Positions 1 through 64,000 of a DNA stretch of 64,000 nt are shown in pieces (position 1 is the first letter of the stretch; each line of letters begins with the position of its first letter). The position numbers and the translations under genes are program-made. The notes below the pieces were generated by a model that did not search any database, had not been told where the DNA came from, and saw only the letters and a list, made by a program, of their open reading frames with translations. The stretch spans positions 62,001 through 126,000 of the forward strand of contig NEED01000001.1 of assembly GCA_002110465.1 (NCBI GenBank), given 5' to 3'. This DNA is from an unicellular cyanobacterium SU2. GTDB taxonomy: Bacteria; Cyanobacteriota; Cyanobacteriia; Cyanobacteriales; Microcystaceae.

Positions 1-785
1 GGTAAATTAGCAATGGCATCTAATAACTGATAAATTCCTTTACGGGTTGTTAATGCCCCAAATAATAGAAAAACTTTTCTCTGACTTTCAATTTTTAAAC
101 TTTGTCTAAGATTAGAAAGATTAGTATTAGATATTTCAAAAGTTTCTACAGGATCAGGTAGGGAGATTAATTTAACATGAGTTTCAAATTTTTCCAAACA
201 TTTAACGGCAAAAGGGTCGAGGCAAAATAAATTTTTAAGTTGAGGATTTTTTAGAATTTGAGACAAGAAAAACTTTTGTCGCCATTGCCTGATTCCCTCT
301 TTGCAAGAAGGTATAGATTGAGTCAATTCATGATAATGAAATGAAGGACGGAAAAAAATTCCCGAAAAAGGACAGCAAGCTTTTGCTCCCACCGCTAACG
401 GTAATTCACAGGTATCAAAATACATCAGTAGACAGTGATTTACCTTTAATAAATTGGCGTATTTACAAATAATTTGCCATTCTTTGAAATTCCTTAATAC
501 TCTTTTGAGAGGAGATTTTCTGGAGTTTAAAATAGCCTCTTCTTCTAAGGTAATAGCAATAAAATTAATGTTTTCTTGGTTGTAACTTAGGGCTAGATTA
601 ACAACATCATCATGTTCTTGTAAAAATCTTGGTGAGACAACTATCTCTAAATATCCTGATAATTTATGTTCGTGCCAATACTTAATTAAATACTGAATAT
701 AGTTAGGATGATGCCCTCTAATAGAGGGATCAAATAGCATTATCTTACCAGCATTATTTTGTTTTTTAATTCTTGCTATTTCCAT
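1..785 (-). CDS. Glycosyltransferase (GT4-like), C-terminus beyond the window edge
   Basis: I translated this open frame by hand from the ATG at 785; it stays open for 261 codons to position 1. The N-terminal part reads KIMLFDPSIRGHHPNYIQYL, an opening typical of GT-B glycosyltransferases that find their acceptor through a GHHP-type loop. Near the truncated end comes LLFGALTTRKGIYQLLDAI, the usual start of the C-terminal nucleotide-sugar-binding half of family GT4. The catalytic E-x7-E region lies outside the window. The stop codon of the upstream methyltransferase (787) sits 1 nt before this ATG, so the two are almost certainly co-transcribed and perhaps translationally coupled. An internal ATG at codon 16 is an alternative start. 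Family assignment is good; donor and acceptor sugars cannot be read. Confidence 0.75.
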   Translation of the reverse strand, partial: MEIARIKKQNNAGKIMLFDPSIRGHHPNYIQYLIKYWHEHKLSGYLEIVVSPRFLQEHDDVVNLALSYNQENINFIAITLEEEAILNSRKSPLKRVLRNFKEWQIICKYANLLKVNHCLLMYFDTCELPLAVGAKACCPFSGIFFRPSFHYHELTQSIPSCKEGIRQWRQKFFLSQILKNPQLKNLFCLDPFAVKCLEKFETHVKLISLPDPVETFEISNTNLSNLRQSLKIESQRKVFLLFGALTTRKGIYQLLDAIANL

Positions 786-786
786 T

Positions 787-1650
787 TTATTTAACGCCTA
801 CAATAGTCATTCCCCGAAATAACATAGGTGTACTGGCAATCTTTTTTCGCCAAACATAAGGCAGTCTACTAAGGAGTCCTTCTATGACTTTAAGCCATCC
901 AATAGTAACCCAATTTAACGGAATAGTTAGATTGATTTTTCCCTTACTTTTTACCCAACTTACTTGAGAAAATCCTGATTGACGAAATAGAGAATACAAC
1001 TCAGTGACTGTATATTCTTTGAGATGAAATCCAGTGGCTATCTCATCAAAATAGCGGGAGATATCATGGGGGCCAGATAATCGATTAGGGGTAATACAAA
1101 TGTAAATCCCGTTGGGAGCAAGTGCGGTGTAAATATTTTGCAGTTGTTCAATAGCATCATCAGGATGTAGATGTTCCATCAATTGATGGCTATAGGCAAT
1201 ATCAACACTGTTATTAGGAACAGGAAGATTACGACCATCCGAAAGAATAAATTGAACGTTTTTCGGAAAGACTATGTTCTTTGTAATTTCATTAGAAACA
1301 TCAACCGCATAAACTTGTTTAACATAGTTAGCGACTTCTATTGATAAACTACAATCTCCTGGTCCTACTTCTAGAAAGGTTCTATCAGCCTTTAAGAAAG
1401 GACGGAGAAATTGCATTCGTTGAGTGACTACCCATGCAGTAGCTTCAGGACTAGACTTACGAGTGAGTTGAGGATGTTGAGGAACTTTTCTAAAGAGTTC
1501 ATCATAAACACTACTATACAAATATTGTCTTTCTTTTTGATTTGAATTAAGTAGTTTACTCGCTAACTCTTTTTCGATTTTGTAATGCTCGTTGATTGTT
1601 TCTAGACTTCTCTTGTCGTTTTTGGGAATGGTTATTTTTGTAAATATCAT
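787..1650 (-). CDS. Class I SAM-dependent methyltransferase
   Basis: The protein has 287 residues. Residues 92-105 carry the SAM-binding motif I (FLEVGPGDCS), followed by an acidic residue at the end of beta-2 (VYAVDVS, about 118) and by the motif LPVPNNSVDIAYS. This is the Methyltransf_11 type fold. Such proteins in polysaccharide loci usually O-methylate a sugar or a glycan end. The substrate here is not visible. It sits between a GT8-like transferase and the truncated GT4 gene with gaps of 17 nt and 1 nt, so it belongs to the exopolysaccharide operon. No transmembrane segment or signal peptide is seen, so the protein is expected in the cytoplasm. Confidence 0.8.
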   Translation of the reverse strand: MIFTKITIPKNDKRSLETINEHYKIEKELASKLLNSNQKERQYLYSSVYDELFRKVPQHPQLTRKSSPEATAWVVTQRMQFLRPFLKADRTFLEVGPGDCSLSIEVANYVKQVYAVDVSNEITKNIVFPKNVQFILSDGRNLPVPNNSVDIAYSHQLMEHLHPDDAIEQLQNIYTALAPNGIYICITPNRLSGPHDISRYFDEIATGFHLKEYTVTELYSLFRQSGFSQVSWVKSKGKINLTIPLNWVTIGWLKVIEGLLSRLPYVWRKKIASTPMLFRGMTIVGVK

Positions 1651-1667
1651 TTTATTTCAGGTTTGTC

Positions 1668-2471
1668 TCAAACTTGATTAAAGAAAACATTTAGTCTATG
1701 TTTTACTCTGTATTTCCAAGATTTTTCCCAAGGAATACATTGATTCGTTGCTGGATTCCAACATCTATGCTTGGTAATCTTATTGATTTTTAGTTTTAAT
1801 TTTTCGTAATCTTCAGGTTGACATTTTTTGTATCTGCCATGAATAATTCGTACAGGCTCATTGAGAGTTGCAAGAAAAGGAATTCTCGTATTCCATTCAT
1901 TAGAAAGTACATGAATTTTAGAATCAGATTCTAGCCAAGCTTCCATAAAAGAAGTTTGATCTCCTTCTTGACCAAGAGTGCCTGTTATGATTTTTTCTTG
2001 ATATCTGTTTAGCCATTTTTCAAAGAGCAATTTATTTTTTGAGTTTTTTGTATATGCTATAACACCAGTATTTAATGTTGAACAAGCACCCACAGATTTT
2101 CCAGCTATGTGAACTTTATTTCGTTCTACTGGTGCAGGAGCCATAGCTATATCAAAGAAATCTAACAAGTCAAATATTTCTTGACAGTCATCACAAAAAT
2201 ATGTGTCTGTATCAACAAATAAAGTTTTCTGATAAGGAGATTCTTTATATAAATGTCTTACTTTAAAAACTTTACCTTCAAGCGATTTCGTTGGATCTGT
2301 TGGAAAAAACATGACCCGATTAAAAATATTGTTTCTAACTTCTTTATCTGCTATTAGAGTAATATTAGCATCCTTATTAAGGCGTTTTAAACTCTCAGCC
2401 GATACAGTTGCTTCTTGAATATATTTATTTCCAGCAGCAACATAAACATATCCAAAGGAGTTATTATTCAT
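1668..2471 (-). CDS. GT-A fold glycosyltransferase, GT8-like
   Basis: The protein has 267 residues. It opens with FGYVYVAAGNKYIQEA and has a DTD metal/nucleotide-sugar motif at residues 87-89 (LFVDTDTYF), followed by STLNTGVIAY and a C-terminal IIHGRYKK. This order of motifs is that of GT8-like or nucleotide-diphospho-sugar transferase enzymes. It probably adds one sugar of the repeat unit on the cytoplasmic side of the membrane. The ATG at 2471 is the natural start. A 147-bp gap separates it from the sulfotransferase upstream, leaving room for an internal promoter, although none stands out. The donor sugar is unknown. Confidence 0.7.
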   Translation of the reverse strand: MNNNSFGYVYVAAGNKYIQEATVSAESLKRLNKDANITLIADKEVRNNIFNRVMFFPTDPTKSLEGKVFKVRHLYKESPYQKTLFVDTDTYFCDDCQEIFDLLDFFDIAMAPAPVERNKVHIAGKSVGACSTLNTGVIAYTKNSKNKLLFEKWLNRYQEKIITGTLGQEGDQTSFMEAWLESDSKIHVLSNEWNTRIPFLATLNEPVRIIHGRYKKCQPEDYEKLKLKINKITKHRCWNPATNQCIPWEKSWKYRVKHRLNVFFNQV

Positions 2472-2618
2472 GATTTTTACCTACTTAAGTTTTTGTCAAT
2501 GAAAATTAATTCTTTTGGTTTTACAAAACTTAGAACATCGATAAAAGTCCTAAAGGTTTTGTCAGATTTACTGTTGACATGAAAAACAGCTTAAGACTGC
2601 TACAACAGGTTTATTTAA

Positions 2619-3542
2619 TTAAATAGTGGTATCGGCATACTTGAGTTGTTTAATATTTTGATAGTTTTCCTCGATAAAAGCATCAAGTGCTTTTTGTTCG
2701 TTAGGGGTTAAAATTTCACGCCAGCGAGAGTTCCGTTGAGAATCAAGTCTTGAAATAGAAGAAAAAGGAGCAGGGGCAAGATCTAAATCTGAACAGATTT
2801 TATTGAGAGTAGCTTTGGGTTGTTGTAATAAATCCTGATGTCTGCATAGTGTTACTGATTGAAACCCTAAACATTTTTTTTCAATTGTTTGATAAACTCG
2901 CAGCCAATATTCGGCAATTACTCTGACATCACCCCCTGGAAAAGAGCGTGACCTTTCTACTTCCTTTAAATCATGGTTAGGAACCCACTCCCAACCAAAT
3001 TCAGAATTATGGGGTAAGAAATGCTTACATTTATATCTTTGATTGAGTTTTTGCCAAAGGGGTTTGATACTGGCTACGGTACTTCTAATATCTCGGCTGG
3101 TAACTACGAGTCTAGCATCGGGAAAAATTTCACTGACAAATGGAAGTTTATTCCATAAATGAGGGCTTTTATTGAGAAAATAAGTATTCTTAGTACCACC
3201 TTGAATGAATACAAGCTTGGCGAATCCCTGTCGAACTGAGTCGGCGCGTTCTTGGGTGACATCAGTTTTTCCTAGGGGAGGAGACTGTCTATGTCCTGTA
3301 GTAGGACAGGCAATTTTTATATTGGCAAAATCACACCATTCTCTAGATAGTTCAAATCTCAAATATTTTACGTTGGGATGCTCCCCAAGAGTTTGGGCAA
3401 TCAAAGTCGTTGCACCTCGCGCTGTCCCAACCAAAAAAATAGGTTGGCGAATAGGAGGTGGTTCATCTAAAAGAAGTTGAAGTTTTCTGCTTTCTTTGCT
3501 GATCTTTTGGGTGATTTTTTCAATTTTTTCGGTGATACTCAT
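2619..3542 (-). CDS. Sulfotransferase family protein
   Basis: With the ATG at 3542 the protein has 307 residues; a longer frame begins with TTG at 3575 and I consider it less likely. The 5'-phosphosulfate-binding loop is clear at residues 35-46 (IFLVGTARGATT), and a 3'-phosphate-binding segment LVVTSRDIRSTVAS follows about 110 residues later. These are the two PAPS-binding elements of the sulfotransferase family. A short charged N-terminal helix comes before the P-loop. It lies inside a run of glycosyltransferase genes, which supports sulfation of the nascent polysaccharide. It is one of five sulfotransferase-type genes in the locus. The acceptor is unknown. Confidence 0.75.
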   Translation of the reverse strand: MSITEKIEKITQKISKESRKLQLLLDEPPPIRQPIFLVGTARGATTLIAQTLGEHPNVKYLRFELSREWCDFANIKIACPTTGHRQSPPLGKTDVTQERADSVRQGFAKLVFIQGGTKNTYFLNKSPHLWNKLPFVSEIFPDARLVVTSRDIRSTVASIKPLWQKLNQRYKCKHFLPHNSEFGWEWVPNHDLKEVERSRSFPGGDVRVIAEYWLRVYQTIEKKCLGFQSVTLCRHQDLLQQPKATLNKICSDLDLAPAPFSSISRLDSQRNSRWREILTPNEQKALDAFIEENYQNIKQLKYADTTI

Positions 3543-3630
3543 AAGACTTGTTAGAGACTTTTTTGACGGGTGCAAAAGGTTTAACTAAGTTAGAGAACGA
3601 TTGGGATAATTAGATCGGGGATTTATTCAA

Positions 3631-4632
3631 TTAAGATTTAACCATCGAGAGACAGAATTTCTTAACTGATCTAAAGGTTTGAAACAAGGTAGGAAACTGT
3701 TGGGATAACTTTTTTCCATAAATCTGAAAGTTAGGTAAAAAATCTTCGATATGAAGTAAAATATTGGCATAAAAATTATTGACCCCTAAATAATCCTGAA
3801 AACATTTTTTTCTAAAAAATGTCATTGGTTGATGATAAACTTCTGTTCTGGCTAATAAGGGACTATTAATCCCTCCTGCCCAATGAATAACTGTGGCATC
3901 ATTCTCTTGTAGAATCGCTCTGTTACTTTCTAGGCTAAAACGTTTTCTGAGGGATAAGTTATCAATAAAATGACTGCCAAAAAATTGTAGATTTTCATTT
4001 TTTATCCGAAACTTACCTTCTTGTACTCCTCGAAAAATCATTAAGTTTAATAATCCTTGGTCACCAAACTTAAACATTCCTGGATGCTTTTTACGAAGCT
4101 CAAGCATTTTTTCATAATCAGCCAACTCAAAAATTCCCTTTTTAGCAAAGAAAACCCCTGAAACAAAGTAATTATATCGATAGTCTCGCCAATTGAAGTC
4201 TGGGAAACATTTTTCAATTTCTTTGGTATTAAAAAAATATCGATTGATTCCCTGATCATTTAAACAATTATTTTCTGTTCGATCAACAACAAAATCAAAA
4301 TTGTCAAAATCCGCATATTTAAGGAGATTTCCCCAAGCAATAGTATCGGCATCCAGAAACAAAAAATGCTCAAAAGGGCTTTCCCAAAAGGCGACCATTT
4401 TTGTTAACCCATAGCCAAAACTTTTGTTTCTTAAAACTGAGTTAGTGACATCATCACGATAAATAACCTGTACCTCATAGGCTTTGACAACTTCAGCAAC
4501 AGGAAATGCTCCATCCACTAATAAACAAATGGGAATATTTCCTAAAAAATATCGAATGCTGGCACAGCATCCTTTGGCAAACCGATAATCTTTTTTATAG
4601 CAGGCTATTATAATGCCAAAATCTTTGTTCAT
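3631..4632 (-). CDS. GT-A fold glycosyltransferase with DAD motif
   Basis: The protein has 333 residues. Its N-terminus (DFGIIIACYKKDYRFAKGCC) and the DAD motif at residues 94-96 (FLFLDADTIAWG) mark a GT-A type nucleotide-sugar transferase that is only distantly GT8-like. A later segment, GDQGLLNLMIF, corresponds to the DQ..LN acceptor-side motif seen in such enzymes. VIHWAGG near residue 250 would be the third conserved block (HxxG type). The gene stands between the sulfotransferase and a GT2 gene, all on the minus strand with gaps of about 50-90 nt. It is presumably one of the repeat-unit transferases; its sugar cannot be told. Confidence 0.65.
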   Translation of the reverse strand: MNKDFGIIIACYKKDYRFAKGCCASIRYFLGNIPICLLVDGAFPVAEVVKAYEVQVIYRDDVTNSVLRNKSFGYGLTKMVAFWESPFEHFLFLDADTIAWGNLLKYADFDNFDFVVDRTENNCLNDQGINRYFFNTKEIEKCFPDFNWRDYRYNYFVSGVFFAKKGIFELADYEKMLELRKKHPGMFKFGDQGLLNLMIFRGVQEGKFRIKNENLQFFGSHFIDNLSLRKRFSLESNRAILQENDATVIHWAGGINSPLLARTEVYHQPMTFFRKKCFQDYLGVNNFYANILLHIEDFLPNFQIYGKKLSQQFPTLFQTFRSVKKFCLSMVKS

Positions 4633-4683
4633 AACTATTCAAATCCTCAGCTAAATATTGGAAATTAATCATTGATAATTTGG

Positions 4684-5631
4684 TCAAACAGCAACTTTTT
4701 TAGTCGGTGTTCCATAAACAACTTTATTAAAAAGCTGTATCATTGCTTGTAGGATTTCTTTGGTCAACCCTTTCCATTTCCAAGACAGCCATCTACTCAT
4801 TTGAAGATAACAAGATATCTGTTCAGACCACTTCATTGGAACCCGATTAATAGCCCTAATATACTGAATAAATAGTTTCCAGTGGGGAAGAATAATTTTT
4901 CCCTGATTACTTGGATCAAACCAAACAGCAAGTTCATGGAAACCTAATCTTTCCCTGGTCGCTCGTGATGTTTGGGAATGATATCTAAAAAAGAAAAGAT
5001 ATTCAGGCACTTCATAGAATTCCCCTAAAAGAAGGAGTTCTCCTCCTAACACTAATTCTGACCATAAATAATTGTCAATTAGATCTGTTTTTTTCAGTGC
5101 ATTAGCTCTAATTAATCCGAAACAATGATTGGCATGAATAAATCCCCGTTTCTTCCATGAATCGTGATATTGTTTAAAACGTTCGTGGGGATGGGGCAAA
5201 TGAAAATCAATCAGGTTTGAGCGTTGGCGCAGATGATTGTTGTCTTCATCAATACAAACCTCGGCGGTGTAGCATAAAACAACTGAAGGTTTTTGATCTA
5301 AAATTTCAACACATCGTTCGAGAAAAGTTGGTGCTAATAAATCGTCATCAGCTGCCCATTTAAAATATTCACCCTGAGCTAATTCAAAAGTTCGATTGTA
5401 ATTGCGGGCGGCACCAAGGTTAGTGTCGTTGCGATAATAACGAATACGTGGGTCTTGATGGGCATAGTCTTGACAAATCTGCTCAGTTGCATCTGTCGAA
5501 GCATTATCGCAAATAATTAGCTCAAAATCTGTAAAAGTTTGTGCTAAGATCGAATCTATTGCTTGTTTTAGAAATTTTTCGCCGTTATAAACAGGCATTC
5601 CGATACTTACGCGAGGTTGGTAACTGTTCAT
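4684..5631 (-). CDS. Glycosyltransferase family 2
   Basis: The protein has 315 residues with a textbook GT2 N-terminal domain: VSIGMPVYNGEKFLKQAIDS at residues 8-27, the nucleotide-binding segment IICDNASTDAT near 39-49, and a DDD metal-binding motif at 95-97 (KWAADDDLLAP). The C-terminal third is less conserved and has no clear membrane span. Its start at 5631 lies inside the end of the upstream GT4 gene (47-nt overlap), a sign of tight co-expression. GT2 enzymes of this size usually transfer a sugar to the lipid-linked repeat unit in the cytoplasm. Confidence 0.85.
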   Translation of the reverse strand: MNSYQPRVSIGMPVYNGEKFLKQAIDSILAQTFTDFELIICDNASTDATEQICQDYAHQDPRIRYYRNDTNLGAARNYNRTFELAQGEYFKWAADDDLLAPTFLERCVEILDQKPSVVLCYTAEVCIDEDNNHLRQRSNLIDFHLPHPHERFKQYHDSWKKRGFIHANHCFGLIRANALKKTDLIDNYLWSELVLGGELLLLGEFYEVPEYLFFFRYHSQTSRATRERLGFHELAVWFDPSNQGKIILPHWKLFIQYIRAINRVPMKWSEQISCYLQMSRWLSWKWKGLTKEILQAMIQLFNKVVYGTPTKKVAV

Positions 5632-6760
5632 CTTTAGATGTCTCTGATGGTTGACAAAAACCTAATACTTCAAGATATTGTTTTGTTGCAGCTTCTAAAG
5701 TGAACTGCTCAAGCCATGACGATTCAACAGTTTTGGGTGTATCTTCTAGTGTGGCCAAAATCCCATGAGCTAAGGCCTTGCTATCCCCAACAGGGACAAG
5801 GAAGCCGTACTTCCCGTTATCCAAAATCTCCGATGGACCACTGTGGCAATTGGTAGACACCACGGGAGTTCCGACAGCCATTGCTTCAATTAAGACAGTA
5901 GGCAACCCTTCCCAAGCTGAAGACAGGACAAAGACGGCTGAACGAGCCATATAAGGGTAGGGATTATCGACATAGCCAAGGAAGGCCACATCTTCGTTTA
6001 AGTCCAACTCATTGACTAAAGCTTCGAGTTGAGGGCGATCAGGCCCCCAACCCAAAATTATCAGTCGTACCGATCGAATTTGTCTTACCTCAGCAAAAGC
6101 GCGGATCAGGGTGGGGAAATCTTTTTGGACTTCTAATTTTCCTACCCCTAAGATCACTGGAGGCTCCCCAGGACAAAACCAGGGATGATCCAAAGGCTGT
6201 TGTGCTTTCTCTCGTAGGTCAGAACTGATTACTGGGTTATAAATCGTTCGGATGGAGTCTCTGGGGAGTCCAGTAAAGTTGGCTAGGTCTTGGGCGGCTT
6301 CGTGAGATACGGTGATGATACCATCTGCCCATGGATAGAAATGCTTGACAAAATAGGGAATTAAGTATTTCCGAATCTTGCTTGTCTGTCGAAGAGCATG
6401 GGAAATGGTGTTATGCTCAGTCACCATTATCGCCGTAGGCACTCTAGCAAGACGTTTAGCCCACAAAGCGATCTCGTTGGCATAATGCATCGCTGAGATC
6501 AGCCCTATAGGGTTTTCCTGTTTCAGGTATCTTGTCAAAGCCAAAACGTTTGTTAGCAACCTATCAGCATCTAAATCAATAAGGCGCATCTGTGAGGGGA
6601 CTTTTTTAAGATGAGGTCCCCATGCTTTGCCTAGGATTAGATCTACTTCTATCCCTTGCTCGATCAAACCAGACCCTAAATTAAGCATGACTTTTTCTGC
6701 ACCACCACCACCAAGACTACGCAGAAACAGGGCAATACGCGGGGGATTTTTAACTATCAT
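5585..6760 (-). CDS. Glycosyltransferase family 4 (GT-B fold)
   Basis: I place the start at the ATG at 6760, giving 391 residues. The frame extends 12 codons further upstream, but the 6760 start gives a neat 11-nt overlap with the end of the preceding gene. The glycine-rich GGGGAEKV loop is at residues 17-24. The C-terminal half has GVGKLEVQKDFPTLIRAF and the catalytic E-x7-E region in SSAWEGLPTVLIEAMAVGTP. These are classic GT4 features. It is one of two adjacent GT4 genes and its 3' end overlaps the next gene by 47 nt. Confidence 0.88.
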   Translation of the reverse strand: MIVKNPPRIALFLRSLGGGGAEKVMLNLGSGLIEQGIEVDLILGKAWGPHLKKVPSQMRLIDLDADRLLTNVLALTRYLKQENPIGLISAMHYANEIALWAKRLARVPTAIMVTEHNTISHALRQTSKIRKYLIPYFVKHFYPWADGIITVSHEAAQDLANFTGLPRDSIRTIYNPVISSDLREKAQQPLDHPWFCPGEPPVILGVGKLEVQKDFPTLIRAFAEVRQIRSVRLIILGWGPDRPQLEALVNELDLNEDVAFLGYVDNPYPYMARSAVFVLSSAWEGLPTVLIEAMAVGTPVVSTNCHSGPSEILDNGKYGFLVPVGDSKALAHGILATLEDTPKTVESSWLEQFTLEAATKQYLEVLGFCQPSETSKDEQLPTSRKYRNACL

Positions 6761-8006
6761 AAGTTGGCTTTGTTTTGAGAATTTCTTGATAAACACACAG
6801 ATAGCGACGAGCTTGTAATTCTAAGCTGAATTCTTGCTTGGCTTTCTGACGGGAATGATCACAGAGTTTTTGGTGGCGATCGCTGTCTTCTAAGATCCAA
6901 CGAATTCCTCTGGCTAAATCCTCAATCTCAAAGGGATCAGCTAAGTAGCCATTAAGTTGATGGTCAATAATATCTTTCAGTCCAGTAGCGGCAAAGGCAA
7001 CGACTGGAGTCCCACAGGCCAGAGCTTCAGAGGCTGTTTGTCCAAAGGCTTCTTGGGTCGAGGGAACGACCATCACATCAGCACAAGAGTAAATCAATGC
7101 CAAAGACATATCATCGCGGAATTCACCGAGATAGTGCGTTTTAAACCCTAAATCCAGGGGACTATCTGGTTGAGAACTGCCAAAAATTACCAGTTCTAGT
7201 TTGTCTTGCCACCCCCATTGAATCAACTGTTTCAAGGCCGGTTCAAGTAAATGTAATCCTTTCCTTTTGTTGTTAGTTGTTCCTGGGGATGCACCAAATA
7301 AAATAAGTTGCTTATCCTGGGGCAAATTGAGAAGGTTTCGAGCTATCTTTTGCTCGATGGGTTTGTACTTTTCTAAATTAAGACCATGGGGAATCACTTC
7401 TACTCGCACATTTTTCAATAGGGAGCTTGATTTAGCAGATTGAGCCAGCCATAAGCTAGGACTAATAATAGTTAAATTGAGTTTTTTCCAGGCTTTTGCT
7501 TTCCGTTGCCATACCCATCGAGATAAGTCCCAATTTTTTTGACTTTTCAGTTGAGGACAAGCACCGCAGGAAGTTTGATAGCGATCGCACTCTTGAGTGT
7601 AATGACATCCTCCTGTAAATGGCCACATATCATGAAGCGTCCACAGCAAAGGTGTGTGAAACTTTGCCAAGGTTTCAATTGGCACAAAGCCATTACAAAT
7701 CCAATGTAAATTAATGATATCTGGAGCAAGGGGCTTAACGGTTTTTAGTAAGGAATCGGGAAACCACTGTAGGGAAAACATCCCTGAATTTCGATTAGGA
7801 AAAAGTCTTAACGGTAAGTTATTTGAAGGAGGCCCTAACTTAGTTAATATGGCTCGATCAGCAATGACTGTTTGCTCAGAACTTGATTTAGCTCGTACCA
7901 ACATCTTAGAGGGAACATTAATAGTTTGCAAACCCTGATGTAGACGATAGGCAGCGCGGGCTGCTCCTCCATCAAGATCGGAGGTACTTAAATGTAAAAT
8001 TTTCAT
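6750..8006 (-). CDS. Glycosyltransferase family 4 with a Cys cluster
   Basis: The protein has 418 residues. It opens with KILHLSTSDLDGGAARAAYR, typical of a WcaI/WcaC-like subgroup of GT4. That subgroup also has a four-cysteine insert, seen here at C134, C140, C147 and C150 (TGGCHYTQEC...CGAC), which may bind a metal. The C-terminal half shows LFGASPGTTNNKRKGLHLL and a catalytic region STQEAFGQTASEALACGTPV. The stop codon overlaps the start of the next GT4 gene by 11 nt. The enzyme should act in the cytoplasm on a lipid-linked glycan. The sugar is unknown. Confidence 0.88.
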   Translation of the reverse strand: MKILHLSTSDLDGGAARAAYRLHQGLQTINVPSKMLVRAKSSSEQTVIADRAILTKLGPPSNNLPLRLFPNRNSGMFSLQWFPDSLLKTVKPLAPDIINLHWICNGFVPIETLAKFHTPLLWTLHDMWPFTGGCHYTQECDRYQTSCGACPQLKSQKNWDLSRWVWQRKAKAWKKLNLTIISPSLWLAQSAKSSSLLKNVRVEVIPHGLNLEKYKPIEQKIARNLLNLPQDKQLILFGASPGTTNNKRKGLHLLEPALKQLIQWGWQDKLELVIFGSSQPDSPLDLGFKTHYLGEFRDDMSLALIYSCADVMVVPSTQEAFGQTASEALACGTPVVAFAATGLKDIIDHQLNGYLADPFEIEDLARGIRWILEDSDRHQKLCDHSRQKAKQEFSLELQARRYLCVYQEILKTKPTYDS

Positions 8007-8045
8007 CCAAGAGAAGTAATAACTAATAAATAATCACTATTAATT

Positions 8046-8849
8046 TCAGATTGCACAAGATTTTAAGCTTTCATAAATTGCATAGGATTGCTCATAAATT
8101 TTTTTGTTTTCTGATAAGTCAAAGTCATTTAAAAGTTTCTCTTTGAGATCATTTCTAACTTTTGAAGGTCTGCTAATAGCTGTTTCAATATCAATTATTT
8201 TTTTCTGTTCATGAGACTTGATCGTTTTTTCTTCTATCCGATAAAAGCATCGATCAACATTTTCCTGATTATGAATAAAGTTTTGATAATCTGTCTTAAA
8301 TCTTTTATTAATTTGAGAAATAACTAAATTAAAGTTATTGGTTACTGTTTCAAAATTTGCCAAGATAATTTTATCTTTATAAGGGATGATCTTCTGATAA
8401 TACTGTAGATATTGTTTCAACACACCTTTGATAGAAGCATAAGTATAATCAAAGGAGTAATTACGAATAATCAAGGATACCGTGGCATCTTTTGGGTGAC
8501 GAATCAACACCAGAACAGGTAGATTTTTCTTGACTGCAGCAATAATTTGTGCGGGATCATGTCGATGATGAGCAATTTTAATTTTATTATGTTGAGCTAA
8601 TGTCAATGCACTGACAGCGAAGGAATTAGCTGATCTCGGAAATCCGTCTATGATGATATCAGTATCATGACTAAGCAAACGACCCCCATAGTTGCCACGG
8701 ATACTAAAACTATCTCTCCAGTGGGTATAGGGGATATATAACTCTGGGTATTGAGCCAAGAAAATATGAATATTATCCCGCAATTGTTCCTTGATTATTT
8801 TAATAATTTTCAATTGCTTTAATATTGAATCTTTTGATTTTATTTCCAT
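8046..8849 (-). CDS. Sulfotransferase domain protein
   Basis: The protein has 267 residues. The 5'-phosphosulfate loop is IIIDGFPRSANSF at residues 65-77. The 3'-phosphate-binding motif is LVLIRHPKDATVSLIIRN at 113-130, with the Arg and Ser expected for PAPS contact. The protein lacks a signal peptide. Together with the neighbouring acyltransferase and glycosyltransferases it points to modification of an exported glycan. It is quite different in sequence from the other four sulfotransferases in the locus, so they are not recent copies of one gene and may act on different positions of the glycan. Confidence 0.72.
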   Translation of the reverse strand: MEIKSKDSILKQLKIIKIIKEQLRDNIHIFLAQYPELYIPYTHWRDSFSIRGNYGGRLLSHDTDIIIDGFPRSANSFAVSALTLAQHNKIKIAHHRHDPAQIIAAVKKNLPVLVLIRHPKDATVSLIIRNYSFDYTYASIKGVLKQYLQYYQKIIPYKDKIILANFETVTNNFNLVISQINKRFKTDYQNFIHNQENVDRCFYRIEEKTIKSHEQKKIIDIETAISRPSKVRNDLKEKLLNDFDLSENKKIYEQSYAIYESLKSCAI

Positions 8850-8883
8850 TTGATTTAAAAATATTGTCGTAAATTAAATTAAA

Positions 8884-9978
8884 TTAAATCCCGAATATTA
8901 ATTTAGCTAACCATTTTTTTTTCATTATAAAATCCGTAGTCATCCAACTTGTAGCCAGAACAATTATGGCAAATAGTAATAGATTAGGCGTTGATACTCG
9001 GAATAGTCCTCCTGGATAAATTCTAGTCTCAATAATCTGGAAAAATTCAACAAATAAAAGATGAATGAGATAGATCCCAAAAGAACAAAAACTTAAATTT
9101 TTAACAATCTTATTTTGTGGTAAATAATTAGAAAGAACAATAGCTAATAAAAGAGCCGTATAGCCCCTACTCAGTTCTGACAAAGATTCTGGTAGTAATG
9201 CTCTCCCAAAACTATTAATGATTAGAAATGAGACTAAAATGATCATAAAATATTTACTACTGTTACGTTGCCACTGCCAGTTAACATTCTGATGAGTTAT
9301 AATCGCTGCCATAAAAATATAGGGCAAGCACCGTATTAATAAAGCTAATCCTACCAGTAGAATTCTCAGTAATGAGTTGTTTTCTAAATTGCCAAAAAAA
9401 GGAGAACTCAATAAAGATTGGAAAGCAAGAGCTGTGCGATTATCAAAACTATTTCCTGTCTGTAAAATAACTTGATATAGAACCAAACTGATAAAACATA
9501 ATAATATCAAATTTTTTAGGGAAATCTTCTTATTTTGTAGCCAGATTATTAGCTGAATAAACAACGTTCCTGAAATCAACAAAGGTAAAAAGTAAAGATG
9601 GAAAGCCGCACCACCAAAGAAGATGATACCAATGGGATCATGAAACAATTTATTAAGGTTATCAGGTTCATGTTGAATTAAGTATTTAAAAGATTTGTAG
9701 CTGACATATATTCCTGTCCAAAGTAAATAGGGAATAAGGAGACGAGTTAGCCGTGGTCTTAATAAGTATTCTCCACCAGTAACATATATTTTGTTAAAAG
9801 CTAAATAGAAAGATGTGGCTAAAAAAAAAGGAACAGCAAAGTGAGAAAATTCTAAAATTTGAGGCCAACCTTGGGACTCAAAAGAAATTCCCTGGTCTGA
9901 ATGAAGAATAATAACCCCAAAAATGGCAAGACAACGAAATAAATCTATGCCCGTTAATCTTGATTTTGTTTTTATCAT
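8884..9978 (-). CDS. Membrane-bound acyltransferase family 3
   Basis: The protein has 364 residues and is strongly hydrophobic, with about ten predicted membrane spans. The N-terminus (LTGIDLFRCLAIFGVIILHS) carries the family's hallmark Arg in the first span and the His of the active-site region at its end (ILHSDQG). Acyltransferase-3 proteins add acetyl or other acyl groups to exported sugars. In this setting O-acetylation of the exopolysaccharide is the likely job. It is flanked by two sulfotransferase genes on the same strand. Confidence 0.85.
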   Translation of the reverse strand: MIKTKSRLTGIDLFRCLAIFGVIILHSDQGISFESQGWPQILEFSHFAVPFFLATSFYLAFNKIYVTGGEYLLRPRLTRLLIPYLLWTGIYVSYKSFKYLIQHEPDNLNKLFHDPIGIIFFGGAAFHLYFLPLLISGTLFIQLIIWLQNKKISLKNLILLCFISLVLYQVILQTGNSFDNRTALAFQSLLSSPFFGNLENNSLLRILLVGLALLIRCLPYIFMAAIITHQNVNWQWQRNSSKYFMIILVSFLIINSFGRALLPESLSELSRGYTALLLAIVLSNYLPQNKIVKNLSFCSFGIYLIHLLFVEFFQIIETRIYPGGLFRVSTPNLLLFAIIVLATSWMTTDFIMKKKWLAKLIFGI

Positions 9979-10084
9979 AGTTACTAATCGTTAATTATTT
10001 TTTCTACTAGGATTTGTGTCTGACACCAGCAAAAAATCCAAATATTGAAGCATTAAGTCTTTCCAACAAACGGCAGAATACATT

Positions 10085-11035
10085 TTACATTTCCTGTTTA
10101 CTCCAATAGGTTAGATCCCGATTTAATAATAGGCTTAATTGCTCGACTTCTGGTTCAAATTCAGCTTTTAGGCGTTTTTTTAAGTCTTGATTCATCTTTA
10201 AACGTGGCACATTTTGAGTGTTATAGTTTTGCAGACTGTGTCGCAAATTCTGACGTATTGTCGGGGGAGTTATTGTTCTAGCGAGAGTACGGATAAATTG
10301 GGGTGGACGACGCAAAAACTTTTGTAAAGAGAGATTTCGTATGTTTTTATTCCCATTTATGACTTTAAAATCAGGCTCAAAATCTGCTTGACAACCGAGA
10401 AAACAAAGTGTCTTTTGATAGACTGAAGCAGTATCTTTGGTAAAATCGTCAAAGATAATAATATGAATATTTTTACGCTCAAATATTTCAAAATAGCGTT
10501 TTATTTGTGAATAAAATCGAACAATATCTCGGTAAAAAAAACATTCGAGGGGATGATCTCGCTTTTGAGGGATATTTTTGCCTTGTTTGCGAGATTTCTC
10601 CGCATTTAAGGCTGCTTCAAATTCAGTAAGGTTCTCATCGCCCCAAAATAATAGTTGAGAATGCCAAGAATAGATTGTATCCACTGGATTTCTCAACATA
10701 ATGATAATTTTTGCGTCACCATTAAATGCTTTAATTTCTTGACTAGCTCGTTGAGAATATAAATAGAATACGGATGATTCCCCAACAATTTTTTGATGAG
10801 AAACACTTGAAAAATACGATAAATATTCTTGCAATTGGGGTCGCTTAAAATCTAAATCACTGCCAAAGAAATGTAGCTCTTTTTTCCCTCCTTCAAAAGC
10901 TTCTAAGCTATCGGAAGGATTAAACATATAAATTTCGGGGTGTTGAGCTAGATAATAATGCAGTGCCGTTGTTCCGCATTTGGGCGCACCTACAATAAAA
11001 AGGTTTGGTTTTACCAAAGCTGATTTTTGATTCAT
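10085..11035 (-). CDS. Sulfotransferase family protein
   Basis: The protein has 316 residues. The PAPS loop is LFIVGAPKCGTTALHYYL near residues 12-29 with the Lys of the 5'-phosphosulfate site. KELHFFG follows, and the 3'-phosphate segment KIIIMLRNPVDTIYSWHSQ comes near residue 115. This is the Sulfotransfer_1 type typical of carbohydrate sulfotransferases. The neighbouring downstream gene in the map (11088-12011) is of the same type and clearly related in layout, so an old tandem duplication is likely. The acceptor is unknown; a polysaccharide hydroxyl is inferred from the context. Confidence 0.85.
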   Translation of the reverse strand: MNQKSALVKPNLFIVGAPKCGTTALHYYLAQHPEIYMFNPSDSLEAFEGGKKELHFFGSDLDFKRPQLQEYLSYFSSVSHQKIVGESSVFYLYSQRASQEIKAFNGDAKIIIMLRNPVDTIYSWHSQLLFWGDENLTEFEAALNAEKSRKQGKNIPQKRDHPLECFFYRDIVRFYSQIKRYFEIFERKNIHIIIFDDFTKDTASVYQKTLCFLGCQADFEPDFKVINGNKNIRNLSLQKFLRRPPQFIRTLARTITPPTIRQNLRHSLQNYNTQNVPRLKMNQDLKKRLKAEFEPEVEQLSLLLNRDLTYWSKQEM

Positions 11036-11087
11036 CTGGCTGGCTGAAAGAAAGGTTTTTATCTTCTTCTATAACAGTCAATTTAGC

Positions 11088-12011
11088 CTAGTGTAACCAG
11101 GCTGACAGATCCCTATCTATAAGATCTTGAAGTTGTAAAATATCATCACGATACACTTTAATTAACTCCTGACGGACTTCTAGAGAAACCGTTGACTTGG
11201 CAAGGTTTTTAGTAGTTAATTTCGTGGATAACTGATGCCGATATTGATCAGGAATTAAAGATTTAAGAAGGGTCTTAACAGGATTTTTCTTAGTTAAAAA
11301 AGAATGTAATATTTTATTTTTTGGGATACCAGATACATTATGCTGTAGTGACAGATCGGGAATAAATGATGTCTCTACTCCAAGAAATTGAAAGATATCT
11401 TGAACAACTTTGATCGCGTTAGTTTTTAAATCCTCATAAAGATAAATTTTAATTTTCTCGTCCTCGAAAAGAGAAAAATAGCGGCTTAACTGTTGATAAT
11501 ACAGTCCCCTTTGCACGTAATGCCAAGACCAACTCCAGTTATTAGAAATCCGGTTTTTTTCTTCTTGGATAGCTTGGGTAAACTCCGTTAAAGGTTCGCG
11601 GCCATTCAAAACGTGCATAGAAAAATGAGAATAAGCACGATCAACCGGATCTCGAAGAATCGCAATTAGCTTGGCTTTAGGCAAATACTTTTTGATGTTA
11701 ATCGCTGCTTTTTCGCTATAGAGATACCATGGGGAAGCTTCCCCGATCGCAATCTCATCAGTCACTCCCAGAAACTGGTGTTTATAAGCGTCGAGACTGG
11801 TAATCGAATAGCGTTCGATTTCTATATCATCCCAAGGTCCACAAAAATTGGGGTTTTCTCCTTCTAAAGCAAAAAATCTGAGTTCTTTGAGGGGACTCAT
11901 ATACACTTGAGGATGTTGCTTTAAATATTCATATAGTGAAGTGGTTCCTGCTTTAGATGCACCAATGACTAAAAAGTTAGGCATGGTGTAATCGTTAGTA
12001 TAATTGGTCAT
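11088..12011 (-). CDS. Sulfotransferase family protein
   Basis: The protein has 307 residues. It carries IGASKAGTTSL at residues 16-26 (5'-phosphosulfate loop), KELRFF soon after, and LIAILRDPVDRAYSHFSMH near 125-143 (3'-phosphate motif with the conserved Arg and Ser). The C-terminal part has FLGVETSFIPDLSLQHNVSG, a layout seen in heparan-sulfate-type sulfotransferase relatives. It is transcribed just before the similar gene at 10085-11035 with a 52-nt gap. The first ATG (12011) is kept; an ATG nine codons later is equally possible. Confidence 0.85.
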   Translation of the reverse strand: MTNYTNDYTMPNFLVIGASKAGTTSLYEYLKQHPQVYMSPLKELRFFALEGENPNFCGPWDDIEIERYSITSLDAYKHQFLGVTDEIAIGEASPWYLYSEKAAINIKKYLPKAKLIAILRDPVDRAYSHFSMHVLNGREPLTEFTQAIQEEKNRISNNWSWSWHYVQRGLYYQQLSRYFSLFEDEKIKIYLYEDLKTNAIKVVQDIFQFLGVETSFIPDLSLQHNVSGIPKNKILHSFLTKKNPVKTLLKSLIPDQYRHQLSTKLTTKNLAKSTVSLEVRQELIKVYRDDILQLQDLIDRDLSAWLH

Positions 12012-12123
12012 TAGCTTGCTTTGTTGCTCAAAATCGACAGATATTGCTAAACTTAATCATAGTGAAGGAGAATTGGGACAAGTTTGATCATTAGGGGTTA
12101 GCCGCCTCAGAATCCTCACGGTT

Positions 12124-13944
12124 TTATGGTGTAGGAGCCGCCAATTGTTCTAAAACAACTTCTTGATAACTACCTGACTTGACAATCTGACCTTTTTCCA
12201 TCAGGTACACGCGATCGCAATGCTCGATAGTCGTTAAACGATGAGCAATAATAATCATGGTTTTTGTCCCACTCAACGATTGAATTGCGTCAGTCACATA
12301 TTTTTCTGTTTCATTGTCCAGGGCAGAGGTGGCTTCATCCAGAACTAAAATTTCTCTTTCATGGTATAAAGCCCTAGCAATACCGACTCGTTGACGTTGA
12401 CCCCCAGACAGCATGACTCCTCGTTCACCCACTCTGGTTTTTACCCCATTAGGCAAGTTTTCGACAACCTCCGATAACTGAGCCGCTTTTATGGCTTTAT
12501 TCAATCTCTGTTGATCAATTAAAGAATCAGGAACACCAAAAGCAATATTTCTCTCGATAGTATCGTCTATAAGAAAGATCGATTGAGGAATATAACCAAT
12601 CAGATTTTGCCAAGAACGAAGATTATTATAGATAGAAATTCCATCAACTTTAATATCTCCTTCTTGAGGCGTTAAAAGACCTAAAATAACATCAACTAAG
12701 GTTGTCTTCCCGGCCCCCGATTTCCCGATAAACGCAATAGACTGGCCTTTTGGGATAGTCAGAGAGATTCCATTGAGTGCATTTTCTAAAATATGAGGAT
12801 AGCGGTAGGTCACTTCCTCTAGGGAAAATTCCCTGGTAAATGTTATTTTTTGCTCTTTGTTAAAAGCTTCACTAAATTGTGAATTTACCGTTGAGTGATT
12901 GACATTCTCTAAAGTAGTAGATTTTGCTCCTTGTTCTAATTCCTTTAACTCGAAGTAAAGTTGATGTAGAGTATAACTAGCGTTTTTTAGCTTGCTTAAT
13001 CCAGCCGCGATATTGCTAAATGCTGGTATAAGACGAATGGAAGCCAGAGCAAAAATACTTAAGGTAGAGGTAAGCTCCTGCATATTTCCTTTGAGGAGCA
13101 AATAAATCGAAGTAAACCCTACCAAAAAAACAATTAAAATTGTCTCTACTATGTAACGGGGTACAAGCTTAAAAGCAAAAAAACCAATGGATGCGTTCGC
13201 GTATCTCTGCGCTTGTGCATTACATTGCCTTTTGAAATATGAGCTACAACCAATAATTCTATTTTCTTTAAATCCTCCCAAACCGTGGTTGACAGTACGG
13301 ATCATTTCTTGTTTAGCTTCATAACATTCTTTTCCCCAAAAACGCATTTTATTTTTAAATAAACTAAATAACAAAAATAAAGGAGTAATAACCAACAATA
13401 AGGCAAAAACAGCGATGGGATTGACGACGCATAGGAATAAGGAAATCGTAAGTATATTAATTCCATATACAGTAGAAGATAAAAATGTTCCTAAGATTCC
13501 CTCCGTAAAATTTCTCGTTTGCTCGATAACATTATTGATTATTTCAGCACTATTTTTATTTAAAAAAATAGTATAAGGAGCATCTAAATAGGCGTTCATT
13601 AATCTATCAATCAATTTTTCTTTCTGTGAATAAGTAAATTGAAATATATAAGTTTGAACTGACCAACTAAAAAAAGACTTTATCCCAAAAATTAGTACAA
13701 TCAGTAACCCCATTAAAGAAATAAATTGATTGGTCTGATTAAATCCTAATTTAACATAGGCTAAATTTAACCAAGAATTTTTATAAACAAGGTCTGGATT
13801 ACTAGCTAAACTGATAAAAGGACCAATCATCCCGATTCCAACTACTTCCATTAGAGAGACTAAAAGAACTATCAATATTAAGATAATTAATTTACTTTTC
13901 TTGGCTGGAAGAACATAAAAAAATCTTGATAAATATTTCAACAT
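12124..13944 (-). CDS. ABC exporter, fused permease-ATPase (MsbA/PglK-like)
   Basis: The protein has 606 residues. The first ~330 residues form a six-helix ABC exporter domain. The ATPase follows with Walker A GKSGAGKTT at 408-416, signature LSGGQRQR, Walker B EILVLDEATSALD and the H-loop IIAHRL. A half-transporter with this order dimerises in the inner membrane. In a locus with many glycosyltransferases but no visible Wzx flippase it may flip lipid-linked oligosaccharides, as PglK does. Lipid or peptide export cannot be excluded. It stands between the sulfotransferases and the DUF4347 gene. Confidence 0.88.
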   Translation of the reverse strand: MLKYLSRFFYVLPAKKSKLIILILIVLLVSLMEVVGIGMIGPFISLASNPDLVYKNSWLNLAYVKLGFNQTNQFISLMGLLIVLIFGIKSFFSWSVQTYIFQFTYSQKEKLIDRLMNAYLDAPYTIFLNKNSAEIINNVIEQTRNFTEGILGTFLSSTVYGINILTISLFLCVVNPIAVFALLLVITPLFLLFSLFKNKMRFWGKECYEAKQEMIRTVNHGLGGFKENRIIGCSSYFKRQCNAQAQRYANASIGFFAFKLVPRYIVETILIVFLVGFTSIYLLLKGNMQELTSTLSIFALASIRLIPAFSNIAAGLSKLKNASYTLHQLYFELKELEQGAKSTTLENVNHSTVNSQFSEAFNKEQKITFTREFSLEEVTYRYPHILENALNGISLTIPKGQSIAFIGKSGAGKTTLVDVILGLLTPQEGDIKVDGISIYNNLRSWQNLIGYIPQSIFLIDDTIERNIAFGVPDSLIDQQRLNKAIKAAQLSEVVENLPNGVKTRVGERGVMLSGGQRQRVGIARALYHEREILVLDEATSALDNETEKYVTDAIQSLSGTKTMIIIAHRLTTIEHCDRVYLMEKGQIVKSGSYQEVVLEQLAAPTP

Positions 13945-13995
13945 ATTCTTATTTTTTTGTCATTATTTATTATTTTTTTATAAAAAGTCTAGTTT

Positions 13996-14886
13996 TTAAT
14001 ACATCTCAAAGCTTCGCTTTAACCATCTTCTTTTAAAGTTATCTATTTCCGTTGTACTATAAAAGTGTTGTACATATTTTGATCCATACATTTGATTTAT
14101 ATAAGATTCTGGAATATGAATAGATGACAAAAAATCTTGATAAACTTCAGAGTAATCTTTGTTTTTGCCTACATTGGATTTAGTTAATTTAAAATCTTTT
14201 GTTTTTAAAAATTCTTCAATCGCTTCATAAGCAATTTCATTTATTTTTTCTAATTTTATTAGCAAAACATCAACCCATTCTCCGAGGTAGATTTTATAGC
14301 CTTTGTCTTTCGGAAAATCAGTAGCAAATACATCTATTTTGAAGGCATTTTTTAATTCATCATCGAACCAGTTTAACGGTAAATCATGTGGATAGTATGT
14401 TTCAAAAAAACTTTTAGATACCTCATTTAAGTATTCATTTTTATTATTTTTATACTGTGCTTTAGATACCGATACAAACCAATCATAGGTTTGAAAAAAA
14501 GCAGATATATTTCTAGCAATTGGCTCTCTAACAAAGGTAATTATTTTACATTTGTGATTGCTTAAGTATTGTTGATTAAGTTTTTTCTTTAAAAAATTAC
14601 TTCTCCATATTTGAGTCTTAAAGGCATTAGGAAATTTAGAAAAACTTCCATAAACTTTTTCAACATAATCTCCCATGAATTTGATTCCAGAATCAGTCAA
14701 ATAATAGGCTCGATGAATAGCAAAATGTTTATCTAAACCAGAGGAATATAAGGAATTAAAGATAGTAGAAGATCCCACTTTGCCCATTTGATACAAAATT
14801 AATTGCTCTTTGTGTTGAAGATTAGAAATAAGAAATCTAACGTTAGCCTTAGCAAGATAATAGTTTTTTTCCCATAAAAGTTTCAT
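13996..14886 (-). CDS. Sulfotransferase-like capsular polysaccharide protein
   Basis: The protein has 296 residues. A PAPS-type P-loop appears at residues 30-41 (ILYQMGKVGSST) and an FVREPIARNISAFFQTYDW segment near residue 120 corresponds to the 3'-phosphate motif. This pairing, together with the downstream NWFDDEL segment, fits the family annotated as putative capsular polysaccharide synthesis proteins, which are distant sulfotransferases. Its base composition is more AT-rich than that of its neighbours and codon use leans on AAA and TTT, which could mean separate acquisition. It is transcribed just before the ABC exporter. Confidence 0.6.
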   Translation of the reverse strand: MKLLWEKNYYLAKANVRFLISNLQHKEQLILYQMGKVGSSTIFNSLYSSGLDKHFAIHRAYYLTDSGIKFMGDYVEKVYGSFSKFPNAFKTQIWRSNFLKKKLNQQYLSNHKCKIITFVREPIARNISAFFQTYDWFVSVSKAQYKNNKNEYLNEVSKSFFETYYPHDLPLNWFDDELKNAFKIDVFATDFPKDKGYKIYLGEWVDVLLIKLEKINEIAYEAIEEFLKTKDFKLTKSNVGKNKDYSEVYQDFLSSIHIPESYINQMYGSKYVQHFYSTTEIDNFKRRWLKRSFEMY

Positions 14887-15043
14887 ATTTAATGCCCCTA
14901 ATTAATCAAAAATATTCGTGATTATGAAGTAATGTAAACTTACTTGATTTTTGCTACAAATGACTGAAAGAGAGCAAAAAAATTTATTTTTATTATTCTT
15001 TTCGCTATTTCAGATCAAGCCTATGACCGAAAACAATCTTAGA

Positions 15044-18000
15044 TTAAACATCAACTAGACTGATAGTCACGTTTCCAAAGCTTGCATCTTGTTTGTGAGC
15101 AACCAGTAGAAGAGAACCGTTTTGAAGATCGGATAATCCTTCATTGCGCTGTACATCCCAATCAAGAGGCTCACTTTGACCTAATTCCCAGGCCTTGAGA
15201 CTATACAGTGATTCAGTCTGTGTTGTTTCTACGCGCATCTTGAAATTATAGGTAATATTGGCCTCTAAAGTTTTGTTAGATGAATTTCCTCCCCCCTCTC
15301 CTCGGATTTTCAGGTTTCCTCCTGCAGCCCATCCAATTGCGCCATAAGGTTCAAATCCTGCGAATGGCTGCTTCCCTGATAAGTCATCATTATGCCCCGG
15401 CCATCGCATCATCAAACCGACACGACCCGTATTTCTAACGAAATTATTGATGGTTATGGGTACGGTGACTTCATAGTTTGCCCAGGAAACATCACCAATG
15501 GCAATCAGACGATCATAGCCAGGTTCAACGATACGAACCGTATCTCCTTCAATCGTCCACAAACCATCAACCACCTGCGCTACCTCTGAAATCTCGGAAG
15601 TATTACTCCAGTCAATGGAGTAGTTCTCAGGCCAAACATTACCATCTTCATAATTGATGGTCACTGTCTGTGTAGAAACATTTCCTAATTCATCAGTGGC
15701 AGTAAAAGTAACGAAATCATCTATTGATGAACCATCGAGGTCAGCATAAGCAATATCTGCATTAAAGTCACCAGATTGGATAATTCGAGTTTTTTTAGTG
15801 ATGTTAAGAGGTAACTCAGGTCCACCGTTAAGGGAATAAGTTAATGAAGACACCCCATCAGGATCATCCACATGACCCAGAATGTTAATCCAAGTTTGAG
15901 GCTGACCAATTTGACCAAAAGTCTGCTCTAACCCATACCATACATCTATCAAAGGTCCATCTCCCTGATTAGACGAAGAGGTTTCGACTGAAACAGAAAC
16001 AAAGGCTTGATTAGAGGTAGCTCCTTCGTTATCTTCTACTGTATAACCAAAACTATCATTACCAGTAAAGTCAGTATTGGGGGTGTAAGTCACTTGTCCG
16101 GTCAGGGGGTCAACTTCGAGGGTTCCATTACTAGGATTACTAACAATAGCGAGGGTACTTGGTTCAAGACTACCATCATTATCTAGGTCGTTATTGAGAA
16201 CATCAATCACCGTTGCCGTGTTGACATCAGTTTCCCCACTATCATCATTAGCTACTGGTGCTTGGTTAAAACTCCCGACTGAGACAGAAACAAAGGCTTG
16301 ATTAGAGGTAGCTCCTTCATTATCTTCTACCGTGTAGCCAAAACTATCGTTGCCAGTAAAACCTAAATTGGGGATGTAAGTCACTTGTCCGGTCAGGGGG
16401 TCAACTTCGAGGGTTCCATTACTAGGATTGCTGACAATGGCTAGGGTACTTGGTTCAAGACTACCATCATTATCTAGGTCGTTATTGAGAACATCAATCA
16501 CCGTTGCCGTGTTGACATCAGTTTCCCCACTATCATCATTAGCTATTGGTGTTTGATTAAAGATGCCACCATCTTCAGGAACAATAGGGGCGGCTGTATT
16601 GAAGAAGTAATCCACTTGCGCTGTAAAAGCGGGTTGTCCTCCGGCATTTCCTGCAAATGTCCCCACGGAACTAACACTCAACTGTTGGGTAAAACTCCCT
16701 GCAGTTGTCCAATTAAAGCCATCCCCAGAATACTCTAACGTCCAAAGATCTCCCTGGCGATTGACCCTGAGGTAGGAAGCCGAACCGCTAGCCACTGAGG
16801 CACTCAATATGCCATTTGATGACCCATTGATGGTAATAGCGGCATAGACACGCATGGTTTTGCCATTATGACTAATCTCGAATCGTAGCCAGTTATCGGC
16901 ATCTTGTTCCACCAAGATTCCCTGGAACTGAAATCTTTGAGAGGGTTCGGAGAGGTATTTGACCTCTAGTTCAAAATCCGTGTTAGCTGTAGGCTGCATC
17001 ACCCTTACCGCATCTTTGGCTGTTTTCCAGAGATTATGGGTGGTACCACCAGGGACAAATAATTCTAGATAGGCTTCCCCTGTTCCGGCACCGACTAAAT
17101 TAAATGAACCATCGTTGAGTGGATTGATAAATGTCCATCGAGAATCTAACTCATTACTGTTGAAGTCGTCAGACTCTATTGGTGTTGGGTTATTCTCTCC
17201 TGAATTATTATTGACTGAGATAGAAACCGTAGCCTCATTAGAGGTCGCTCCCTCGTTATCTTCTACTGTATAACCAAAACTATCGTTACCGATAAACCCC
17301 AGATTAGGGGTGTAAGTCACTTGTCCGGTCAGGGGGTCAACTTCGAGGGTTCCGTTACTGGGATTACTAACAATAGCGAGGGTACTTGGTTCAAGACTAC
17401 CATCATTATCTAGGTCGTTATTGAGAACATCAATCACCGTTGCCGTGTTGACATCAGTTTCCCCACTATCATCATTAGCTACTGGTGCTTGGTTAAAACT
17501 CCCGACTGAGACAGAAACAAAGGCTTGATTAGAGGTAGCTCCTTCATTATCTTCTACCGTGTAGCCAAAACTATCGTTGCCAGTAAAACCTAAATTGGGG
17601 ATGTAAGTCACTTGTCCGGTCAGGGGGTCAACTTCGAGGGTTCCATTACTAGGATTGCTGACAATGGCTAGGGTACTTGGTTCAAGACTACCATCATTAT
17701 CTAGGTCGTTATTGAGAACATCAATCACCGTTGCCGTGTTGACATCAGTTTCCCCACTATCATCATTAGCTATTGGTGTTTGATTAAAGATGCCACCATC
17801 TTCAGGAACAATAGGGGCGGCTGTATTGAAGAAGTAATCCACTTGCGCTGTAAAAGCGGGTTGTCCTCCGGCATTTCCTGCAAATGTCCCCACGGAACTA
17901 ACACTCAACTGTTGGGTAAAACTCCCTGCAGTTGTCCAATTAAAGCCATCCCCAGAATACTCTAACGTCCAAAGATCTCCCTGGCGATTGACCCTGAGGT

Positions 18001-18943
18001 AGGAAGCCGAACCGCTAGCCACTGAGGCACTCAATATGCCATTTGATGACCCATTGATGGTAATAGCGGCATAGACACGCATGGTTTTGCCATTATGACT
18101 AATCTCGAATCGTAGCCAGTTATCGGCATCTTGTTCCACCAAGATTCCCTGAAACTGAAATCTTTGAGAGGGTTCGGAGAGGTATTTGCTCTCTAGTTCA
18201 AAATCCGTGTTAGCTGCCGGCTGCATCACCCTTACCGCATCTTTGGCTGTTTTCCAGAGATTATGGGTGGTACCACCAGGGACAAATAATTCTAGATAGG
18301 CTTCCCCTGTTCCGGCACCGACTAAATTAAATGAACCATCGTTGAGTGGATTGATAAATGTCCATCGAGAATCTAACTCATTACTGTTGAAGTCGTCACT
18401 ATCAATCAAAACCCAGGGATAAGCTGATTGTACTGCCGATGAGAAAACTTGAGATTGGGCAATTTCACCAAGAGTCACTTCTAGGTTCCAATCTCCTCCT
18501 AACACCCTACTACCAGTGTAATTAGCTGAAGCAGCAATGTTGGTGTGAGTTAGTTGATGGAGTTGCTTAATAAAATCAGACCCAACTCGGTTAGCTGCAA
18601 CTTGGCATCCATAAAGAAATAGGGAGGAGGAATATAAGAAAGTTGACCAGTTTTGGAGGTGTTGTTTATAGCTATTGAGGTTACTAAAGCTGAGCTTGGT
18701 TTTCCCCAATTTTAGCTTACCTGGTAAGCCATGTGAGACAATATGAACCTCTGCAACCCTCCCGTACTGTTGCAATGTCTCAGTGATTTGAATAACACCA
18801 TCTCTCGCCGAATCTAGAAAAATGACTTCAGCTTCTTTATTAATACCATCAGCTAATAGTTGATAGTCATTAATCCCCTGATCAATGAAAACAATCTTTT
18901 TATGTGAATTCTGGTCACAGAACTTGTTAGGGAGCTTCAACAT
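15044..18943 (-). CDS. Large DUF4347 surface protein with ConA-like and Ig-like repeats
   Basis: The protein has 1299 residues. Residues ~17-175 match the DUF4347 domain (KIVFIDQGINDYQLLADGI, HIVSHGLPGKLKLG, LYGCQVA). Then come a concanavalin-like, DUF1349-type domain (~183-375), two cadherin/Ig-like repeats beginning with PIANDDSGETDVNTATVIDV, a second copy of the concanavalin-like domain, two more Ig-like repeats, a further Ig-like stretch and a last concanavalin-like domain. No classic signal peptide is seen; DUF4347 proteins are usually large secreted or surface proteins. No RTX nonapeptides are present. Acidic repeats with DxDxDG segments suggest calcium binding. Its place within the exopolysaccharide locus suggests a matrix or glycan-binding role, which is inference. 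Confidence 0.75.
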   Translation of the reverse strand: MLKLPNKFCDQNSHKKIVFIDQGINDYQLLADGINKEAEVIFLDSARDGVIQITETLQQYGRVAEVHIVSHGLPGKLKLGKTKLSFSNLNSYKQHLQNWSTFLYSSSLFLYGCQVAANRVGSDFIKQLHQLTHTNIAASANYTGSRVLGGDWNLEVTLGEIAQSQVFSSAVQSAYPWVLIDSDDFNSNELDSRWTFINPLNDGSFNLVGAGTGEAYLELFVPGGTTHNLWKTAKDAVRVMQPAANTDFELESKYLSEPSQRFQFQGILVEQDADNWLRFEISHNGKTMRVYAAITINGSSNGILSASVASGSASYLRVNRQGDLWTLEYSGDGFNWTTAGSFTQQLSVSSVGTFAGNAGGQPAFTAQVDYFFNTAAPIVPEDGGIFNQTPIANDDSGETDVNTATVIDVLNNDLDNDGSLEPSTLAIVSNPSNGTLEVDPLTGQVTYIPNLGFTGNDSFGYTVEDNEGATSNQAFVSVSVGSFNQAPVANDDSGETDVNTATVIDVLNNDLDNDGSLEPSTLAIVSNPSNGTLEVDPLTGQVTYTPNLGFIGNDSFGYTVEDNEGATSNEATVSISVNNNSGENNPTPIESDDFNSNELDSRWTFINPLNDGSFNLVGAGTGEAYLELFVPGGTTHNLWKTAKDAVRVMQPTANTDFELEVKYLSEPSQRFQFQGILVEQDADNWLRFEISHNGKTMRVYAAITINGSSNGILSASVASGSASYLRVNRQGDLWTLEYSGDGFNWTTAGSFTQQLSVSSVGTFAGNAGGQPAFTAQVDYFFNTAAPIVPEDGGIFNQTPIANDDSGETDVNTATVIDVLNNDLDNDGSLEPSTLAIVSNPSNGTLEVDPLTGQVTYIPNLGFTGNDSFGYTVEDNEGATSNQAFVSVSVGSFNQAPVANDDSGETDVNTATVIDVLNNDLDNDGSLEPSTLAIVSNPSNGTLEVDPLTGQVTYTPNTDFTGNDSFGYTVEDNEGATSNQAFVSVSVETSSSNQGDGPLIDVWYGLEQTFGQIGQPQTWINILGHVDDPDGVSSLTYSLNGGPELPLNITKKTRIIQSGDFNADIAYADLDGSSIDDFVTFTATDELGNVSTQTVTINYEDGNVWPENYSIDWSNTSEISEVAQVVDGLWTIEGDTVRIVEPGYDRLIAIGDVSWANYEVTVPITINNFVRNTGRVGLMMRWPGHNDDLSGKQPFAGFEPYGAIGWAAGGNLKIRGEGGGNSSNKTLEANITYNFKMRVETTQTESLYSLKAWELGQSEPLDWDVQRNEGLSDLQNGSLLLVAHKQDASFGNVTISLVDV
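16140..18401. repeat. Recent 1227-bp tandem duplication inside the DUF4347 gene
   Basis: The stretch from about 16140 to 17174 returns at about 17367 to 18401 with an offset of exactly 1227 bp (409 codons). Only a handful of base changes are seen by eye, for example gtaggctg against gccggctg near 16989/18216. Each unit encodes one concanavalin-like domain and about two Ig-like repeats. Identity falls off towards 16020-16140. The two Ig-like repeats inside each unit are themselves ~282 bp apart and highly similar, so the gene is a nested repeat. The frame is kept, so the duplication lengthens the protein without breaking it. Confidence 0.9.
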
Positions 18944-18970
18944 AAGACTTCAATGTTAAGGTTTTAACTT

Positions 18971-20200
18971 TTAACAAACCAGTAAATTGGTAGTAACTCC
19001 CATCTCATCAAGCATTTGCCCAATCTCATCGCAGTAGATTGAGTTCATCACAATTACCTGATCTGGTTGGTATTCCTTCAAAAACTCTGGTGGCATAATC
19101 TCTTTCCCTACACCAGGAATAAACTTCCCATGACGATGAGGATTAATATCAACCACATATTGAATGTAATCAATGGTATCGAGAGTAGTTAAAAAAGCAA
19201 CACATTTAGATCCTGATCCCCAAACAACGACTTTTTGTCCCTCTTTGTGCCACTGTTCTAAGTTTTGCTTCCAACGTTGGAGCTTATGACTAATATGGGT
19301 CGTAAAATAGTTGACATCCTCAGTCAAAGCCTCAAGACTTTCCTCAAGGGGATGAATTTTTTTATCAGACGGTTGCTCAACAGGTTTGGCCTCAATTAAG
19401 AGATATTGCTCCCCATAAGCTCGGTATAAATCGATAACCTCAAAACCACACGAGCGAAATAGACGGGCTAAAGACCCTGGCGTAAAATAGGAGCAGTGTT
19501 CATAATAGATATCCTCAAAAGCTAACTCCTGAAGAACTCTAATGGTGTCTGGTATTTCAAAAAAGACGACTGTATTAAGGCGATCGCTGATAGAACGCCT
19601 AACAATACTCACAAACTCAGCTGTCGGTTGAATATGCTCTAAGGTATGACGACAACAAATAAAATCCCCTACATGATCAGCATATTTTTCTGAGTAGTAA
19701 TCTTCAATAAACGTGACTCTTTTGGCGGCTTCGCTGTGTACCCGTCCTTGTACTGCACTCGGATCAATGCCAACCCCTCGATTGTTACCCAACTCACACA
19801 ATAGCAACAGGAAATCTCCTTTACTACAACCAATCTCTACAATATCTTTGTTGCGGAGGTCATATTTCTCAATCAGACGATGGGCTAAATCAAGGGCAAA
19901 TTTATTAAACGTTGGGGAAAAACTTTGCTGATCTTCATAATTGGGGGCATAGGCTGACCATTTATCATCAAAGGCCACATTGGTAATGAAGCCACATTTT
20001 TCGCAAAAACCCAACACCACATCACCGCAAGGAAAGTCCAAAGCCTCCTGCTGAGTCGGTAGCATTAAGCAACTATGTACAGGGACGTTGCGAACTTCAT
20101 AAAAGGGTAATAATCCTTGATGACCACAGTTGGGACAAACCTCTTGTGTGAGTAGAGTAGGGGTTTGTGTACTACTCTGGTTTAGGAGAGACGATTGCAT
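18971..20200 (-). CDS. Zinc-binding class I methyltransferase, sugar C-methyltransferase type
   Basis: The protein has 409 residues in three parts. The first is an N-terminal zinc-binding segment with CPNCGHQG and CEKCG pairs (C22, C25 and about C65, C68). The second is a central SAM fold with IVEIGCSKGDFLLLL and a catalytic-region DFICCRHTLEHI. The third is a C-terminal Rossmann-like domain with VVVWGSGSKCVAFL and VVDINPHRHGKFIPG. This three-part layout is that of deoxysugar C-methyltransferases (Methyltransf_13 / 14). The neighbouring gene encodes a clear paralogue of the same length. Both lie next to RfbF and an epimerase, so a C-methylated, CDP-activated deoxysugar is the likely product. 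Confidence 0.8.
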   Translation of the reverse strand: MQSSLLNQSSTQTPTLLTQEVCPNCGHQGLLPFYEVRNVPVHSCLMLPTQQEALDFPCGDVVLGFCEKCGFITNVAFDDKWSAYAPNYEDQQSFSPTFNKFALDLAHRLIEKYDLRNKDIVEIGCSKGDFLLLLCELGNNRGVGIDPSAVQGRVHSEAAKRVTFIEDYYSEKYADHVGDFICCRHTLEHIQPTAEFVSIVRRSISDRLNTVVFFEIPDTIRVLQELAFEDIYYEHCSYFTPGSLARLFRSCGFEVIDLYRAYGEQYLLIEAKPVEQPSDKKIHPLEESLEALTEDVNYFTTHISHKLQRWKQNLEQWHKEGQKVVVWGSGSKCVAFLTTLDTIDYIQYVVDINPHRHGKFIPGVGKEIMPPEFLKEYQPDQVIVMNSIYCDEIGQMLDEMGVTTNLLVC

Positions 20201-20295
20201 ATTTTTTCCTCAATGAGTTATGCAGAAAAGTTCGTAGTCGGGGCTTTAGCCCTGATTGAGATCAAGCTTTGGTTTGTTCACTTAAGGGCATTCAA
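20201..20295. repeat. GGGGCTTTAGCCC-type dispersed palindrome
   Basis: The gap between the two methyltransferase genes contains TTCGTAGTCGGGGCTTTAG and the following CCCTGAT at about 20231-20256. The core GGGCTTTAGCCC is a near-perfect short palindrome. Similar GGCTTTAG / GGCTAAAGCC cores appear at about 38605-38615 and 39900-39913 in this window. I read it as a member of a small dispersed repeat family, and it could also act as a weak hairpin in the transcript. Confidence 0.45.
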
Positions 20296-21525
20296 CTAAA
20301 CAATCTTTGGTTGAGGAATGGGAACAATAAACTTTCCTCCTTGTTGGCGATAAGCCTCTTGTTGCTGCATAATTTCCTCAGCAAAATTCCAAGCCAAAAT
20401 CAACACATAATCGGGTTGATCTTCAAGCAGTTTTGAGGGGGAAAAAATGGGCAAGTGATTAATCCCCATATAACGATTATGTTTGAATTTATTCAAATCC
20501 ACCACATAATCAAGGAGGGTTTTATTAATCCCTAAATAACTCAACATAGTTGTTGCTTTGGCCGCTGCTCCGTAGCCAACTATTCTTTTACCTTGTTTCT
20601 TTAAATCCCACAAGATATCCAGTAAAGAACGCTTAATTTCAACAACGCGATCGCCAAACGATCTATAGTAATCTAAACTATCTACTCCCCGCTCCTTTTC
20701 AGCGGCTAATAAAGACTTAACCGACTCGCAGACAGCTTCGGTTGGCTCCACAAATAGACGTAAAGAACCCCCATGAATTGAGGTACGCTCAATCTTATTG
20801 AGATACAGTGAATGCTTTCTAAATAACGTATCTAAAGCTGTAACAGAGAAATAACACAGATGTTGATGATAAATAGTATCAAATTCACAGTGATCGACTA
20901 AATCAACAACGTAGGGAGCTTCAATGACAGCAACTCCTGTCTCTTTTAAAAGTATAGCGATCCCTGCCACAAACCCATTAAGGTCAGGGACGTGGGCTAA
21001 GACATTATTAGCAAGAAATACATCTGCCTTGTTGCCCTTGTCTTTAAGTTGCTTGGCTAAATCTTGGGTAAAGAAAGTACACAGCGTAGGAATACCAGCT
21101 TTTAAAGCGGCTTCAGCCGGTCCCGATGCTGGATCAATCCCCAAAACTCCAATCCCTTCTTCGACAAAGTTTTTCAGCATATAGCCATCGTTACTGGCTG
21201 CTTCAATAACCAGACTATCCCTATTGAGTTTCCTTGATTTAATGAGGGCTTTGGCACTGTCTCCAAAGTGTTTGAGCAAAGAAGGGGAAACAGACGAAAA
21301 ATAGGGATAATCTTGACAAAAGAGGATTTCTGGCGGAACAATTTCGGTAATCTGAACAAGACTACAATTGGGACAAAATGCTAAGTCTAAAGGAGCAGTA
21401 TATTCTGGCTTATCTAGTTGTTCTCTGGTTAACAGTCCATCGGCTAAAGGTGTATAGCCAAAATCAATAATTAAGTCTAGATTAGGATTGCCACAAGCGC
21501 GACAAGTTACTTTAGGGTCGTGCAT
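20296..21525 (-). CDS. Zinc-binding class I methyltransferase, sugar C-methyltransferase type
   Basis: The protein has 409 residues. The N-terminal zinc site is [10 protein letters not shown] (C9, C12) with FCPNCSLVQ further on. The SAM domain has [16 protein letters not shown] and [20 protein letters not shown], and the C-terminal domain has [19 protein letters not shown] and [14 protein letters not shown]. The YHQHLCYFS segment is the catalytic-loop signature of C-methyltransferases such as NovU and TylC3. It is a paralogue of the gene at 18971-20200. Two such proteins in tandem may act at successive steps or on two sugars; the sequence alone does not decide. Confidence 0.83.
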
Positions 21526-21614
21526 TTTCCATCTACTGAGATTAGGATAAAGTTAAGTAGAGATGGTTTCTGACAACATCTCTACTTCAGTCAATTTTGT
21601 TGATCACCTGTGAG

Positions 21615-22664
21615 TTAAGCTAAACTGGGAGCCAAAATCTCTGTTTTCCAACGCAAATTATCATCAAGTTGACCACTGCTTAACAAATACTTGATGTGTG
21701 CAATACGCTGATACTTCGGTCCTTCAAACTCTTCTAACGTCACTCCTACTTTCTGATAGGCGTTATAGAGTTCTTCGGCTCCTTTGCGAGCATTCCATTG
21801 AGGCTGAAAACCAGGCAAGGTTTGAGCAATTTTGCTGCAATTAACTCGGTAACACCGTTTATCAGGACCCGCATCAGGGGCATATTCAATTCGACACTCA
21901 GGAACTGTCTCCTTGACAATTTCAGCTAAATCCCGAATTTGGTAGTTATCCTCATTGCGTCCGACATTAAACGCCTGGTTATGGATCAACTCCCGTGGGG
22001 CTTCTAAACAGGCAATAAAGGCGCGACAGATATCTTCAATATGGACGATAGGTCGCCAGGGGGTTCCATCGCTCTTAATGTAAATCCGACCAGTGGTATA
22101 AGCCCAAGCTACTAAATTGTTGAGAACCAGATCAAAGCGCAGTCGCGGGGAAACCCCATAAGCCGTTGCATTCCGCAGAAAAGTCGGGCTGAAATGATCA
22201 TCAGCTAATCGGGCAATGCTCTCTTCTACTCGCACTTTAGACACGCCATAGGGGGTAACAGGGTTGAAAGGAGAGTCTTCGGTTAGCCAATCTTGTCCTC
22301 CTGCGCCATAGTTGCTACAAGAAGACGAAAAAATAAAGCGAGAGACTCCTGCCTCTTTCGCTAACTCAGCTAAGGTCACTGAAGCGAGATAATTGATCTC
22401 GTAAGTTAAATTGGGATTGAGGTTCCCTAGGGGATCGTTAGATAGTCCCGCTAAATGGAGTACCGCATCAAACTCCTCGAGGTCAGAGGCTTCTACATCC
22501 CTGATATCTTTTCTTATTTCCCGAATAGCTTGAATTCCCTCCCCAAAGGTACTGCCTTGGTAAAGGTCACTATCTAGTCCGACGACATCATACCCTTTTG
22601 CTAGAAGCATGGGCACCATCACTGTGCCGATGTACCCCTTGTGTCCAGTCACTAATAATCGCAT
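21615..22664 (-). CDS. NAD-dependent epimerase/dehydratase (extended SDR)
   Basis: I start the gene at the ATG at 22664, which gives the normal SDR N-terminus [17 protein letters not shown] with its GxxGxxG-type NAD loop. The frame runs 44 codons further upstream, but that part only mirrors the RfbF coding region. The catalytic YxxxK is in [11 protein letters not shown] and a Ser-rich SSSCSNYG lies before it. The protein has 349 residues. It overlaps the 3' end of rfbF by 77 nt. With RfbF and two C-methyltransferases it should shape a CDP- or other NDP-sugar. The exact reaction (epimerase, reductase or dehydratase) is not clear. Confidence 0.85.
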
Positions 22665-23445
22665 CTTTGTTTGTTTCCTCCCAAATTTTCCAAGGTGCAT
22701 TACCGCTTTCCCACTGTTTTTCCAAGCGTCGTTTGTCACGCAAGGTATCCATACATTGCCAAAAACCTTTGTATTTATAGGCCATGAGTTGACCATCTTG
22801 AGCCAATCGCTCTAAAGGTTCTTTTTCCCAAAGCGTATCGTCCCCGGCGATGTAGTCATAGACCCCTGGTTCTAGGACAAAGAAAGCACCGTTAATCCAA
22901 CCTTCTCGTGTCTGAGGCTTTTCGGAGAATTCGACAATCTGATCCCCATCAAGTTCTAGATGACCGAAACGGGCAGCAGGACGTACGGCGGTTAAGGTGG
23001 CTAATTTGCCGTGGGAGCGGTGGAATGCTAAGAGGTCACGTAAGTCTAAATCGGAAACTCCATCTCCCCAGGTAAGCATGAAGGTTTCGTTGCCCATATA
23101 AGGAATCAATCGCTTGATACGCCCCCCTGTATTGGTGTAGAGTCCGGTATCGATTAGCTCGACGTTCCAATCTGGTTTATTTCCCCCGTGCATTTTTACT
23201 TGACCACTACGCAAGTTAACCGTGAGATTACTGTTGAGGGAGCAGTAGTCTACCATATATTTTTTGATGACCTCTGCTTTATAGCCCAGGGCGATCGCAA
23301 AATCATTGAAGCCATAACAAGCGTAATGCATCATGATATGCCAGAGGATTGGTTTTCCTCCAATTTCTACCATTGGCTTCGGTTTTTCAACGGTTTCTTC
23401 TGAGAGACGAGTCCCAAGACCCCCGGCAAGAATTCCGACTTTCAT
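22588..23445 (-). CDS. rfbF: Glucose-1-phosphate cytidylyltransferase
   Basis: The protein has 285 residues. It opens with [20 protein letters not shown] and has [20 protein letters not shown], the signature of RfbF-type enzymes that make CDP-glucose from CTP and glucose 1-phosphate. Conserved blocks [22 protein letters not shown] and a late [11 protein letters not shown] are all present. The family usually ends soon after a WKVW-like motif (here APWKIW, about residue 252). This protein runs on for about 30 more residues that overlap the epimerase gene, so a lost stop codon or a natural extension is likely. CDP-glucose 4,6-dehydratase (RfbG), the usual next enzyme, is not in the window. Confidence 0.92.
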
Positions 23446-23576
23446 GGTTAAAGATAGCTCCTAAATTTAAGATATTAATTATCTGAGGTTAGTTGATAGC
23501 CTTTAGAAAAGGGCTTTGAATCTACCTAACACTGTCTTCCTGGTTCTAAGGAGGTAACCAGGGGATTACTGTTAAT

Positions 23577-23756
23577 TTATTCATTGGCTTTTTTTCCTTG
23601 ATGCTCACTCAATACATTGGCCCAATCTTGCCAAATTTCCCCAATCAGCTTGAGTTCATTGGCAGTTACATTTTGAGCCGCTTGCTCAGCTTTAGATAAG
23701 GAAACACCGACTCTAACTAATTGTGCTTGATAGATTTCTTTTAGCTTGGGTGACAT
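23577..23756 (-). CDS. Small hypothetical protein
   Basis: The protein has 59 residues from the ATG at 23756. A GAGGAAAG purine run sits just upstream at a good distance; a TTG five codons earlier is the alternative. The product is mostly helical and charged (MSPKLKEIYQAQLVRVGVSL ...). It has no recognisable family for me. It is placed between the WecG-family gene and rfbF on the same strand, so it is probably co-transcribed with the exopolysaccharide genes. The good ribosome binding site is the main reason to believe it. Confidence 0.5.
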   Translation of the reverse strand: MSPKLKEIYQAQLVRVGVSLSKAEQAAQNVTANELKLIGEIWQDWANVLSEHQGKKANE

Positions 23757-23799
23757 TTTTTCTTTCCTCAAATTAACCTGAAACTTTTGGACGAATTGT

Positions 23800-25119
23800 T
23801 CAAAACTGATGAGCTTGATCTAAAAGAACACTAGTCGGTTTAACTGGGATAACCGTGAACGTTTCTAATCGACTAATATTTAACCAAAATCCCTTGATTC
23901 GTAAATATTTTTCAGCCAGTATTATGTTGATTAATGTTTCAGGAATCAACTTTTTTTCGATCAAAAACTCAATTAAATCTATATCTTTGTCAACATTGAT
24001 CTTCTGGCTGATTTTTTGCAGCTTTGCTTTCGATACAAGCTGTCTATTAATCAGGAGATTTCTTAGGGTCATTTTTTGATTGTTTAAATAATAGTCAAGT
24101 TCTGGCTTAATAATTACTTTTTCGTCAACAAGAATTTCTCCTAGCTTTTGATGGTTTGATTTCTGCTTAGCTAAAGCTAATGAGATGTCTTGCTTGTCTA
24201 CGGAATGATTTCGTTCTAAGATTTCACCTAGTTTAGCTGGCACCATATCCACATCCAAATTGATGGAATTAGCTAATAAATCTTGATCTATCTGATTTCC
24301 CAAAATCCATTTGCTTTGGATTAGGAAAGGATTAAAAATCTGTGACCTTAACTGACTAATGACTTGGTGAGTTGCTAGATAAAGAAAAGGCGGAATAGTT
24401 TTGCGATATCTTGGCCAAAGACGGCGTGGTTCTTGTATGAGTCGATACGCCCATTCGGCTCCATTATCTCTGATGATTCGAGGAGCTCGTTTTTGTAGTC
24501 CTGCATAGACGGGAAAAACTGCACCGACACCGAGCATTACTGCCTTAATTTTTCCCAGATGTTCAGCCATCCAATATTCTTGCTTGGGACATCCTAAACA
24601 AACTAAGACAATTCCAGCACCACTGTTATTAATTTGTTCAATTAAAGCCTTGTTCTCACTGTCGAGAAGAGGACGAAAAGGCAAGGGTTCCATTCCTGAG
24701 ATTTTTAAATTGGGATAGTCTTGGGTAAGTCTGACTCTCATTTTCTCAAGGACTTCCCGTTGCGAGCCGACGAAAAATATACCGACGTTACACAGTGAGG
24801 TTAATTCACAAAGCCTGAAAAACAAGTCCATTCCAGCAACTCGCTGTTGGGTAGCAACTCCCATGGCTTTGAGAACCCATACTAAAGGCATTCCATCTGA
24901 TGCGATCATGTCTGCCTTATCTAGCACAGAACTAAATTCTTGAGACCAGTAAGCTTCCATTAACATATGAACATTGGCCAGACAAACCATTTTACTTTGT
25001 CTTCGTCTTGCCCATCGTAAAATTAAAAGTGCTTGTTCTTCAAAACTTAAGGTGGTAATTCTAAATTTAAGCACTTGTAAACTGGGAAGATAGCCGTTTG
25101 TTCTTGTCTTGATTTCCAT
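23800..25119 (-). CDS. WecG/TagA/CpsF glycosyltransferase with a C-terminal GspE/MshEN-like extension
   Basis: Residues ~20-265 form a complete WecG/TagA/CpsF (GT26) domain: CLANVHMLMEA, the catalytic-Asp motif ASDGMPLVW (D75), LGCPKQEYWMA, GVGAVFPVYAG, KRAPRIIRDNGAEWAYRL and the EPRRLWPRYR tail. Family members usually end here at about 250 residues. This protein goes on to 439. The extra part carries two successive units beginning KLGEILERNHSVDKQDI and KLGEILVDEKVIIKPEL, which look like the LGE-type N-terminal repeats of GspE/MshE ATPases; in MshE the equivalent module binds c-di-GMP. The glycosyltransferase half probably transfers a sugar to an undecaprenyl-linked acceptor. A regulatory role for the tail is inference. 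Confidence 0.82.
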   Translation of the reverse strand: MEIKTRTNGYLPSLQVLKFRITTLSFEEQALLILRWARRRQSKMVCLANVHMLMEAYWSQEFSSVLDKADMIASDGMPLVWVLKAMGVATQQRVAGMDLFFRLCELTSLCNVGIFFVGSQREVLEKMRVRLTQDYPNLKISGMEPLPFRPLLDSENKALIEQINNSGAGIVLVCLGCPKQEYWMAEHLGKIKAVMLGVGAVFPVYAGLQKRAPRIIRDNGAEWAYRLIQEPRRLWPRYRKTIPPFLYLATHQVISQLRSQIFNPFLIQSKWILGNQIDQDLLANSINLDVDMVPAKLGEILERNHSVDKQDISLALAKQKSNHQKLGEILVDEKVIIKPELDYYLNNQKMTLRNLLINRQLVSKAKLQKISQKINVDKDIDLIEFLIEKKLIPETLINIILAEKYLRIKGFWLNISRLETFTVIPVKPTSVLLDQAHQF

Positions 25120-25472
25120 TTTTTTTATTTTTGCAGCTGCCTAGAGTTTTACGTTGCAAATATGAGACTCTTTGGCGCAAGGGTAAGTTAAATTAGGGAA
25201 GAGATATCTCCATTAGTTCAATTTTGAACTAGATCTGTAGGGGATCGCTTTCATGGGGGTCAATATCTCATCCATAATCTAAAAAGTATTCCTTATCTTT
25301 TCGCCAAATTAATTTAATCAGTGCAGTCTCTTGTTTTTCCGATTTAAACAATTAAATAGAATCATCAACGAACTCAACTTGAAAAATTCATAATTCTGAC
25401 AATGGTTATTATGCTTTTTAATTCTTGCTGGTGATGATAATTAATTCTAAAAAAATACTTTTTGAATCTCTA

Positions 25473-25562
25473 AAGACACACTAATTCTTTCTTTCTAAAA
25501 CCTCCGGGTGCACTCTAAGGTGTCTTCCCAAATAAGGTTTACAACAGATTTAACTGCTGGAA
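25473..25562 (-). ncRNA. Conserved structured 5' leader, copy A
   Basis: This is a cis-regulatory RNA candidate, read on the minus strand. It begins with ATTCCAGCAG and forms a hairpin CAGCAG / CTGTTG (25542-25559). It continues with TTTGGGAAGACACC and GAGTGCACCCG. It closes a second helix in which AAGACAC (25520-25526) pairs with GTGTCTT (25473-25479) across 40 nt. The same blocks in the same order and with the same 40-nt loop length occur in copy B (29059-29150). The stem differs between the copies in ways that keep pairing. The element lies about 75 nt downstream of promoter A. It matches no riboswitch that I recognise. Confidence 0.6.
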
Positions 25563-25632
25563 TAAAAAACGATATGTTGGCTGAAATCAACGGGTAATTT
25601 ATTTGTTTTTACCGACTTTAATGATTAATACT

Positions 25633-25660
25633 ACTATAGATCAATATTTTCTTATGTCAA
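25633..25660 (-). promoter_or_regulatory. Sigma70-type promoter A, shared with 29224-29251
   Basis: On the minus strand a perfect -35 box TTGACA (25655-25660) is followed by a 16-nt spacer and the -10 box TATAGT (25633-25638). The stretch TTGATCTATAGT around the -10 box and ATTAATC just after it are also present in promoter B at 29224-29251 with the same spacing. Transcription would begin near 25626 and run through the leader block towards the WecG-family gene. Confidence 0.7.
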
Positions 25661-25891
25661 GTAAATTGTGCTATTTTTTTGCTTAATTTTTGTGTATTTA
25701 AAAGTATTTTTTGTATTTTTATACCTATAATTGGTCAAACTCTAACCCAGTCACCTATTTATCTGTTAAAAATTTTTTTTCAAATAATTGTATAGATTGA
25801 AAACCCAAAAGCCAGAATAAATAAACATTAAGAAATCGATTCATATAATCGCTGACAGCTTCCAAAGAAAACCAATCAATTTCACCCTAAC

Positions 25892-28030
25892 TTATCTCAA
25901 ATATTCACCCACAGGAGGGGACTGCTCCTTGAGTAAAAAACGAGACTTAAAACCTGAGACAGAGTGACTTTTATTAGCAACAATTCCCCAGATCTGGGTA
26001 CGAGATAGGGCAAGTTGTTCTTGAGCATTCTCTAACTCGGAAGTCTGAATTTGACCTAGAGCAGTCACTAGGACGACTCCATCGGTTTGATTGGCTAATA
26101 AGTGAGTATCTGCTAACCCGATCAGACACGGAGCATCATAAATCACCAAATCGAAAGAATCATGGAGTCTCTTCATCAGGGACTTCATTTTTTCAGAGCT
26201 TAAAAGTCTAATGGGATCGGGAGGAAGTTGACCACAAGTTAGGACAAATAGATTGTCATCTCTTCCAGATCGCTGGATGATACTATGAGGATCTAAGTTA
26301 TTTCGATAAATCAGATCACTTAATCCCAACACATTCATTAAACCGACGCGCTCATGTAATTTTGGATTTCGTAGATTAGTATCAACCAGTAAGACTCGCC
26401 GTCCCATTCCTGCTGCAGTTAACCCTAAATACAAAGTAACGGTTGATTTTCCTTCTTCTGGCCCTGCCGAACTGATTACGAGAGAACCAATGGGATTATC
26501 GGGGGTTAAAAGACAAAGATTCGTGTATAAAGAATTGAAAGCTTCCGTAAAGGCAGAGGTTGAATTGAGTTGCAGTAAATTACTATGATCGGCGTAGGAA
26601 GTGTCCATATCGTTTCGAGAAGAAAAACCTGAACTGTGATTAACCTCCGTATTTTCTACTTTTTTATTAAAGGGAATAATCCCTAAAATAGGGACGTTCA
26701 TAATTTCATAAATTTCTTCAGGGGTATAGATTAGGTTACTCAGTTTATCAAGACCCATAGCCGAGGCTATCCCTAGCAATAACCCTAGTATTGTGCCTAA
26801 TAGCAAGTTTCTTTTAATGCTAGAAGAAAGGGCTTCAGGTTCATGGGGAGGGGTTAGCATTTCCCAAGGAACCTGTTGTTGAGCAGCATCAATTTTCAGG
26901 GCTTCCCGTTTGGTAATAAATTGAGTCAAGTTATCCGTTACGATGTTGAGTTCTCGCTGAAGATCAACATATTTGCGAGTTGTCACTGATAAAAGTTTTA
27001 TTTTTAACTCTAAACCTTTAATTGCCTGGGTTAGAGCTTTATCACGTAGGGTTAGTTCCAGAATGCGTTGAGAGGTACGGCTCTGAATTTCTTCTCCTAT
27101 TTGTTTGCTTTCTTGGTCAAGTAAAGAGCGTAAATTTTGTCGTTTTTCCTGAAGAAATTGTATTTCTGGGTTTTTCTCAGTCCAAACAGCAGATTGTTTG
27201 GCTAGTTCAACATCGATTGCTAATATTTCTTTTCTTAAGTCTTGATAGCGTGGTGTTTCAAGAACTGAAGCAGAAATTTCTTGAGTGAGCTTAGATGTCC
27301 CTTGCTGTTGAGAAGCGGCTAACATTCGAGTTTCGGCTAACTCTACTCGTACTCCCTGTTGTTCTTGGTTGAGTTTGTCAAGTTGAGCCGATAGGAGTTC
27401 AGCTTGAGCGACGGGATCAATTAGGTTATTTTCTTGTCTAAGTCCTTGTAATTTATTTTGTAATTGATCTACTTTTTCTCTCAGGATAGGGAGTTGTCTA
27501 TCGAGAAAGACAATTCCTTGATTAATATCTGATTGTCGTGCATCTAAACTATATTTTAGGTAGGTGTTAGCTACTTCATTTAAAACATCTTGAACCTGAT
27601 TTTTATTATTATGCTGGTAAGTAACTTCTAAGATGTTGCCAGATTTGCTACTTTTTAGAATTGTTGTTAGAACTAGACTTCGTTGTAAAGACTTCTCATT
27701 AAGATTGGGATACTTATCCTGAAGTTTTTCAAGAATGGGTGAGAGTATTTTGGGATTTTTCAGAATCTTTAGTTTCAGTTCGTCTGCTTCAACAGAAACG
27801 ATTTCTTCTCGACTACTTAGGGTTTGAGAATTAGTTGAAGAAATCACTTGAGTCTCAAGGGTGACGGGTTCGGTGAGTAACTCAAATCGAGACTTAAATA
27901 AAGGGGGTTCAAGCCATGCTTTTAGAGCAGCAGCACCCGCCACTAATATGGATATTCCTATTACTACGTGAAGTTGTCTACGAATCACTCCCAAACTTTT
28001 TCCTAAATTTAATCCTCCTTCTTCATTCAT
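25892..28030 (-). CDS. Wzc-like polysaccharide co-polymerase / BY-kinase
   Basis: The protein has 712 residues. An N-terminal membrane span (about 20-38), a long periplasmic Wzz part with coiled coil, and a second span near 408-425 come before a cytoplasmic ATPase. That domain has Walker A GPEEGKS at 523-529, Walker A' VLLVDTNLRNP near 547 and Walker B LVIYDAP near 629. Wzc proteins control chain length and export in Wzy-dependent synthesis. Two oddities: the A' motif has VDTN in place of the usual VDAD/VDxD, and the tail (SPPVGEYLR) has a single Tyr instead of a Tyr cluster. It is the most upstream gene of the exopolysaccharide run. Confidence 0.9.
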   Translation of the reverse strand: MNEEGGLNLGKSLGVIRRQLHVVIGISILVAGAAALKAWLEPPLFKSRFELLTEPVTLETQVISSTNSQTLSSREEIVSVEADELKLKILKNPKILSPILEKLQDKYPNLNEKSLQRSLVLTTILKSSKSGNILEVTYQHNNKNQVQDVLNEVANTYLKYSLDARQSDINQGIVFLDRQLPILREKVDQLQNKLQGLRQENNLIDPVAQAELLSAQLDKLNQEQQGVRVELAETRMLAASQQQGTSKLTQEISASVLETPRYQDLRKEILAIDVELAKQSAVWTEKNPEIQFLQEKRQNLRSLLDQESKQIGEEIQSRTSQRILELTLRDKALTQAIKGLELKIKLLSVTTRKYVDLQRELNIVTDNLTQFITKREALKIDAAQQQVPWEMLTPPHEPEALSSSIKRNLLLGTILGLLLGIASAMGLDKLSNLIYTPEEIYEIMNVPILGIIPFNKKVENTEVNHSSGFSSRNDMDTSYADHSNLLQLNSTSAFTEAFNSLYTNLCLLTPDNPIGSLVISSAGPEEGKSTVTLYLGLTAAGMGRRVLLVDTNLRNPKLHERVGLMNVLGLSDLIYRNNLDPHSIIQRSGRDDNLFVLTCGQLPPDPIRLLSSEKMKSLMKRLHDSFDLVIYDAPCLIGLADTHLLANQTDGVVLVTALGQIQTSELENAQEQLALSRTQIWGIVANKSHSVSGFKSRFLLKEQSPPVGEYLR

Positions 28031-28243
28031 CTTGCTCTGTCCTCCACCTTAACACGATTGAGATTGACTGATTTTTCACTATTATAGCTATATTTTAGGG
28101 GGGAAATTATTCATTAAAATATGGTTTTTGTCCTGATTGTGTTAACTTATTTAAGTAAGAAGGTTCGGTTTTGGTTAGGTTTTATCTAAAATCGTCCCTG
28201 GATTAATTCGATGATTTTTGTCGCTCACTTCTAAATAGGGAGA

Positions 28244-28549
28244 TTGTTAGAAATAATGTTCAATATTTTTGTGACTCATTTAAGGGTTAAATGTCCAAAA
28301 ATTACACCAAACAGAATAGGTAAAGTCCATGATTACAGTCAATGTGACTCGAAGGTTGACTATATCTTTGAATCGATAGACGGAGGAAATCGAGGTTACA
28401 TGACAGGACAAAAGCCAGGGATTCAACCTGGTGACTATGTACTATTACTAGAGAATAGAGATCAATGCCGATATCAAGTTGAAAAAGTAGACTACTATTC
28501 CAATCAGCAAGATATCTGGATAGCTTTACTCAAAAAAGTTCTAGTTTAA
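28244..28549 (+). CDS. Hypothetical protein
   Basis: The protein has 101 residues. It is soluble-looking and rich in aromatic and charged residues, with VDYIFESIDGGNRGYMTGQK followed by GIQPGDYVLLL and RYQVEKVDYYS. The GDYVLL-type segments suggest a small beta-barrel or SH3-like fold. I do not recognise the family. It stands alone on the plus strand between two minus-strand genes, 213 bp from the Wzc start, so it has its own promoter. A second ATG four codons in is possible as start. Confidence 0.6.
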   Translation: MLEIMFNIFVTHLRVKCPKITPNRIGKVHDYSQCDSKVDYIFESIDGGNRGYMTGQKPGIQPGDYVLLLENRDQCRYQVEKVDYYSNQQDIWIALLKKVLV

Positions 28550-28607
28550 GCTAACTTCTAAGTTTTGGCTTTTTAGATAATTAATGTGTTAAACGTCATC
28601 TTGCTGC

Positions 28608-29021
28608 TTACAAAGCATTAAAGTATTTTCTCCCTTTTTGACGACTATTTCGGTAAGTAAACTCGCTCACCGAAGCATTAGGACGAGTAGGATCAATGGT
28701 ACGATGCGTCCGTTTCCAATCCTCTTCTGTGGCTAAGGTGATGGTTAAATTTCCCTGGTCATTTTTAGCAATGCGTAGCCAAATTTGGCCATCTTCTGGG
28801 CAAAAAAACTCTTCGAGCCAAAGATTGAGGTTAACTGGTGTTGAGTTTTGAGCGGCTAAAAAAGCAGCTTTTTTATGACCGAGCTTAAATTCTTTCTGAA
28901 TTTGAGGAATTGTAAGACAGTGCAGATAATATTTCTGATGTCCTTTGCGCCACAGTCTCGTCTGACAGTAAGGGCAATAAAATTTTTTACTTTTGCCTCT
29001 GGAACTTCTTTTATTGGGCAT
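28608..29021 (-). CDS. Zinc-ribbon protein of unknown function behind leader B
   Basis: I start this at the ATG at 29021 (MPNKRSSRGKSKKFYCPYCQ), giving 137 residues. A longer frame beginning with TTG at 29084 would place its start inside the conserved leader RNA and is unlikely. An N-terminal zinc-ribbon half-site CPYC is followed by LWRKGHQKYYLHC, which could supply the other ligands (C/H). The basic N-terminus suggests nucleic-acid contact. No enzyme motif is seen. The gene lies directly downstream of promoter B and leader B, so whatever that leader senses controls this protein. Confidence 0.65.
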   Translation of the reverse strand: MPNKRSSRGKSKKFYCPYCQTRLWRKGHQKYYLHCLTIPQIQKEFKLGHKKAAFLAAQNSTPVNLNLWLEEFFCPEDGQIWLRIAKNDQGNLTITLATEEDWKRTHRTIDPTRPNASVSEFTYRNSRQKGRKYFNAL

Positions 29022-29058
29022 ATTTTTATAGCAAATTTCCAATTTGTTTACGGTTTCT

Positions 29059-29150
29059 AAGACACAAGAATTCCTAATTTCCAAAATCTACGGGTGCACT
29101 CAACGGTGTCTTCCCAAAAAGATTTACAGCAGTTGTTTAAACTACTGGAA
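29059..29150 (-). ncRNA. Conserved structured 5' leader, copy B
   Basis: On the minus strand this segment repeats the plan of copy A: ATTCCAG, hairpin CAGTAGTT / AACTGCTG (29127-29147), TTTTTGGGAAGACACC, GAGTGCACCCG, and a closing helix in which AAGACAC (29106-29112) pairs with GTGTCTT (29059-29065) across exactly 40 nt. The hairpin differs from copy A at two positions that both keep base pairs through G-U wobbles, which supports a real RNA structure. It ends 38 nt before the ATG of the zinc-ribbon gene. Confidence 0.62.
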
Positions 29151-29223
29151 TTAGTTGATTGGGTTGTGACTATAAATTAACACTTTATCAATGATTTTCG
29201 TGACCATTTTAAGGATTAATAAC

Positions 29224-29251
29224 ACTATAGATCAAGATTGTTGAATGTCAA
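29224..29251 (-). promoter_or_regulatory. Sigma70-type promoter B, shared with 25633-25660
   Basis: On the minus strand TTGACA (29246-29251) and TATAGT (29224-29229) are separated by 16 nt, the same spacing and the same boxes as promoter A. The flanks TTGATC before the -10 box and TTATTAATC after it are also kept. Transcription would start near 29217 and read through leader B into the zinc-ribbon gene. Confidence 0.72.
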
Positions 29252-29741
29252 GGAGCTTTATCGTTTTTTATGATGCTAATCAACATTTTCATATCTTGAA
29301 AAATAAACTCACAATGCTAATAAATAGACCTAGATTTCCAGGCTTTGTCTAAGTTAACAGCAATATCCAAGAATCTCAATTGGGAAAATCTAAAAAAAGA
29401 GGATGTATATAAAAAAAATTTTGACAATATTTCTTTTAGGGTAACTTTCAGGTCAAAAATATTCCTATTTTTCTATTAATTAAAATTTTTAATAATTAAA
29501 CTCTAATGCCTAAGTTGTTTAAGATATGGCACTCTCCAGACTGAAGTAATTCATAAACATCTTTGTATTCGATAGATTTTATAATATGTTTATAGGTGTT
29601 TAAATAGACTTATTTGAATAATCATGTAATTATCTCGAACCTTAAAATAACCTTAAAATTGAGTATAATTTCCCTAAGGTTGCCAGAATTTAACTTTAGA
29701 ATTAAGCTAAAAATCTCTAAATATTTCAGAAAATTTCTTAA
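29252..29741. other. 490-bp AT-rich region upstream of hisF
   Basis: This gap between the divergent promoter B and hisF contains no convincing ORF. Closest to hisF, the repeated AACCTTAAAA motifs and GAGTATAATTTCCC near 29638-29673 give a possible -10 box for hisF (TATAAT). Nothing else stands out. Confidence 0.4.
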
Positions 29742-30518
29742 ATGTTAGCTAAACGAATTTTACCGTGTCTTGATGTCAATGCTGGTCGTGTGGTTAAAGG
29801 CGTGAATTTTGTTAACCTACAAGATGCTGGAGACCCTGTAGCATTAGCCAAAGTTTACAATGATGCAGGGGCTGATGAATTAGTCTTTCTTGACATTACC
29901 GCTACTCATGAAGGACGAGATACGATTATTGATGTTGTTTATCGTACCGCCGAAGCCGTTTTTATTCCCCTAACTGTCGGTGGTGGGATCCAAACCTTAG
30001 ACAATATTAAACGTTTGTTAAGAGCAGGGGCTGATAAAATTAGTATTAACTCTGCTGCTGTCCGTGAGCCGGATTTTATTAATCGTAGCAGCGATCGCTT
30101 CGGTAAACAGTGTATTGTGGTAGCCATTGATGCGAGACGACGCACAGACCCCAATAACCTCGGATGGGACGTTTATGTTCGGGGCGGACGCGAAAATACT
30201 GGACTAGATGCCATTGAGTGGGCAAAAGAAGTAGAAAAACGGGGAGCAGGAGAATTATTAGTGACGAGTATGGATGCAGATGGAACCCAAGCTGGATACG
30301 ATTTAGGGTTAACCCGGACTATTGCTGACCAAGTAGAAATTCCGGTCATTGCCTCCGGAGGCGCGGGGAATTGCCAACATATCTATGAATCACTGACTGA
30401 TGGAGGGGCTGAGGCTGCTTTGTTAGCATCTTTGCTTCATTACGGTCAGTTAACCATTGCTGAAGTGAAAGACTACTTAAACAAGCATCAAGTTTCCGTC
30501 AGAAGGGTGTCAGTCTAA
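29742..30518 (+). CDS. hisF: Imidazole glycerol phosphate synthase, cyclase subunit HisF
   Basis: The protein has 258 residues, the normal length. It begins [20 protein letters not shown], with the catalytic Asp at position 11. The second catalytic Asp is at position 130 (IVVAIDARR). The phosphate-binding loops [16 protein letters not shown] and VIASGGAG are intact. HisF pairs with the HisH glutaminase to make imidazole glycerol phosphate and AICAR in histidine synthesis. It is not in a his operon here, as is common in cyanobacteria. Confidence 0.98.
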
Positions 30519-30608
30519 AGTCTAGAGAAATCATTAATTTCTTTCGGGGAAGGTTGCTTGCTTAAAATTCTGTATTAGAATAGGAGAAGTGTTAACTTTC
30601 TTTAAGAG

Positions 30609-30800
30609 ATGTTGATTCCTATTTTAATATTCGATGTGGCCTTGGTTGCCTGGTCACTCCATTTAATGCAAGAAGCCTTTGACCAACAAGAATTTTCCCT
30701 AATGTTGGCAGGAACTTTAGTTGCCCTATCGGCTGCGGCAATGTTGGTAGTCTATTTCCTAATGGGTAACTGCTTAAGCTATCTGATTCAATTACCCTAG
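30609..30800 (+). CDS. Small two-span membrane protein
   Basis: The protein has 63 residues with two hydrophobic stretches (about residues 2-18 and 31-60) joined by a short polar loop EAFDQQEFSL. No family is recognised. It follows hisF by 90 bp on the same strand. It looks like a real cyanobacterial small membrane protein because of its clean hydrophobic pattern, but the ribosome binding site is poor. Confidence 0.5.
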   Translation: MLIPILIFDVALVAWSLHLMQEAFDQQEFSLMLAGTLVALSAAAMLVVYFLMGNCLSYLIQLP

Positions 30801-31093
30801 ACTTCCTGAAAAATAATTAAAATAAATTAAGAAAAATCTTTCTAGAATCCTTTATCTTGTCTTTATAACCAAAAATAACTGTGTAACAAACTCCTCATCT
30901 TTAATCATCGCGCTACAGGTTAACACAATCGTTCACAGAACTTTCTGCTAATCTTCATTCCCAGAATATAATAATAGCCCTAAAATACCGAGGATTTTTA
31001 GTGGCACGGGATACAATTTGTGGGAAACAGTTATCAGAAGAATAGTCATTCTGTACAACTTATTGAAAATAATCTGTAGTCATTAAAGTAAGC
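30801..31093. other. 293-bp upstream region of the SulP gene
   Basis: This is an AT-rich stretch without an ORF. It presumably holds the promoter of the SulP gene, but no strong -35/-10 pair or operator could be named with confidence. Confidence 0.3.
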
Positions 31094-32575
31094 ATGAGTG
31101 AAATTTTTACGAAAAAAGTTTGGTTCTCCAATGTTAAAAACGATCTTCTGTCCGGGACTGTTGTCGCATTAGCCTTAATTCCCGAAGCGATCGCCTTCTC
31201 AATTATCGCCGGGGTTGACCCTCAAGTGGGACTGTACGCCTCCTTTTTTATTGCTACCATCACCGCCTTTATTGGGGGTCGGCCAGGGATGATTTCAGCC
31301 GCTACAGGAGGGATGGCTCTTTTAATGACAACCCTTGTTAAAGATCACGGCCTGCAATATTTATTAGCAACAACTGTTTTAACGGGAATTCTTCAAATTA
31401 TCTGGGGTTGGATTAAATTAGGCACCCAAATCCGCTTTGTCCCACGGGGAGTTATGATCGGCTTTGTCAATGCCTTAGCGATCTTAATTTTTAATGCCCA
31501 ACTGCCCCAATTTGAAGGTGCGACTTGGGTAGTTTATGGGATGGTAGTCGTGGGACTGGGAATTATTTATGGTTTACCCCGTCTGACTACCGTTGTTCCT
31601 TCTCCATTAGTAGCGATTATTATCTTAACTATCGTTTCTTTGGTGACAGGGGTACAAGTTCCTACCGTTGGCGATATGGGAGACTTACCAACCACTTTCC
31701 CAACCTTTCTCCTTCCAGAAATTCCCCTCAACTTTGAGACATTACAAATTATTCTGCCCTACGCCTTACCTCTATCCCTAGTAGGATTATTACAATCTTG
31801 TCTTACTGCTAATGTTATTGATGATTTAACCGATACCTCTAGTAATAAAAATCAAGAAGTGATCGCCCAAGGAACAGCTAATATAGTCACAGGATTTTTT
31901 GGCGGTATGGCCGGGTCTGCCATGATTGGTCAATCTGTGATCAATATTCGTTCTGGGGGAAGGGCAAGACTCTCAACCTTGAGTGCGGGAATTTTTCTGT
32001 TAATCTTTATTCTTGTGTTCGAGAATTGGGTAGCACGGATTCCCATGGCGGCTTTGGTGGCGGTGATGATTATGGTATCTATTAGTACCTTTAGCTGGAA
32101 CTCTATCCGCAACATCCGCAAGTTTCCTAAGAATGAAACGACGGTCATGATTACCACGGTATTAATTACCGTTATCACCCGCAATCTCGCTATGGGGGTA
32201 ATTATTGGGGTTGCTATGAGTGCTATCTTCTTTAGTCGTAAAATTGCTGCCCTAATTTTCGTAGATTCTCTTCTTAAAGAAAATGGGACGGAACGAGTTT
32301 ACAGTGTTAATGGACAAATCTTTTTTGTCTCCATCGATAACTTCCTCAGTGCTTTTGATTTCCGTGAAAAGGTGCAAAAAGTTACGATTGATTTAACTCA
32401 TGCTCATTTATGGGATCATTCTGCCGTGGATGCTGTAGATAAGGTGGTTTTGCGGTTCCGCAAACGGGATGTCCAAGTTGATTTAATCGGTCTTAATCAA
32501 GCGAGTGCTACCTTGTTAGAGCGTTTAGCGGTCCACGATAAACCCGATGCTCTCGAACAAATGGCTAATCATTAA
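31094..32575 (+). CDS. SulP family anion transporter with short STAS domain
   Basis: The protein has 493 residues. The N-terminal domain has the SulP opening [20 protein letters not shown] with about 12-14 hydrophobic helices, and [18 protein letters not shown] matches the family's substrate-site helix. The C-terminal ~100 residues form a STAS domain ([31 protein letters not shown]). SulP proteins carry sulfate, bicarbonate or other anions. Cyanobacterial BicA is in this family, but the N-terminal motif here is not close enough to call it BicA. A small gene follows 13 nt after the stop. Confidence 0.85.
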
Positions 32576-32588
32576 TGGAGGTGATATG

Positions 32589-32855
32589 ATGACTACTGAA
32601 AAATGGAGTAATCAATCAACCATGATTGTTTATCGATGGTTAACCCAAGAAAACAACCTTCGTAATCAGTTGCAAGTTCTCGCAGATAATTCAGGAAATA
32701 ATATTGCCACTTTTGCACTGGAAATAGAAGAATTAGTTACAGACGTCAATAACCCCCTTGCTGGTCATTATTCTGTCTATGCTGAGCTAATTGAGTTAGC
32801 TTTTAAGGAGGTCAATTGGCAAGATATCGCAGGAACTTTTCTAGCCAACAATTAG
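32589..32855 (+). CDS. Small hypothetical protein in operon with SulP
   Basis: The start is set at the ATG at 32589 because a perfect GGAGGTGAT ribosome binding site ends just before it; the ATG directly upstream (32586) is nearly as good. The 88-residue product is acidic and helical (MTTEKWSNQSTMIVYRWLTQ ...) with no membrane span. The very strong ribosome binding site and the short gap to the transporter suggest the two work together, possibly as transporter and regulator. That is inference. I do not recognise the family. Confidence 0.65.
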   Translation: MTTEKWSNQSTMIVYRWLTQENNLRNQLQVLADNSGNNIATFALEIEELVTDVNNPLAGHYSVYAELIELAFKEVNWQDIAGTFLANN

Positions 32856-32864
32856 TCGATTACT

Positions 32865-33188
32865 CTAGCTGATTTTAAGGGTAGGTGCTACAGAAGAAAT
32901 AGGAGGACGACTAGACTTAACCCTAACTTGATTAGGCACAAACATAAAGGTTGTTTCTCCAATCCAAAAGGTTTGACCATCAATGGCGCAGGTTCCTCCT
33001 GCCACCCAATCTACAACTCGCTGAGCTTGATTAATGGGTAATTTGTCTAAAATTAAGATTACAGTTTTACGTTCTTGAACTAATTCAAGGACTTGGCGAG
33101 TTTCTTGTATGGAAGTCACCGTTTTGACAACAACTTCAGCCTGAGAGTCGTTATTGGTAGACCAACTGAAAGGAGGAATATTAGTCAT
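32865..33188 (-). CDS. SepF-like (DUF552) protein, short form
   Basis: The protein has 107 residues. The whole C-terminal part reads like the SepF core: VVVKTVTSIQETRQVLELVQ, ILDKLPINQAQRVVDWVAGG, TCAIDGQTFWIGETTFMFVP. In SepF this core forms dimers and binds FtsZ. Cyanobacterial SepF proteins are usually near 200 residues and have an N-terminal membrane-binding helix. That helix is missing here, so this may be a divergent paralogue rather than the main cell-division SepF. It ends 9 nt from the convergent small gene. Confidence 0.75.
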   Translation of the reverse strand: MTNIPPFSWSTNNDSQAEVVVKTVTSIQETRQVLELVQERKTVILILDKLPINQAQRVVDWVAGGTCAIDGQTFWIGETTFMFVPNQVRVKSSRPPISSVAPTLKIS

Positions 33189-33720
33189 GATTGTTGTTTT
33201 GTTATTGTGTATTGTATCTTAAGTTAAGAACAATTAAATTTTCGGTAATCTTCGTAAAGTAGTTAACTAAACTAATAAGTACGAGTAACAATTGAGAGTT
33301 TTAACGACAAGCTAATTTTTCTATATAGTGGACAGTATCAATTTTTATTTAATTCTTTGTTTTAGAACAGAAAATTAAAATTTCTCAGGAAAATGGTATA
33401 AAATGCTACACTATATTTTGTTATATATTTCTTTTCATAATCCCTCCTATCAGGTTGGTAATCTTAGTATTGTTCTCCATATCTTGAGAAATTGAAGAGT
33501 AAAGCGATGGTCTTTCCGCCATATCTAGTTAAGGGAAAAATTGTCCAACAAAAGTTCCATCAATGATCAGTATTCTAAACGCTTTGCTCTATAATAAACC
33601 ATGTTTGGCAAAAACCTTAAGATTTTCTTAATCTTATTAATTCAAGTCAATTCCTGAAAATTTCCAATGGCTTAAGATCACTTCGCTAAGTGATACAAAT
33701 TACTATAAGAACTTGAAAGC
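33189..33720. other. 532-bp intergenic region with one hairpin
   Basis: No convincing ORF is seen between the SepF-like gene and mrnC. The only clear structure is the hairpin ATCACTT-CGCT-AAGTGAT at 33677-33694, 27 nt beyond the mrnC stop. It may end or protect the mrnC transcript, although no T-run follows it. The rest is AT-rich. Confidence 0.4.
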
Positions 33721-34188
33721 TTAAGCTAAATTTAATTTTTCAAGTAACTGATTTAAACGTTGCGGATTTTGTAGATAGAGATAACCAATTAAGGTTTCGA
33801 GACTCGTCGCTTGTTGATAAAGTTCTGGTGATAAACGTCGAGGTTTTCCTGTGGCGGCATTCCTTCCCCGACGAACGATTTCTTTTTCAGATTCAGTTAA
33901 ATAAGGATTAATCCTTGCCAAAAACGCCGCTTGACTTTCGGCTCGCACTAACGAGACCACTTGATTATGATAATCAGCTAACCGTCGAGGGGGAAAGACA
34001 TAATAAGTCCGAACATAAAGCTCATAAACCGCATCCCCTAAATAAGCTAAAAAGCCAGGGGATAATTGCTTTATCATCCCCAATGGTTGACTTTTGCTAC
34101 CAACGGCTTCAAAAGTGACTCCATCATGGGCTTGTTTAATCTCATGGGGGAGGGTAGGCTGAGTTTCATCAAAATTGGGTAAATTCAC
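33721..34188 (-). CDS. mrnC: Mini-ribonuclease 3
   Basis: The frame starts with GTG at 34188 (155 residues); an ATG at 34077 would remove 37 poorly conserved residues. The RNase III catalytic fold without a dsRNA-binding domain is evident: LAYLGDAVYELYVRTYYV holds the catalytic Asp, VRAESQAAFLARI and VRRGRNAATGKPRR are typical of MrnC, and LETLIGYLYLQNPQRLNQLL supplies the second acidic site. In Bacillus MrnC matures 23S rRNA. It is followed on the same strand by nothing nearby and preceded by the STAS gene. Confidence 0.9.
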   Translation of the reverse strand: MNLPNFDETQPTLPHEIKQAHDGVTFEAVGSKSQPLGMIKQLSPGFLAYLGDAVYELYVRTYYVFPPRRLADYHNQVVSLVRAESQAAFLARINPYLTESEKEIVRRGRNAATGKPRRLSPELYQQATSLETLIGYLYLQNPQRLNQLLEKLNLA

Positions 34189-34252
34189 AACCTTAACTTG
34201 ATTTAGGGTTCTCTCAAAACAGTAACAATGTCTACTTTTCGTTGCCAGTTAA

Positions 34253-34651
34253 CTACTTTGAGAGATTATTGATAGCATCTTCGACTGAACTTTGCAAAGA
34301 CAAGAATTTTTCGAGACGAACTAGCTTAACAGTTTGAGTTACTCTAGGATTAGTAACAATTTGTAAGCTACCTTGATTAGTTTGTGCTTTTTTGACCAGT
34401 TGAACTAAAGCTCCAAGACCAGAGCTATCGATAAAGTCTATTTGAGACAATACCAAAATGACGTTAGCCGGTCCTTCATCGATATAGTTACCAATTACCT
34501 TACGAAAAGTAGGTTCAGAAAAGGCGTCTAACAGGCCAGTCAGCCGAAAAATTTGGTAGCTTTTTTGAACATCGCGAGTTCCTCTTAAACTCACGGTCAG
34601 GGTCAGTTGCTCAGGAATGGCTTCCTCCTTCAAGTCGATAAAAGTTGGCAA
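34253..34651 (-). CDS. STAS domain anti-sigma factor antagonist-like protein
   Basis: The protein has 132 residues. The STAS core contains VILVLSQIDFIDSSGLGALV, with the phosphorylatable Ser of SpoIIAA-like proteins in the DSSGLG motif, and QIFRLTGLLDAFSEPTFRKV before it. Such proteins act in partner-switching with serine kinases and PP2C phosphatases. No ATG is available near the N-terminus. The longest frame starts with TTG at 34651, so the start is uncertain. The gene runs divergently from the aromatic leader and DAHP synthase. Confidence 0.82.
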   Translation of the reverse strand: MPTFIDLKEEAIPEQLTLTVSLRGTRDVQKSYQIFRLTGLLDAFSEPTFRKVIGNYIDEGPANVILVLSQIDFIDSSGLGALVQLVKKAQTNQGSLQIVTNPRVTQTVKLVRLEKFLSLQSSVEDAINNLSK

Positions 34652-34954
34652 TTTAATGGTACAGTATAGCGTAGTGAAACAGAGAAAGTTAACTTCCTTA
34701 AGGATTTGAACAGATTAAACGATAATTTCGTCACGAGTCCTTACCAATACTTGACAATCGTTAAATAGGTCTGTTAAGTTTAATTTATTAGTAAAAATAA
34801 TAATTTTGTAGAAAAAGCTCTTCTTTTAGACAGTCACTATCTAGATCCTCAAGTTATTAATCCCATCCAACTTAGGGGTAGATAGGTTAATTAGTCTCGG
34901 TAAGGAATCAATTGGAGTTCACATAGCTATTACCGAATTATTTAAGCAAGCAAC
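34652..34954. other. Upstream region of the aro leader
   Basis: This gap between the divergent STAS gene and the leader peptide must contain the promoter for the leader. TTGACA at 34751-34756 is a good -35 box, followed after 17 nt by the weak -10 box TTAAGT (34774-34779). I see nothing else that can be named. Confidence 0.35.
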
Positions 34955-35026
34955 ATGATTACGTCTCAGACTTGGTTTTACAGCTTTTATTTTACCTGGC
35001 AACTACGGAGGTTCTGGGTGAATTAA
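34955..35026 (+). CDS. Aromatic-rich leader peptide of the DAHP synthase attenuator
   Basis: A 23-codon ORF begins with ATG at 34955 and ends with TAA at 35024-35026. The peptide contains WFYSFYFTW (residues 7-15) and FW (20-21), so 9 of 23 residues are aromatic: three Trp, four Phe and two Tyr. It ends 30 nt before an intrinsic terminator that itself precedes DAHP synthase, the first enzyme of aromatic amino acid synthesis. This is the layout of a classical ribosome-mediated attenuator, in which scarcity of charged Trp/Phe/Tyr tRNA stalls the ribosome. No strong ribosome binding site is seen. Confidence 0.82.
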   Translation: MITSQTWFYSFYFTWQLRRFWVN

Positions 35027-35063
35027 GTTAGGTTGTTTTTTACGTTTATCGAATTCCCGGAAC
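35011..35063 (+). promoter_or_regulatory. Antiterminator pairing of the aro attenuator
   Basis: GTTCTGGG (35011-35018), which overlaps leader codons 19-22, can pair over eight positions, one of them G-U, with CCCGGAAC (35056-35063), the left arm of the terminator. A ribosome stalled at the early aromatic codons would leave this segment free, so the antiterminator would form and transcription continue. A ribosome that reaches the stop codon would cover it. Upstream, CTCAGA (34965-34970) could pair with TCTGGG (35013-35018) as the protector when no ribosome is present. Confidence 0.7.
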
Positions 35064-35088
35064 ACTGATACAAGGTTCCGGGTTTTTT
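35056..35088 (+). terminator. Intrinsic terminator of the aro attenuator
   Basis: CCCGGAAC (35056-35063) and GTTCCGGG (35075-35082) form a perfect 8-bp GC-rich stem around an 11-nt loop, followed by six T residues (35083-35088). It lies 34 nt before the DAHP synthase start and after the leader peptide, so it cannot be the end of another gene on this strand. It is the terminator half of the attenuator. Confidence 0.9.
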
Positions 35089-35121
35089 AATGTTTATCTA
35101 TCGTTAAAGGAAATTCCGACC

Positions 35122-35967
35122 ATGTTCAATGCCAAACTCGCCTTAAAATCCTATCCTGAAGCCATAAACACCGTATCTTTAACCGATCCCGTAACCTTCG
35201 GAGGTCAAGAAATTGTTATTATTGGTGGTCCTTGTACGGTCGAAAGTTTAGAACAAATGGACACGGTTGCCTCTCAACTGAGAAATGCACCTGTTCAAGG
35301 GTTGCGGGGAGGGGCATTTAAACCCAGAACCTCTCCCTATTCGTTTCAAGGACTTGGACTCGAAGGACTGAAAATTCTCTTTGAGATCAAACAACGCTAT
35401 CAAATTCCTATCGTTACCGAAGTAATGTCAACAGATCAAATAGAGTTGGTAGCTACCTATGGGGATATGTTACAAGTGGGTAGTCGGAATATGCAAAACT
35501 TCGAGTTACTTAAAGCCCTAGGAAAAGTAAATAAGCCCATCCTCCTCAAACGTGGTTTAGCAGCTACCCTTGAAGAGTTTATTTTTGCAGCAGAATATAT
35601 CTTAAGTGAAGGAAATTCCCAGGTCGTATTATGTGAACGGGGAATTCGTAGTTTTGATAGTTATACTCGTAATGTCCTAGACCTAGGGGCAGTGGTTGCC
35701 CTTAAACAACTGACTTGTTTACCTGTTATTGTTGATCCTTCCCATGCTGCAGGAAGAAGAGAATTAATTGAACCTTTGGCAAAGGCTGCGATCGCAGCAG
35801 GGGCTGATGGTTTAATGATTGAATGCCACCCCCACCCAGAAAAATCGGTTTCTGATGCTCAGCAAGCACTTTCTCTTGAAGAAATGGTTAATTTGGTCTA
35901 TAGTCTAGAGCCTATTGCTAGAGCCGTTGGACGGTCTATTCCCCAACCTATGCCGGTATCAGTTTAG
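35122..35967 (+). CDS. 3-Deoxy-7-phosphoheptulonate (DAHP) synthase, type I-beta core
   Basis: The protein has 281 residues. It carries the type I-beta catalytic core: IVIIGGPCTVES (metal Cys), LRGGAFKPRTSPYSFQG (PEP and E4P binding), QVGSRNMQNF, VLLCERGIRSFD-type block VVLCERGIRSFD, VIVDPSHAAGRR and LMIECHPHPEKSVSDAQQ. It condenses phosphoenolpyruvate with erythrose 4-phosphate at the entry of the shikimate pathway. Only about 20 residues come before the barrel, so the N-terminal regulatory domain of some homologues is missing. An AAAGGA ribosome binding site lies at 35106-35111. Control by the upstream attenuator would compensate for missing feedback inhibition. Confidence 0.95.
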   Translation: MFNAKLALKSYPEAINTVSLTDPVTFGGQEIVIIGGPCTVESLEQMDTVASQLRNAPVQGLRGGAFKPRTSPYSFQGLGLEGLKILFEIKQRYQIPIVTEVMSTDQIELVATYGDMLQVGSRNMQNFELLKALGKVNKPILLKRGLAATLEEFIFAAEYILSEGNSQVVLCERGIRSFDSYTRNVLDLGAVVALKQLTCLPVIVDPSHAAGRRELIEPLAKAAIAAGADGLMIECHPHPEKSVSDAQQALSLEEMVNLVYSLEPIARAVGRSIPQPMPVSV

Positions 35968-35979
35968 TTCCACTGAAAA

Positions 35980-36765
35980 TTATCTGAGGACTGGTTTGTA
36001 ACTCAACACTCGAACAACAGTCCCTTCTTTGGGTAAATCTTGAAATTTAATCAGCAGTTTATTGTCATTAATCTGACGAATATTCATATCTTTGACTAAC
36101 TCTAAAAAGCTATCCACCGAAGATAAATCACAAGCGTCTTTATCTGCTGCTTCTGTCAAGTAATGAGTAGGAATCATTACCTTGGGTTTGAGAACTTCCA
36201 TCGCCTGTTTTCCTTCATCAGGCCGATAGGCTTTCGGTCCTCCTCCCACAGGAATCATGGCAATATCAGGACTGCCTAATAAGATTTTTTGTTCAATACC
36301 AATGGGGGCGGCGGCCCCTCCTAAATGGACAATCCGCAGTCCTCCTTGAGTCCAACGCCAAGCGACATTGGTGCCAAATCGTCTACCCCCTTTGCGATCG
36401 TGGTCAATACCCACTCCTTGAATTCTTAATCCCTTAATTTCATAAACCCCAGGTTCATACAAAACTTTGGGATTTCCAGGTAGATTTTCCGCTGCTCCTT
36501 CGTCCCACATTTGACTGCTAATAATTACTAAATCTGCTTCTACTTTAGGCAGTCGATAGCCAGCGGTACAGCCAATTGTCCGAAAGGGATTGGCTAAAAT
36601 TCTCAATCCCCCTCCTGTATATAGAAAGGAAGTATGTCCTAGATACTGCACCATTAACGAACCGTTACTCTGGGCTGAGGTCGGTTGAAAGCGAGAAGCT
36701 AGGGGAATTCCAGTGGCTGCGATGGCACTGGCACCAACATAGCGGATTAACTGTCGCCTTTTCAT
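35980..36765 (-). CDS. Tat-exported metallo-beta-lactamase fold hydrolase
   Basis: The protein has 261 residues. The N-terminus MKRRQLIRYVGASAIAATGI is a twin-arginine signal with cleavage probably near TSAQS (about residue 32). The body matches UlaG-like MBL proteins (MVQYLGHTSFLYTGGGLRIL, IVHLGGAAAPIG, MIPVGGGPKAYRPDEG, VMIPTHYLT). The full HxHxDH motif is not visible: the block reads SSQMWDEG, so key metal ligands are altered and enzyme activity is uncertain. It ends 12 nt from the convergent DAHP synthase gene. Confidence 0.78.
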   Translation of the reverse strand: MKRRQLIRYVGASAIAATGIPLASRFQPTSAQSNGSLMVQYLGHTSFLYTGGGLRILANPFRTIGCTAGYRLPKVEADLVIISSQMWDEGAAENLPGNPKVLYEPGVYEIKGLRIQGVGIDHDRKGGRRFGTNVAWRWTQGGLRIVHLGGAAAPIGIEQKILLGSPDIAMIPVGGGPKAYRPDEGKQAMEVLKPKVMIPTHYLTEAADKDACDLSSVDSFLELVKDMNIRQINDNKLLIKFQDLPKEGTVVRVLSYKPVLR

Positions 36766-36854
36766 TGTTACTCAAAGGGTTAAATAAGGGTGTAGTTCTT
36801 TATTCTTGTTTAGTATAGCAGGCAGTTAGAAGTCAGTAGAGACAATTGACATCC

Positions 36855-36899
36855 TCACCGATCTTAAGGAACGGTGATTCCTAAGCCTCACAACTTAGG
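36855..36899 (-). mobile_element. Right-end hairpins of an IS200/IS605-type element
   Basis: TCACCG-ATCTTAAGGAA-CGGTGA (36855-36877) is followed by CCTAAG-CCTCACAA-CTTAGG (36880-36899). Two short hairpins just beyond the tnpB stop codon are typical of the right end of IS200/IS605 elements, where they are bound by the TnpA transposase; the same region usually yields the guide RNA for TnpB. Confidence 0.6.
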
Positions 36900-37148
36900 T
36901 TTCTGCTTCAATGCAGTTGCCTTGCGAGATTTACTCTCTTCGGGTCTTACACTCGCTCCACAGACTGACACCCCAAAGGGGTTCGGCAGTCGCTCATAGG
37001 GGAAACCCCCAAGACGGCGCTGCCTCACCGCAAGCCCTGCGGCCAAAATATTTTGACTGGCGTTTAGATCTCGGTCGTGGTTAGTTGCACATTTAGGACA
37101 TTCCCATTCACGAATATTTAACGGTAATTTGTCGATTATGTGACCACA
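36888..37148 (-). pseudogene. C-terminal remnant of TnpB (IS605 OrfB)
   Basis: The readable part starts with NCGHIIDKLPLNIREWECPK and continues CATNHDRDLNASQNILAAG, the C-terminal zinc ribbon and the last catalytic Asp block (DRDLNAS) of TnpB. The first cysteine pair is broken: one Cys of the usual CxxC is replaced at the breakpoint. The rest of tnpB, with the RuvC core, is gone. At about 37140 the sequence changes to IS630 coding sequence on the other strand, so the loss came with that rearrangement. Confidence 0.8.
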
Positions 37149-37403
37149 GTTATTCTTGATCAAGCTTCTATTCATACCAGTGATATTTTTCTGGCTAAAT
37201 TGGAGGAATGGGAAAGGAAAAAATTAAAATTATTTTGGTTGCCAACTTACTCTCCGAAGCTTAACTTAATTGAAATCCTCTGGAAATTTATTAAGTATGA
37301 ATGGATTGAAGTTGATGCTTACTATAGCTGGAAAAATTTACTTAATTATTTAAGAAAAGTGCTGGACAATTTTGGTCGAGAATATGCAATTAATTTTGTT
37401 TAG
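37140..37403 (+). pseudogene. C-terminal remnant of an IS630-type DDE transposase
   Basis: The fragment has TTVILDQASIHTSDIFLAKL with the second catalytic Asp, and LFWLPTYSPKLNLIEILWKF with the third acidic residue (Glu) of the DDE triad. It covers only the last ~85 residues of a transposase of this family. The N-terminal half is missing at the junction with the TnpB tail. The sequence after it (37404-37494) is AT-rich and may hold the old right end of the element, but I could not define inverted repeats. Confidence 0.82.
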
Positions 37404-37494
37404 GTACTTAAATTAGTTTTGGCAAATATTTAACTTCTGTTAAATATATTTAACGGTGCTATACTTTTGACGATAACTAACTATAAATCCCTTT

Positions 37495-38400
37495 ATGTTT
37501 AAATTTACTTCTCGACTTATTATCCCTTTAATTTTACCGTTACTAACAATAAACCCTCCCGCTTTGACACAACTTTCTGAGCCAGCTAGATGGGCTACTA
37601 CCATACACAGCAATTACAGAATTTATCCAAATATCACCTATCTTAAGGCAAACAATACCGAGTTGAACCTTGATGTCTATGCACTAAGAAATACTGAAAA
37701 AACTGTTCCAACAATGATCTACTTTCACGGTGGTGGTTGGCGTGGTGGTAACAAGGAAAAAAACATTTTGCGTCTGTTACCTTACCTGGAAATGGGCTGG
37801 GGAGTAGTTAGTGTTCAATATCGTTTGGCTAATATCTCTGTTGCACCTGCCGCAGTTGAAGATTGCTTGTGCGCTCTTCGATGGGTCATCCGAAATGCAG
37901 ATAAGTATGGTTTTGATTCTAACAAAATTGTTGTTTCAGGTCATTCTGCGGGTGGTCATTTAGCCCTTACCACAGGAATGATCCCTGAGAGTGCAGGTCT
38001 TGACCGTCAATGTCCAGGCAATGAAAAACTCAAAGTTGCGGCCATTGTCAACTGGTATGGTATTACTAATGTGGGAGATTTGCTTGAAGGAAAAAATCAA
38101 AAATCCTATGCAGTTCAGTGGATGGGAAGTAGAACCGACCGCTTTGAAATTGCTCAAAGGGTTTCTCCCCTCAACTATATAAGAGGTAATTTACCACCAA
38201 TAATTACTATACATGGTGATAATGATTCGGCCGTTCCTTATAGTCATGCTGTTCAACTTCATGAGGGACTAGACCAGGCAGGAGTCCCTAACCAACTAAT
38301 TACTATTCCTGGTGGTGGCCATGGTGGTTTTACAAACAATGAAATGTTTCGTATTTACGGTGCTATTCAAAACTTTTTAAATACTCACTTGAATAAATAG
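37495..38400 (+). CDS. Secreted alpha/beta hydrolase (esterase/lipase type)
   Basis: The protein has 301 residues. An N-terminal hydrophobic signal (about residues 8-26, ending near PPALTQ) suggests export. The oxyanion motif HGGGW is at 78-82. The nucleophile Ser is at 151 in GHSAGGH, the acid in IHGDNDSAVPY and the His in IPGGGHGGF. This is the BD-FAE/Aes-like group that removes acyl groups from sugars or small esters. It is flanked by mobile-element debris on both sides. A role in de-esterifying a glycan is possible but unproven. Confidence 0.85.
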   Translation: MFKFTSRLIIPLILPLLTINPPALTQLSEPARWATTIHSNYRIYPNITYLKANNTELNLDVYALRNTEKTVPTMIYFHGGGWRGGNKEKNILRLLPYLEMGWGVVSVQYRLANISVAPAAVEDCLCALRWVIRNADKYGFDSNKIVVSGHSAGGHLALTTGMIPESAGLDRQCPGNEKLKVAAIVNWYGITNVGDLLEGKNQKSYAVQWMGSRTDRFEIAQRVSPLNYIRGNLPPIITIHGDNDSAVPYSHAVQLHEGLDQAGVPNQLITIPGGGHGGFTNNEMFRIYGAIQNFLNTHLNK

Positions 38401-38471
38401 AGTTATGAACAAACTTTTTTAGTACATATAGCAATCAGTAATCAGTTGTGAGAATTAAATCTCGGTTATGC

Positions 38472-38659
38472 GGTTCTACGGTATCAGTTATGCTAAACTA
38501 TCACAAATAATGGGCTTGAAAGCTAAAGAGTTAAGCTATACAAACAAAGGTTGCCTACGGAACCTATAATTGAGTCGGCGAAGGCGGGCTTTATTCTTGT
38601 AGAATAAGGCTTTAGTCTTTTATTAGTTATTGGTTTAGCATAGTACATAAGGTAGAACC
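38472..38659. mobile_element. Candidate MITE with ~27-bp inverted ends
   Basis: The left end GGTTCTACGGTATCAGTTAT (38472 on) and the right end read in reverse (GGTTCTACCTTATGTACTAT) agree at 21 of the first 27 positions, both continuing with GCTAAAC. The 188-bp element carries no ORF. Inside lies the hairpin GCTTTATTC-TTGTA-GAATAAGGC. I could not find a target-site duplication. Short, non-coding and with inverted ends, it fits a MITE. Confidence 0.55.
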
Positions 38660-38752
38660 AGAATTCATTTGAAATAATAATATTATGTCCCTGTTGTATT
38701 GTAATGTATAGCCAATCGAACCAACTATTAACTATACACTATTAACTATCAA

Positions 38753-39724
38753 CTAACAAGACATTTCTAACATTTTTTGAATCGGACGTAGAGCAGCAAC
38801 TCTAATTGATTCATCCATATTAATTTCTGGCTGTTTAAACTTCATAGCGAGATACAACTTTTCTAGCGTATTTAACCGCATATGAGGACATTCATTACAA
38901 GCACAATTATTCATAGCTGGTGCAGGAATAAACTGTTTTGTAGGAGCAGCTTTTTCCATTTGATGAATAATTCCTGGTTCAGTTGCCACAATAAACTTAT
39001 TACTTGAACTTTGCTGGCAATACTTTAACAAAGCCGTCGTAGAACCAATATAATTAGCATGACGTAACACAGGAGGTTCACATTCAGGATGAGCAATAAT
39101 TTCGGCTTCGGGATGTTCTATTTTTAGCTGAACCATTTTCTTTTCTGAAAAGGTTTCATGAACGATACAACTGCCTTGCCAGAGAATTAACTCTCGTCCC
39201 GTTTGTTCTATCACATACCGCCCCAAATTGCGATCAGGAGCAAAAATAATCGGGCGATCTTTTGGCAATTGCTCAACAATTTTAACCGCGTTAGAACTGG
39301 TACAAATCACATCACTCATCGCCTTAATCGCTGCACTACAGTTAATGTAGGAAACCACAATACAATCAGGATATTGAGCCTTAAATTGAGCAAAAGCATC
39401 AGGAGGACAGCTATCAGCTAACGAACAACCCGCTTCTAAATCTGGTAGTAATACTAATTTATCAGGGTTGAGAATTTTAGCTGTTTCCGCCATGAAATGA
39501 ACCCCCGCAAAAACAATGACATCCGCATTAGTGCTGGCTGCTTGTTGAGAAAGACCCAAAGAATCACCTAAAAAGTCAGCAATATCTTGAATATCAGGCT
39601 CTTGATAATAATGAGCTAAAATAACGGCATTTAGTTCTTTCTTTAGCTGGTTTATCGCCGTAAATAAATCATCAGGAATAAGGTTAGATTGTGTGGATTG
39701 ATGAGGCCGTAAAGTGGTGAACAC
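38753..39724 (-). CDS. nadA: Quinolinate synthase NadA
   Basis: The protein has 323 residues from a GTG start at 39724; no ATG is available. Core motifs are all present: [70 protein letters not shown] and the C-terminal cluster motif CACNECPHM. The conserved cysteines bind the 4Fe-4S cluster that condenses iminoaspartate with dihydroxyacetone phosphate to quinolinate in NAD synthesis. No nadB or nadC is nearby. Confidence 0.97.
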
Positions 39725-40182
39725 AGTGGGATGTCACTCCTGGGAGGTATTTATAGTTAATGTTACCAAAACTATTATAGTGAATTCAACCATGTTAGTG
39801 CAACATTACTTCAAAAACGACTTAGAGACTGTCTATAAACAAAATATTCAGTGAATTTTCGGTCTATTGTTTCAGTTAGTAGTCAACTCTTGAAGCTTGA
39901 TTTCTCAAGGCTAAAGCCTTTACGACGAGCCTAAAATTTGATGTACTGAATGTAGTTCAATTCTATGGTGATCGCCAGAGGGATGGTGAAAGCGATCGCC
40001 AATAACTTGGTAGATTTGATGCCGAGATGAAGGCTTGGCAAATAAAAATCGGTGCTAAAACCTAAATGATACAATGATCCATAACCTCTTTATCAGTCCT
40101 TAATCTCTATAGTTAAAGGCGTAAATCGCCACTTAAGGTACATTAGATCCTCAAAAAGTTAGAATAAGTTCTAAAAAACCCT
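39725..40182. other. 458-bp region upstream of secA
   Basis: No ORF is supported. There is a HIP1-like core GCGATCGCC near 39991 and an AAGGCTAAAGCCTTTACGAC palindrome near 39899-39918, akin to the dispersed palindromes elsewhere in the window. The region must hold the promoters of the divergent nadA and secA genes, but I cannot assign boxes with confidence. Confidence 0.4.
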
Positions 40183-42993
40183 ATGCTTAAAACTCTATTT
40201 GGTGACCCTAACACCCGTAAACTCAAAAAATTTCAGCCTTTAGTCACAGAAGTGAATGTGATCGAGGAAGATATTCAAAAATTGTCTGACGAACAACTCA
40301 AACACAAAACAGTAGAATTTAGGGAACTCATCGACAAGGCGAAAGACGACGAAGAATTAGAAGATATCTTAGAAGAGATTTTACCCGAAGCCTTTGCCGT
40401 GGTACGCGAAGCCGGAATACGGGTGTTAGGAATGCGCCACTTTGATGTGCAAATTCTTGGTGGGATTGTTCTCCACAGAGGACAAATTGCCGAAATGAAA
40501 ACAGGGGAAGGGAAAACCCTAGTGGCTACTCTTCCAGCCTATCTCAATGGATTAACAGGACGCGGCGTACATATTGTTACAGTAAACGACTATTTAGCCC
40601 GTCGAGATGCCGAATGGATGGGACAAGTTCACCGCTTTTTAGGGCTTACTGTGGGACTGATTCAAGGAGGGATGAGTCCTGATGAACGGAAGAAAAACTA
40701 CGCCTGTGACATTACCTACACCACCAACAGCGAATTAGGCTTTGATTATTTACGGGATAATATGGCAACGGCTATGGCCGAAGTGGTACAAAGGCCGTTT
40801 AACTACTGCATTATTGACGAAGTAGACTCTATCTTAATCGATGAAGCCCGAACCCCTCTAATTATTTCAGGACAGATAGAACGCCCCACAGAAAAATATC
40901 TCAAAGCGGCTTCGATTGCAGCCCAACTGGTAAAACAAGAAAGCGAAGAAGAACTCGGAGACTACGAAGTTGATGAAAAAGCCCGTAACGTTTTAATGAC
41001 GGATCAAGGGTTTGAAAAAGCTGAACAATTGTTAGGAGTAGACGACTTATACGATCAAGAAAATCCTTGGGCGCATTATGTTTTCAACGCGATTAAAGCC
41101 AAAGAATTATTCGTTAAAGACGTTAACTACATGATCCGCAACAAAGAAGTGGTGATCGTCGATGAATTTACCGGACGGGTGTTACCAGGACGACGGTGGA
41201 GTGATGGACTTCATCAAGCCATTGAAGCCAAAGAAGGAGTTGATATTCAAAAAGAAACCCAAACCTTAGCCACCATTACCTATCAAAATTTCTTCCTTCT
41301 CTATCCCAAACTATCAGGGATGACAGGGACAGCCAAAACCGAAGAAACAGAATTAGAAAAGGTCTATAACCTTCAAGTTACTATCATTCCTACTAACCGA
41401 CCCTCCCAACGTTACGACTTACCAGATGTCGTCTACAAAACTGAACCAGCCAAATGGCAAGCCGTAGCGGCCGAAGTTGAAGAATTACACCATCAAGGGC
41501 GGCCAATTCTTGTGGGAACCACCAGTGTAGAAAAATCAGAAGTTCTGGCTACCCTTCTACGAGACAAGAAAATCCCCCATAACCTCCTTAATGCCCGTCC
41601 TGAAAACGTTGAACGAGAATCAGAAATTGTTGCCCAAGCTGGACGCAAGGGGGCTGTTACTATCGCCACCAACATGGCAGGACGAGGAACTGATATTATC
41701 TTAGGAGGAAATGCCGACTACATGGCTAGGCTAAAAATTCGGGAATTCCTCATGCCCCAAATTGTTACCCCCGAAGACGATGATATTATGGCCGCCATGG
41801 CAGGAAATGGTGGGGGTCGTCGTCCTCAAGGGTTTGGGAAAGGGAAGAAAAAAACCAAAAATTGGAGTCCTTCGGATGCGGATATCTTTCCGACTAAACT
41901 ATCTCCCGAAGTCGAAGAAATACTCAAAGAAGCGGTGAAGTTCGCCGTTGATCATTACGGACAGCAAAGTTTATCCGAACTCGAAGCTGAAGAAAAAATA
42001 GCGATCGCTTCAGAAAAAGCCCCTACCGAAGACCCTGTGATTGAAAAATTACGAGAGGTTTACAAGGCGATTCGTCAGTCCTATGAAACGGTTACCGATA
42101 AGGAACAAGATGAAGTAGTGGACTTAGGAGGACTCCACGTCATGGGAACTGAACGCCACGAGTCCCGACGCATTGATAACCAGTTACGGGGACGGGCTGG
42201 ACGACAAGGAGACCCAGGATCAACAAAATTCTTTTTAAGTTTAGAAGATAACTTATTGCGGATTTTTGGGGGCGATCGCGTAGCCGGTTTAATGAATGCC
42301 TTCCGCGTAGAAGAAGATATGCCCATTGAATCAAAAATGCTCACCCGTTCCCTAGAAGGGGCGCAAAAAAAGGTCGAAACCTTCTATTACGACACCCGTA
42401 AACAAGTGTTTGAGTATGACGAGGTCATGAATAACCAACGTCGGGCTATCTATGCTGAACGCCGTCGAGTCCTTGAGGGGTTAGATCTCAAAGAACAGGT
42501 TCTGCAATACGCAGAAAAAACCATGGACGAAATTGTCGATGCTTACGTCAACCCAGAATTACCCCCCGAAGAATGGGACGTGGACAACTTGGTAAGTAAG
42601 GTCAAGGAATTTGTCTACCTGTTGCAAGATATTACGGCTAAAGACATGGAAGATATGACGGTTAGTGAAATGAAAGTCTTTCTCCATGAAGAGGTGCGTA
42701 AAGCCTACGATATCAAAGAAGATGAAGTGGATAAAATCCGTCCTGGTTTAATGCGCGAAGCAGAACGATTTTTCATTTTGCAACAAATTGATACCCTTTG
42801 GCGCGAACACCTGCAAACAATGGATGCACTGCGGGAGTCTATTGGGTTAAGAGGTTACGGACAAAAAGATCCGCTTATTGAATATAAACAAGAAGGATAC
42901 GAAATGTTCTTGGAAATGATGATTGATATTCGTCGGAATGTGGTTTATTCATTGTTCCAATTCCAACCCCAAGGACAACCGCAAACCGTATAA
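40183..42993 (+). CDS. secA: Preprotein translocase ATPase SecA
   Basis: The protein has 936 residues, close to the length of cyanobacterial SecA. It has Walker A MKTGEGKT, Walker [15 protein letters not shown], the preprotein cross-linking domain, the second nucleotide-binding domain with [19 protein letters not shown] and [19 protein letters not shown], and the helical scaffold with [20 protein letters not shown]. The C-terminal zinc-binding tail found in many bacteria is missing, as usual in cyanobacteria. SecA drives proteins through SecYEG into the thylakoid lumen and periplasm. It is a single gene with its own upstream region. Confidence 0.99.
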
Positions 42994-43295
42994 AGTATCA
43001 TCGAAGACTCCAGGGGCTTAATGATAAAAATTAAGCTCCTAAAAATCGTTAAAGTGAAGGTTAAAATAAAAAAATCAAAAAGTATCATTCGATTACGATT
43101 AAGAAACTTAAATCCAACGGTGAGCGTCAAAAAGCATAAAAAAAATTCTCCAGTTGACAAAAAATCCCCAATAAAAAATTATTCCAAGAAATCAGCGAAT
43201 CTATAGGATATTTAGTATCTCTTATAGTAAACTTGCCTTATTAAATAATAAATGGTGTTAAGTTAACTAATTAGCAAGAACCTGATCTTAAGCTT
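42994..43295. other. 302-bp gap upstream of the Wza-like gene
   Basis: The gap contains a lysine-rich frame that I do not believe is a gene. TTGACA at 43154-43159 with AATTAT 17 nt later is a possible promoter for the Wza-like gene. Nothing else is seen. Confidence 0.35.
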
Positions 43296-44771
43296 ATGCT
43301 ATTTAATTCGATATTTTGTAGTGGTGTGCGGAGTCGAAATTTATTAAGTTCCCTAATGTGTGCTGGTTGGGTGCTGAGTTATCCGATAATACCCTGGCCC
43401 ATATTAGCCCAAACCTCTCCTTCTTCTTTAGAGGCTATACCCGCCTTAGAACCATACGAGTCAGAGAATACAACCCCATCGACTGAAACGGAATATAGTT
43501 TAGGGGCTGGCGATCGCATTTCCGTTGATGTCTTTCCCGTCGAAGAATTTAGTGGAGAATACCAAATTTTGGTAGATGGAACCTTATCACTGCCTATCTT
43601 AGGGAGTTTACCCGTTGAAGGCCTCACCATCTCTCAATTGACTGACTTTCTTACCTCACAGTACGCCCAATATATTAAACGTCCCATTATTACTGTGAGT
43701 TTGTTAGCCCCCCGTCCACTAGCACTGGCGATCGCAGGAGAAATCAACAATCCAGGGTCTTATCTCCTTCCCATTGTTGAAGGACAAAAATTCCCCACTG
43801 TTACTCAACTAATTAAACAAGCCGGGGGACTGACTACTGTCGCTGACCTCAGTCAAGTGCAAATTCGTCGCCAATTTAAAGGAAGAACTCTAACCTTGAG
43901 CCTCAATTTATGGAACTTGATCAAAGAAGGAAATCTCGATCAAGATATTACTCTACGGGATGGGGATAGGATAATGATTCCTACCCAAGAAAACGTCGAT
44001 ATTGCCCAAACTCGACTATTATCCGATGCTAATTTTGGGTTATCTGCTAACCAAGAAATTAACGTGGCTGTCGTTGGGGAAGTTTATCGTCCGGGGTCTT
44101 ATCGTGTCGTTCCAGACAGAAGTGCCGGAGGAACTGGAGAATCTGCTACCCGACGACAACCTCCGAGACTGACCCTTGCGATTCAATTAGCAGGTGGGGT
44201 TAAACCCTTGGCCGATGTTCGCCAGGTAGAAATTCGTCGGTTGAACCGTGATGGTTCTCAACAGAAGATTGCTGTGAATTTGTGGGATTTGTTAAAAACA
44301 GGCAATATTCAAGAAGATGTTATCCTGCAAGAGGGTGACACTATTACTATTCCCACTGCCCAAGAGATTGACCCAGAAGAATCAGAACCTCTGGCAGCGG
44401 CCAGTTTTTCTCCGAGTGTAATTCGGGTTAATGTGGTGGGAGAAGTCCGCGCACCTGGAGTCGTAGAAGTTCCCCCTAATACCCCTTTAAATCAGGCAAT
44501 TCTAGCCGCCGGAGGCTTTGATCAACGTCGCGCTCACAAAGGAACGGTTGAAGTCGTTCGTCTAAATTTTAATGGCACAGTGACCAAACGAGATATTGAT
44601 ATTGATTTTGCCGAGGGAATTACTCAAGGGAATAACCCAGTCCTGCGTAACAATGATGTGGTAATAGTCAATCGCAATATCCTAACCACCGTCTCAGATA
44701 CATTAATTACTGTTTTTAGTCCTATTGGAGCTCTCACCGGATTTTTTAATTTCTTTAGACTATTTGATTGA
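43296..44771 (+). CDS. Wza-like polysaccharide export protein (Poly_export, SLBB)
   Basis: The protein has 491 residues. A signal peptide runs to about residue 38 (ending PILAQ). The Poly_export domain follows (YSLGAGDRISVDVFPVEEFS, DGTLSLPILGSLPVEGLTIS). Three SLBB-type units then begin with LAIAGEINNPGSYLLP, VAVVGEVYRPGSYRVV and VNVVGEVRAPGVVEVP. Wza-type proteins form the outer-membrane channel for exopolysaccharides and work with Wzc-type co-polymerases, such as the one at 25892-28030. There is no lipobox Cys at the cleavage site, so it is probably not a lipoprotein. Confidence 0.92.
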   Translation: MLFNSIFCSGVRSRNLLSSLMCAGWVLSYPIIPWPILAQTSPSSLEAIPALEPYESENTTPSTETEYSLGAGDRISVDVFPVEEFSGEYQILVDGTLSLPILGSLPVEGLTISQLTDFLTSQYAQYIKRPIITVSLLAPRPLALAIAGEINNPGSYLLPIVEGQKFPTVTQLIKQAGGLTTVADLSQVQIRRQFKGRTLTLSLNLWNLIKEGNLDQDITLRDGDRIMIPTQENVDIAQTRLLSDANFGLSANQEINVAVVGEVYRPGSYRVVPDRSAGGTGESATRRQPPRLTLAIQLAGGVKPLADVRQVEIRRLNRDGSQQKIAVNLWDLLKTGNIQEDVILQEGDTITIPTAQEIDPEESEPLAAASFSPSVIRVNVVGEVRAPGVVEVPPNTPLNQAILAAGGFDQRRAHKGTVEVVRLNFNGTVTKRDIDIDFAEGITQGNNPVLRNNDVVIVNRNILTTVSDTLITVFSPIGALTGFFNFFRLFD

Positions 44772-44800
44772 TGACTAAGGATTGATTTTTTCCTCTGAGA

Positions 44801-44834
44801 AATGGTGGTGTTTTTTCCCACCATTCCCTTTTTA
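44801..44834 (+). terminator. Intrinsic terminator after the Wza-like gene
   Basis: AATGGTGG (44801-44808) pairs with CCACCATT (44818-44825), followed by CCCTTTTT. It stands 30 nt after the Wza-like stop codon, between two convergent genes. The right-hand T-run favours termination of the plus-strand transcript. Confidence 0.75.
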
Positions 44835-44838
44835 ATGT

Positions 44839-45345
44839 TTAGGCCAGAACAAAATCAACATTGTCTGTTCCTTGAGTTTCTCCTTTACCCCCCGTCAATT
44901 TTTGCTCATTGACTTCTACCGCAAAAGGAGTGTCTGAAAGACTTAAATTATAATCCGTCACTGATGACGTATAGCCGACACTAGCTACCATTTTTCTTCC
45001 TTCATCAGTATAGTGAAACACTAACATTTGGTTTTTATTTTGTTGAGTATCCTCAGCCCAAATTACCATATAATCTTCATCTTGATATTCAAAAATTTTG
45101 GGCGGACGATTAGGAACATAACGACCTGGATCTCCAAAACTATTATCTAAAAATTCCTGTACTGAATCAGGTTCAACGACGACATAAGCCACTTCTTCAC
45201 TAGAAGTTACTTCTTGATCTCCTTCAGCTTCATCTACAGCTTCTTCTTCCCCCCGATTGCGAAAATAATCCACGGCTGCTTTCGTTCCAATGGCTCCAAC
45301 AGCCGTTAATCCAGCCCCAATTAACAAATTACGAAGTTTAACCAT
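44839..45345 (-). CDS. Hypothetical protein with N-terminal membrane anchor
   Basis: The protein has 168 residues. Residues 4-26 (LRNLLIGAGLTAVGAIGTKA) look like a membrane anchor or uncleaved signal. A strongly acidic linker (EEEAVDEAEGDQE) leads to a soluble domain with PPKIFEYQDEDYMVIWAEDT and MLVFHYTDEGRKMVASVGYT. No known family comes to mind. It is a single gene, convergent with the Wza-like gene. Confidence 0.65.
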   Translation of the reverse strand: MVKLRNLLIGAGLTAVGAIGTKAAVDYFRNRGEEEAVDEAEGDQEVTSSEEVAYVVVEPDSVQEFLDNSFGDPGRYVPNRPPKIFEYQDEDYMVIWAEDTQQNKNQMLVFHYTDEGRKMVASVGYTSSVTDYNLSLSDTPFAVEVNEQKLTGGKGETQGTDNVDFVLA

Positions 45346-45611
45346 GATCTTTTCTGAGAATATTTGACTAAAAATTTACCGTATATATTATCATCTTCCT
45401 CTTAAAATATTGAAGATAGACAACAAAATTTACACAAAAAACTTGATTAATTTTGTCTTTATTTAACTTTATCAAAAACTTAATATAAGTGTATAATGCG
45501 ATAACATATATATACATTAGCCAAACTTTCGTAAACTTAGAAAGCCTGTACCGTAATCTTAGATTCGGTAGCCAAAAAAATGTCATAAGCTCCCTAATTA
45601 AGTTAAGCTCA

Positions 45612-46787
45612 ATGCTCTCTCAAATAAAAGATATCGCTGAATCTCTGTTCCCTAGACTTCTTGAAATTCGTCGTCACTTCCATGCTCACCCCGAACTGAG
45701 TGGTCAAGAATATCAAACCGCCGCCTATGTTGCTGGAGTTCTCTCCTCTTGCGGACTCCACGTTCAAGAAAATGTGGGAAAAACAGGAGTAGTAGGAAAC
45801 TTATTGGGAAACGAGACAGACTCGCGCCTTCTTGCCATTCGTACCGATATGGATGCCCTACCCATCGAAGAGCGAACTAACTTAGAATTTGCTTCGTGTA
45901 AACCTGGGATTATGCACGCTTGTGGCCATGATGTTCATACAACCGTAGGACTGGGAACCGCTATGGTTCTCTCCCAGTTAGGAGAACAATTGCCAGGGAA
46001 CATCAGGTTTTTGTTTCAACCCGCCGAAGAAATTGCCCAGGGAGCAAGCTGGATGGTTCAAGACGGGGCAATGCGTGATGTTAATGCCATTTTTGGTCTG
46101 CACGTTTTTCCCTCCCTTCAAGCGCGTTCTGTGGGGATTCGCTACGGAGCATTGACGGCAGCAGCCGATGATATTGAAATTTTTATTCAAGGAGAGTCAG
46201 GTCACGGGGCTCGTCCCCATGAAGCCATTGATGCTATCTGGATTGCTTCTCAGGTCATTACCACCCTTCAACAAGCGATTAGTCGGACTCAGAACCCCTT
46301 ACGTCCGGTGGTGTTAACCATTGGACAGATTAGTGGTGGCCGCGCCCCAAATGTCATTGCCGATCACGTGAGAATGGCAGGAACTGTGCGATCGCTTCAC
46401 CCTGACACCCACGCCAACCTCCCTCAATGGATTGAAGAAATCGTGGCTAATGTCTGTAATGCTTATCGAGCAAAATATGAGATTAATTACCGTCGAGGGG
46501 TTCCTTCGGTGCAAAATGACATGGAATTGACCCAGATTCTTGAATCGGCTTGTCGAGAAGCTTGGGGAAGTGACCAGGTGCAAATTTTAGCGGAACCTTC
46601 TCTTGGTTCAGAGGATTTTTCCCTTTATCTCCAACATGCCCCAGGAACGATGTTTCGTTTGGGAGTAGGGTTTCCAGACAAGCTCAATCATCCCCTACAT
46701 CATCCCCAATTTGAAATTGATGAGTCAGCTATGTTAACAGGGGTTGTTACCCTCGCTTATGCGGCTTGTAAATATTGGCAAGATTAA
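45612..46787 (+). CDS. M20 family amidohydrolase (N-acyl-amino-acid hydrolase type)
   Basis: The start is set at the ATG at 45612, which gives the usual N-terminus before LLEIRRHFHAHPELSGQEYQ. The frame runs 41 codons further upstream without family similarity. Metal-binding and catalytic residues are visible in MHACGHDVHTT, FLFQPAEEIAQGA, GLHVFP, and SLGSEDFSLYLQHAPG. This is the IAA-amino-acid/hippurate hydrolase group of M20D peptidases. The natural substrate is unknown. The protein has 391 residues and no signal peptide. Confidence 0.9.
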   Translation: MLSQIKDIAESLFPRLLEIRRHFHAHPELSGQEYQTAAYVAGVLSSCGLHVQENVGKTGVVGNLLGNETDSRLLAIRTDMDALPIEERTNLEFASCKPGIMHACGHDVHTTVGLGTAMVLSQLGEQLPGNIRFLFQPAEEIAQGASWMVQDGAMRDVNAIFGLHVFPSLQARSVGIRYGALTAAADDIEIFIQGESGHGARPHEAIDAIWIASQVITTLQQAISRTQNPLRPVVLTIGQISGGRAPNVIADHVRMAGTVRSLHPDTHANLPQWIEEIVANVCNAYRAKYEINYRRGVPSVQNDMELTQILESACREAWGSDQVQILAEPSLGSEDFSLYLQHAPGTMFRLGVGFPDKLNHPLHHPQFEIDESAMLTGVVTLAYAACKYWQD

Positions 46788-46817
46788 TCTTGAAATTAAC
46801 CAAGGGAAATTTTTCAG

Positions 46818-47486
46818 ATGAACATTAAAGTTAAATATCCCATTAACCTATCCAAAGGATTAACCTTTGTGTTGATCTTCGGGTTAATAATTTTCTATCA
46901 AAACTTTAGCTATGCTGCCTGGGTTTATTTAGCCCTTCATGGTAGTTATGGAATTATGTGGCTGATTAAAGATTGGTTATATCCTGATAAAAGTTGGGAA
47001 CAAGAAGTTTCTATTTTTTGGGGAATTCTTATATTTTTCATAGTGGGATTATATTGGATTGCTCCTTTTATTTTAATTAGCCAAGGTAAAGAAGGTACTC
47101 CTCCTTTAATTGCTGCCGCCATCTCGATAAATCTGTTTGGGACATTGCTTCATTTTGTCTCAGATGCTCAAAAATACTATACGCTTAAATATTCTCCAGG
47201 ACTGATTACAGAAGGATTTTTTGCTTGGTCTCGTAATCCCAACTATTTAGGAGAAATTTTAATTTATACTAGCTTTGCTATGTTGGCTCAACATTGGCTT
47301 CCTTTTGTCATTCTAGGTTTGTTCATCAGTATTATTTTCATTCCTAACATGATCAAAAAAGATCGTTCCCTGTCTCGTTATGAAGAGTTTGAGAAATATC
47401 ACGAAAAATCAGGTTTAATTTTACCTAAGTTTGGCAATATTTTATCAACAGAAATAGGAATTAACCCTGAGAAAAAACAAGGATAA
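46818..47486 (+). CDS. Multi-pass membrane methyltransferase/reductase-like (ICMT/DUF1295 type)
   Basis: The protein has 222 residues with about six hydrophobic segments. Near the C-terminus is LITEGFFAWSRNPNYLGEIL, the RxPxY motif shared by the isoprenylcysteine methyltransferase, PEMT and steroid-reductase C-terminal families. The following KYHEKSGLILPKF ends the domain as in these families. The reaction cannot be told from the sequence. It follows the amidohydrolase by 30 bp and may form an operon with it. Confidence 0.75.
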   Translation: MNIKVKYPINLSKGLTFVLIFGLIIFYQNFSYAAWVYLALHGSYGIMWLIKDWLYPDKSWEQEVSIFWGILIFFIVGLYWIAPFILISQGKEGTPPLIAAAISINLFGTLLHFVSDAQKYYTLKYSPGLITEGFFAWSRNPNYLGEILIYTSFAMLAQHWLPFVILGLFISIIFIPNMIKKDRSLSRYEEFEKYHEKSGLILPKFGNILSTEIGINPEKKQG

Positions 47487-47585
47487 CTAAGATTTGCTGA
47501 TGAAGTAAGTTTCAAGAAAACTGTTCCGAAGTTCCTTGTTCCCTATCTCCACTAAAGCACTTTTTTAGCCAACCCTAACTAAATA

Positions 47586-48320
47586 TTAAAAGAAAGTAGA
47601 AAGCTCTTGGGAGAGTTGTTGTAACCGGGCTAATGCTTTTAAAGAACTTTGAATTAAGTGTAAGGAATTGAGCGGACTTTTTAGCATTTGATAGCTTAAT
47701 TTCCACGGATTTAAGGTTCCATCAGTTTCCAAAGCCAAGGTTAAATCAGGTAAATTTTGTTGACAATTATCGCTAACAACCCGAATCATCGTCACAGGAA
47801 TGTTTAACGTCTTACCAAACTCTAAAACCGCAATCCCCTCCATATCCACCACATCTGCTTGATACCGTTCCCCTAATAACTGTTTCTCCTGGGCTAAAGT
47901 AATAATGCGATCGCTTGTCAAACCTTTCCCTCGTACCATTTTATTTTTGAAATGATGGTATACTAAAATACTTAGCTTGGTATCACAAGTTTGCCATTTT
48001 TGAGCAAGAATATCGTCTTGGAGTAAACAACATTCTTGATAAAGTATCGCCTCACCTACCCGATAATTCGGGGATAAACTTCCCCCCAACCCCATTAATA
48101 GAATAGCTTTAGGAGGATGAGTGACAAACTCCTTAGTTTGCTGCCATTGTTCAAGATAGTTGTTTAAAGGGGAAATTCCTGTTGGAATAGGAATAATGTT
48201 GAGTAAAGCTTGGTTTTTATCCCTAAATCCACGGCAAACAGCTTGATACTCAACGCCTTGAGGAACCAAAATCGTATCAATACAATTTTTGAGAGAAATG
48301 ATTACTGAAGATGAAGACAT
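47586..48320 (-). CDS. Nucleoside phosphorylase / MTA-SAH nucleosidase-like protein
   Basis: The protein has 244 residues. It shows the phosphorylase-superfamily pattern: AILLMGLGGSLSPNYRVGEA near the N-terminal third, and the signature VVDMEGIAVLEFGKTLNIPV followed by MIRVVSDN, where Glu and Asp bind the ribose and base. The N-terminus is short compared with true MTA/SAH nucleosidases. It may act on a nucleoside or on a related metabolite such as a futalosine-like compound. Substrate is open. Confidence 0.72.
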   Translation of the reverse strand: MSSSSVIISLKNCIDTILVPQGVEYQAVCRGFRDKNQALLNIIPIPTGISPLNNYLEQWQQTKEFVTHPPKAILLMGLGGSLSPNYRVGEAILYQECCLLQDDILAQKWQTCDTKLSILVYHHFKNKMVRGKGLTSDRIITLAQEKQLLGERYQADVVDMEGIAVLEFGKTLNIPVTMIRVVSDNCQQNLPDLTLALETDGTLNPWKLSYQMLKSPLNSLHLIQSSLKALARLQQLSQELSTFF

Positions 48321-48561
48321 TTATTGATAACCTATGCTATTCTTGAGAAAGATTCTTATTTAACTCACCATTTTGTTTAGTAGGTCTATCAATTCTAAAG
48401 GAGTTAATTGGGAATAATAATGATGTAAACAATGAACTTTCATTAGACCAACCTCTCTCCAGACACAATATACCTGATTGATTCAGGAAATTTCCCAAAT
48501 CATTTCTGTGATAGATGTACACCCATTGTTCCTAGCTAGATTTTCTTTTGATACAAAAACC

Positions 48562-49671
48562 ATGACCCATCGAGTGATCCTCCACCTAGACCAAATTGTT
48601 AAACAGTTTTCCTCCCATTCAATTCCGGCGGTTAATCAAGTTAGCTTAACCTTAAATCAAGGGGATATTCTAGGATTATTGGGGCCATCGGGTTGTGGAA
48701 AAACCACTCTCTTACGCATTATTGCGGGCTTTGAAAAGCCTTCGAGGGGAACGGTGGAATTGGCAGGACAGATGGTAGCAGGAGAAAGAAGCTGGATTCC
48801 GCCAGAACAACGGCATACAGGGATGGTTTTCCAAGATTATGCTCTTTTTCCTCATTTAACTATTGGGGAAAATATTGCGTTTGGGTTGCGAAGTAAACAA
48901 GAACGCCTAAGTAAACAGCAAATTAAGCAGCGTATCAGAGAAGTATTGATATTAGTGGGACTTTCAGGACTCGAAAAACGCTATCCCCACGAACTTTCAG
49001 GAGGACAACAACAGCGTGTCGCCCTAGCTAGGGCATTAGCCCCTCAACCGGCTTTAATTCTTCTAGACGAACCGCTGAGTAATTTGGATGTGCAAGTCAG
49101 GTTAAGGCTACGACATGAAATTCGCCATATTCTCAAAGGAACAGGAATTTCGGCTATTTTTGTTACCCATGACCAAGAAGAAGCCCTGGCTATTTCCGAT
49201 AAAATTGTAGTGATGTCTGAAGGGAATATTGAACAATTAGGCACTCCTGAAGAAATTTATACCTGTCCGGCCTCTCGTTTTGTCGCTGAATTTGTTACCC
49301 AAGCCAATTTTATTCCCGCCAAACGACAGGGAAATCTTTGGAGAACAGAAATTGGTGAATGGGAAATTCCAACCCCGTCTCCTCTGTCTGAAGGGGAAGA
49401 TGGGGAATTAATGGTCAGACAAGAGGATATTCTCTTACAACCGAGTGAAGCCGGAAAAATTGTGATTAGCGATCGCCAGTTTCTAGGACGGGAGTATCGT
49501 TATTGTTTACAAACTCCTTCTGGGGGTCAACTCCACGCTCGAACTAATTTAAATACCCAGCTTCCCATTGGAACACGAGTGCAATTAGGAATTTCCTCTG
49601 AAGCCCCCCAAATTTTTCCTTGTACATCAGCAAGGTCTGAGCAAGCTGAGATGGTAAGTCTGTCTGCATAA
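48562..49671 (+). CDS. ABC transporter ATP-binding protein (Fe3+/Fbp-Fut or polyamine-type)
   Basis: The start is set at the ATG at 48562 (MTHRVILHLDQIVKQF); the frame reaches 28 codons further back without similarity. The protein has 369 residues with Walker A GPSGCGKTT, Q-loop VFQDYALFPHLT, signature LSGGQQQRVALARAL, Walker B ALILLDEPLSNLD, H-loop FVTHDQEEAL and a C-terminal TOBE-like domain. The layout fits FbpC/FutC or PotA subunits. No permease or binding protein is nearby, so the cargo is not known. Confidence 0.88.
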   Translation: MTHRVILHLDQIVKQFSSHSIPAVNQVSLTLNQGDILGLLGPSGCGKTTLLRIIAGFEKPSRGTVELAGQMVAGERSWIPPEQRHTGMVFQDYALFPHLTIGENIAFGLRSKQERLSKQQIKQRIREVLILVGLSGLEKRYPHELSGGQQQRVALARALAPQPALILLDEPLSNLDVQVRLRLRHEIRHILKGTGISAIFVTHDQEEALAISDKIVVMSEGNIEQLGTPEEIYTCPASRFVAEFVTQANFIPAKRQGNLWRTEIGEWEIPTPSPLSEGEDGELMVRQEDILLQPSEAGKIVISDRQFLGREYRYCLQTPSGGQLHARTNLNTQLPIGTRVQLGISSEAPQIFPCTSARSEQAEMVSLSA

Positions 49672-49971
49672 CCTTGTCCTCAACCTTCGAGTTTGTGAGA
49701 AAAAGGGAACGCGAAGCAGAAGATTTCCAAGATCTTATAACTTCAGTTCTCAAGTTAGATAGAGTTTTACTGAGTATAAAAATGATTCAAATTCCTAAGA
49801 TAATCCATTTGTTTTCTTGAAAAAAGTTATCCTATTTTGGTCAACATTTTATAAAAAGTAAGAATAAATTATCATTTCTAATTGATAAGAAGATCGGGAC
49901 TCTTTTTGGTTTCCTATTTTTTGATTATTTAGATAAGATAAGTGAATTGTGGTTTATGTAAAGGTGCGATT
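49672..49971. other. 300-bp intergenic gap upstream of the COP23 gene
   Basis: This AT-rich gap has no supported ORF. An AAGGTG ribosome binding site lies just before the COP23 start at 49972. I see no clear promoter boxes or hairpins. Confidence 0.35.
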
Positions 49972-50490
49972 ATGAAAGTTAACTTAGTAGCAACATCTGC
50001 CACCCTTGCAGTAACGGTCATGATGAGTTCTTTACTGGTTAAGTTTTCTACACAAGCTAAAAGCGTACAAACTACCAATTTTGTTTGTCGTATGTGGCAA
50101 CAAATACCTATGACTGTTGCTATCACACCGGCTCAAGAAACGATTCCTGTCATTCTCTGGGACTCTAAGCATTTTAGTAATTCTGGTTATGATCCTCGCA
50201 CCCGTTGTCAATTGGTATCTAATCGCTTTCAATTCTTCTACGAAAGTGGACAACTTAATTATATTACCACTGGACGAATGAATCGGATGCCCGTCGTTTG
50301 TGTGACAGATACCTATGGCGGTGCTTGTAATGGCTTATTATTTACCCTGAAACCTGGCAGCAATCCTAGCCAAACTTTACAAGAGCTAATGAGGATAAGA
50401 TTGAGACAAAAGGGTCCTTTAAATGAAACATCAGGGCGTATTTATATCGATTTTCAAGAATACCTAAATCAAGAAATTAATCAACAATAA
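49972..50490 (+). CDS. COP23 family protein (circadian oscillating protein type)
   Basis: The start is the ATG at 49972, which has an AAGGTG ribosome binding site; the upstream ATG at 49942 has none. The 172-residue product has an N-terminal signal (MKVNLVATSATLAVTVMMSS) and then the COP23 pattern: NFVCRMWQQIPMTVAITPAQ, PVILWDSKHF, RCQLVSNRFQFFYESGQLNY, VVCVTDTYGGACNGLLFTL. The conserved cysteines suggest disulfides outside the cytoplasm. COP23 was described as a circadian-oscillating membrane protein in Synechococcus RF-1. Its biochemical role is unknown. It is followed by the protease-GUN4 gene. Confidence 0.85.
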   Translation: MKVNLVATSATLAVTVMMSSLLVKFSTQAKSVQTTNFVCRMWQQIPMTVAITPAQETIPVILWDSKHFSNSGYDPRTRCQLVSNRFQFFYESGQLNYITTGRMNRMPVVCVTDTYGGACNGLLFTLKPGSNPSQTLQELMRIRLRQKGPLNETSGRIYIDFQEYLNQEINQQ

Positions 50491-50545
50491 ACTATTCTCT
50501 TCTTAGGGTGTAAACTAATAAAAATCTTCTGACTTTATCTGTTGA

Positions 50546-51910
50546 ATGAATGACCGCTTATCTCGATCCTTAATGTCCTTTTTGTCCAAAAAATATTGGC
50601 AATTTGGTAATAATAACCAACCGATGTGGTTGAGTCTCTTGACTATTTATCTACTGTCTGCTTTTGGGACTATAGGTATCATCACAGCTTTTTTCATCCG
50701 ACCTGTAATGGCTTTGTCAGCTACCGAAATCAATCGACTGGCTAAAAAGATCACCGTTTTAATTGAAGGGACTGGAAGTAATGGGACAGGGGTAATCATT
50801 GGCAAAACAGGTAATCAATACCGTCTATTAACCGCAGGCCATGTGGTGGCTGATATTCACCCTAGAGAAGAAGCTTATGCTTTAACCCATGATCGGCAAC
50901 GGCATCAAATCAATACCAATAACATTCAGACTATACCAGGAATAGATTTAGGGATAATAGAAATTGTCAGCAACCGAACTTATTCTACTGCCCAACTTGG
51001 GGATGGGGAAAGACTTAGCGAAGGAATGACAGTCTATATCGCTGGATTTCCTTGGCCGACCACTGCCATTAACCGATCTGTTTATACCTTTGTCCCTGGA
51101 CGTGTTATCGCCGCCCCCTCTCAAGAGTTACAAGATGGTTATGGCTTAATCTACGATAATAAAACTTTACCAGGGATGAGTGGCGGTCCAGTGTTTAATG
51201 AACAAGGGAAAGTAATTGGGATTCATGGTAGGGCTGATACTACCCAAACTCAAGCCACCGGTTACGATAACATTTATGTTAAAACTGGACTTAATTTAGG
51301 TATTTTTCTCCGCCGTGATATCCTGGCAAAAATTAATCTATCTACTACCCCAAAAACAGCCCGGCTAAATCTGAGAGAAACTATTATGACTCCTGTTCCT
51401 AATTCTGAGATTCAGAGTCCTTCAACTTTTGTTTCTCAGACGACAGGGGTTGACTATACCTCGTTACGAAATTTATTAGAAACCCATCAATGGGAAAAAG
51501 CCGATCAAAATACCTATGATTTAATAACAATGGCAGGAGATAAGGATAATTCTGGCGCAATTACCAGTACAGAATTTGCTGATCTTGCCTGTGAAGACTT
51601 ACAGATGATTGATCGTCTGTGGTTAGAATATTCTCAAGGAAAATTTGGCTTAAGTGTGCAACAACGTATTTATGAAACTGTGGGCAAAATTTTTCAAGTT
51701 GATGTCAATAGTTATCGTCAGTTTGCTCAAAAAGTAGGATGGAAAAAACAGAGTAATGATAATCAAGGATATCATCTATACGATGAACTGGATTTTTCTT
51801 TAAATGCACCTCAAGGCCATTTACCACGATGGACTTGGGGGTTAAATATAGCTGTGGTTTATAGTCGAATGTCTTATCTAACTCAAAGATTAGATGAATG
51901 TAAGTTATAA
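50546..51910 (+). CDS. Trypsin-like serine protease fused to a GUN4 domain
   Basis: The protein has 454 residues. A membrane anchor lies at about 28-57. The trypsin-like protease part has the triad His99 (TAGHVV), Asp134 (PGIDLGIIEI) and Ser212 (GMSGGPVF). From about residue 302 a GUN4 domain starts: VDYTSLRNLLETHQWEKADQ, CEDLQMIDRLWLEYSQGKFG, LSVQQRIYETVGK, VGWKK and the signature FSLNAPQGHLPRWTW. GUN4 binds porphyrins and activates Mg-chelatase. An EF-hand-like DKDNSGAITSTEF insert replaces the usual short segment. Fusion of protease and porphyrin-binding domains suggests sensing or turnover linked to tetrapyrroles, which is inference. Confidence 0.85.
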   Translation: MNDRLSRSLMSFLSKKYWQFGNNNQPMWLSLLTIYLLSAFGTIGIITAFFIRPVMALSATEINRLAKKITVLIEGTGSNGTGVIIGKTGNQYRLLTAGHVVADIHPREEAYALTHDRQRHQINTNNIQTIPGIDLGIIEIVSNRTYSTAQLGDGERLSEGMTVYIAGFPWPTTAINRSVYTFVPGRVIAAPSQELQDGYGLIYDNKTLPGMSGGPVFNEQGKVIGIHGRADTTQTQATGYDNIYVKTGLNLGIFLRRDILAKINLSTTPKTARLNLRETIMTPVPNSEIQSPSTFVSQTTGVDYTSLRNLLETHQWEKADQNTYDLITMAGDKDNSGAITSTEFADLACEDLQMIDRLWLEYSQGKFGLSVQQRIYETVGKIFQVDVNSYRQFAQKVGWKKQSNDNQGYHLYDELDFSLNAPQGHLPRWTWGLNIAVVYSRMSYLTQRLDECKL

Positions 51911-51919
51911 GGTATGCTT

Positions 51920-53653
51920 TTACTTTAAACGTCTAATTACTACTATGAGGCAAACCAGAAAAAAATAGGGTATCAGTTGAATATATCCAAAGCTCAATTG
52001 AAAAGACTGAGAGGAGTTTGGATTCTTTAGCAGGTTTTGCTCCCAATTACAGTTAGAGATAGAAGAAGTTAACTTGAGTTTTTGTAAAGGGTCAAGAATT
52101 AATTCTTTTATAGCATTGTGTTTAGGTGAACCGTCTTGATTTAAAAACTCTAATGCCCCAAACTGAGTATTTCCCCTCGAATTGAGAGCCTGAATATCCA
52201 AAAAGTGCATAAACAAATTACCCCCTTGTTGATTCCAACAAGTAAAATACTCTTTGTATAGTTCGCCCATTCGAGGATCACGATTTGCTGCTAAAAATAA
52301 ATTTTGAATCCGTTGGCTATCTTTGACCGTTCCATGACCCCCTAAATGTTGCCCGCCTTCGTAAGCCAGTAGCTGCAAGTTTTCTTTTTTAGCTAGTGCG
52401 ATATGTTCTTGCATCTGTTCGTAAGCGGCGGTAACGGCTCCACCCCTTGGACTATTGTTGAGCTTTCCTCCTTTAGTTAACTCTTCAAACAATTGGTCAA
52501 CAGTCCATTTTTCTACCGTGGATTTATTTTGTGGCATGGCGATATATCGTCCAAAATAAGGAGCAATAGCGATCGCATCAATTCCATAATCAGTATGGGT
52601 TTTATCTTCGTTTGACCAAAAACGATAATCAAGTGCTTGTTTGATAATGCGAACAGAAGCCCCTTGTCCCCCCATGACCCCAATGACTCGCTCTTTTTGT
52701 CCAGTTACATTAAATACTTTATCCCAAATTTGTGTAATCTCCGTCGTTCTTTTTCCAAACCAATTGGCAGAATTTCCTTTAAAGGTAGAATCCTTTTTTA
52801 CTTGTTTCTCTACCCAGGAATTTTGCTCAAACATTCCATTCCAAACTTCATTAGAATACTCAACATAAACGTTTAGTCCTGGGTTTAAATTATCTCGAAC
52901 ATATTCAGCAAACTTAGTAATATATTCGTCTGTAGCTTGGTGAGGCATATTAAACCAAGGGTCTCGCTCCAGAATATTGGCTAACTCCACCATAATTTCT
53001 ACGGGGACTCCTGTACTCCAATGATAGTCAGAAATTGTTGGACGACTTGACCACTGAATTTCTGGAGAATTATTAGTTTCTTGCCAGTTCATGAAACGAA
53101 TTGCATGATAATGTCTTATCTTCTCTATAAATAATGGATTGAAAATTTCTGTTTGATAATTTGATTTGTAAGCAAAGGGAATCACTCGAATATTACGAAT
53201 ATAATTACCAGTGTTATTAGGATCAGTTTCAGTAATAGTTAATAAGATACCTTTGTTCGTAGGCGTTACATTAATCACATCTCGACCGGGTTGAGAGGCT
53301 GTTAAGTCGATACTGGCATCATGTTTGTAATTAAGTTTTCCTTCTCCCTCATAAAGGACTAAATATTTTCCTCCTGGGTAATTTCCTTGTGTTCCACGAT
53401 GCAAAATTGTACTAACTTTTGTGTATTTTGCTGAACCTCTAATTGGAGATAAAGACTTGAGCCAACCATTTTCGTCTAAGTCCAAAATGTTATCTTCTTG
53501 TGTATTGGAATTATTGTTAGACTGAGTAATCCACGGACTAGAAGATTTAAAGCTATCAATAAAAGGCAATTGAGTTGACCAATATCTTATTTTAGCTAAG
53601 TTAGTTCCTATACTTTGTTGACTTGTTGTATTATTTTGAGTGTAATAATTCAT
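51920..53653 (-). CDS. Glycoside hydrolase-like protein with C-terminal membrane anchor
   Basis: The start is set at the ATG at 53653 (577 residues); the frame reaches ten codons further back. The middle part reads as a TIM-barrel glycosidase of the GH5-like clan. NVYVEYSNEVWNGMF holds the NE acid/base pair (Glu about 269) and LQLLAYEGGQHLGGHG supplies a likely nucleophile Glu. RFMNWQETNN comes before it. The N-terminal ~150 residues form a separate beta-rich domain. The last ~17 residues (YFFLVCLIVVIRRLK) form a membrane anchor with a positive end. I see no N-terminal signal peptide. Confidence 0.65.
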   Translation of the reverse strand: MNYYTQNNTTSQQSIGTNLAKIRYWSTQLPFIDSFKSSSPWITQSNNNSNTQEDNILDLDENGWLKSLSPIRGSAKYTKVSTILHRGTQGNYPGGKYLVLYEGEGKLNYKHDASIDLTASQPGRDVINVTPTNKGILLTITETDPNNTGNYIRNIRVIPFAYKSNYQTEIFNPLFIEKIRHYHAIRFMNWQETNNSPEIQWSSRPTISDYHWSTGVPVEIMVELANILERDPWFNMPHQATDEYITKFAEYVRDNLNPGLNVYVEYSNEVWNGMFEQNSWVEKQVKKDSTFKGNSANWFGKRTTEITQIWDKVFNVTGQKERVIGVMGGQGASVRIIKQALDYRFWSNEDKTHTDYGIDAIAIAPYFGRYIAMPQNKSTVEKWTVDQLFEELTKGGKLNNSPRGGAVTAAYEQMQEHIALAKKENLQLLAYEGGQHLGGHGTVKDSQRIQNLFLAANRDPRMGELYKEYFTCWNQQGGNLFMHFLDIQALNSRGNTQFGALEFLNQDGSPKHNAIKELILDPLQKLKLTSSISNCNWEQNLLKNPNSSQSFQLSFGYIQLIPYFFLVCLIVVIRRLK

Positions 53654-53766
53654 CGAATATATTTCTTTTATTTTTTTAAACAAATAATTTCTCTCCCTGC
53701 TCCCTTGCAGCTATCTGTAGCAAACATTTAGCCATTTCATATAAGAAGGGGTCTGATCCATTCCAT

Positions 53767-53802
53767 AAAAAAGAAAAGCCCACACCACGATTGTAGTGCG
53801 GG
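53767..53802 (-). terminator. Intrinsic terminator after the DUF2555-like gene
   Basis: Read on the minus strand, CCCGCACTAC pairs with GTGGTGTGGG over ten positions (with two G-U pairs) around the tetraloop AATC. A T-rich run CTTTTCTTTTTT follows. It stands 35 nt after the stop codon of the DUF2555-like gene. Confidence 0.8.
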
Positions 53803-53836
53803 AGGTTGTCAGATGGTTATTGATTTAGAGTGATGA

Positions 53837-54049
53837 TTATGCTTCATCATAGGTTTCAATATCAAGTAAATAGAGATAGGGTTCAGCTAACTCTTGACGT
53901 TGAAACGCGATCGCCCTCAATAAATGCCAATCATTTAAAGCTTCAAAGGGGTTGCTGTAATCATCTTGTTCTAACCGCTTGGCTAAACCCGCGACATCCT
54001 CTTCAGTGAATACCGAAATATCTGGCTGCGCTGCACTTAAAACCGTCAT
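53837..54049 (-). CDS. DUF2555-like small cyanobacterial protein
   Basis: The start is the ATG at 54049, since GGAGG lies 6 nt upstream; an earlier frame start (54067) has no ribosome binding site. The 70-residue protein contains VAGLAKRLEQDDYSNPFEAL, NDWHLLRAIAFQRQELAEPY and ends LYLLDIETYDEA, a pattern I associate with the cyanobacterial DUF2555 family. Function is unknown. It is a single gene with its own terminator (53767-53802). Confidence 0.75.
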   Translation of the reverse strand: MTVLSAAQPDISVFTEEDVAGLAKRLEQDDYSNPFEALNDWHLLRAIAFQRQELAEPYLYLLDIETYDEA

Positions 54050-54440
54050 TCCGAACCTCCTGATCAATCCGCACGTTAAACTTATAGCAGTTAAAGTATA
54101 GGTTTTAGGTCAAGACCCTTCATTCTAAAGCCGAGTTTTATTTCTGAACTTGAGATGGGGATCTAATAGACCTTGACTCCTATTGATTTGATAACTGCTG
54201 TCATACCTAACTGTCCCTATTCTACTGTTCTTTGACAAAGTCTCCCACAAACCCTTTAGGGAATTGTCATCTCTGGTTTAAGTTAAATCTACTGTTCATT
54301 TAAGCCTCAAAGTTTTTGTCAGACTAGGGTTTTCGGGATCTAGAAGCTCCAATTTTTCGGATAAATATTAGATGAAACTTCAAAAAATCTTAATTATTGT
54401 CTTAGGATGATTGATATTATTGAGTCGTTTTGTTTTGACT
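54050..54440. other. AT-rich upstream region of the DUF2555-like gene
   Basis: Apart from the ribosome binding site of the DUF2555-like gene at its left edge I see nothing in this stretch that can be named as a gene or a site. Confidence 0.3.
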
Positions 54441-54580
54441 CTCAAGTGTTACCTCAAATTGCTTTACTAAAGCATTACAGATTTTCTTATGAATAGTTTA
54501 AATATCTCCATTGGTTAACGTGCGATCGCATCCGCAACAGGCTAAACTAAAAGCTAAAATCGATTGTCCTTATGGTATAT
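54441..54580 (-). pseudogene. Decayed copy of the 3' end of pheT
   Basis: About 140 bp here match the last ~140 bp of pheT at 54945-55090. Shared runs include AGTGTTACCTCAAATTGCTT, GGTTAACGTGCGATCGC and GGCTAAACTAAA, with point differences and short drift between them. The frame is broken and no start exists. It lies about 500 bp downstream of the real pheT end and in the same orientation, so a partial tandem duplication or an old rearrangement left it here. Confidence 0.8.
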
Positions 54581-54750
54581 TTTTTCTCTTATATTATTGA
54601 AATTTTCATAAATCTTTTTAAATACTTACAAATTTCTTTAATTAACCATTGAAGATAAGAATCTTGAAACACCCAATTTTTAAAGACTATTTTTAAATTG
54701 AAATCATTTTAATCCAGCAACTTTTAGTCCTTCCTGTAATAATATTCCTT

Positions 54751-54858
54751 TTAAAATATCAAGTAGTTATCGTAATGTATCTCTAATGGTTGATCAAATG
54801 TTTCTACTTGTTCTATTCCAATTAAAATCAATTTAATTAAATTCATATCTCTTTGCAT
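54751..54858 (-). pseudogene. Remnant resembling the start of a DUF2513 gene
   Basis: A 35-codon frame starts at the ATG at 54858 after an AAGGGG ribosome binding site. It reads MQRDMNLIKLILIGIEQVET, which resembles the opening of DUF2513 proteins (M-K-R-D-M-D-L-I-type start). It then meets a stop. Beyond it another frame gives GILLQEGLKVAGLK, which looks like continuation after a frameshift. I consider it a broken gene. Confidence 0.45.
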
Positions 54859-54944
54859 AATTTACCCCTTATATATTTTCAATAGGGTTAACCCAAGAAA
54901 TGAGTAACCCCATCATTGATAGTTTAGCGTCAGAATTAAATTAA

Positions 54945-57383
54945 TTAACTCCGAAGTGTTACCTCAAATTGCTTAACTAAAGTGTTCCGAATTTTGTCAT
55001 GAACAGGTTCTACATCTTTATCGGTTAACGTGCGATCGCCTGAACGATAGGCTAAACTAAACGCTAAACTTCGTTGTCCTTCTGGCACATTGTCCCCTTG
55101 ATATTGATCAAATAATTCAACCCCTGCTAGTAAATTTCCGCCTGCTTTATTCATTACTTTTGTTAAGTCGGCAACAGACACTTTTAAAGGGGCAAAAAAG
55201 GCTAAATCTCGTTCCACTGCCGGATAAGTAGAATAGAGACTTAAAATGGGGGTTATTAACTCTTCTTGTCCCAACGTTTCTAACAGTACGTTAAAATTCA
55301 ATATGAAAGCATACACCGCATCAATTAAGTCTTTTTCTTGACGTAATTGAGGATGTAATTGACCAAAAATTCCTAACTGTTTTTTTCCAACCCATAAAGA
55401 TGCAGTCCGACCAGGATGCAACCTTTTATCGCTATCATTAGGTTGGTATGTTACGTCTAACCCTAACCTTGCAAAAACACTTTCAAGAATACCTTTTGCT
55501 TCATACCATGTCATAGGAACCGACTTTCCACTACGACTCCACCGTCCTTGAGGAAAGACATCACCGCCAAAAATTCCGGTGACTTCATCCCATTCTTGGT
55601 CTTTATCGTCAATTTTGCGGAAAATACGCCCAATTTCAAAGGCATTTAACGCACCATTTCCTTGAGACTGGTTATACGCAAACGCATCAATTAACCCATC
55701 GAGTAAATTCGTTCTTAATGCTGCATATTCAGCAAAGAGAGGGTTAGCAATCACAATATCCGCTTTTTCGGGTTTAACTAAAGAATATTGAACCACTTCT
55801 GTTAATCCTACTGCACGGAACACTTCCCGAACCTTGCGTTGAATTTGATAGTCAAAAGAAAGTCCCCCAGGTTCGCTTTTATCGGGGAGTTCATCACAGA
55901 AATGATCGTAACCATACAAACGCGCAACTTCTTCAATTAAGTCTATTTCACGTTCTAAGTCCCGATAACGATAAGAAGGAACCGAAACTTTCCAAACGTC
56001 ATTTTTTCCTTTAACACAGATTAAATTGCATCCTAGGTCACTTAGAATGCGCTCTACATCAGTGGCTGCTATATTAGTAACCTTACCATCTTTTTCAATC
56101 GGCCCTAAAACCTGATGTATCCGTTCTAATCTTAGAGTAATGGATTCGGTGGACAAATCAGGACGATTATCTTCAAGTTGTTTAGTGACAGGGGTTCCTC
56201 CTGCTAACTCCGCAATTAAGGCGATCGCACGATTACAAGCTAATTCTAACTCAGATTGATTAATTCCCCGTTCATACCTTGCAGAGGACTCGCTACGCAG
56301 ACTTTGGGAACGAGAAGAACGACGAATGGTTACTTGATCAAATAAGGCTGCTTCGAGGACAATATTTTGGGTGGTATCGTCTACTTCGGTTTCCTGTCCT
56401 CCCATCACACCTGCTAAGGCAACAGGGGTATCATTGGCGGTAATTACCAAGTTTTCCGGTTTTAAACTTCTTTTTTGGTCATCAAGGGTGATTAAGGTTT
56501 CTTTTTCCGTTGCAAACCGTACCCCAAGGGTTAAGGGTTTCTGCTTCGCAACGGTTTCTAATTTATCTCGATCAAAAGCGTGTAACGGTTGTCCCCATTC
56601 GAGTAGAATTAAATTGGTCACATCCACCACATTATTGATCGGACGGACTCCTGCTGCTTCGAGTCTACTTTGCAACCATTCAGGAGACGGTGCAATTTTC
56701 ACGTTTTCAATAACGGTTCCCATATATGCAGGACAAGCATTCCCGTCTGCTACCTTCACTTTTAGGGAATAGGGGGACTTTTTGGGGAAAGAAACCTTTT
56801 CCGGTTCCGGTAAGTTTAATTTTCCTCCCGTTAACGCTGCAACTTCCCGCGCAACCCCTACCATACTCATTGCATCCGCGCGGTTTGCAGTGGGGGTAAT
56901 ATCGAGGATAACATCGTCTAATCCTAAATAGGGACGAGCATCTTCCCCTAATTTTAAACTATCATCTTCAAAAATATAGATTCCGGCGGATTCTTTGGCT
57001 AAACCCACTTCAGCAAGAGAACAAATCATCCCTTCGGACTTAACCCCTCGCAGTTTTGCGGGTTTAATTTTGATGTCAATTTGGGGTAAATACGTCCCTA
57101 CCGTCGCTACCGGAACAATGATATCAGATGCAGCGTTTGGCGCACCGCAGACGATGTTTAACGAGGTTTCCTTGCCAATATCCACTTGACAGACACTCAA
57201 TTTATCTGCGTTCGGATGGGGTTGGCGATCGATGATTTTTCCGATAACGACTCCATCAGCCCACTGACGACGATCTTCGATTTCATCGACTTCTAATCCT
57301 GCTATGGTTAAAATATCTGCTAATGCTTCGGGGGAGAGGGTAACGTTTACTAATTCCCTTAGCCAGTTGACCGAAATCTTCAT
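54945..57383 (-). CDS. pheT: Phenylalanyl-tRNA synthetase beta subunit
   Basis: The protein has 812 residues, the expected length. It begins [20 protein letters not shown]. It has the tRNA-binding (EMAP-like) domain near 45-150, the B3/4 editing domain, the B5 domain, the core [14 protein letters not shown], and the C-terminal anticodon-binding FDX-ACB domain ([40 protein letters not shown]). It pairs with PheS to charge tRNA-Phe. pheS is not in the window; in cyanobacteria the two genes are often apart. A damaged copy of its 3' end lies at 54441-54580. Confidence 0.98.
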
Positions 57384-57441
57384 GGTGTATTATTTTCTGT
57401 ATTGTCTGCGATCGTGACCAGTTATTAGTTTACCTTGAGTT

Positions 57442-57474
57442 AGGGAACGGGGAACGGGGAACAGGGAACGGGGG
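57442..57474. repeat. Short tandem heptamer repeat (RGGGAAC)n
   Basis: Four successive heptamers, AGGGAAC, GGGGAAC, GGGGAAC and AGGGAAC, stand between pheT and the pentapeptide gene. Cyanobacterial genomes often carry such short tandemly repeated heptamers. The number of copies may vary between strains. No function is apparent. Confidence 0.8.
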
Positions 57475-57496
57475 TTAAAGATAACATTCTCTAATT

Positions 57497-58237
57497 TTAT
57501 TCAACTTCAAAGTTAACTTTCATAAGATCAGATCCTTTCAAGTTAGCCCCTTCAAGATTAGCACCACTAAGATTAACTCCAGGTAAATAAATAGCAAACA
57601 AGTATGTTGAACTCAAATTAGCTTGACTAAAATCACATGAATCTAATTGCAAGTTCGGATAATCTCGCTTAGTCATATCAAAAAAAACATATAAATAAAC
57701 TAAAATATTTCCTTTATCTTTGTGTGCGTCTTTAGGTAATCTGTTTAAAACTATTAAGGTTTTAACTTTCACTCTTTGCATAATTGTATACATTTTATTT
57801 TCAGCTTGGAGCAAATTTGACTTTGATACACATTTTCCTTCAGGATCAAAATATTGATTAGGTTGGTCGTAGAGTAAATCTAAATCGAATGCAAGTTTTC
57901 CTATATCATCAAAATACTTATTTAATATTTCTTGCTCTCTATTTTTTTGACTAATTTCAAATTCTATTTTTCTGTTTGCTTCTTGATTATTAGCTATTCT
58001 TTTTGTGATAAAAATCGCTATGACTATCGAAGTCAAAGGGGTCAATAAGCTTGAAGCAGGTTCTAAAAAAAGAATTTGAGTCACTAAAACAACAAAAACA
58101 AATAAAATATAAATCACAAAGAAACGTGAAATTAAATCAGTTACGTTTGCAAGAGTTAGGCTTTGTAAGGTAATTGGTATTCTTTTTCGTTGATTATTTT
58201 CTGATAATTCTTGCTTTTGATTCATGTTCATAAGCAA
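57497..58237 (-). CDS. Membrane protein with C-terminal pentapeptide repeats
   Basis: The protein has 246 residues. Two hydrophobic segments lie at about residues 37-60 and 63-80, and a charged helical part follows (AIANNQ...KNREQEILNKYFDDI). The last ~45 residues are pentapeptide repeats of the A(D/N)LXX type (CDFSQANLSSTYL, NLSGANLEGANLKGSDL). Only about six to eight repeats are present, so the beta-helix is short. The repeats are probably on the cytoplasmic side. Function is unknown. ATG codons at 58237, 58231 and 58225 compete as start. Confidence 0.7.
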   Translation of the reverse strand: MLMNMNQKQELSENNQRKRIPITLQSLTLANVTDLISRFFVIYILFVFVVLVTQILFLEPASSLLTPLTSIVIAIFITKRIANNQEANRKIEFEISQKNREQEILNKYFDDIGKLAFDLDLLYDQPNQYFDPEGKCVSKSNLLQAENKMYTIMQRVKVKTLIVLNRLPKDAHKDKGNILVYLYVFFDMTKRDYPNLQLDSCDFSQANLSSTYLFAIYLPGVNLSGANLEGANLKGSDLMKVNFEVE

Positions 58238-58415
58238 TTAAATTCTGTTTTTCGACCTCACTAATATAACAAAGTTACTCGACAATGAATTGAAGCTCTT
58301 GTAGGGTGGGCAAGTTAGAGATGATTGGTGGGAAAACTTTAAATGATTGAAGTTTGCTTACTCTATCCCCTAAGATAGAATTATAAATAATGAGTGTTAA
58401 AGTTAAATCGTCGAT

Positions 58416-58610
58416 ATGCGCTATCAAGTAAAATTACAAGAAAGTGAAGAAGGTTATGCCGTATGGTGTCCCAGTTTACCAGGATGCTGGTCTCAAGGTC
58501 AAACCAAAGAAGAGGCGTTAGAAAATATCAAAGATGCTATCCAAATTTACTTGGAAACCATTGAAGAAATCAATCAAGATACTAATTCTTGTTATGTGGA
58601 AGTCGGATAA
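58416..58610 (+). CDS. hicB: HicB-type antitoxin
   Basis: The protein has 64 residues. The typical HicB partial RNase-H fold motif is complete: YQVKLQESEEGYAVWCPSLP followed by GCWSQGQTKEEALENIKDAI and a C-terminal helix. It lacks the extra DNA-binding domain of longer HicB proteins. It is immediately followed by hicA (2-nt gap), so the pair should be co-transcribed; here the antitoxin is first, the reverse of the E. coli order. Confidence 0.88.
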   Translation: MRYQVKLQESEEGYAVWCPSLPGCWSQGQTKEEALENIKDAIQIYLETIEEINQDTNSCYVEVG

Positions 58611-58612
58611 TT

Positions 58613-58825
58613 ATGCCAAAACTTCCAGGTATCAATCATTTGAGAGCGATTAAAGCTTTTGAAAAGGTAGGTTTTCAAGTAATTAGACAGGGTAAACATA
58701 TTACTATGTCTAAAGATGGTCGTATTATTGTTATTCCTAGAGCTAATCCAATTAATGCTTATACAATGGCTGGAATTATACACGATGCTGGATTAACTAT
58801 TGCAACATTTAAAAAGCTTTTATAG
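58613..58825 (+). CDS. hicA: HicA-type mRNA interferase toxin
   Basis: The start is the ATG at 58613, 2 nt after the hicB stop; a frame start at 58589 lies inside hicB. The 70-residue protein has the double-stranded RNA-binding-like HicA fold: LRAIKAFEKVGFQVIRQGKH with the catalytic His in QGKHITM, then IVIPRANPINAYTMAGIIHD. HicA cleaves mRNAs when free of HicB. All key positions look intact, so the pair is probably functional. Confidence 0.88.
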   Translation: MPKLPGINHLRAIKAFEKVGFQVIRQGKHITMSKDGRIIVIPRANPINAYTMAGIIHDAGLTIATFKKLL

Positions 58826-59038
58826 GAAGCTCTTATAGACAACTAGTCAGAATTGATGAAAGAACCGACAATTTATGATATATCAACAGTATCGTCTGAC
58901 TATTCCATCTAATACTGAGTATTCTGTTCCTCAATCTTGACTAAAAAAAGACTAATAAAATATGATCGCTCTCCCCTTTCTTGGAACTATTGCGCTATAA
59001 CAGAGAGTCAGTACAGAAGAATTTAGCCAATTATCATT

Positions 59039-59752
59039 ATGTGGATTCGTCAACCGAGTAACATGATCAGTAAAATCCTTTCCCCGGCGGTGCAATTATG
59101 GTTACGTTCCCAAGTCGATCGCATAGAGACGCTACAGATGAAAATTCAAGGGAGTGATCGCCAGATTTTGGGGGGATATATTCCAGGGATTCTTCTCAAT
59201 AGCAAGGGTGCGGTTTATCAAGGGTTACATTTAGGTGAAGCAGACATTACTGGGGAAAATATCCGCATTAATATTGGTCAAGTCATTAAAGGAAAACCTT
59301 TGGAATTACTTGAAGCTATCCAAGTTTTAGGGGAAGTTAAGTTAACAGAAGAGAACTTACAAGCCTCTTTAGTTTCTCCCTTGTTAGCTGATGCTTTCCG
59401 AGAATTATTGATTGCTTTATTAGAATATCAAGGGATTCATGATCCTCAACCAATCTTAGACCGTTATAATATCACTTGGCAAGGGGCAACCTTAAATCAA
59501 TCTACTTTTACCTTACAGGGATCATGGACTGAAAATGAAGTCTCGACACCGATTATAATTACAGCCAAAATAGAGTTAATTTCTTCTCAAACCTTGCGCT
59601 TAATTCCCCTTAAAATGGAAGGAATACCAGAATTTAATGGTAATTCTTTAGACGAATTAGAATTAGATTTAGGATCAGATGTAATTATTGATTCTCTAAA
59701 TTTAGGAGATAATCAATTATTTTGTCGCGCACAATTGTTGATTCGTCCCTAA
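59039..59752 (+). CDS. DUF2993 family protein (LmeA-like)
   Basis: The protein has 237 residues. SKILSPAVQLWLRSQVDRIE and LQMKIQGSDRQILGGYIPGI are the opening of cyanobacterial DUF2993 proteins, followed by AVYQGLHLGEADITGENIRI. The family is related to a lipid-binding beta-rich fold; its role in cyanobacteria is not established. The ATG at 59063 is a good alternative start since family similarity begins there. No signal peptide is seen. Confidence 0.8.
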   Translation: MWIRQPSNMISKILSPAVQLWLRSQVDRIETLQMKIQGSDRQILGGYIPGILLNSKGAVYQGLHLGEADITGENIRINIGQVIKGKPLELLEAIQVLGEVKLTEENLQASLVSPLLADAFRELLIALLEYQGIHDPQPILDRYNITWQGATLNQSTFTLQGSWTENEVSTPIIITAKIELISSQTLRLIPLKMEGIPEFNGNSLDELELDLGSDVIIDSLNLGDNQLFCRAQLLIRP

Positions 59753-59903
59753 AAAGTCACTTACAGTTCCCTTAAGGAAAAGGTGAATCATCAGAGACTG
59801 TTCCTAAACAAAACATGATTGTTGGGTGCGTTAGGCAAACCACAGTTTTTTAGATAAGTTCTTTCATTTTTTTAGGTCGTAACCCACAAAAATGTTGTTT
59901 TTT

Positions 59904-59929
59904 GGTGTATTAGCGTAGCGTAATACACC
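59904..59929. repeat. REP-like palindrome
   Basis: GGTGTATTA (59904-59912) and TAATACACC (59921-59929) are perfect inverted repeats around GCGTAGCG. Sequences of this type (GTGTATTAGCG ... TAATACACC) are common dispersed palindromes in cyanobacteria. It defines the broken 3' end of the DUF29 remnant. A TAGGGTGGGCAA element at about 60153-60164, also at about 58303-58314, borders its other end. Confidence 0.7.
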
Positions 59930-60164
59930 CTACAGTTCTCTGTTGAATGATTAAGCTAATAGATGATAAAAATTTATCTCTTTCTCGTTTACTCAAATCT
60001 TCAATCTCTTCTAAAAGATTAACCCAATCAACTTCACTATAACGTTGTTCTTTTATTAGGGATATTTGTTGTTCGACCCATTGTATAATGTCAGTTTCAT
60101 AGAGAATTTTTCTACCAATCTCTGGGGAGTATTGAACGTGAAAACACAGCGGTAGGGTGGGCAA
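59910..60164 (-). pseudogene. Truncated DUF29 family remnant
   Basis: The middle reads ILYETDIIQWVEQQISLIKE and QRYSEVDWVNLLEEIEDLSK, the clear N-terminal half of DUF29, a family of about 150 residues common in cyanobacteria. The C-terminal half (the HLLKW part) is missing; the frame passes straight into the REP palindrome and ends. There is no ATG at the 5' end, where another REP-like sequence sits. It is therefore a fragment left between two repeats. Confidence 0.75.
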
Positions 60165-60259
60165 TGTCTACCTTACTTTTCTATAATAGTGCAGCGACTT
60201 TACAAACGCTCCCTTAAACTGAAATCATACTTAGTATTGGAACATATACCTTAAACCCT

Positions 60260-61471
60260 ATGGATACTAAAGCCTTTAAGCGTTCATTACAACAGTCAGA
60301 ACATTACCATCGTAAAGGATTTGGCCATGAGTCTGAAATCATGGGGGTGATGAATACAGAGTATCAAAGTTCTCTGATTCAACAAATCCGCCAAAATAAC
60401 TATCGATGGCAACAAGGAGAAGTCACTATTCATCTAGCAGAAGCATTTGGGTTCTGTTGGGGGGTTGAACGGGCTGTAGCCATGGCTTATGAAACCCGTC
60501 AGCATTTCCCCAACGAACGTATTTGGATTACTAATGAAATTATTCATAATCCTTCGGTGAATCAACGACTACGAGAAATGAAGGTAGGCTTTATTGAAGT
60601 TATTGATGGTAATAAAGACTTTTCCGTGGTTGATAAAGGAGATGTTGTCATCTTACCTGCGTTTGGCGCAAGCGTTACTGAAATGCAGCTTTTAAATGAT
60701 AAAAGTTGTACCATTGTGGATACGACTTGTCCTTGGGTTTCTAAAGTTTGGAATTCAGTAGAAAAACATAAAAAACGTCAATACACTTCTATTATTCACG
60801 GCAAATATGGTCACGAAGAAACGGTTGCCACAAGTTCATTTGCTGGGACTTACTTAGTAGTTCTCAATTTAGAACAAGCTAATTATGTTTGTGATTATAT
60901 TCTCAATGGAGGTAATAAAAAAGAATTTTTAGATAAGTTTAAAAATGCCCATTCTGAAGGGTTTGATCCTGATTCTGATTTAGAAAGGTTGGGTATTGCT
61001 AACCAAACTACCATGTTGAAGAGCGAAACGGAACAAATTGGTAAGCTTTTTGAAGGGACAATGTTGAAAAAGTATGGTCCAGCTAACTTGAATGAGCATT
61101 TTATGAGTTTTAATACTATCTGTGATGCCACCCAAGAACGTCAAGATGCCATGCTAGAATTAGTCGAACAAAAGTTAGATTTAATGGTGGTTATTGGTGG
61201 TTTTAATTCTTCTAATACTACTCATTTACAAGAGATTGCCATTGAACGGGGCATCCCCTCTTATCATATCGATAGTGCCACTCGAATCAAACCGAATAAT
61301 ACCATTGAATATAAACCTCTTGGTCAAGAGTTAGCTGTTAAAGAAAACTGGCTTCCTAATGGTTCTATTATTGTCGGTGTTACTTCTGGAGCATCCACTC
61401 CTGATATTGTTGTAGAGGCTGTTATTGAGGAGATTTTTGCCACGAAAACCCTATTATTGACTCAAAAATAG
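60260..61471 (+). CDS. ispH: 4-Hydroxy-3-methylbut-2-enyl diphosphate reductase
   Basis: The protein has 403 residues, the longer plant/cyanobacterial form. Iron-sulfur cysteines lie in [33 protein letters not shown] and [14 protein letters not shown]. The substrate motif is in [16 protein letters not shown], and the C-terminal [17 protein letters not shown] is intact. IspH makes IPP and DMAPP in the last step of the MEP pathway that feeds carotenoid, chlorophyll and quinone side chains. A hairpin (61548-61578) separates it from the convergent htrA gene. Confidence 0.97.
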
Positions 61472-61547
61472 TGACTGTTTTTGCTCTGTTTGACTAAAAT
61501 TCTCTCAGCTATTCAGTTTTTCTGGTAACTGAGATTTCATATTGTTG

Positions 61548-61578
61548 TTAGATGTGGTAACTTTACTACCACACCTAA
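61548..61578. terminator. Hairpin between convergent ispH and htrA
   Basis: TTAG-A-TGTGGTA and TACCACA-C-CTAA form an 11-bp stem with one internal mismatch and a 7-nt loop (ACTTTAC). It lies 77 nt after ispH and 8 nt before the htrA stop. The flanks are AT-rich but lack a pure T-run, so use as a two-way terminator is likely rather than sure. Confidence 0.55.
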
Positions 61579-61586
61579 TAATATAT

Positions 61587-62801
61587 CTACGGTGTTCCTT
61601 GCAATTGGGCAGTTCTCACGGTTAAATCAATAACACGATCCCCCCGATAAAGTTGAAGTTTCAAGGAAGCATTAAGCCCTGCATTCTCTACAATTGATTG
61701 TAAGTCACTGCCATCACTGACCGGTTTTCCATTAACCCCGACGATGACATCTCCTCGACGAATTCCGGCTCTAGCGGCAGGGGTATTAGGAATGACTTGG
61801 ACGACTAAAATTCCTTCAACTTCAGGGATGAGAATCGGTGAATTGGGATTTTGGTTATTTTCTCTAGCTAATTCAGGAGTCAGATTAACCATTTGAACCC
61901 CAATATAAGGATGGGGTACTTTTTGTCCAGTTGCTAGGATATTTTGCAGAGCTTTTGCTTTATTAATAGGAATCGCAAACCCAATCCCCATAGCATCAGC
62001 ACGAATCGCTGTGTTAATCCCGATGACTTCTCCTTGAGAATTTAATAGCGGCCCCCCAGAATTGCCAGGGTTAATGGCTGCATCAGTTTGAATGAAATCT
62101 ACTCTTTTATCAGGAATTCCGGCTTTAGCGGCTGAACGGCCAATGGTGCTAATAATCCCCAACGTCACCGTATTATCTAATCCTACTGGATTACCAACAG
62201 CGATCGCCCAATCTCCCACTTTCAAGTTTCCTGAGTCTCCTAGGGGAGCAACTGGTAACTTAGCTCCTTGAGAGGCAATCTTTACCACTGCTAAGTCGGT
62301 GACTTCATCGGTTCCTCTAACTTCTCCGTTAAAGGTTCGTCCATCTTTTAGAGTAACGGTAACTTTATCAGCTTTATTGACTACATGGGCATTAGTTAAT
62401 ATGATTCCACTTCCATCGACAATAAACCCCGAACCCTGTCCTGTAATTCTTCGTTCTTGGGGAAGACGAGCGCGAAACTGTTCTCCAAAAAATTCACGGA
62501 AAAAAGGATCATCAAAAAAGGGATCAACTCTTCGGGTAACGACGGTTTCTGTGTCAATGCGAACGACGGCAGGCCCTGTGCGTGTTACGGCTGCTGAGAC
62601 AAAGCTTTCCCTACTTCCTGTTATGGGAACCTTCGTTAAGTTTAACGGAGTCGAATTATTGCCTTGATTGTTGAGGGATGGCTCTACAAAGGGTTCAGCT
62701 TGAGACGATAGAAAGTGAAAGCCACCAAAGCATAGAAGTACACCAAGTAAAAGTGAGAGCAAATGGCTACTCAATCGACTCAGTAATTTTCGAGACTTCA
62801 T
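61587..62801 (-). CDS. HtrA/Deg-type serine protease with PDZ domain
   Basis: The protein has 404 residues. An N-terminal membrane/signal segment (about 12-32) is followed by the trypsin-like domain with triad His139 (TNAHVV), Asp169 (TDLAVVKI) and Ser248 (NPGNSGGP). A single PDZ domain covers about 295-395 (PHPYIGVQMVNLTPELA, AARAGIRRGDVIVGVNGKPV). This is the layout of cyanobacterial HhoA/HhoB/HtrA, which handle damaged proteins in the periplasm or thylakoid lumen. Which of the three it is cannot be told here. Confidence 0.93.
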   Translation of the reverse strand: MKSRKLLSRLSSHLLSLLLGVLLCFGGFHFLSSQAEPFVEPSLNNQGNNSTPLNLTKVPITGSRESFVSAAVTRTGPAVVRIDTETVVTRRVDPFFDDPFFREFFGEQFRARLPQERRITGQGSGFIVDGSGIILTNAHVVNKADKVTVTLKDGRTFNGEVRGTDEVTDLAVVKIASQGAKLPVAPLGDSGNLKVGDWAIAVGNPVGLDNTVTLGIISTIGRSAAKAGIPDKRVDFIQTDAAINPGNSGGPLLNSQGEVIGINTAIRADAMGIGFAIPINKAKALQNILATGQKVPHPYIGVQMVNLTPELARENNQNPNSPILIPEVEGILVVQVIPNTPAARAGIRRGDVIVGVNGKPVSDGSDLQSIVENAGLNASLKLQLYRGDRVIDLTVRTAQLQGTP

Positions 62802-63102
62802 AATGTTTGTAACACCTCAAACGGGTTCAATCAACTATAACTATATTTTTTTGGATTATCTTATCTAAAGACTTAGCTTATTTACATAATATGGCCACAA
62901 TAGTCTATCCTATCACATTAACATTGATTTCGGTATATTGAGATTGTCTATTTTATTAGCAAAAAGTTAGACATTATCAGGGACAATCGATATAATCTTG
63001 AGTAAAAAACCGAGACCATATATATTACTTATGAATAACCGTAATGATTAACCATTTCTTAAGAAAAAATCTCAAGAAAGCCCTCCTAGGAGGAGGAAAA
63101 AA
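62802..63102. other. 301-bp divergent promoter region of htrA and the parvulin gene
   Basis: The AT-rich gap must contain two divergent promoters, which I cannot place with confidence. A very strong ribosome binding site AGGAGGAGG at about 63089-63097 comes just before the parvulin start. No ORF is seen. Confidence 0.45.
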
Positions 63103-63861
63103 ATGAACGTTGTCTTAAAAATTGGAGATAGAGATATACTAGAGAGCGATTTATATCCGTTGCTAGTTCAATATCAACTATTGCCCCAGTTAGTGAAAGA
63201 GCTAGTGATAGATGAAGCGATCGCCAAAATTGAGTGTAGCCCAGAAGAAGAAGCCCTAGGGCGACAGCAATTCTATCAGAAATATCAGATCAGCGACGAA
63301 ACTCAACTCCAACAGTGGCTCAAACAAAGCGGTATGACCCCCGAACAATTGGCGGCTTTGACAGTACGAGAGGTAAAACTTGAAAAATTCAAACAACTAA
63401 CATGGGGAGATCAACTCGAAGGACATTTTCGCAAGTGCCAAGGAAAACTTGATCGGGTTGTTTATTCTCTACTTCGGACAAAAGACCCTGGAATTGCTCA
63501 AGAACTGTATTTTCGGATTGAAGAGGGAGAAAGTTCTTTCGAGGAACTATCAAAAGAATATTCCCAAGGTGCAGAGGCTCAAACAGGAGGATTAATCGGG
63601 CCTGTGGAATTAAATATTCCTCACCCAAAAATTGCCCAGATTTTGTCTACAAGTCAACAAGGACAACTCTCAACGCCCACTAAAATTGGAGATTGGTGGA
63701 TTATAGTGCGTTTGGAAAAATATCTATCAGCCCAGCTCGATGAAACCACAAGTAGGAGACTGCTCAATGAATTATTTCAAGGATGGTTAATCACTCAAAT
63801 GAAAAATGTTCAACTGAATTCCCAATCAACTAATAAAATCCCTCAGACAGCCCCTAATTAA
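63103..63861 (+). CDS. Parvulin-type peptidyl-prolyl isomerase
   Basis: The protein has 252 residues. The N-terminal helical part (YQLLPQLVKELVIDEAIAKI) is SurA/PrsA-like. The C-terminal rotamase domain has SLLRTKDPGIAQELYFRIEE, FEELSKEYSQGAEAQTGG and GPVELNIPHPKIAQILSTS, which matches the PpiC pattern. No signal peptide is seen. It is followed after 48 bp by the start of a predicted ABC exporter with a cyclic-nucleotide-binding-like N-terminus; such a pairing suggests a chaperone for a type I secretion substrate. It has a very strong ribosome binding site. Confidence 0.85.
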   Translation: MNVVLKIGDRDILESDLYPLLVQYQLLPQLVKELVIDEAIAKIECSPEEEALGRQQFYQKYQISDETQLQQWLKQSGMTPEQLAALTVREVKLEKFKQLTWGDQLEGHFRKCQGKLDRVVYSLLRTKDPGIAQELYFRIEEGESSFEELSKEYSQGAEAQTGGLIGPVELNIPHPKIAQILSTSQQGQLSTPTKIGDWWIIVRLEKYLSAQLDETTSRRLLNELFQGWLITQMKNVQLNSQSTNKIPQTAPN

Positions 63862-63909
63862 CTCAACTCAATGTTTAGTTAACCAGATCAACCCTACTAT
63901 TCTGGTGTT

Positions 63910-64000
63910 ATGACCTATACAACCAACAACTTATCAAATTTATCAAATTTGCTGAAAAATACTGCCCCATTTGATCGGCTTCCCGAGTCAGTTATGGAGA
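63910..64000 (+). CDS. Start of a probable ABC exporter, cut by the window edge
   Basis: From the ATG at 63910 the frame is open to the end of the window for 30 codons. It ends LLKNTAPFDRLPESVME, which resembles the opening of cyanobacterial peptidase/ABC exporters that begin with a cyclic-nucleotide-binding-like domain (F-x-x-L-P-type motif). The fragment is too short for certainty. The preceding parvulin gene on the same strand supports the idea. Confidence 0.5.
   Translation, partial: MTYTTNNLSNLSNLLKNTAPFDRLPESVME

Follow-up and report, generated by a model that had tools for sequence, protein, structure and literature searches.

A putative aromatic leader peptide and tandem attenuator in front of the short DAHP synthase gene of cyanobacteria

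The DAHP synthase gene and its leader

The window, i.e. the whole stretch of 64,000 nucleotides analysed from the unicellular cyanobacterium SU2, carries on its forward strand a gene for 3-deoxy-7-phosphoheptulonate (DAHP) synthase at 35122..35967, preceded by a Shine-Dalgarno-like AAAGGA at 35106..35111. The product of 281 aa consists of the catalytic domain only: in the domain search it matched PF00793, with a minor NeuB match and without PF18152, and both NCBIfam models, NF006421 and TIGR01361, were over their cut-offs. The same genome encodes a second DAHP synthase with 50% identity to the window copy over residues 21-272. This paralogue carries in front the ferredoxin-like domain PF18152, which may carry feedback control; the two paralogues searched for it, L002 and L017, both had it.

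The divergent neighbours on the minus strand are, by eye, a 132-aa ORF resembling a STAS-domain anti-sigma-factor antagonist (34253-34651) and a 155-aa ORF resembling mini-ribonuclease III (33721-34188), while the ORFs at 36888-37175 and 37140-37403 look like transposase fragments, namely a zinc ribbon of TnpB type and a piece resembling IS630. The Rfam scan of positions 33500-36500 (E up to 1) gave as its sole match a sub-threshold fluoride riboswitch elsewhere in the region (36161-36214, minus strand, 18.6 bits vs 34, inside the ORF 35980-36765), which was taken as chance, and that of five relatives (E up to 0.1) gave only a sub-threshold isrG. A T-box or another Rfam family was rejected, since no match in the window or the five relatives was above the gathering score.

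The leader lies in front of the gene on the forward strand. The short ORF MITSQTWFYSFYFTWQLRRFWVN (34955..35026) has 23 codons, nine of which specify aromatic residues (3 Trp, 4 Phe and 2 Tyr); codons 7-15, WFYSFYFTW (34973..34999), form the putative stall site, as suggested by the sequence and by ribosome-masked folding. An intrinsic terminator (35056-35088), whose pairs covary in relatives, stands between the ORF and the gene. Its left arm CCCGGAAC (region 3, 35056..35063) makes 8 perfect pairs with GTTCCGGG (35075-35082), which together with the T6 run at 35083-35088 constitutes region 4 (35075..35088). Region 2, GTTCTGGG (35011..35018), is situated inside the ORF, mimics the right terminator arm and can pair with 35056-35063 over 8 pairs, one of them G-U, so that region 3 is also the antiterminator partner. 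A protector (1:2) hairpin is predicted at 34987..35026. The original prediction had described the 23-codon ORF, the 8-bp terminator and the competing segment, and its observation was exact, every named feature being found at its named position. The simple terminator scan of the window listed no terminator at the leader because it allows loops of 3-8 nt and the loop of this stem is 11 nt.

Conservation, tandem units and covariation

In the first orthologue set (91 loci, identity at least 58%, upstream region at least 250 nt) an aromatic leader, defined by at least five W/F/Y within 10 codons, was found in 80 upstream regions and two or more in 62, the values for dinucleotide-shuffled upstreams being 16.7% and 1.5%, respectively. 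In a class-wide draw the short DAHP synthase orthologue was found in 142 of 388 genomes (E up to 1e-100). An aromatic leader was present upstream in all 142 of these loci and at least two such ORFs in 129, some of the ORFs being incidental. The comparison with relatives, proposed in the original prediction as a check, spoke for it: close and distant relatives alike have kept the leader with its aromatic codons, and the terminator as well.

In most relatives two units stand in tandem; the window element corresponds to the second of them, and its genus has lost the first. In the commonest layout the first unit, L1, ends about 250 nt and the second, L2, about 95 nt before the gene; MFATNSYFYFWYGQVRPE and MTLFSNWYYGFYFWPRRSSG are examples of their leaders. 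The L1 leader is of the type YFYFWxxVHLE and its antiterminator has about 11 pairs: the last codons hold GTTCRCC, the partner of which, GGYGAAC, overlaps the terminator ACCGCAG...CTGCGGT. In L2 the right terminator arm recurs as AGTTCYGGGT in the closing part of the ORF. After 16 unclassified rows, four without terminator and four duplicates had been dropped, 60 L1 and 63 L2 units were retained.

Two covariance models were then made, R1 with 60 L1 units and R2 with 46 L2 units, the builders partly overlapping the units searched. R1 matched 138 of the 142 loci (100/100 and 38/42), the exceptions being L001 (the window), its congener L004, L232 and L238. R2 matched 136 (99/100 and 37/42), several of them weakly or partially, and gave no match at L138, L215, L237, L241, L242 and L246. 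Both models matched in 132 loci and at least one of them in all 142. The window terminator unit, itself among the builders of R2, matched this model at G000:C1:96990-97090 with an E value of 1.4e-9. When a remaining first unit was sought in the window genus, no R1 match was obtained in L001, L004, L003 or G000; thus three members of this genus (L001, L003, L004) are without L1, and the window unit is an L2.

The leaders retain their aromatic content, while the order of residues is variable, with Y runs for example in L076, L081 and L084. For Phe and Tyr either synonym occurs (TTT 808, TTC 129, TAC 306, TAT 199; TGG 359). Such make-up bears on the possibility that the leader is an arrest peptide, for which TnaC is the precedent: free Trp, Phe or Tyr would be sensed by the nascent peptide within the ribosomal tunnel, and stalling would be independent of uncharged tRNA. 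The cores GFYFW (L2) and YFYFW (L1) recur in many families, as would suit an arrest peptide, but the varying order and the use of both synonyms argue against it, and we regard this explanation as unlikely.

In the L1 set (A1) the antiterminator pairing was kept in 93.0% of 660 cells (84.7% when shuffled), with both-side changes in 7 of 11 pairs (59 cells) and a covariation score of 0.332 vs 0.178 in shuffled and at most 0.095 in slid controls. These values point to strong compensatory change, as exemplified by the pairings GGTTCACCTGG/CCAGGTGAACC, GTTCGCCCGGA/TCCGGGCGAAC and GGTTAACTTAGA/TCTAAGTTAACC. The L1 terminator was paired in 98.3% of the cells and 3 of its 7 pairs had changed on both sides. 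For L2 a chosen subset (A2) of 46 of the 63 units was used, from which 17 layout variants were left out (L010, L014, L068, L069, L072 twice, L073, L074, L075, L077, L078, L080, L082, L086, L087, L091 and L099). In this subset the terminator was paired in 96.1% of the cells, 5 of 9 pairs had changed on both sides and the score was 0.283 vs 0.133 shuffled. The L2 antiterminator was paired in 88.3% of the cells vs at most 60.0% slid; its score of 0.163 vs 0.149 shuffled and its 7 both-side cells, a number reached in 68 of 500 shuffles, suggest modest covariation. Covarying arms, which the original prediction had also proposed to look for, were accordingly found in the terminators of both units and in the L1 antiterminator, and only weakly in that of L2. 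With ties counted as half, a unit's own region 3 was a better partner for its region 2 than those of other units in 81% (52 L1 units) and 67% (58 L2 units) of the comparisons.

As to gene specificity, neither R1 nor R2 matched any of 16 paralogous DAHP synthase loci. When the paralogue upstreams were taken from full-length starts, an aromatic ORF was present in 2 of 15 (L028, L029; L031 skipped), both unlike L1 and L2. For trpE and leuA, 30 loci each were taken from the 37 and 39 genomes, respectively, with a match. No convincing leader was seen in the trpE upstreams (1/29 by Trp and 1/29 by W/F/Y, the ORF lying over the match; L253 skipped) or in those of leuA (2/30 by Leu and 6/30 by L/I/V), and none of these weak ORFs at scattered positions had, by eye, the L1 or L2 layout.

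Fifteen R1 or R2 matches away from the listed orthologues were read, which covers the strong ones and part of the weaker ones; the remaining R1 matches have E values from about 1e-4 upwards. Each strong match is either such a leader close to the end of a contig or what looks like a relic: L309-L312 carry leaders of this kind about 900 nt or less from a contig end. In L308 and L318, from genomes without a listed orthologue, a decayed L1 leader with its antiterminator was seen, apparently a relic after gene loss. The matches L313-L317 and L319-L322 were judged on reading to be chance or tRNA-adjacent terminators.

Upstream of the window leader a promoter-like site (34751..34779, forward strand) may be recognized, with TTGACA at 34751-34756, a spacer of 17 nt and TTAAGT at 34774-34779 as a weak -10 (3/6, by eye), from which transcription would start near 34787. 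The survey of such signals covered 132 of the 142 loci, the other 10 having less than 100 nt before the first leader. In 120 loci vs 9 of 132 shuffled, TTGAC was found in the 130 nt preceding the first leader, at a median distance of 65.5 nt from the start codon, and therefore transcripts should include the leaders. The two-hexamer promoter score was only somewhat above the control, reaching at least 9/12 in 47 loci vs 24 of 132 shuffled. A start downstream of 35026 had been named as a finding that would speak against the original prediction; the TTGAC data place the start most likely upstream. Words resembling a Shine-Dalgarno sequence precede 102 of the DAHP synthase genes, 8 first leaders and 13 last leaders in the 142 loci. 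Since they are rare before the leaders, efficient initiation there is not evident, and leader translation seems to begin in the absence of such a word.

Ribosome-masked folding and the proposed switch

In order to represent the translating ribosome, a footprint of 18 nt before the A-site codon and 15 nt from its first base, chosen by us, was masked, and the antiterminator was counted as formed when at least five pairs were present in the fold before region 4 is made. With the units sorted roughly into L1 and L2 (at least one L1, that of L007, was sorted as L2), a stall in the middle of the aromatic cluster allowed the antiterminator in 66/66 L1 and 52/62 L2 units. When the ribosome was placed at the stop codon, the antiterminator formed in 0/66 and 2/62 and the terminator in 66/66 and 58/62 units, respectively. 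As a rule region 2 occupies the last part of the leader ORF in both L1 and L2, and therefore a ribosome at the stop codon would cover it and a stall at the aromatic codons would free it. In the full-length folds of the stalled units the antiterminator persisted in 55/66 L1 and 7/62 L2, and in the absence of a ribosome it formed in 64/66 L1 and 43/62 L2 units.

The enterobacterial trpL and pheL attenuators have a leader rich in the product amino acid and four segments, with a protector hairpin and mutually exclusive terminator and antiterminator. The product-rich leader peptide and the mutually exclusive structures are shared by the window element. The L1 units differ from trpL and pheL in that their model antiterminator is formed without a ribosome in the 64 of 66 units given above, so that lack of translation would turn L1 on.

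The calculated stabilities also distinguish the units. In L1 the antiterminator was stabler than the terminator in 60/60 units (medians -24.5 and -15.4 kcal/mol), while L2 was balanced, the antiterminator being stabler in 32/61 (medians -17.3 and -16.8 kcal/mol). In the window unit the antiterminator, with -11.2 vs -15.5 kcal/mol for the terminator, is the weaker, and therefore antitermination there would have to be kinetic. By these calculations L1 could work at equilibrium, and the window unit would need its antiterminator to be formed first and held as the polymerase passes; the weaker antiterminator is, as modelled, the main weakness of the attenuator model for the window itself.

The masked folds of the window agree in part with the claim that a stall at codons 7-15 frees 35011-35018. 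Region 2 was released and made its 8 pairs when F8, Y9, F11, Y12 or F13 occupied the A site, but no antiterminator was obtained when W7 or W15 did. An antiterminator that excludes the terminator, and whose 5' part a ribosome at the stop codon masks, was found in the relatives; in the folds of the window it is no more than transient. Without a ribosome, region 2 was hidden in the MFE structure by the protector hairpin between 34991-35004 (left arm) and 35010-35022 (right arm), and in the congeners L003 and L004 the antiterminator was likewise absent from the folds without a ribosome.

In the full-length MFE folds of the window the terminator was present in all 11 ribosome states tried, which is what would be seen if the stem at 35056-35088 were an ordinary terminator or a constitutive filter and the aromatic ORF incidental. 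However, the leader accompanies the orthologue in every one of the 142 loci, the antiterminators overlap the terminators and show covariation, strongly in L1, and the 16 paralogue loci are devoid of R1 and R2 matches. Taken with these observations, the explanation by an ordinary terminator is very improbable. The element is most probably a ribosome-mediated transcription attenuator by which the short DAHP synthase is controlled according to how codons for Trp, Phe and Tyr are translated. The attenuator interpretation put forward in the original prediction is supported, and more widely than it had envisaged.

The analysis shows the sequence features, their conservation and covariation, the gene specificity and the geometry. 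Leader translation, stalling, read-through and the signal itself, which we infer, would combine as follows. Transcription would begin upstream of the leader and a ribosome would trail RNA polymerase through the leader ORF. When aromatic aminoacyl-tRNAs are plentiful, this ribosome would reach the stop codon and cover region 2 (35011-35018), regions 3 and 4 would pair and transcription would terminate at 35083-35088. A stall at the aromatic codons would instead leave region 2 free to pair with region 3 ahead of the synthesis of region 4, so that the polymerase would read into the DAHP synthase gene. In the window genus the predicted protector hairpin would hide region 2 in the absence of a ribosome, so the default would be off. 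In the relatives a further upstream unit, L1, would as a rule act by the same logic, and since L1 and L2 stand in a row, both terminators would have to be passed.

Action of the terminated leader RNA or peptide in trans, as reported for the trp leader peptide of S. meliloti (PMC7298713), would be compatible with this attenuator. The conservation of leader composition and of the RNA would agree with such a role, but it is accounted for by the codons and by the position of region 2 in the ORF, and we consider an additional action in trans rather unlikely.

Known systems, descent and significance

The Salmonella mgtCBR leader responds to signals other than those of DAHP synthase leaders. It resembles the L1/L2 tandem in that a single leader combines a pair of short ORFs with a pair of attenuators (PMC3641672). 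The gene concerned is however another one, outside amino acid biosynthesis. Closer in function is the aroR-aroF attenuator of Corynebacterium glutamicum, reportedly described by Neshat et al. in 2014. According to PMC11802643 and PMC4046766, an aromatic leader peptide (Phe-Tyr-Phe) stands upstream of a DAHP synthase gene, as in the window, and ribosome stalling raises transcription under Phe limitation; on this basis a DAHP synthase leader attenuator is already known outside the cyanobacteria. By its description in PMC11802643, the effective signal of the FYF stretch is Phe and not Tyr. The cyanobacterial element differs from aroR-aroF in its Trp, Phe and Tyr codons, in its usually two tandem units and in belonging to another phylum. 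A candidate of Acholeplasma, the aroF uORFC-13-1, likewise has a uORF with at least one Phe codon, an apparent terminator and DAHP synthase downstream; it is set apart from the window element by its description in PMC8632094 as having 24 representatives from Acholeplasma and environmental sequences.

The original prediction knew of no leader-peptide attenuator for the shikimate entry step in cyanobacteria, and none was found in the open-licence literature among the matches listed. A survey of 2016 regards attenuation in cyanobacteria as being without reliable data (PMC4833913), and a term search of the main text of a 2010 survey of premature terminators did not return the term.

The distribution of the leader bears on its age. 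In the gene tree, the rows of which exclude the window's own protein, 20 of the 28 rows labelled Melainabacteria (named contigs) have the leader; those without it are L071, L083, L089, L096, L097, L098, L100 and L103, of which L071 is just under the threshold. In this midpoint-rooted tree with long branches 45 cyanobacterial rows group (98/95) among the Melainabacteria rows, and five rows titled Cyanobacteria are placed with Melainabacteria; rooted in this way, the tree does not separate descent from transfer. In the phylum draw, made with strict filters, R1 was found at 1e-6 in 33 of 339 genomes, 32 of them within the class of the window, and wide presence outside the class was not seen in these genomes. 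The sole out-of-class match, G493, was on reading a chance terminator.

Among the Acidobacteria (Blastocatellia), L104 and L106 have an aromatic ORF, MHARxFTFSGYWYW, with a terminator, of possible kinship to L1 and L2, and the stem GAACCGCAG...CTGCGGTTT in L102 resembles that of L1.

We tentatively propose, while holding it for somewhat less than probable, that the two-stage attenuator is ancestral to the cyanobacterial phylum and predates the split of Cyanobacteriia and Obscuribacterales (Melainabacteria), that its working implies, in cyanobacteria, a lead ribosome close enough behind RNA polymerase to decide termination, and that the isoenzyme without the N-terminal domain is attenuated and its paralogue is not.

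For cyanobacteria, coupling of transcription and translation is put forward as no more than a suggestion in two recent papers. The switch described here would need such coupling, and its occurrence at 142/142 sampled loci of one gene makes coupling directly testable in laboratory strains. It would constitute a control point on the entry of the shikimate pathway, from which both the aromatic amino acids and engineered aromatic compounds derive. The comparison with the paralogue further suggests that the control of this step differs in kind between its two isoenzymes.
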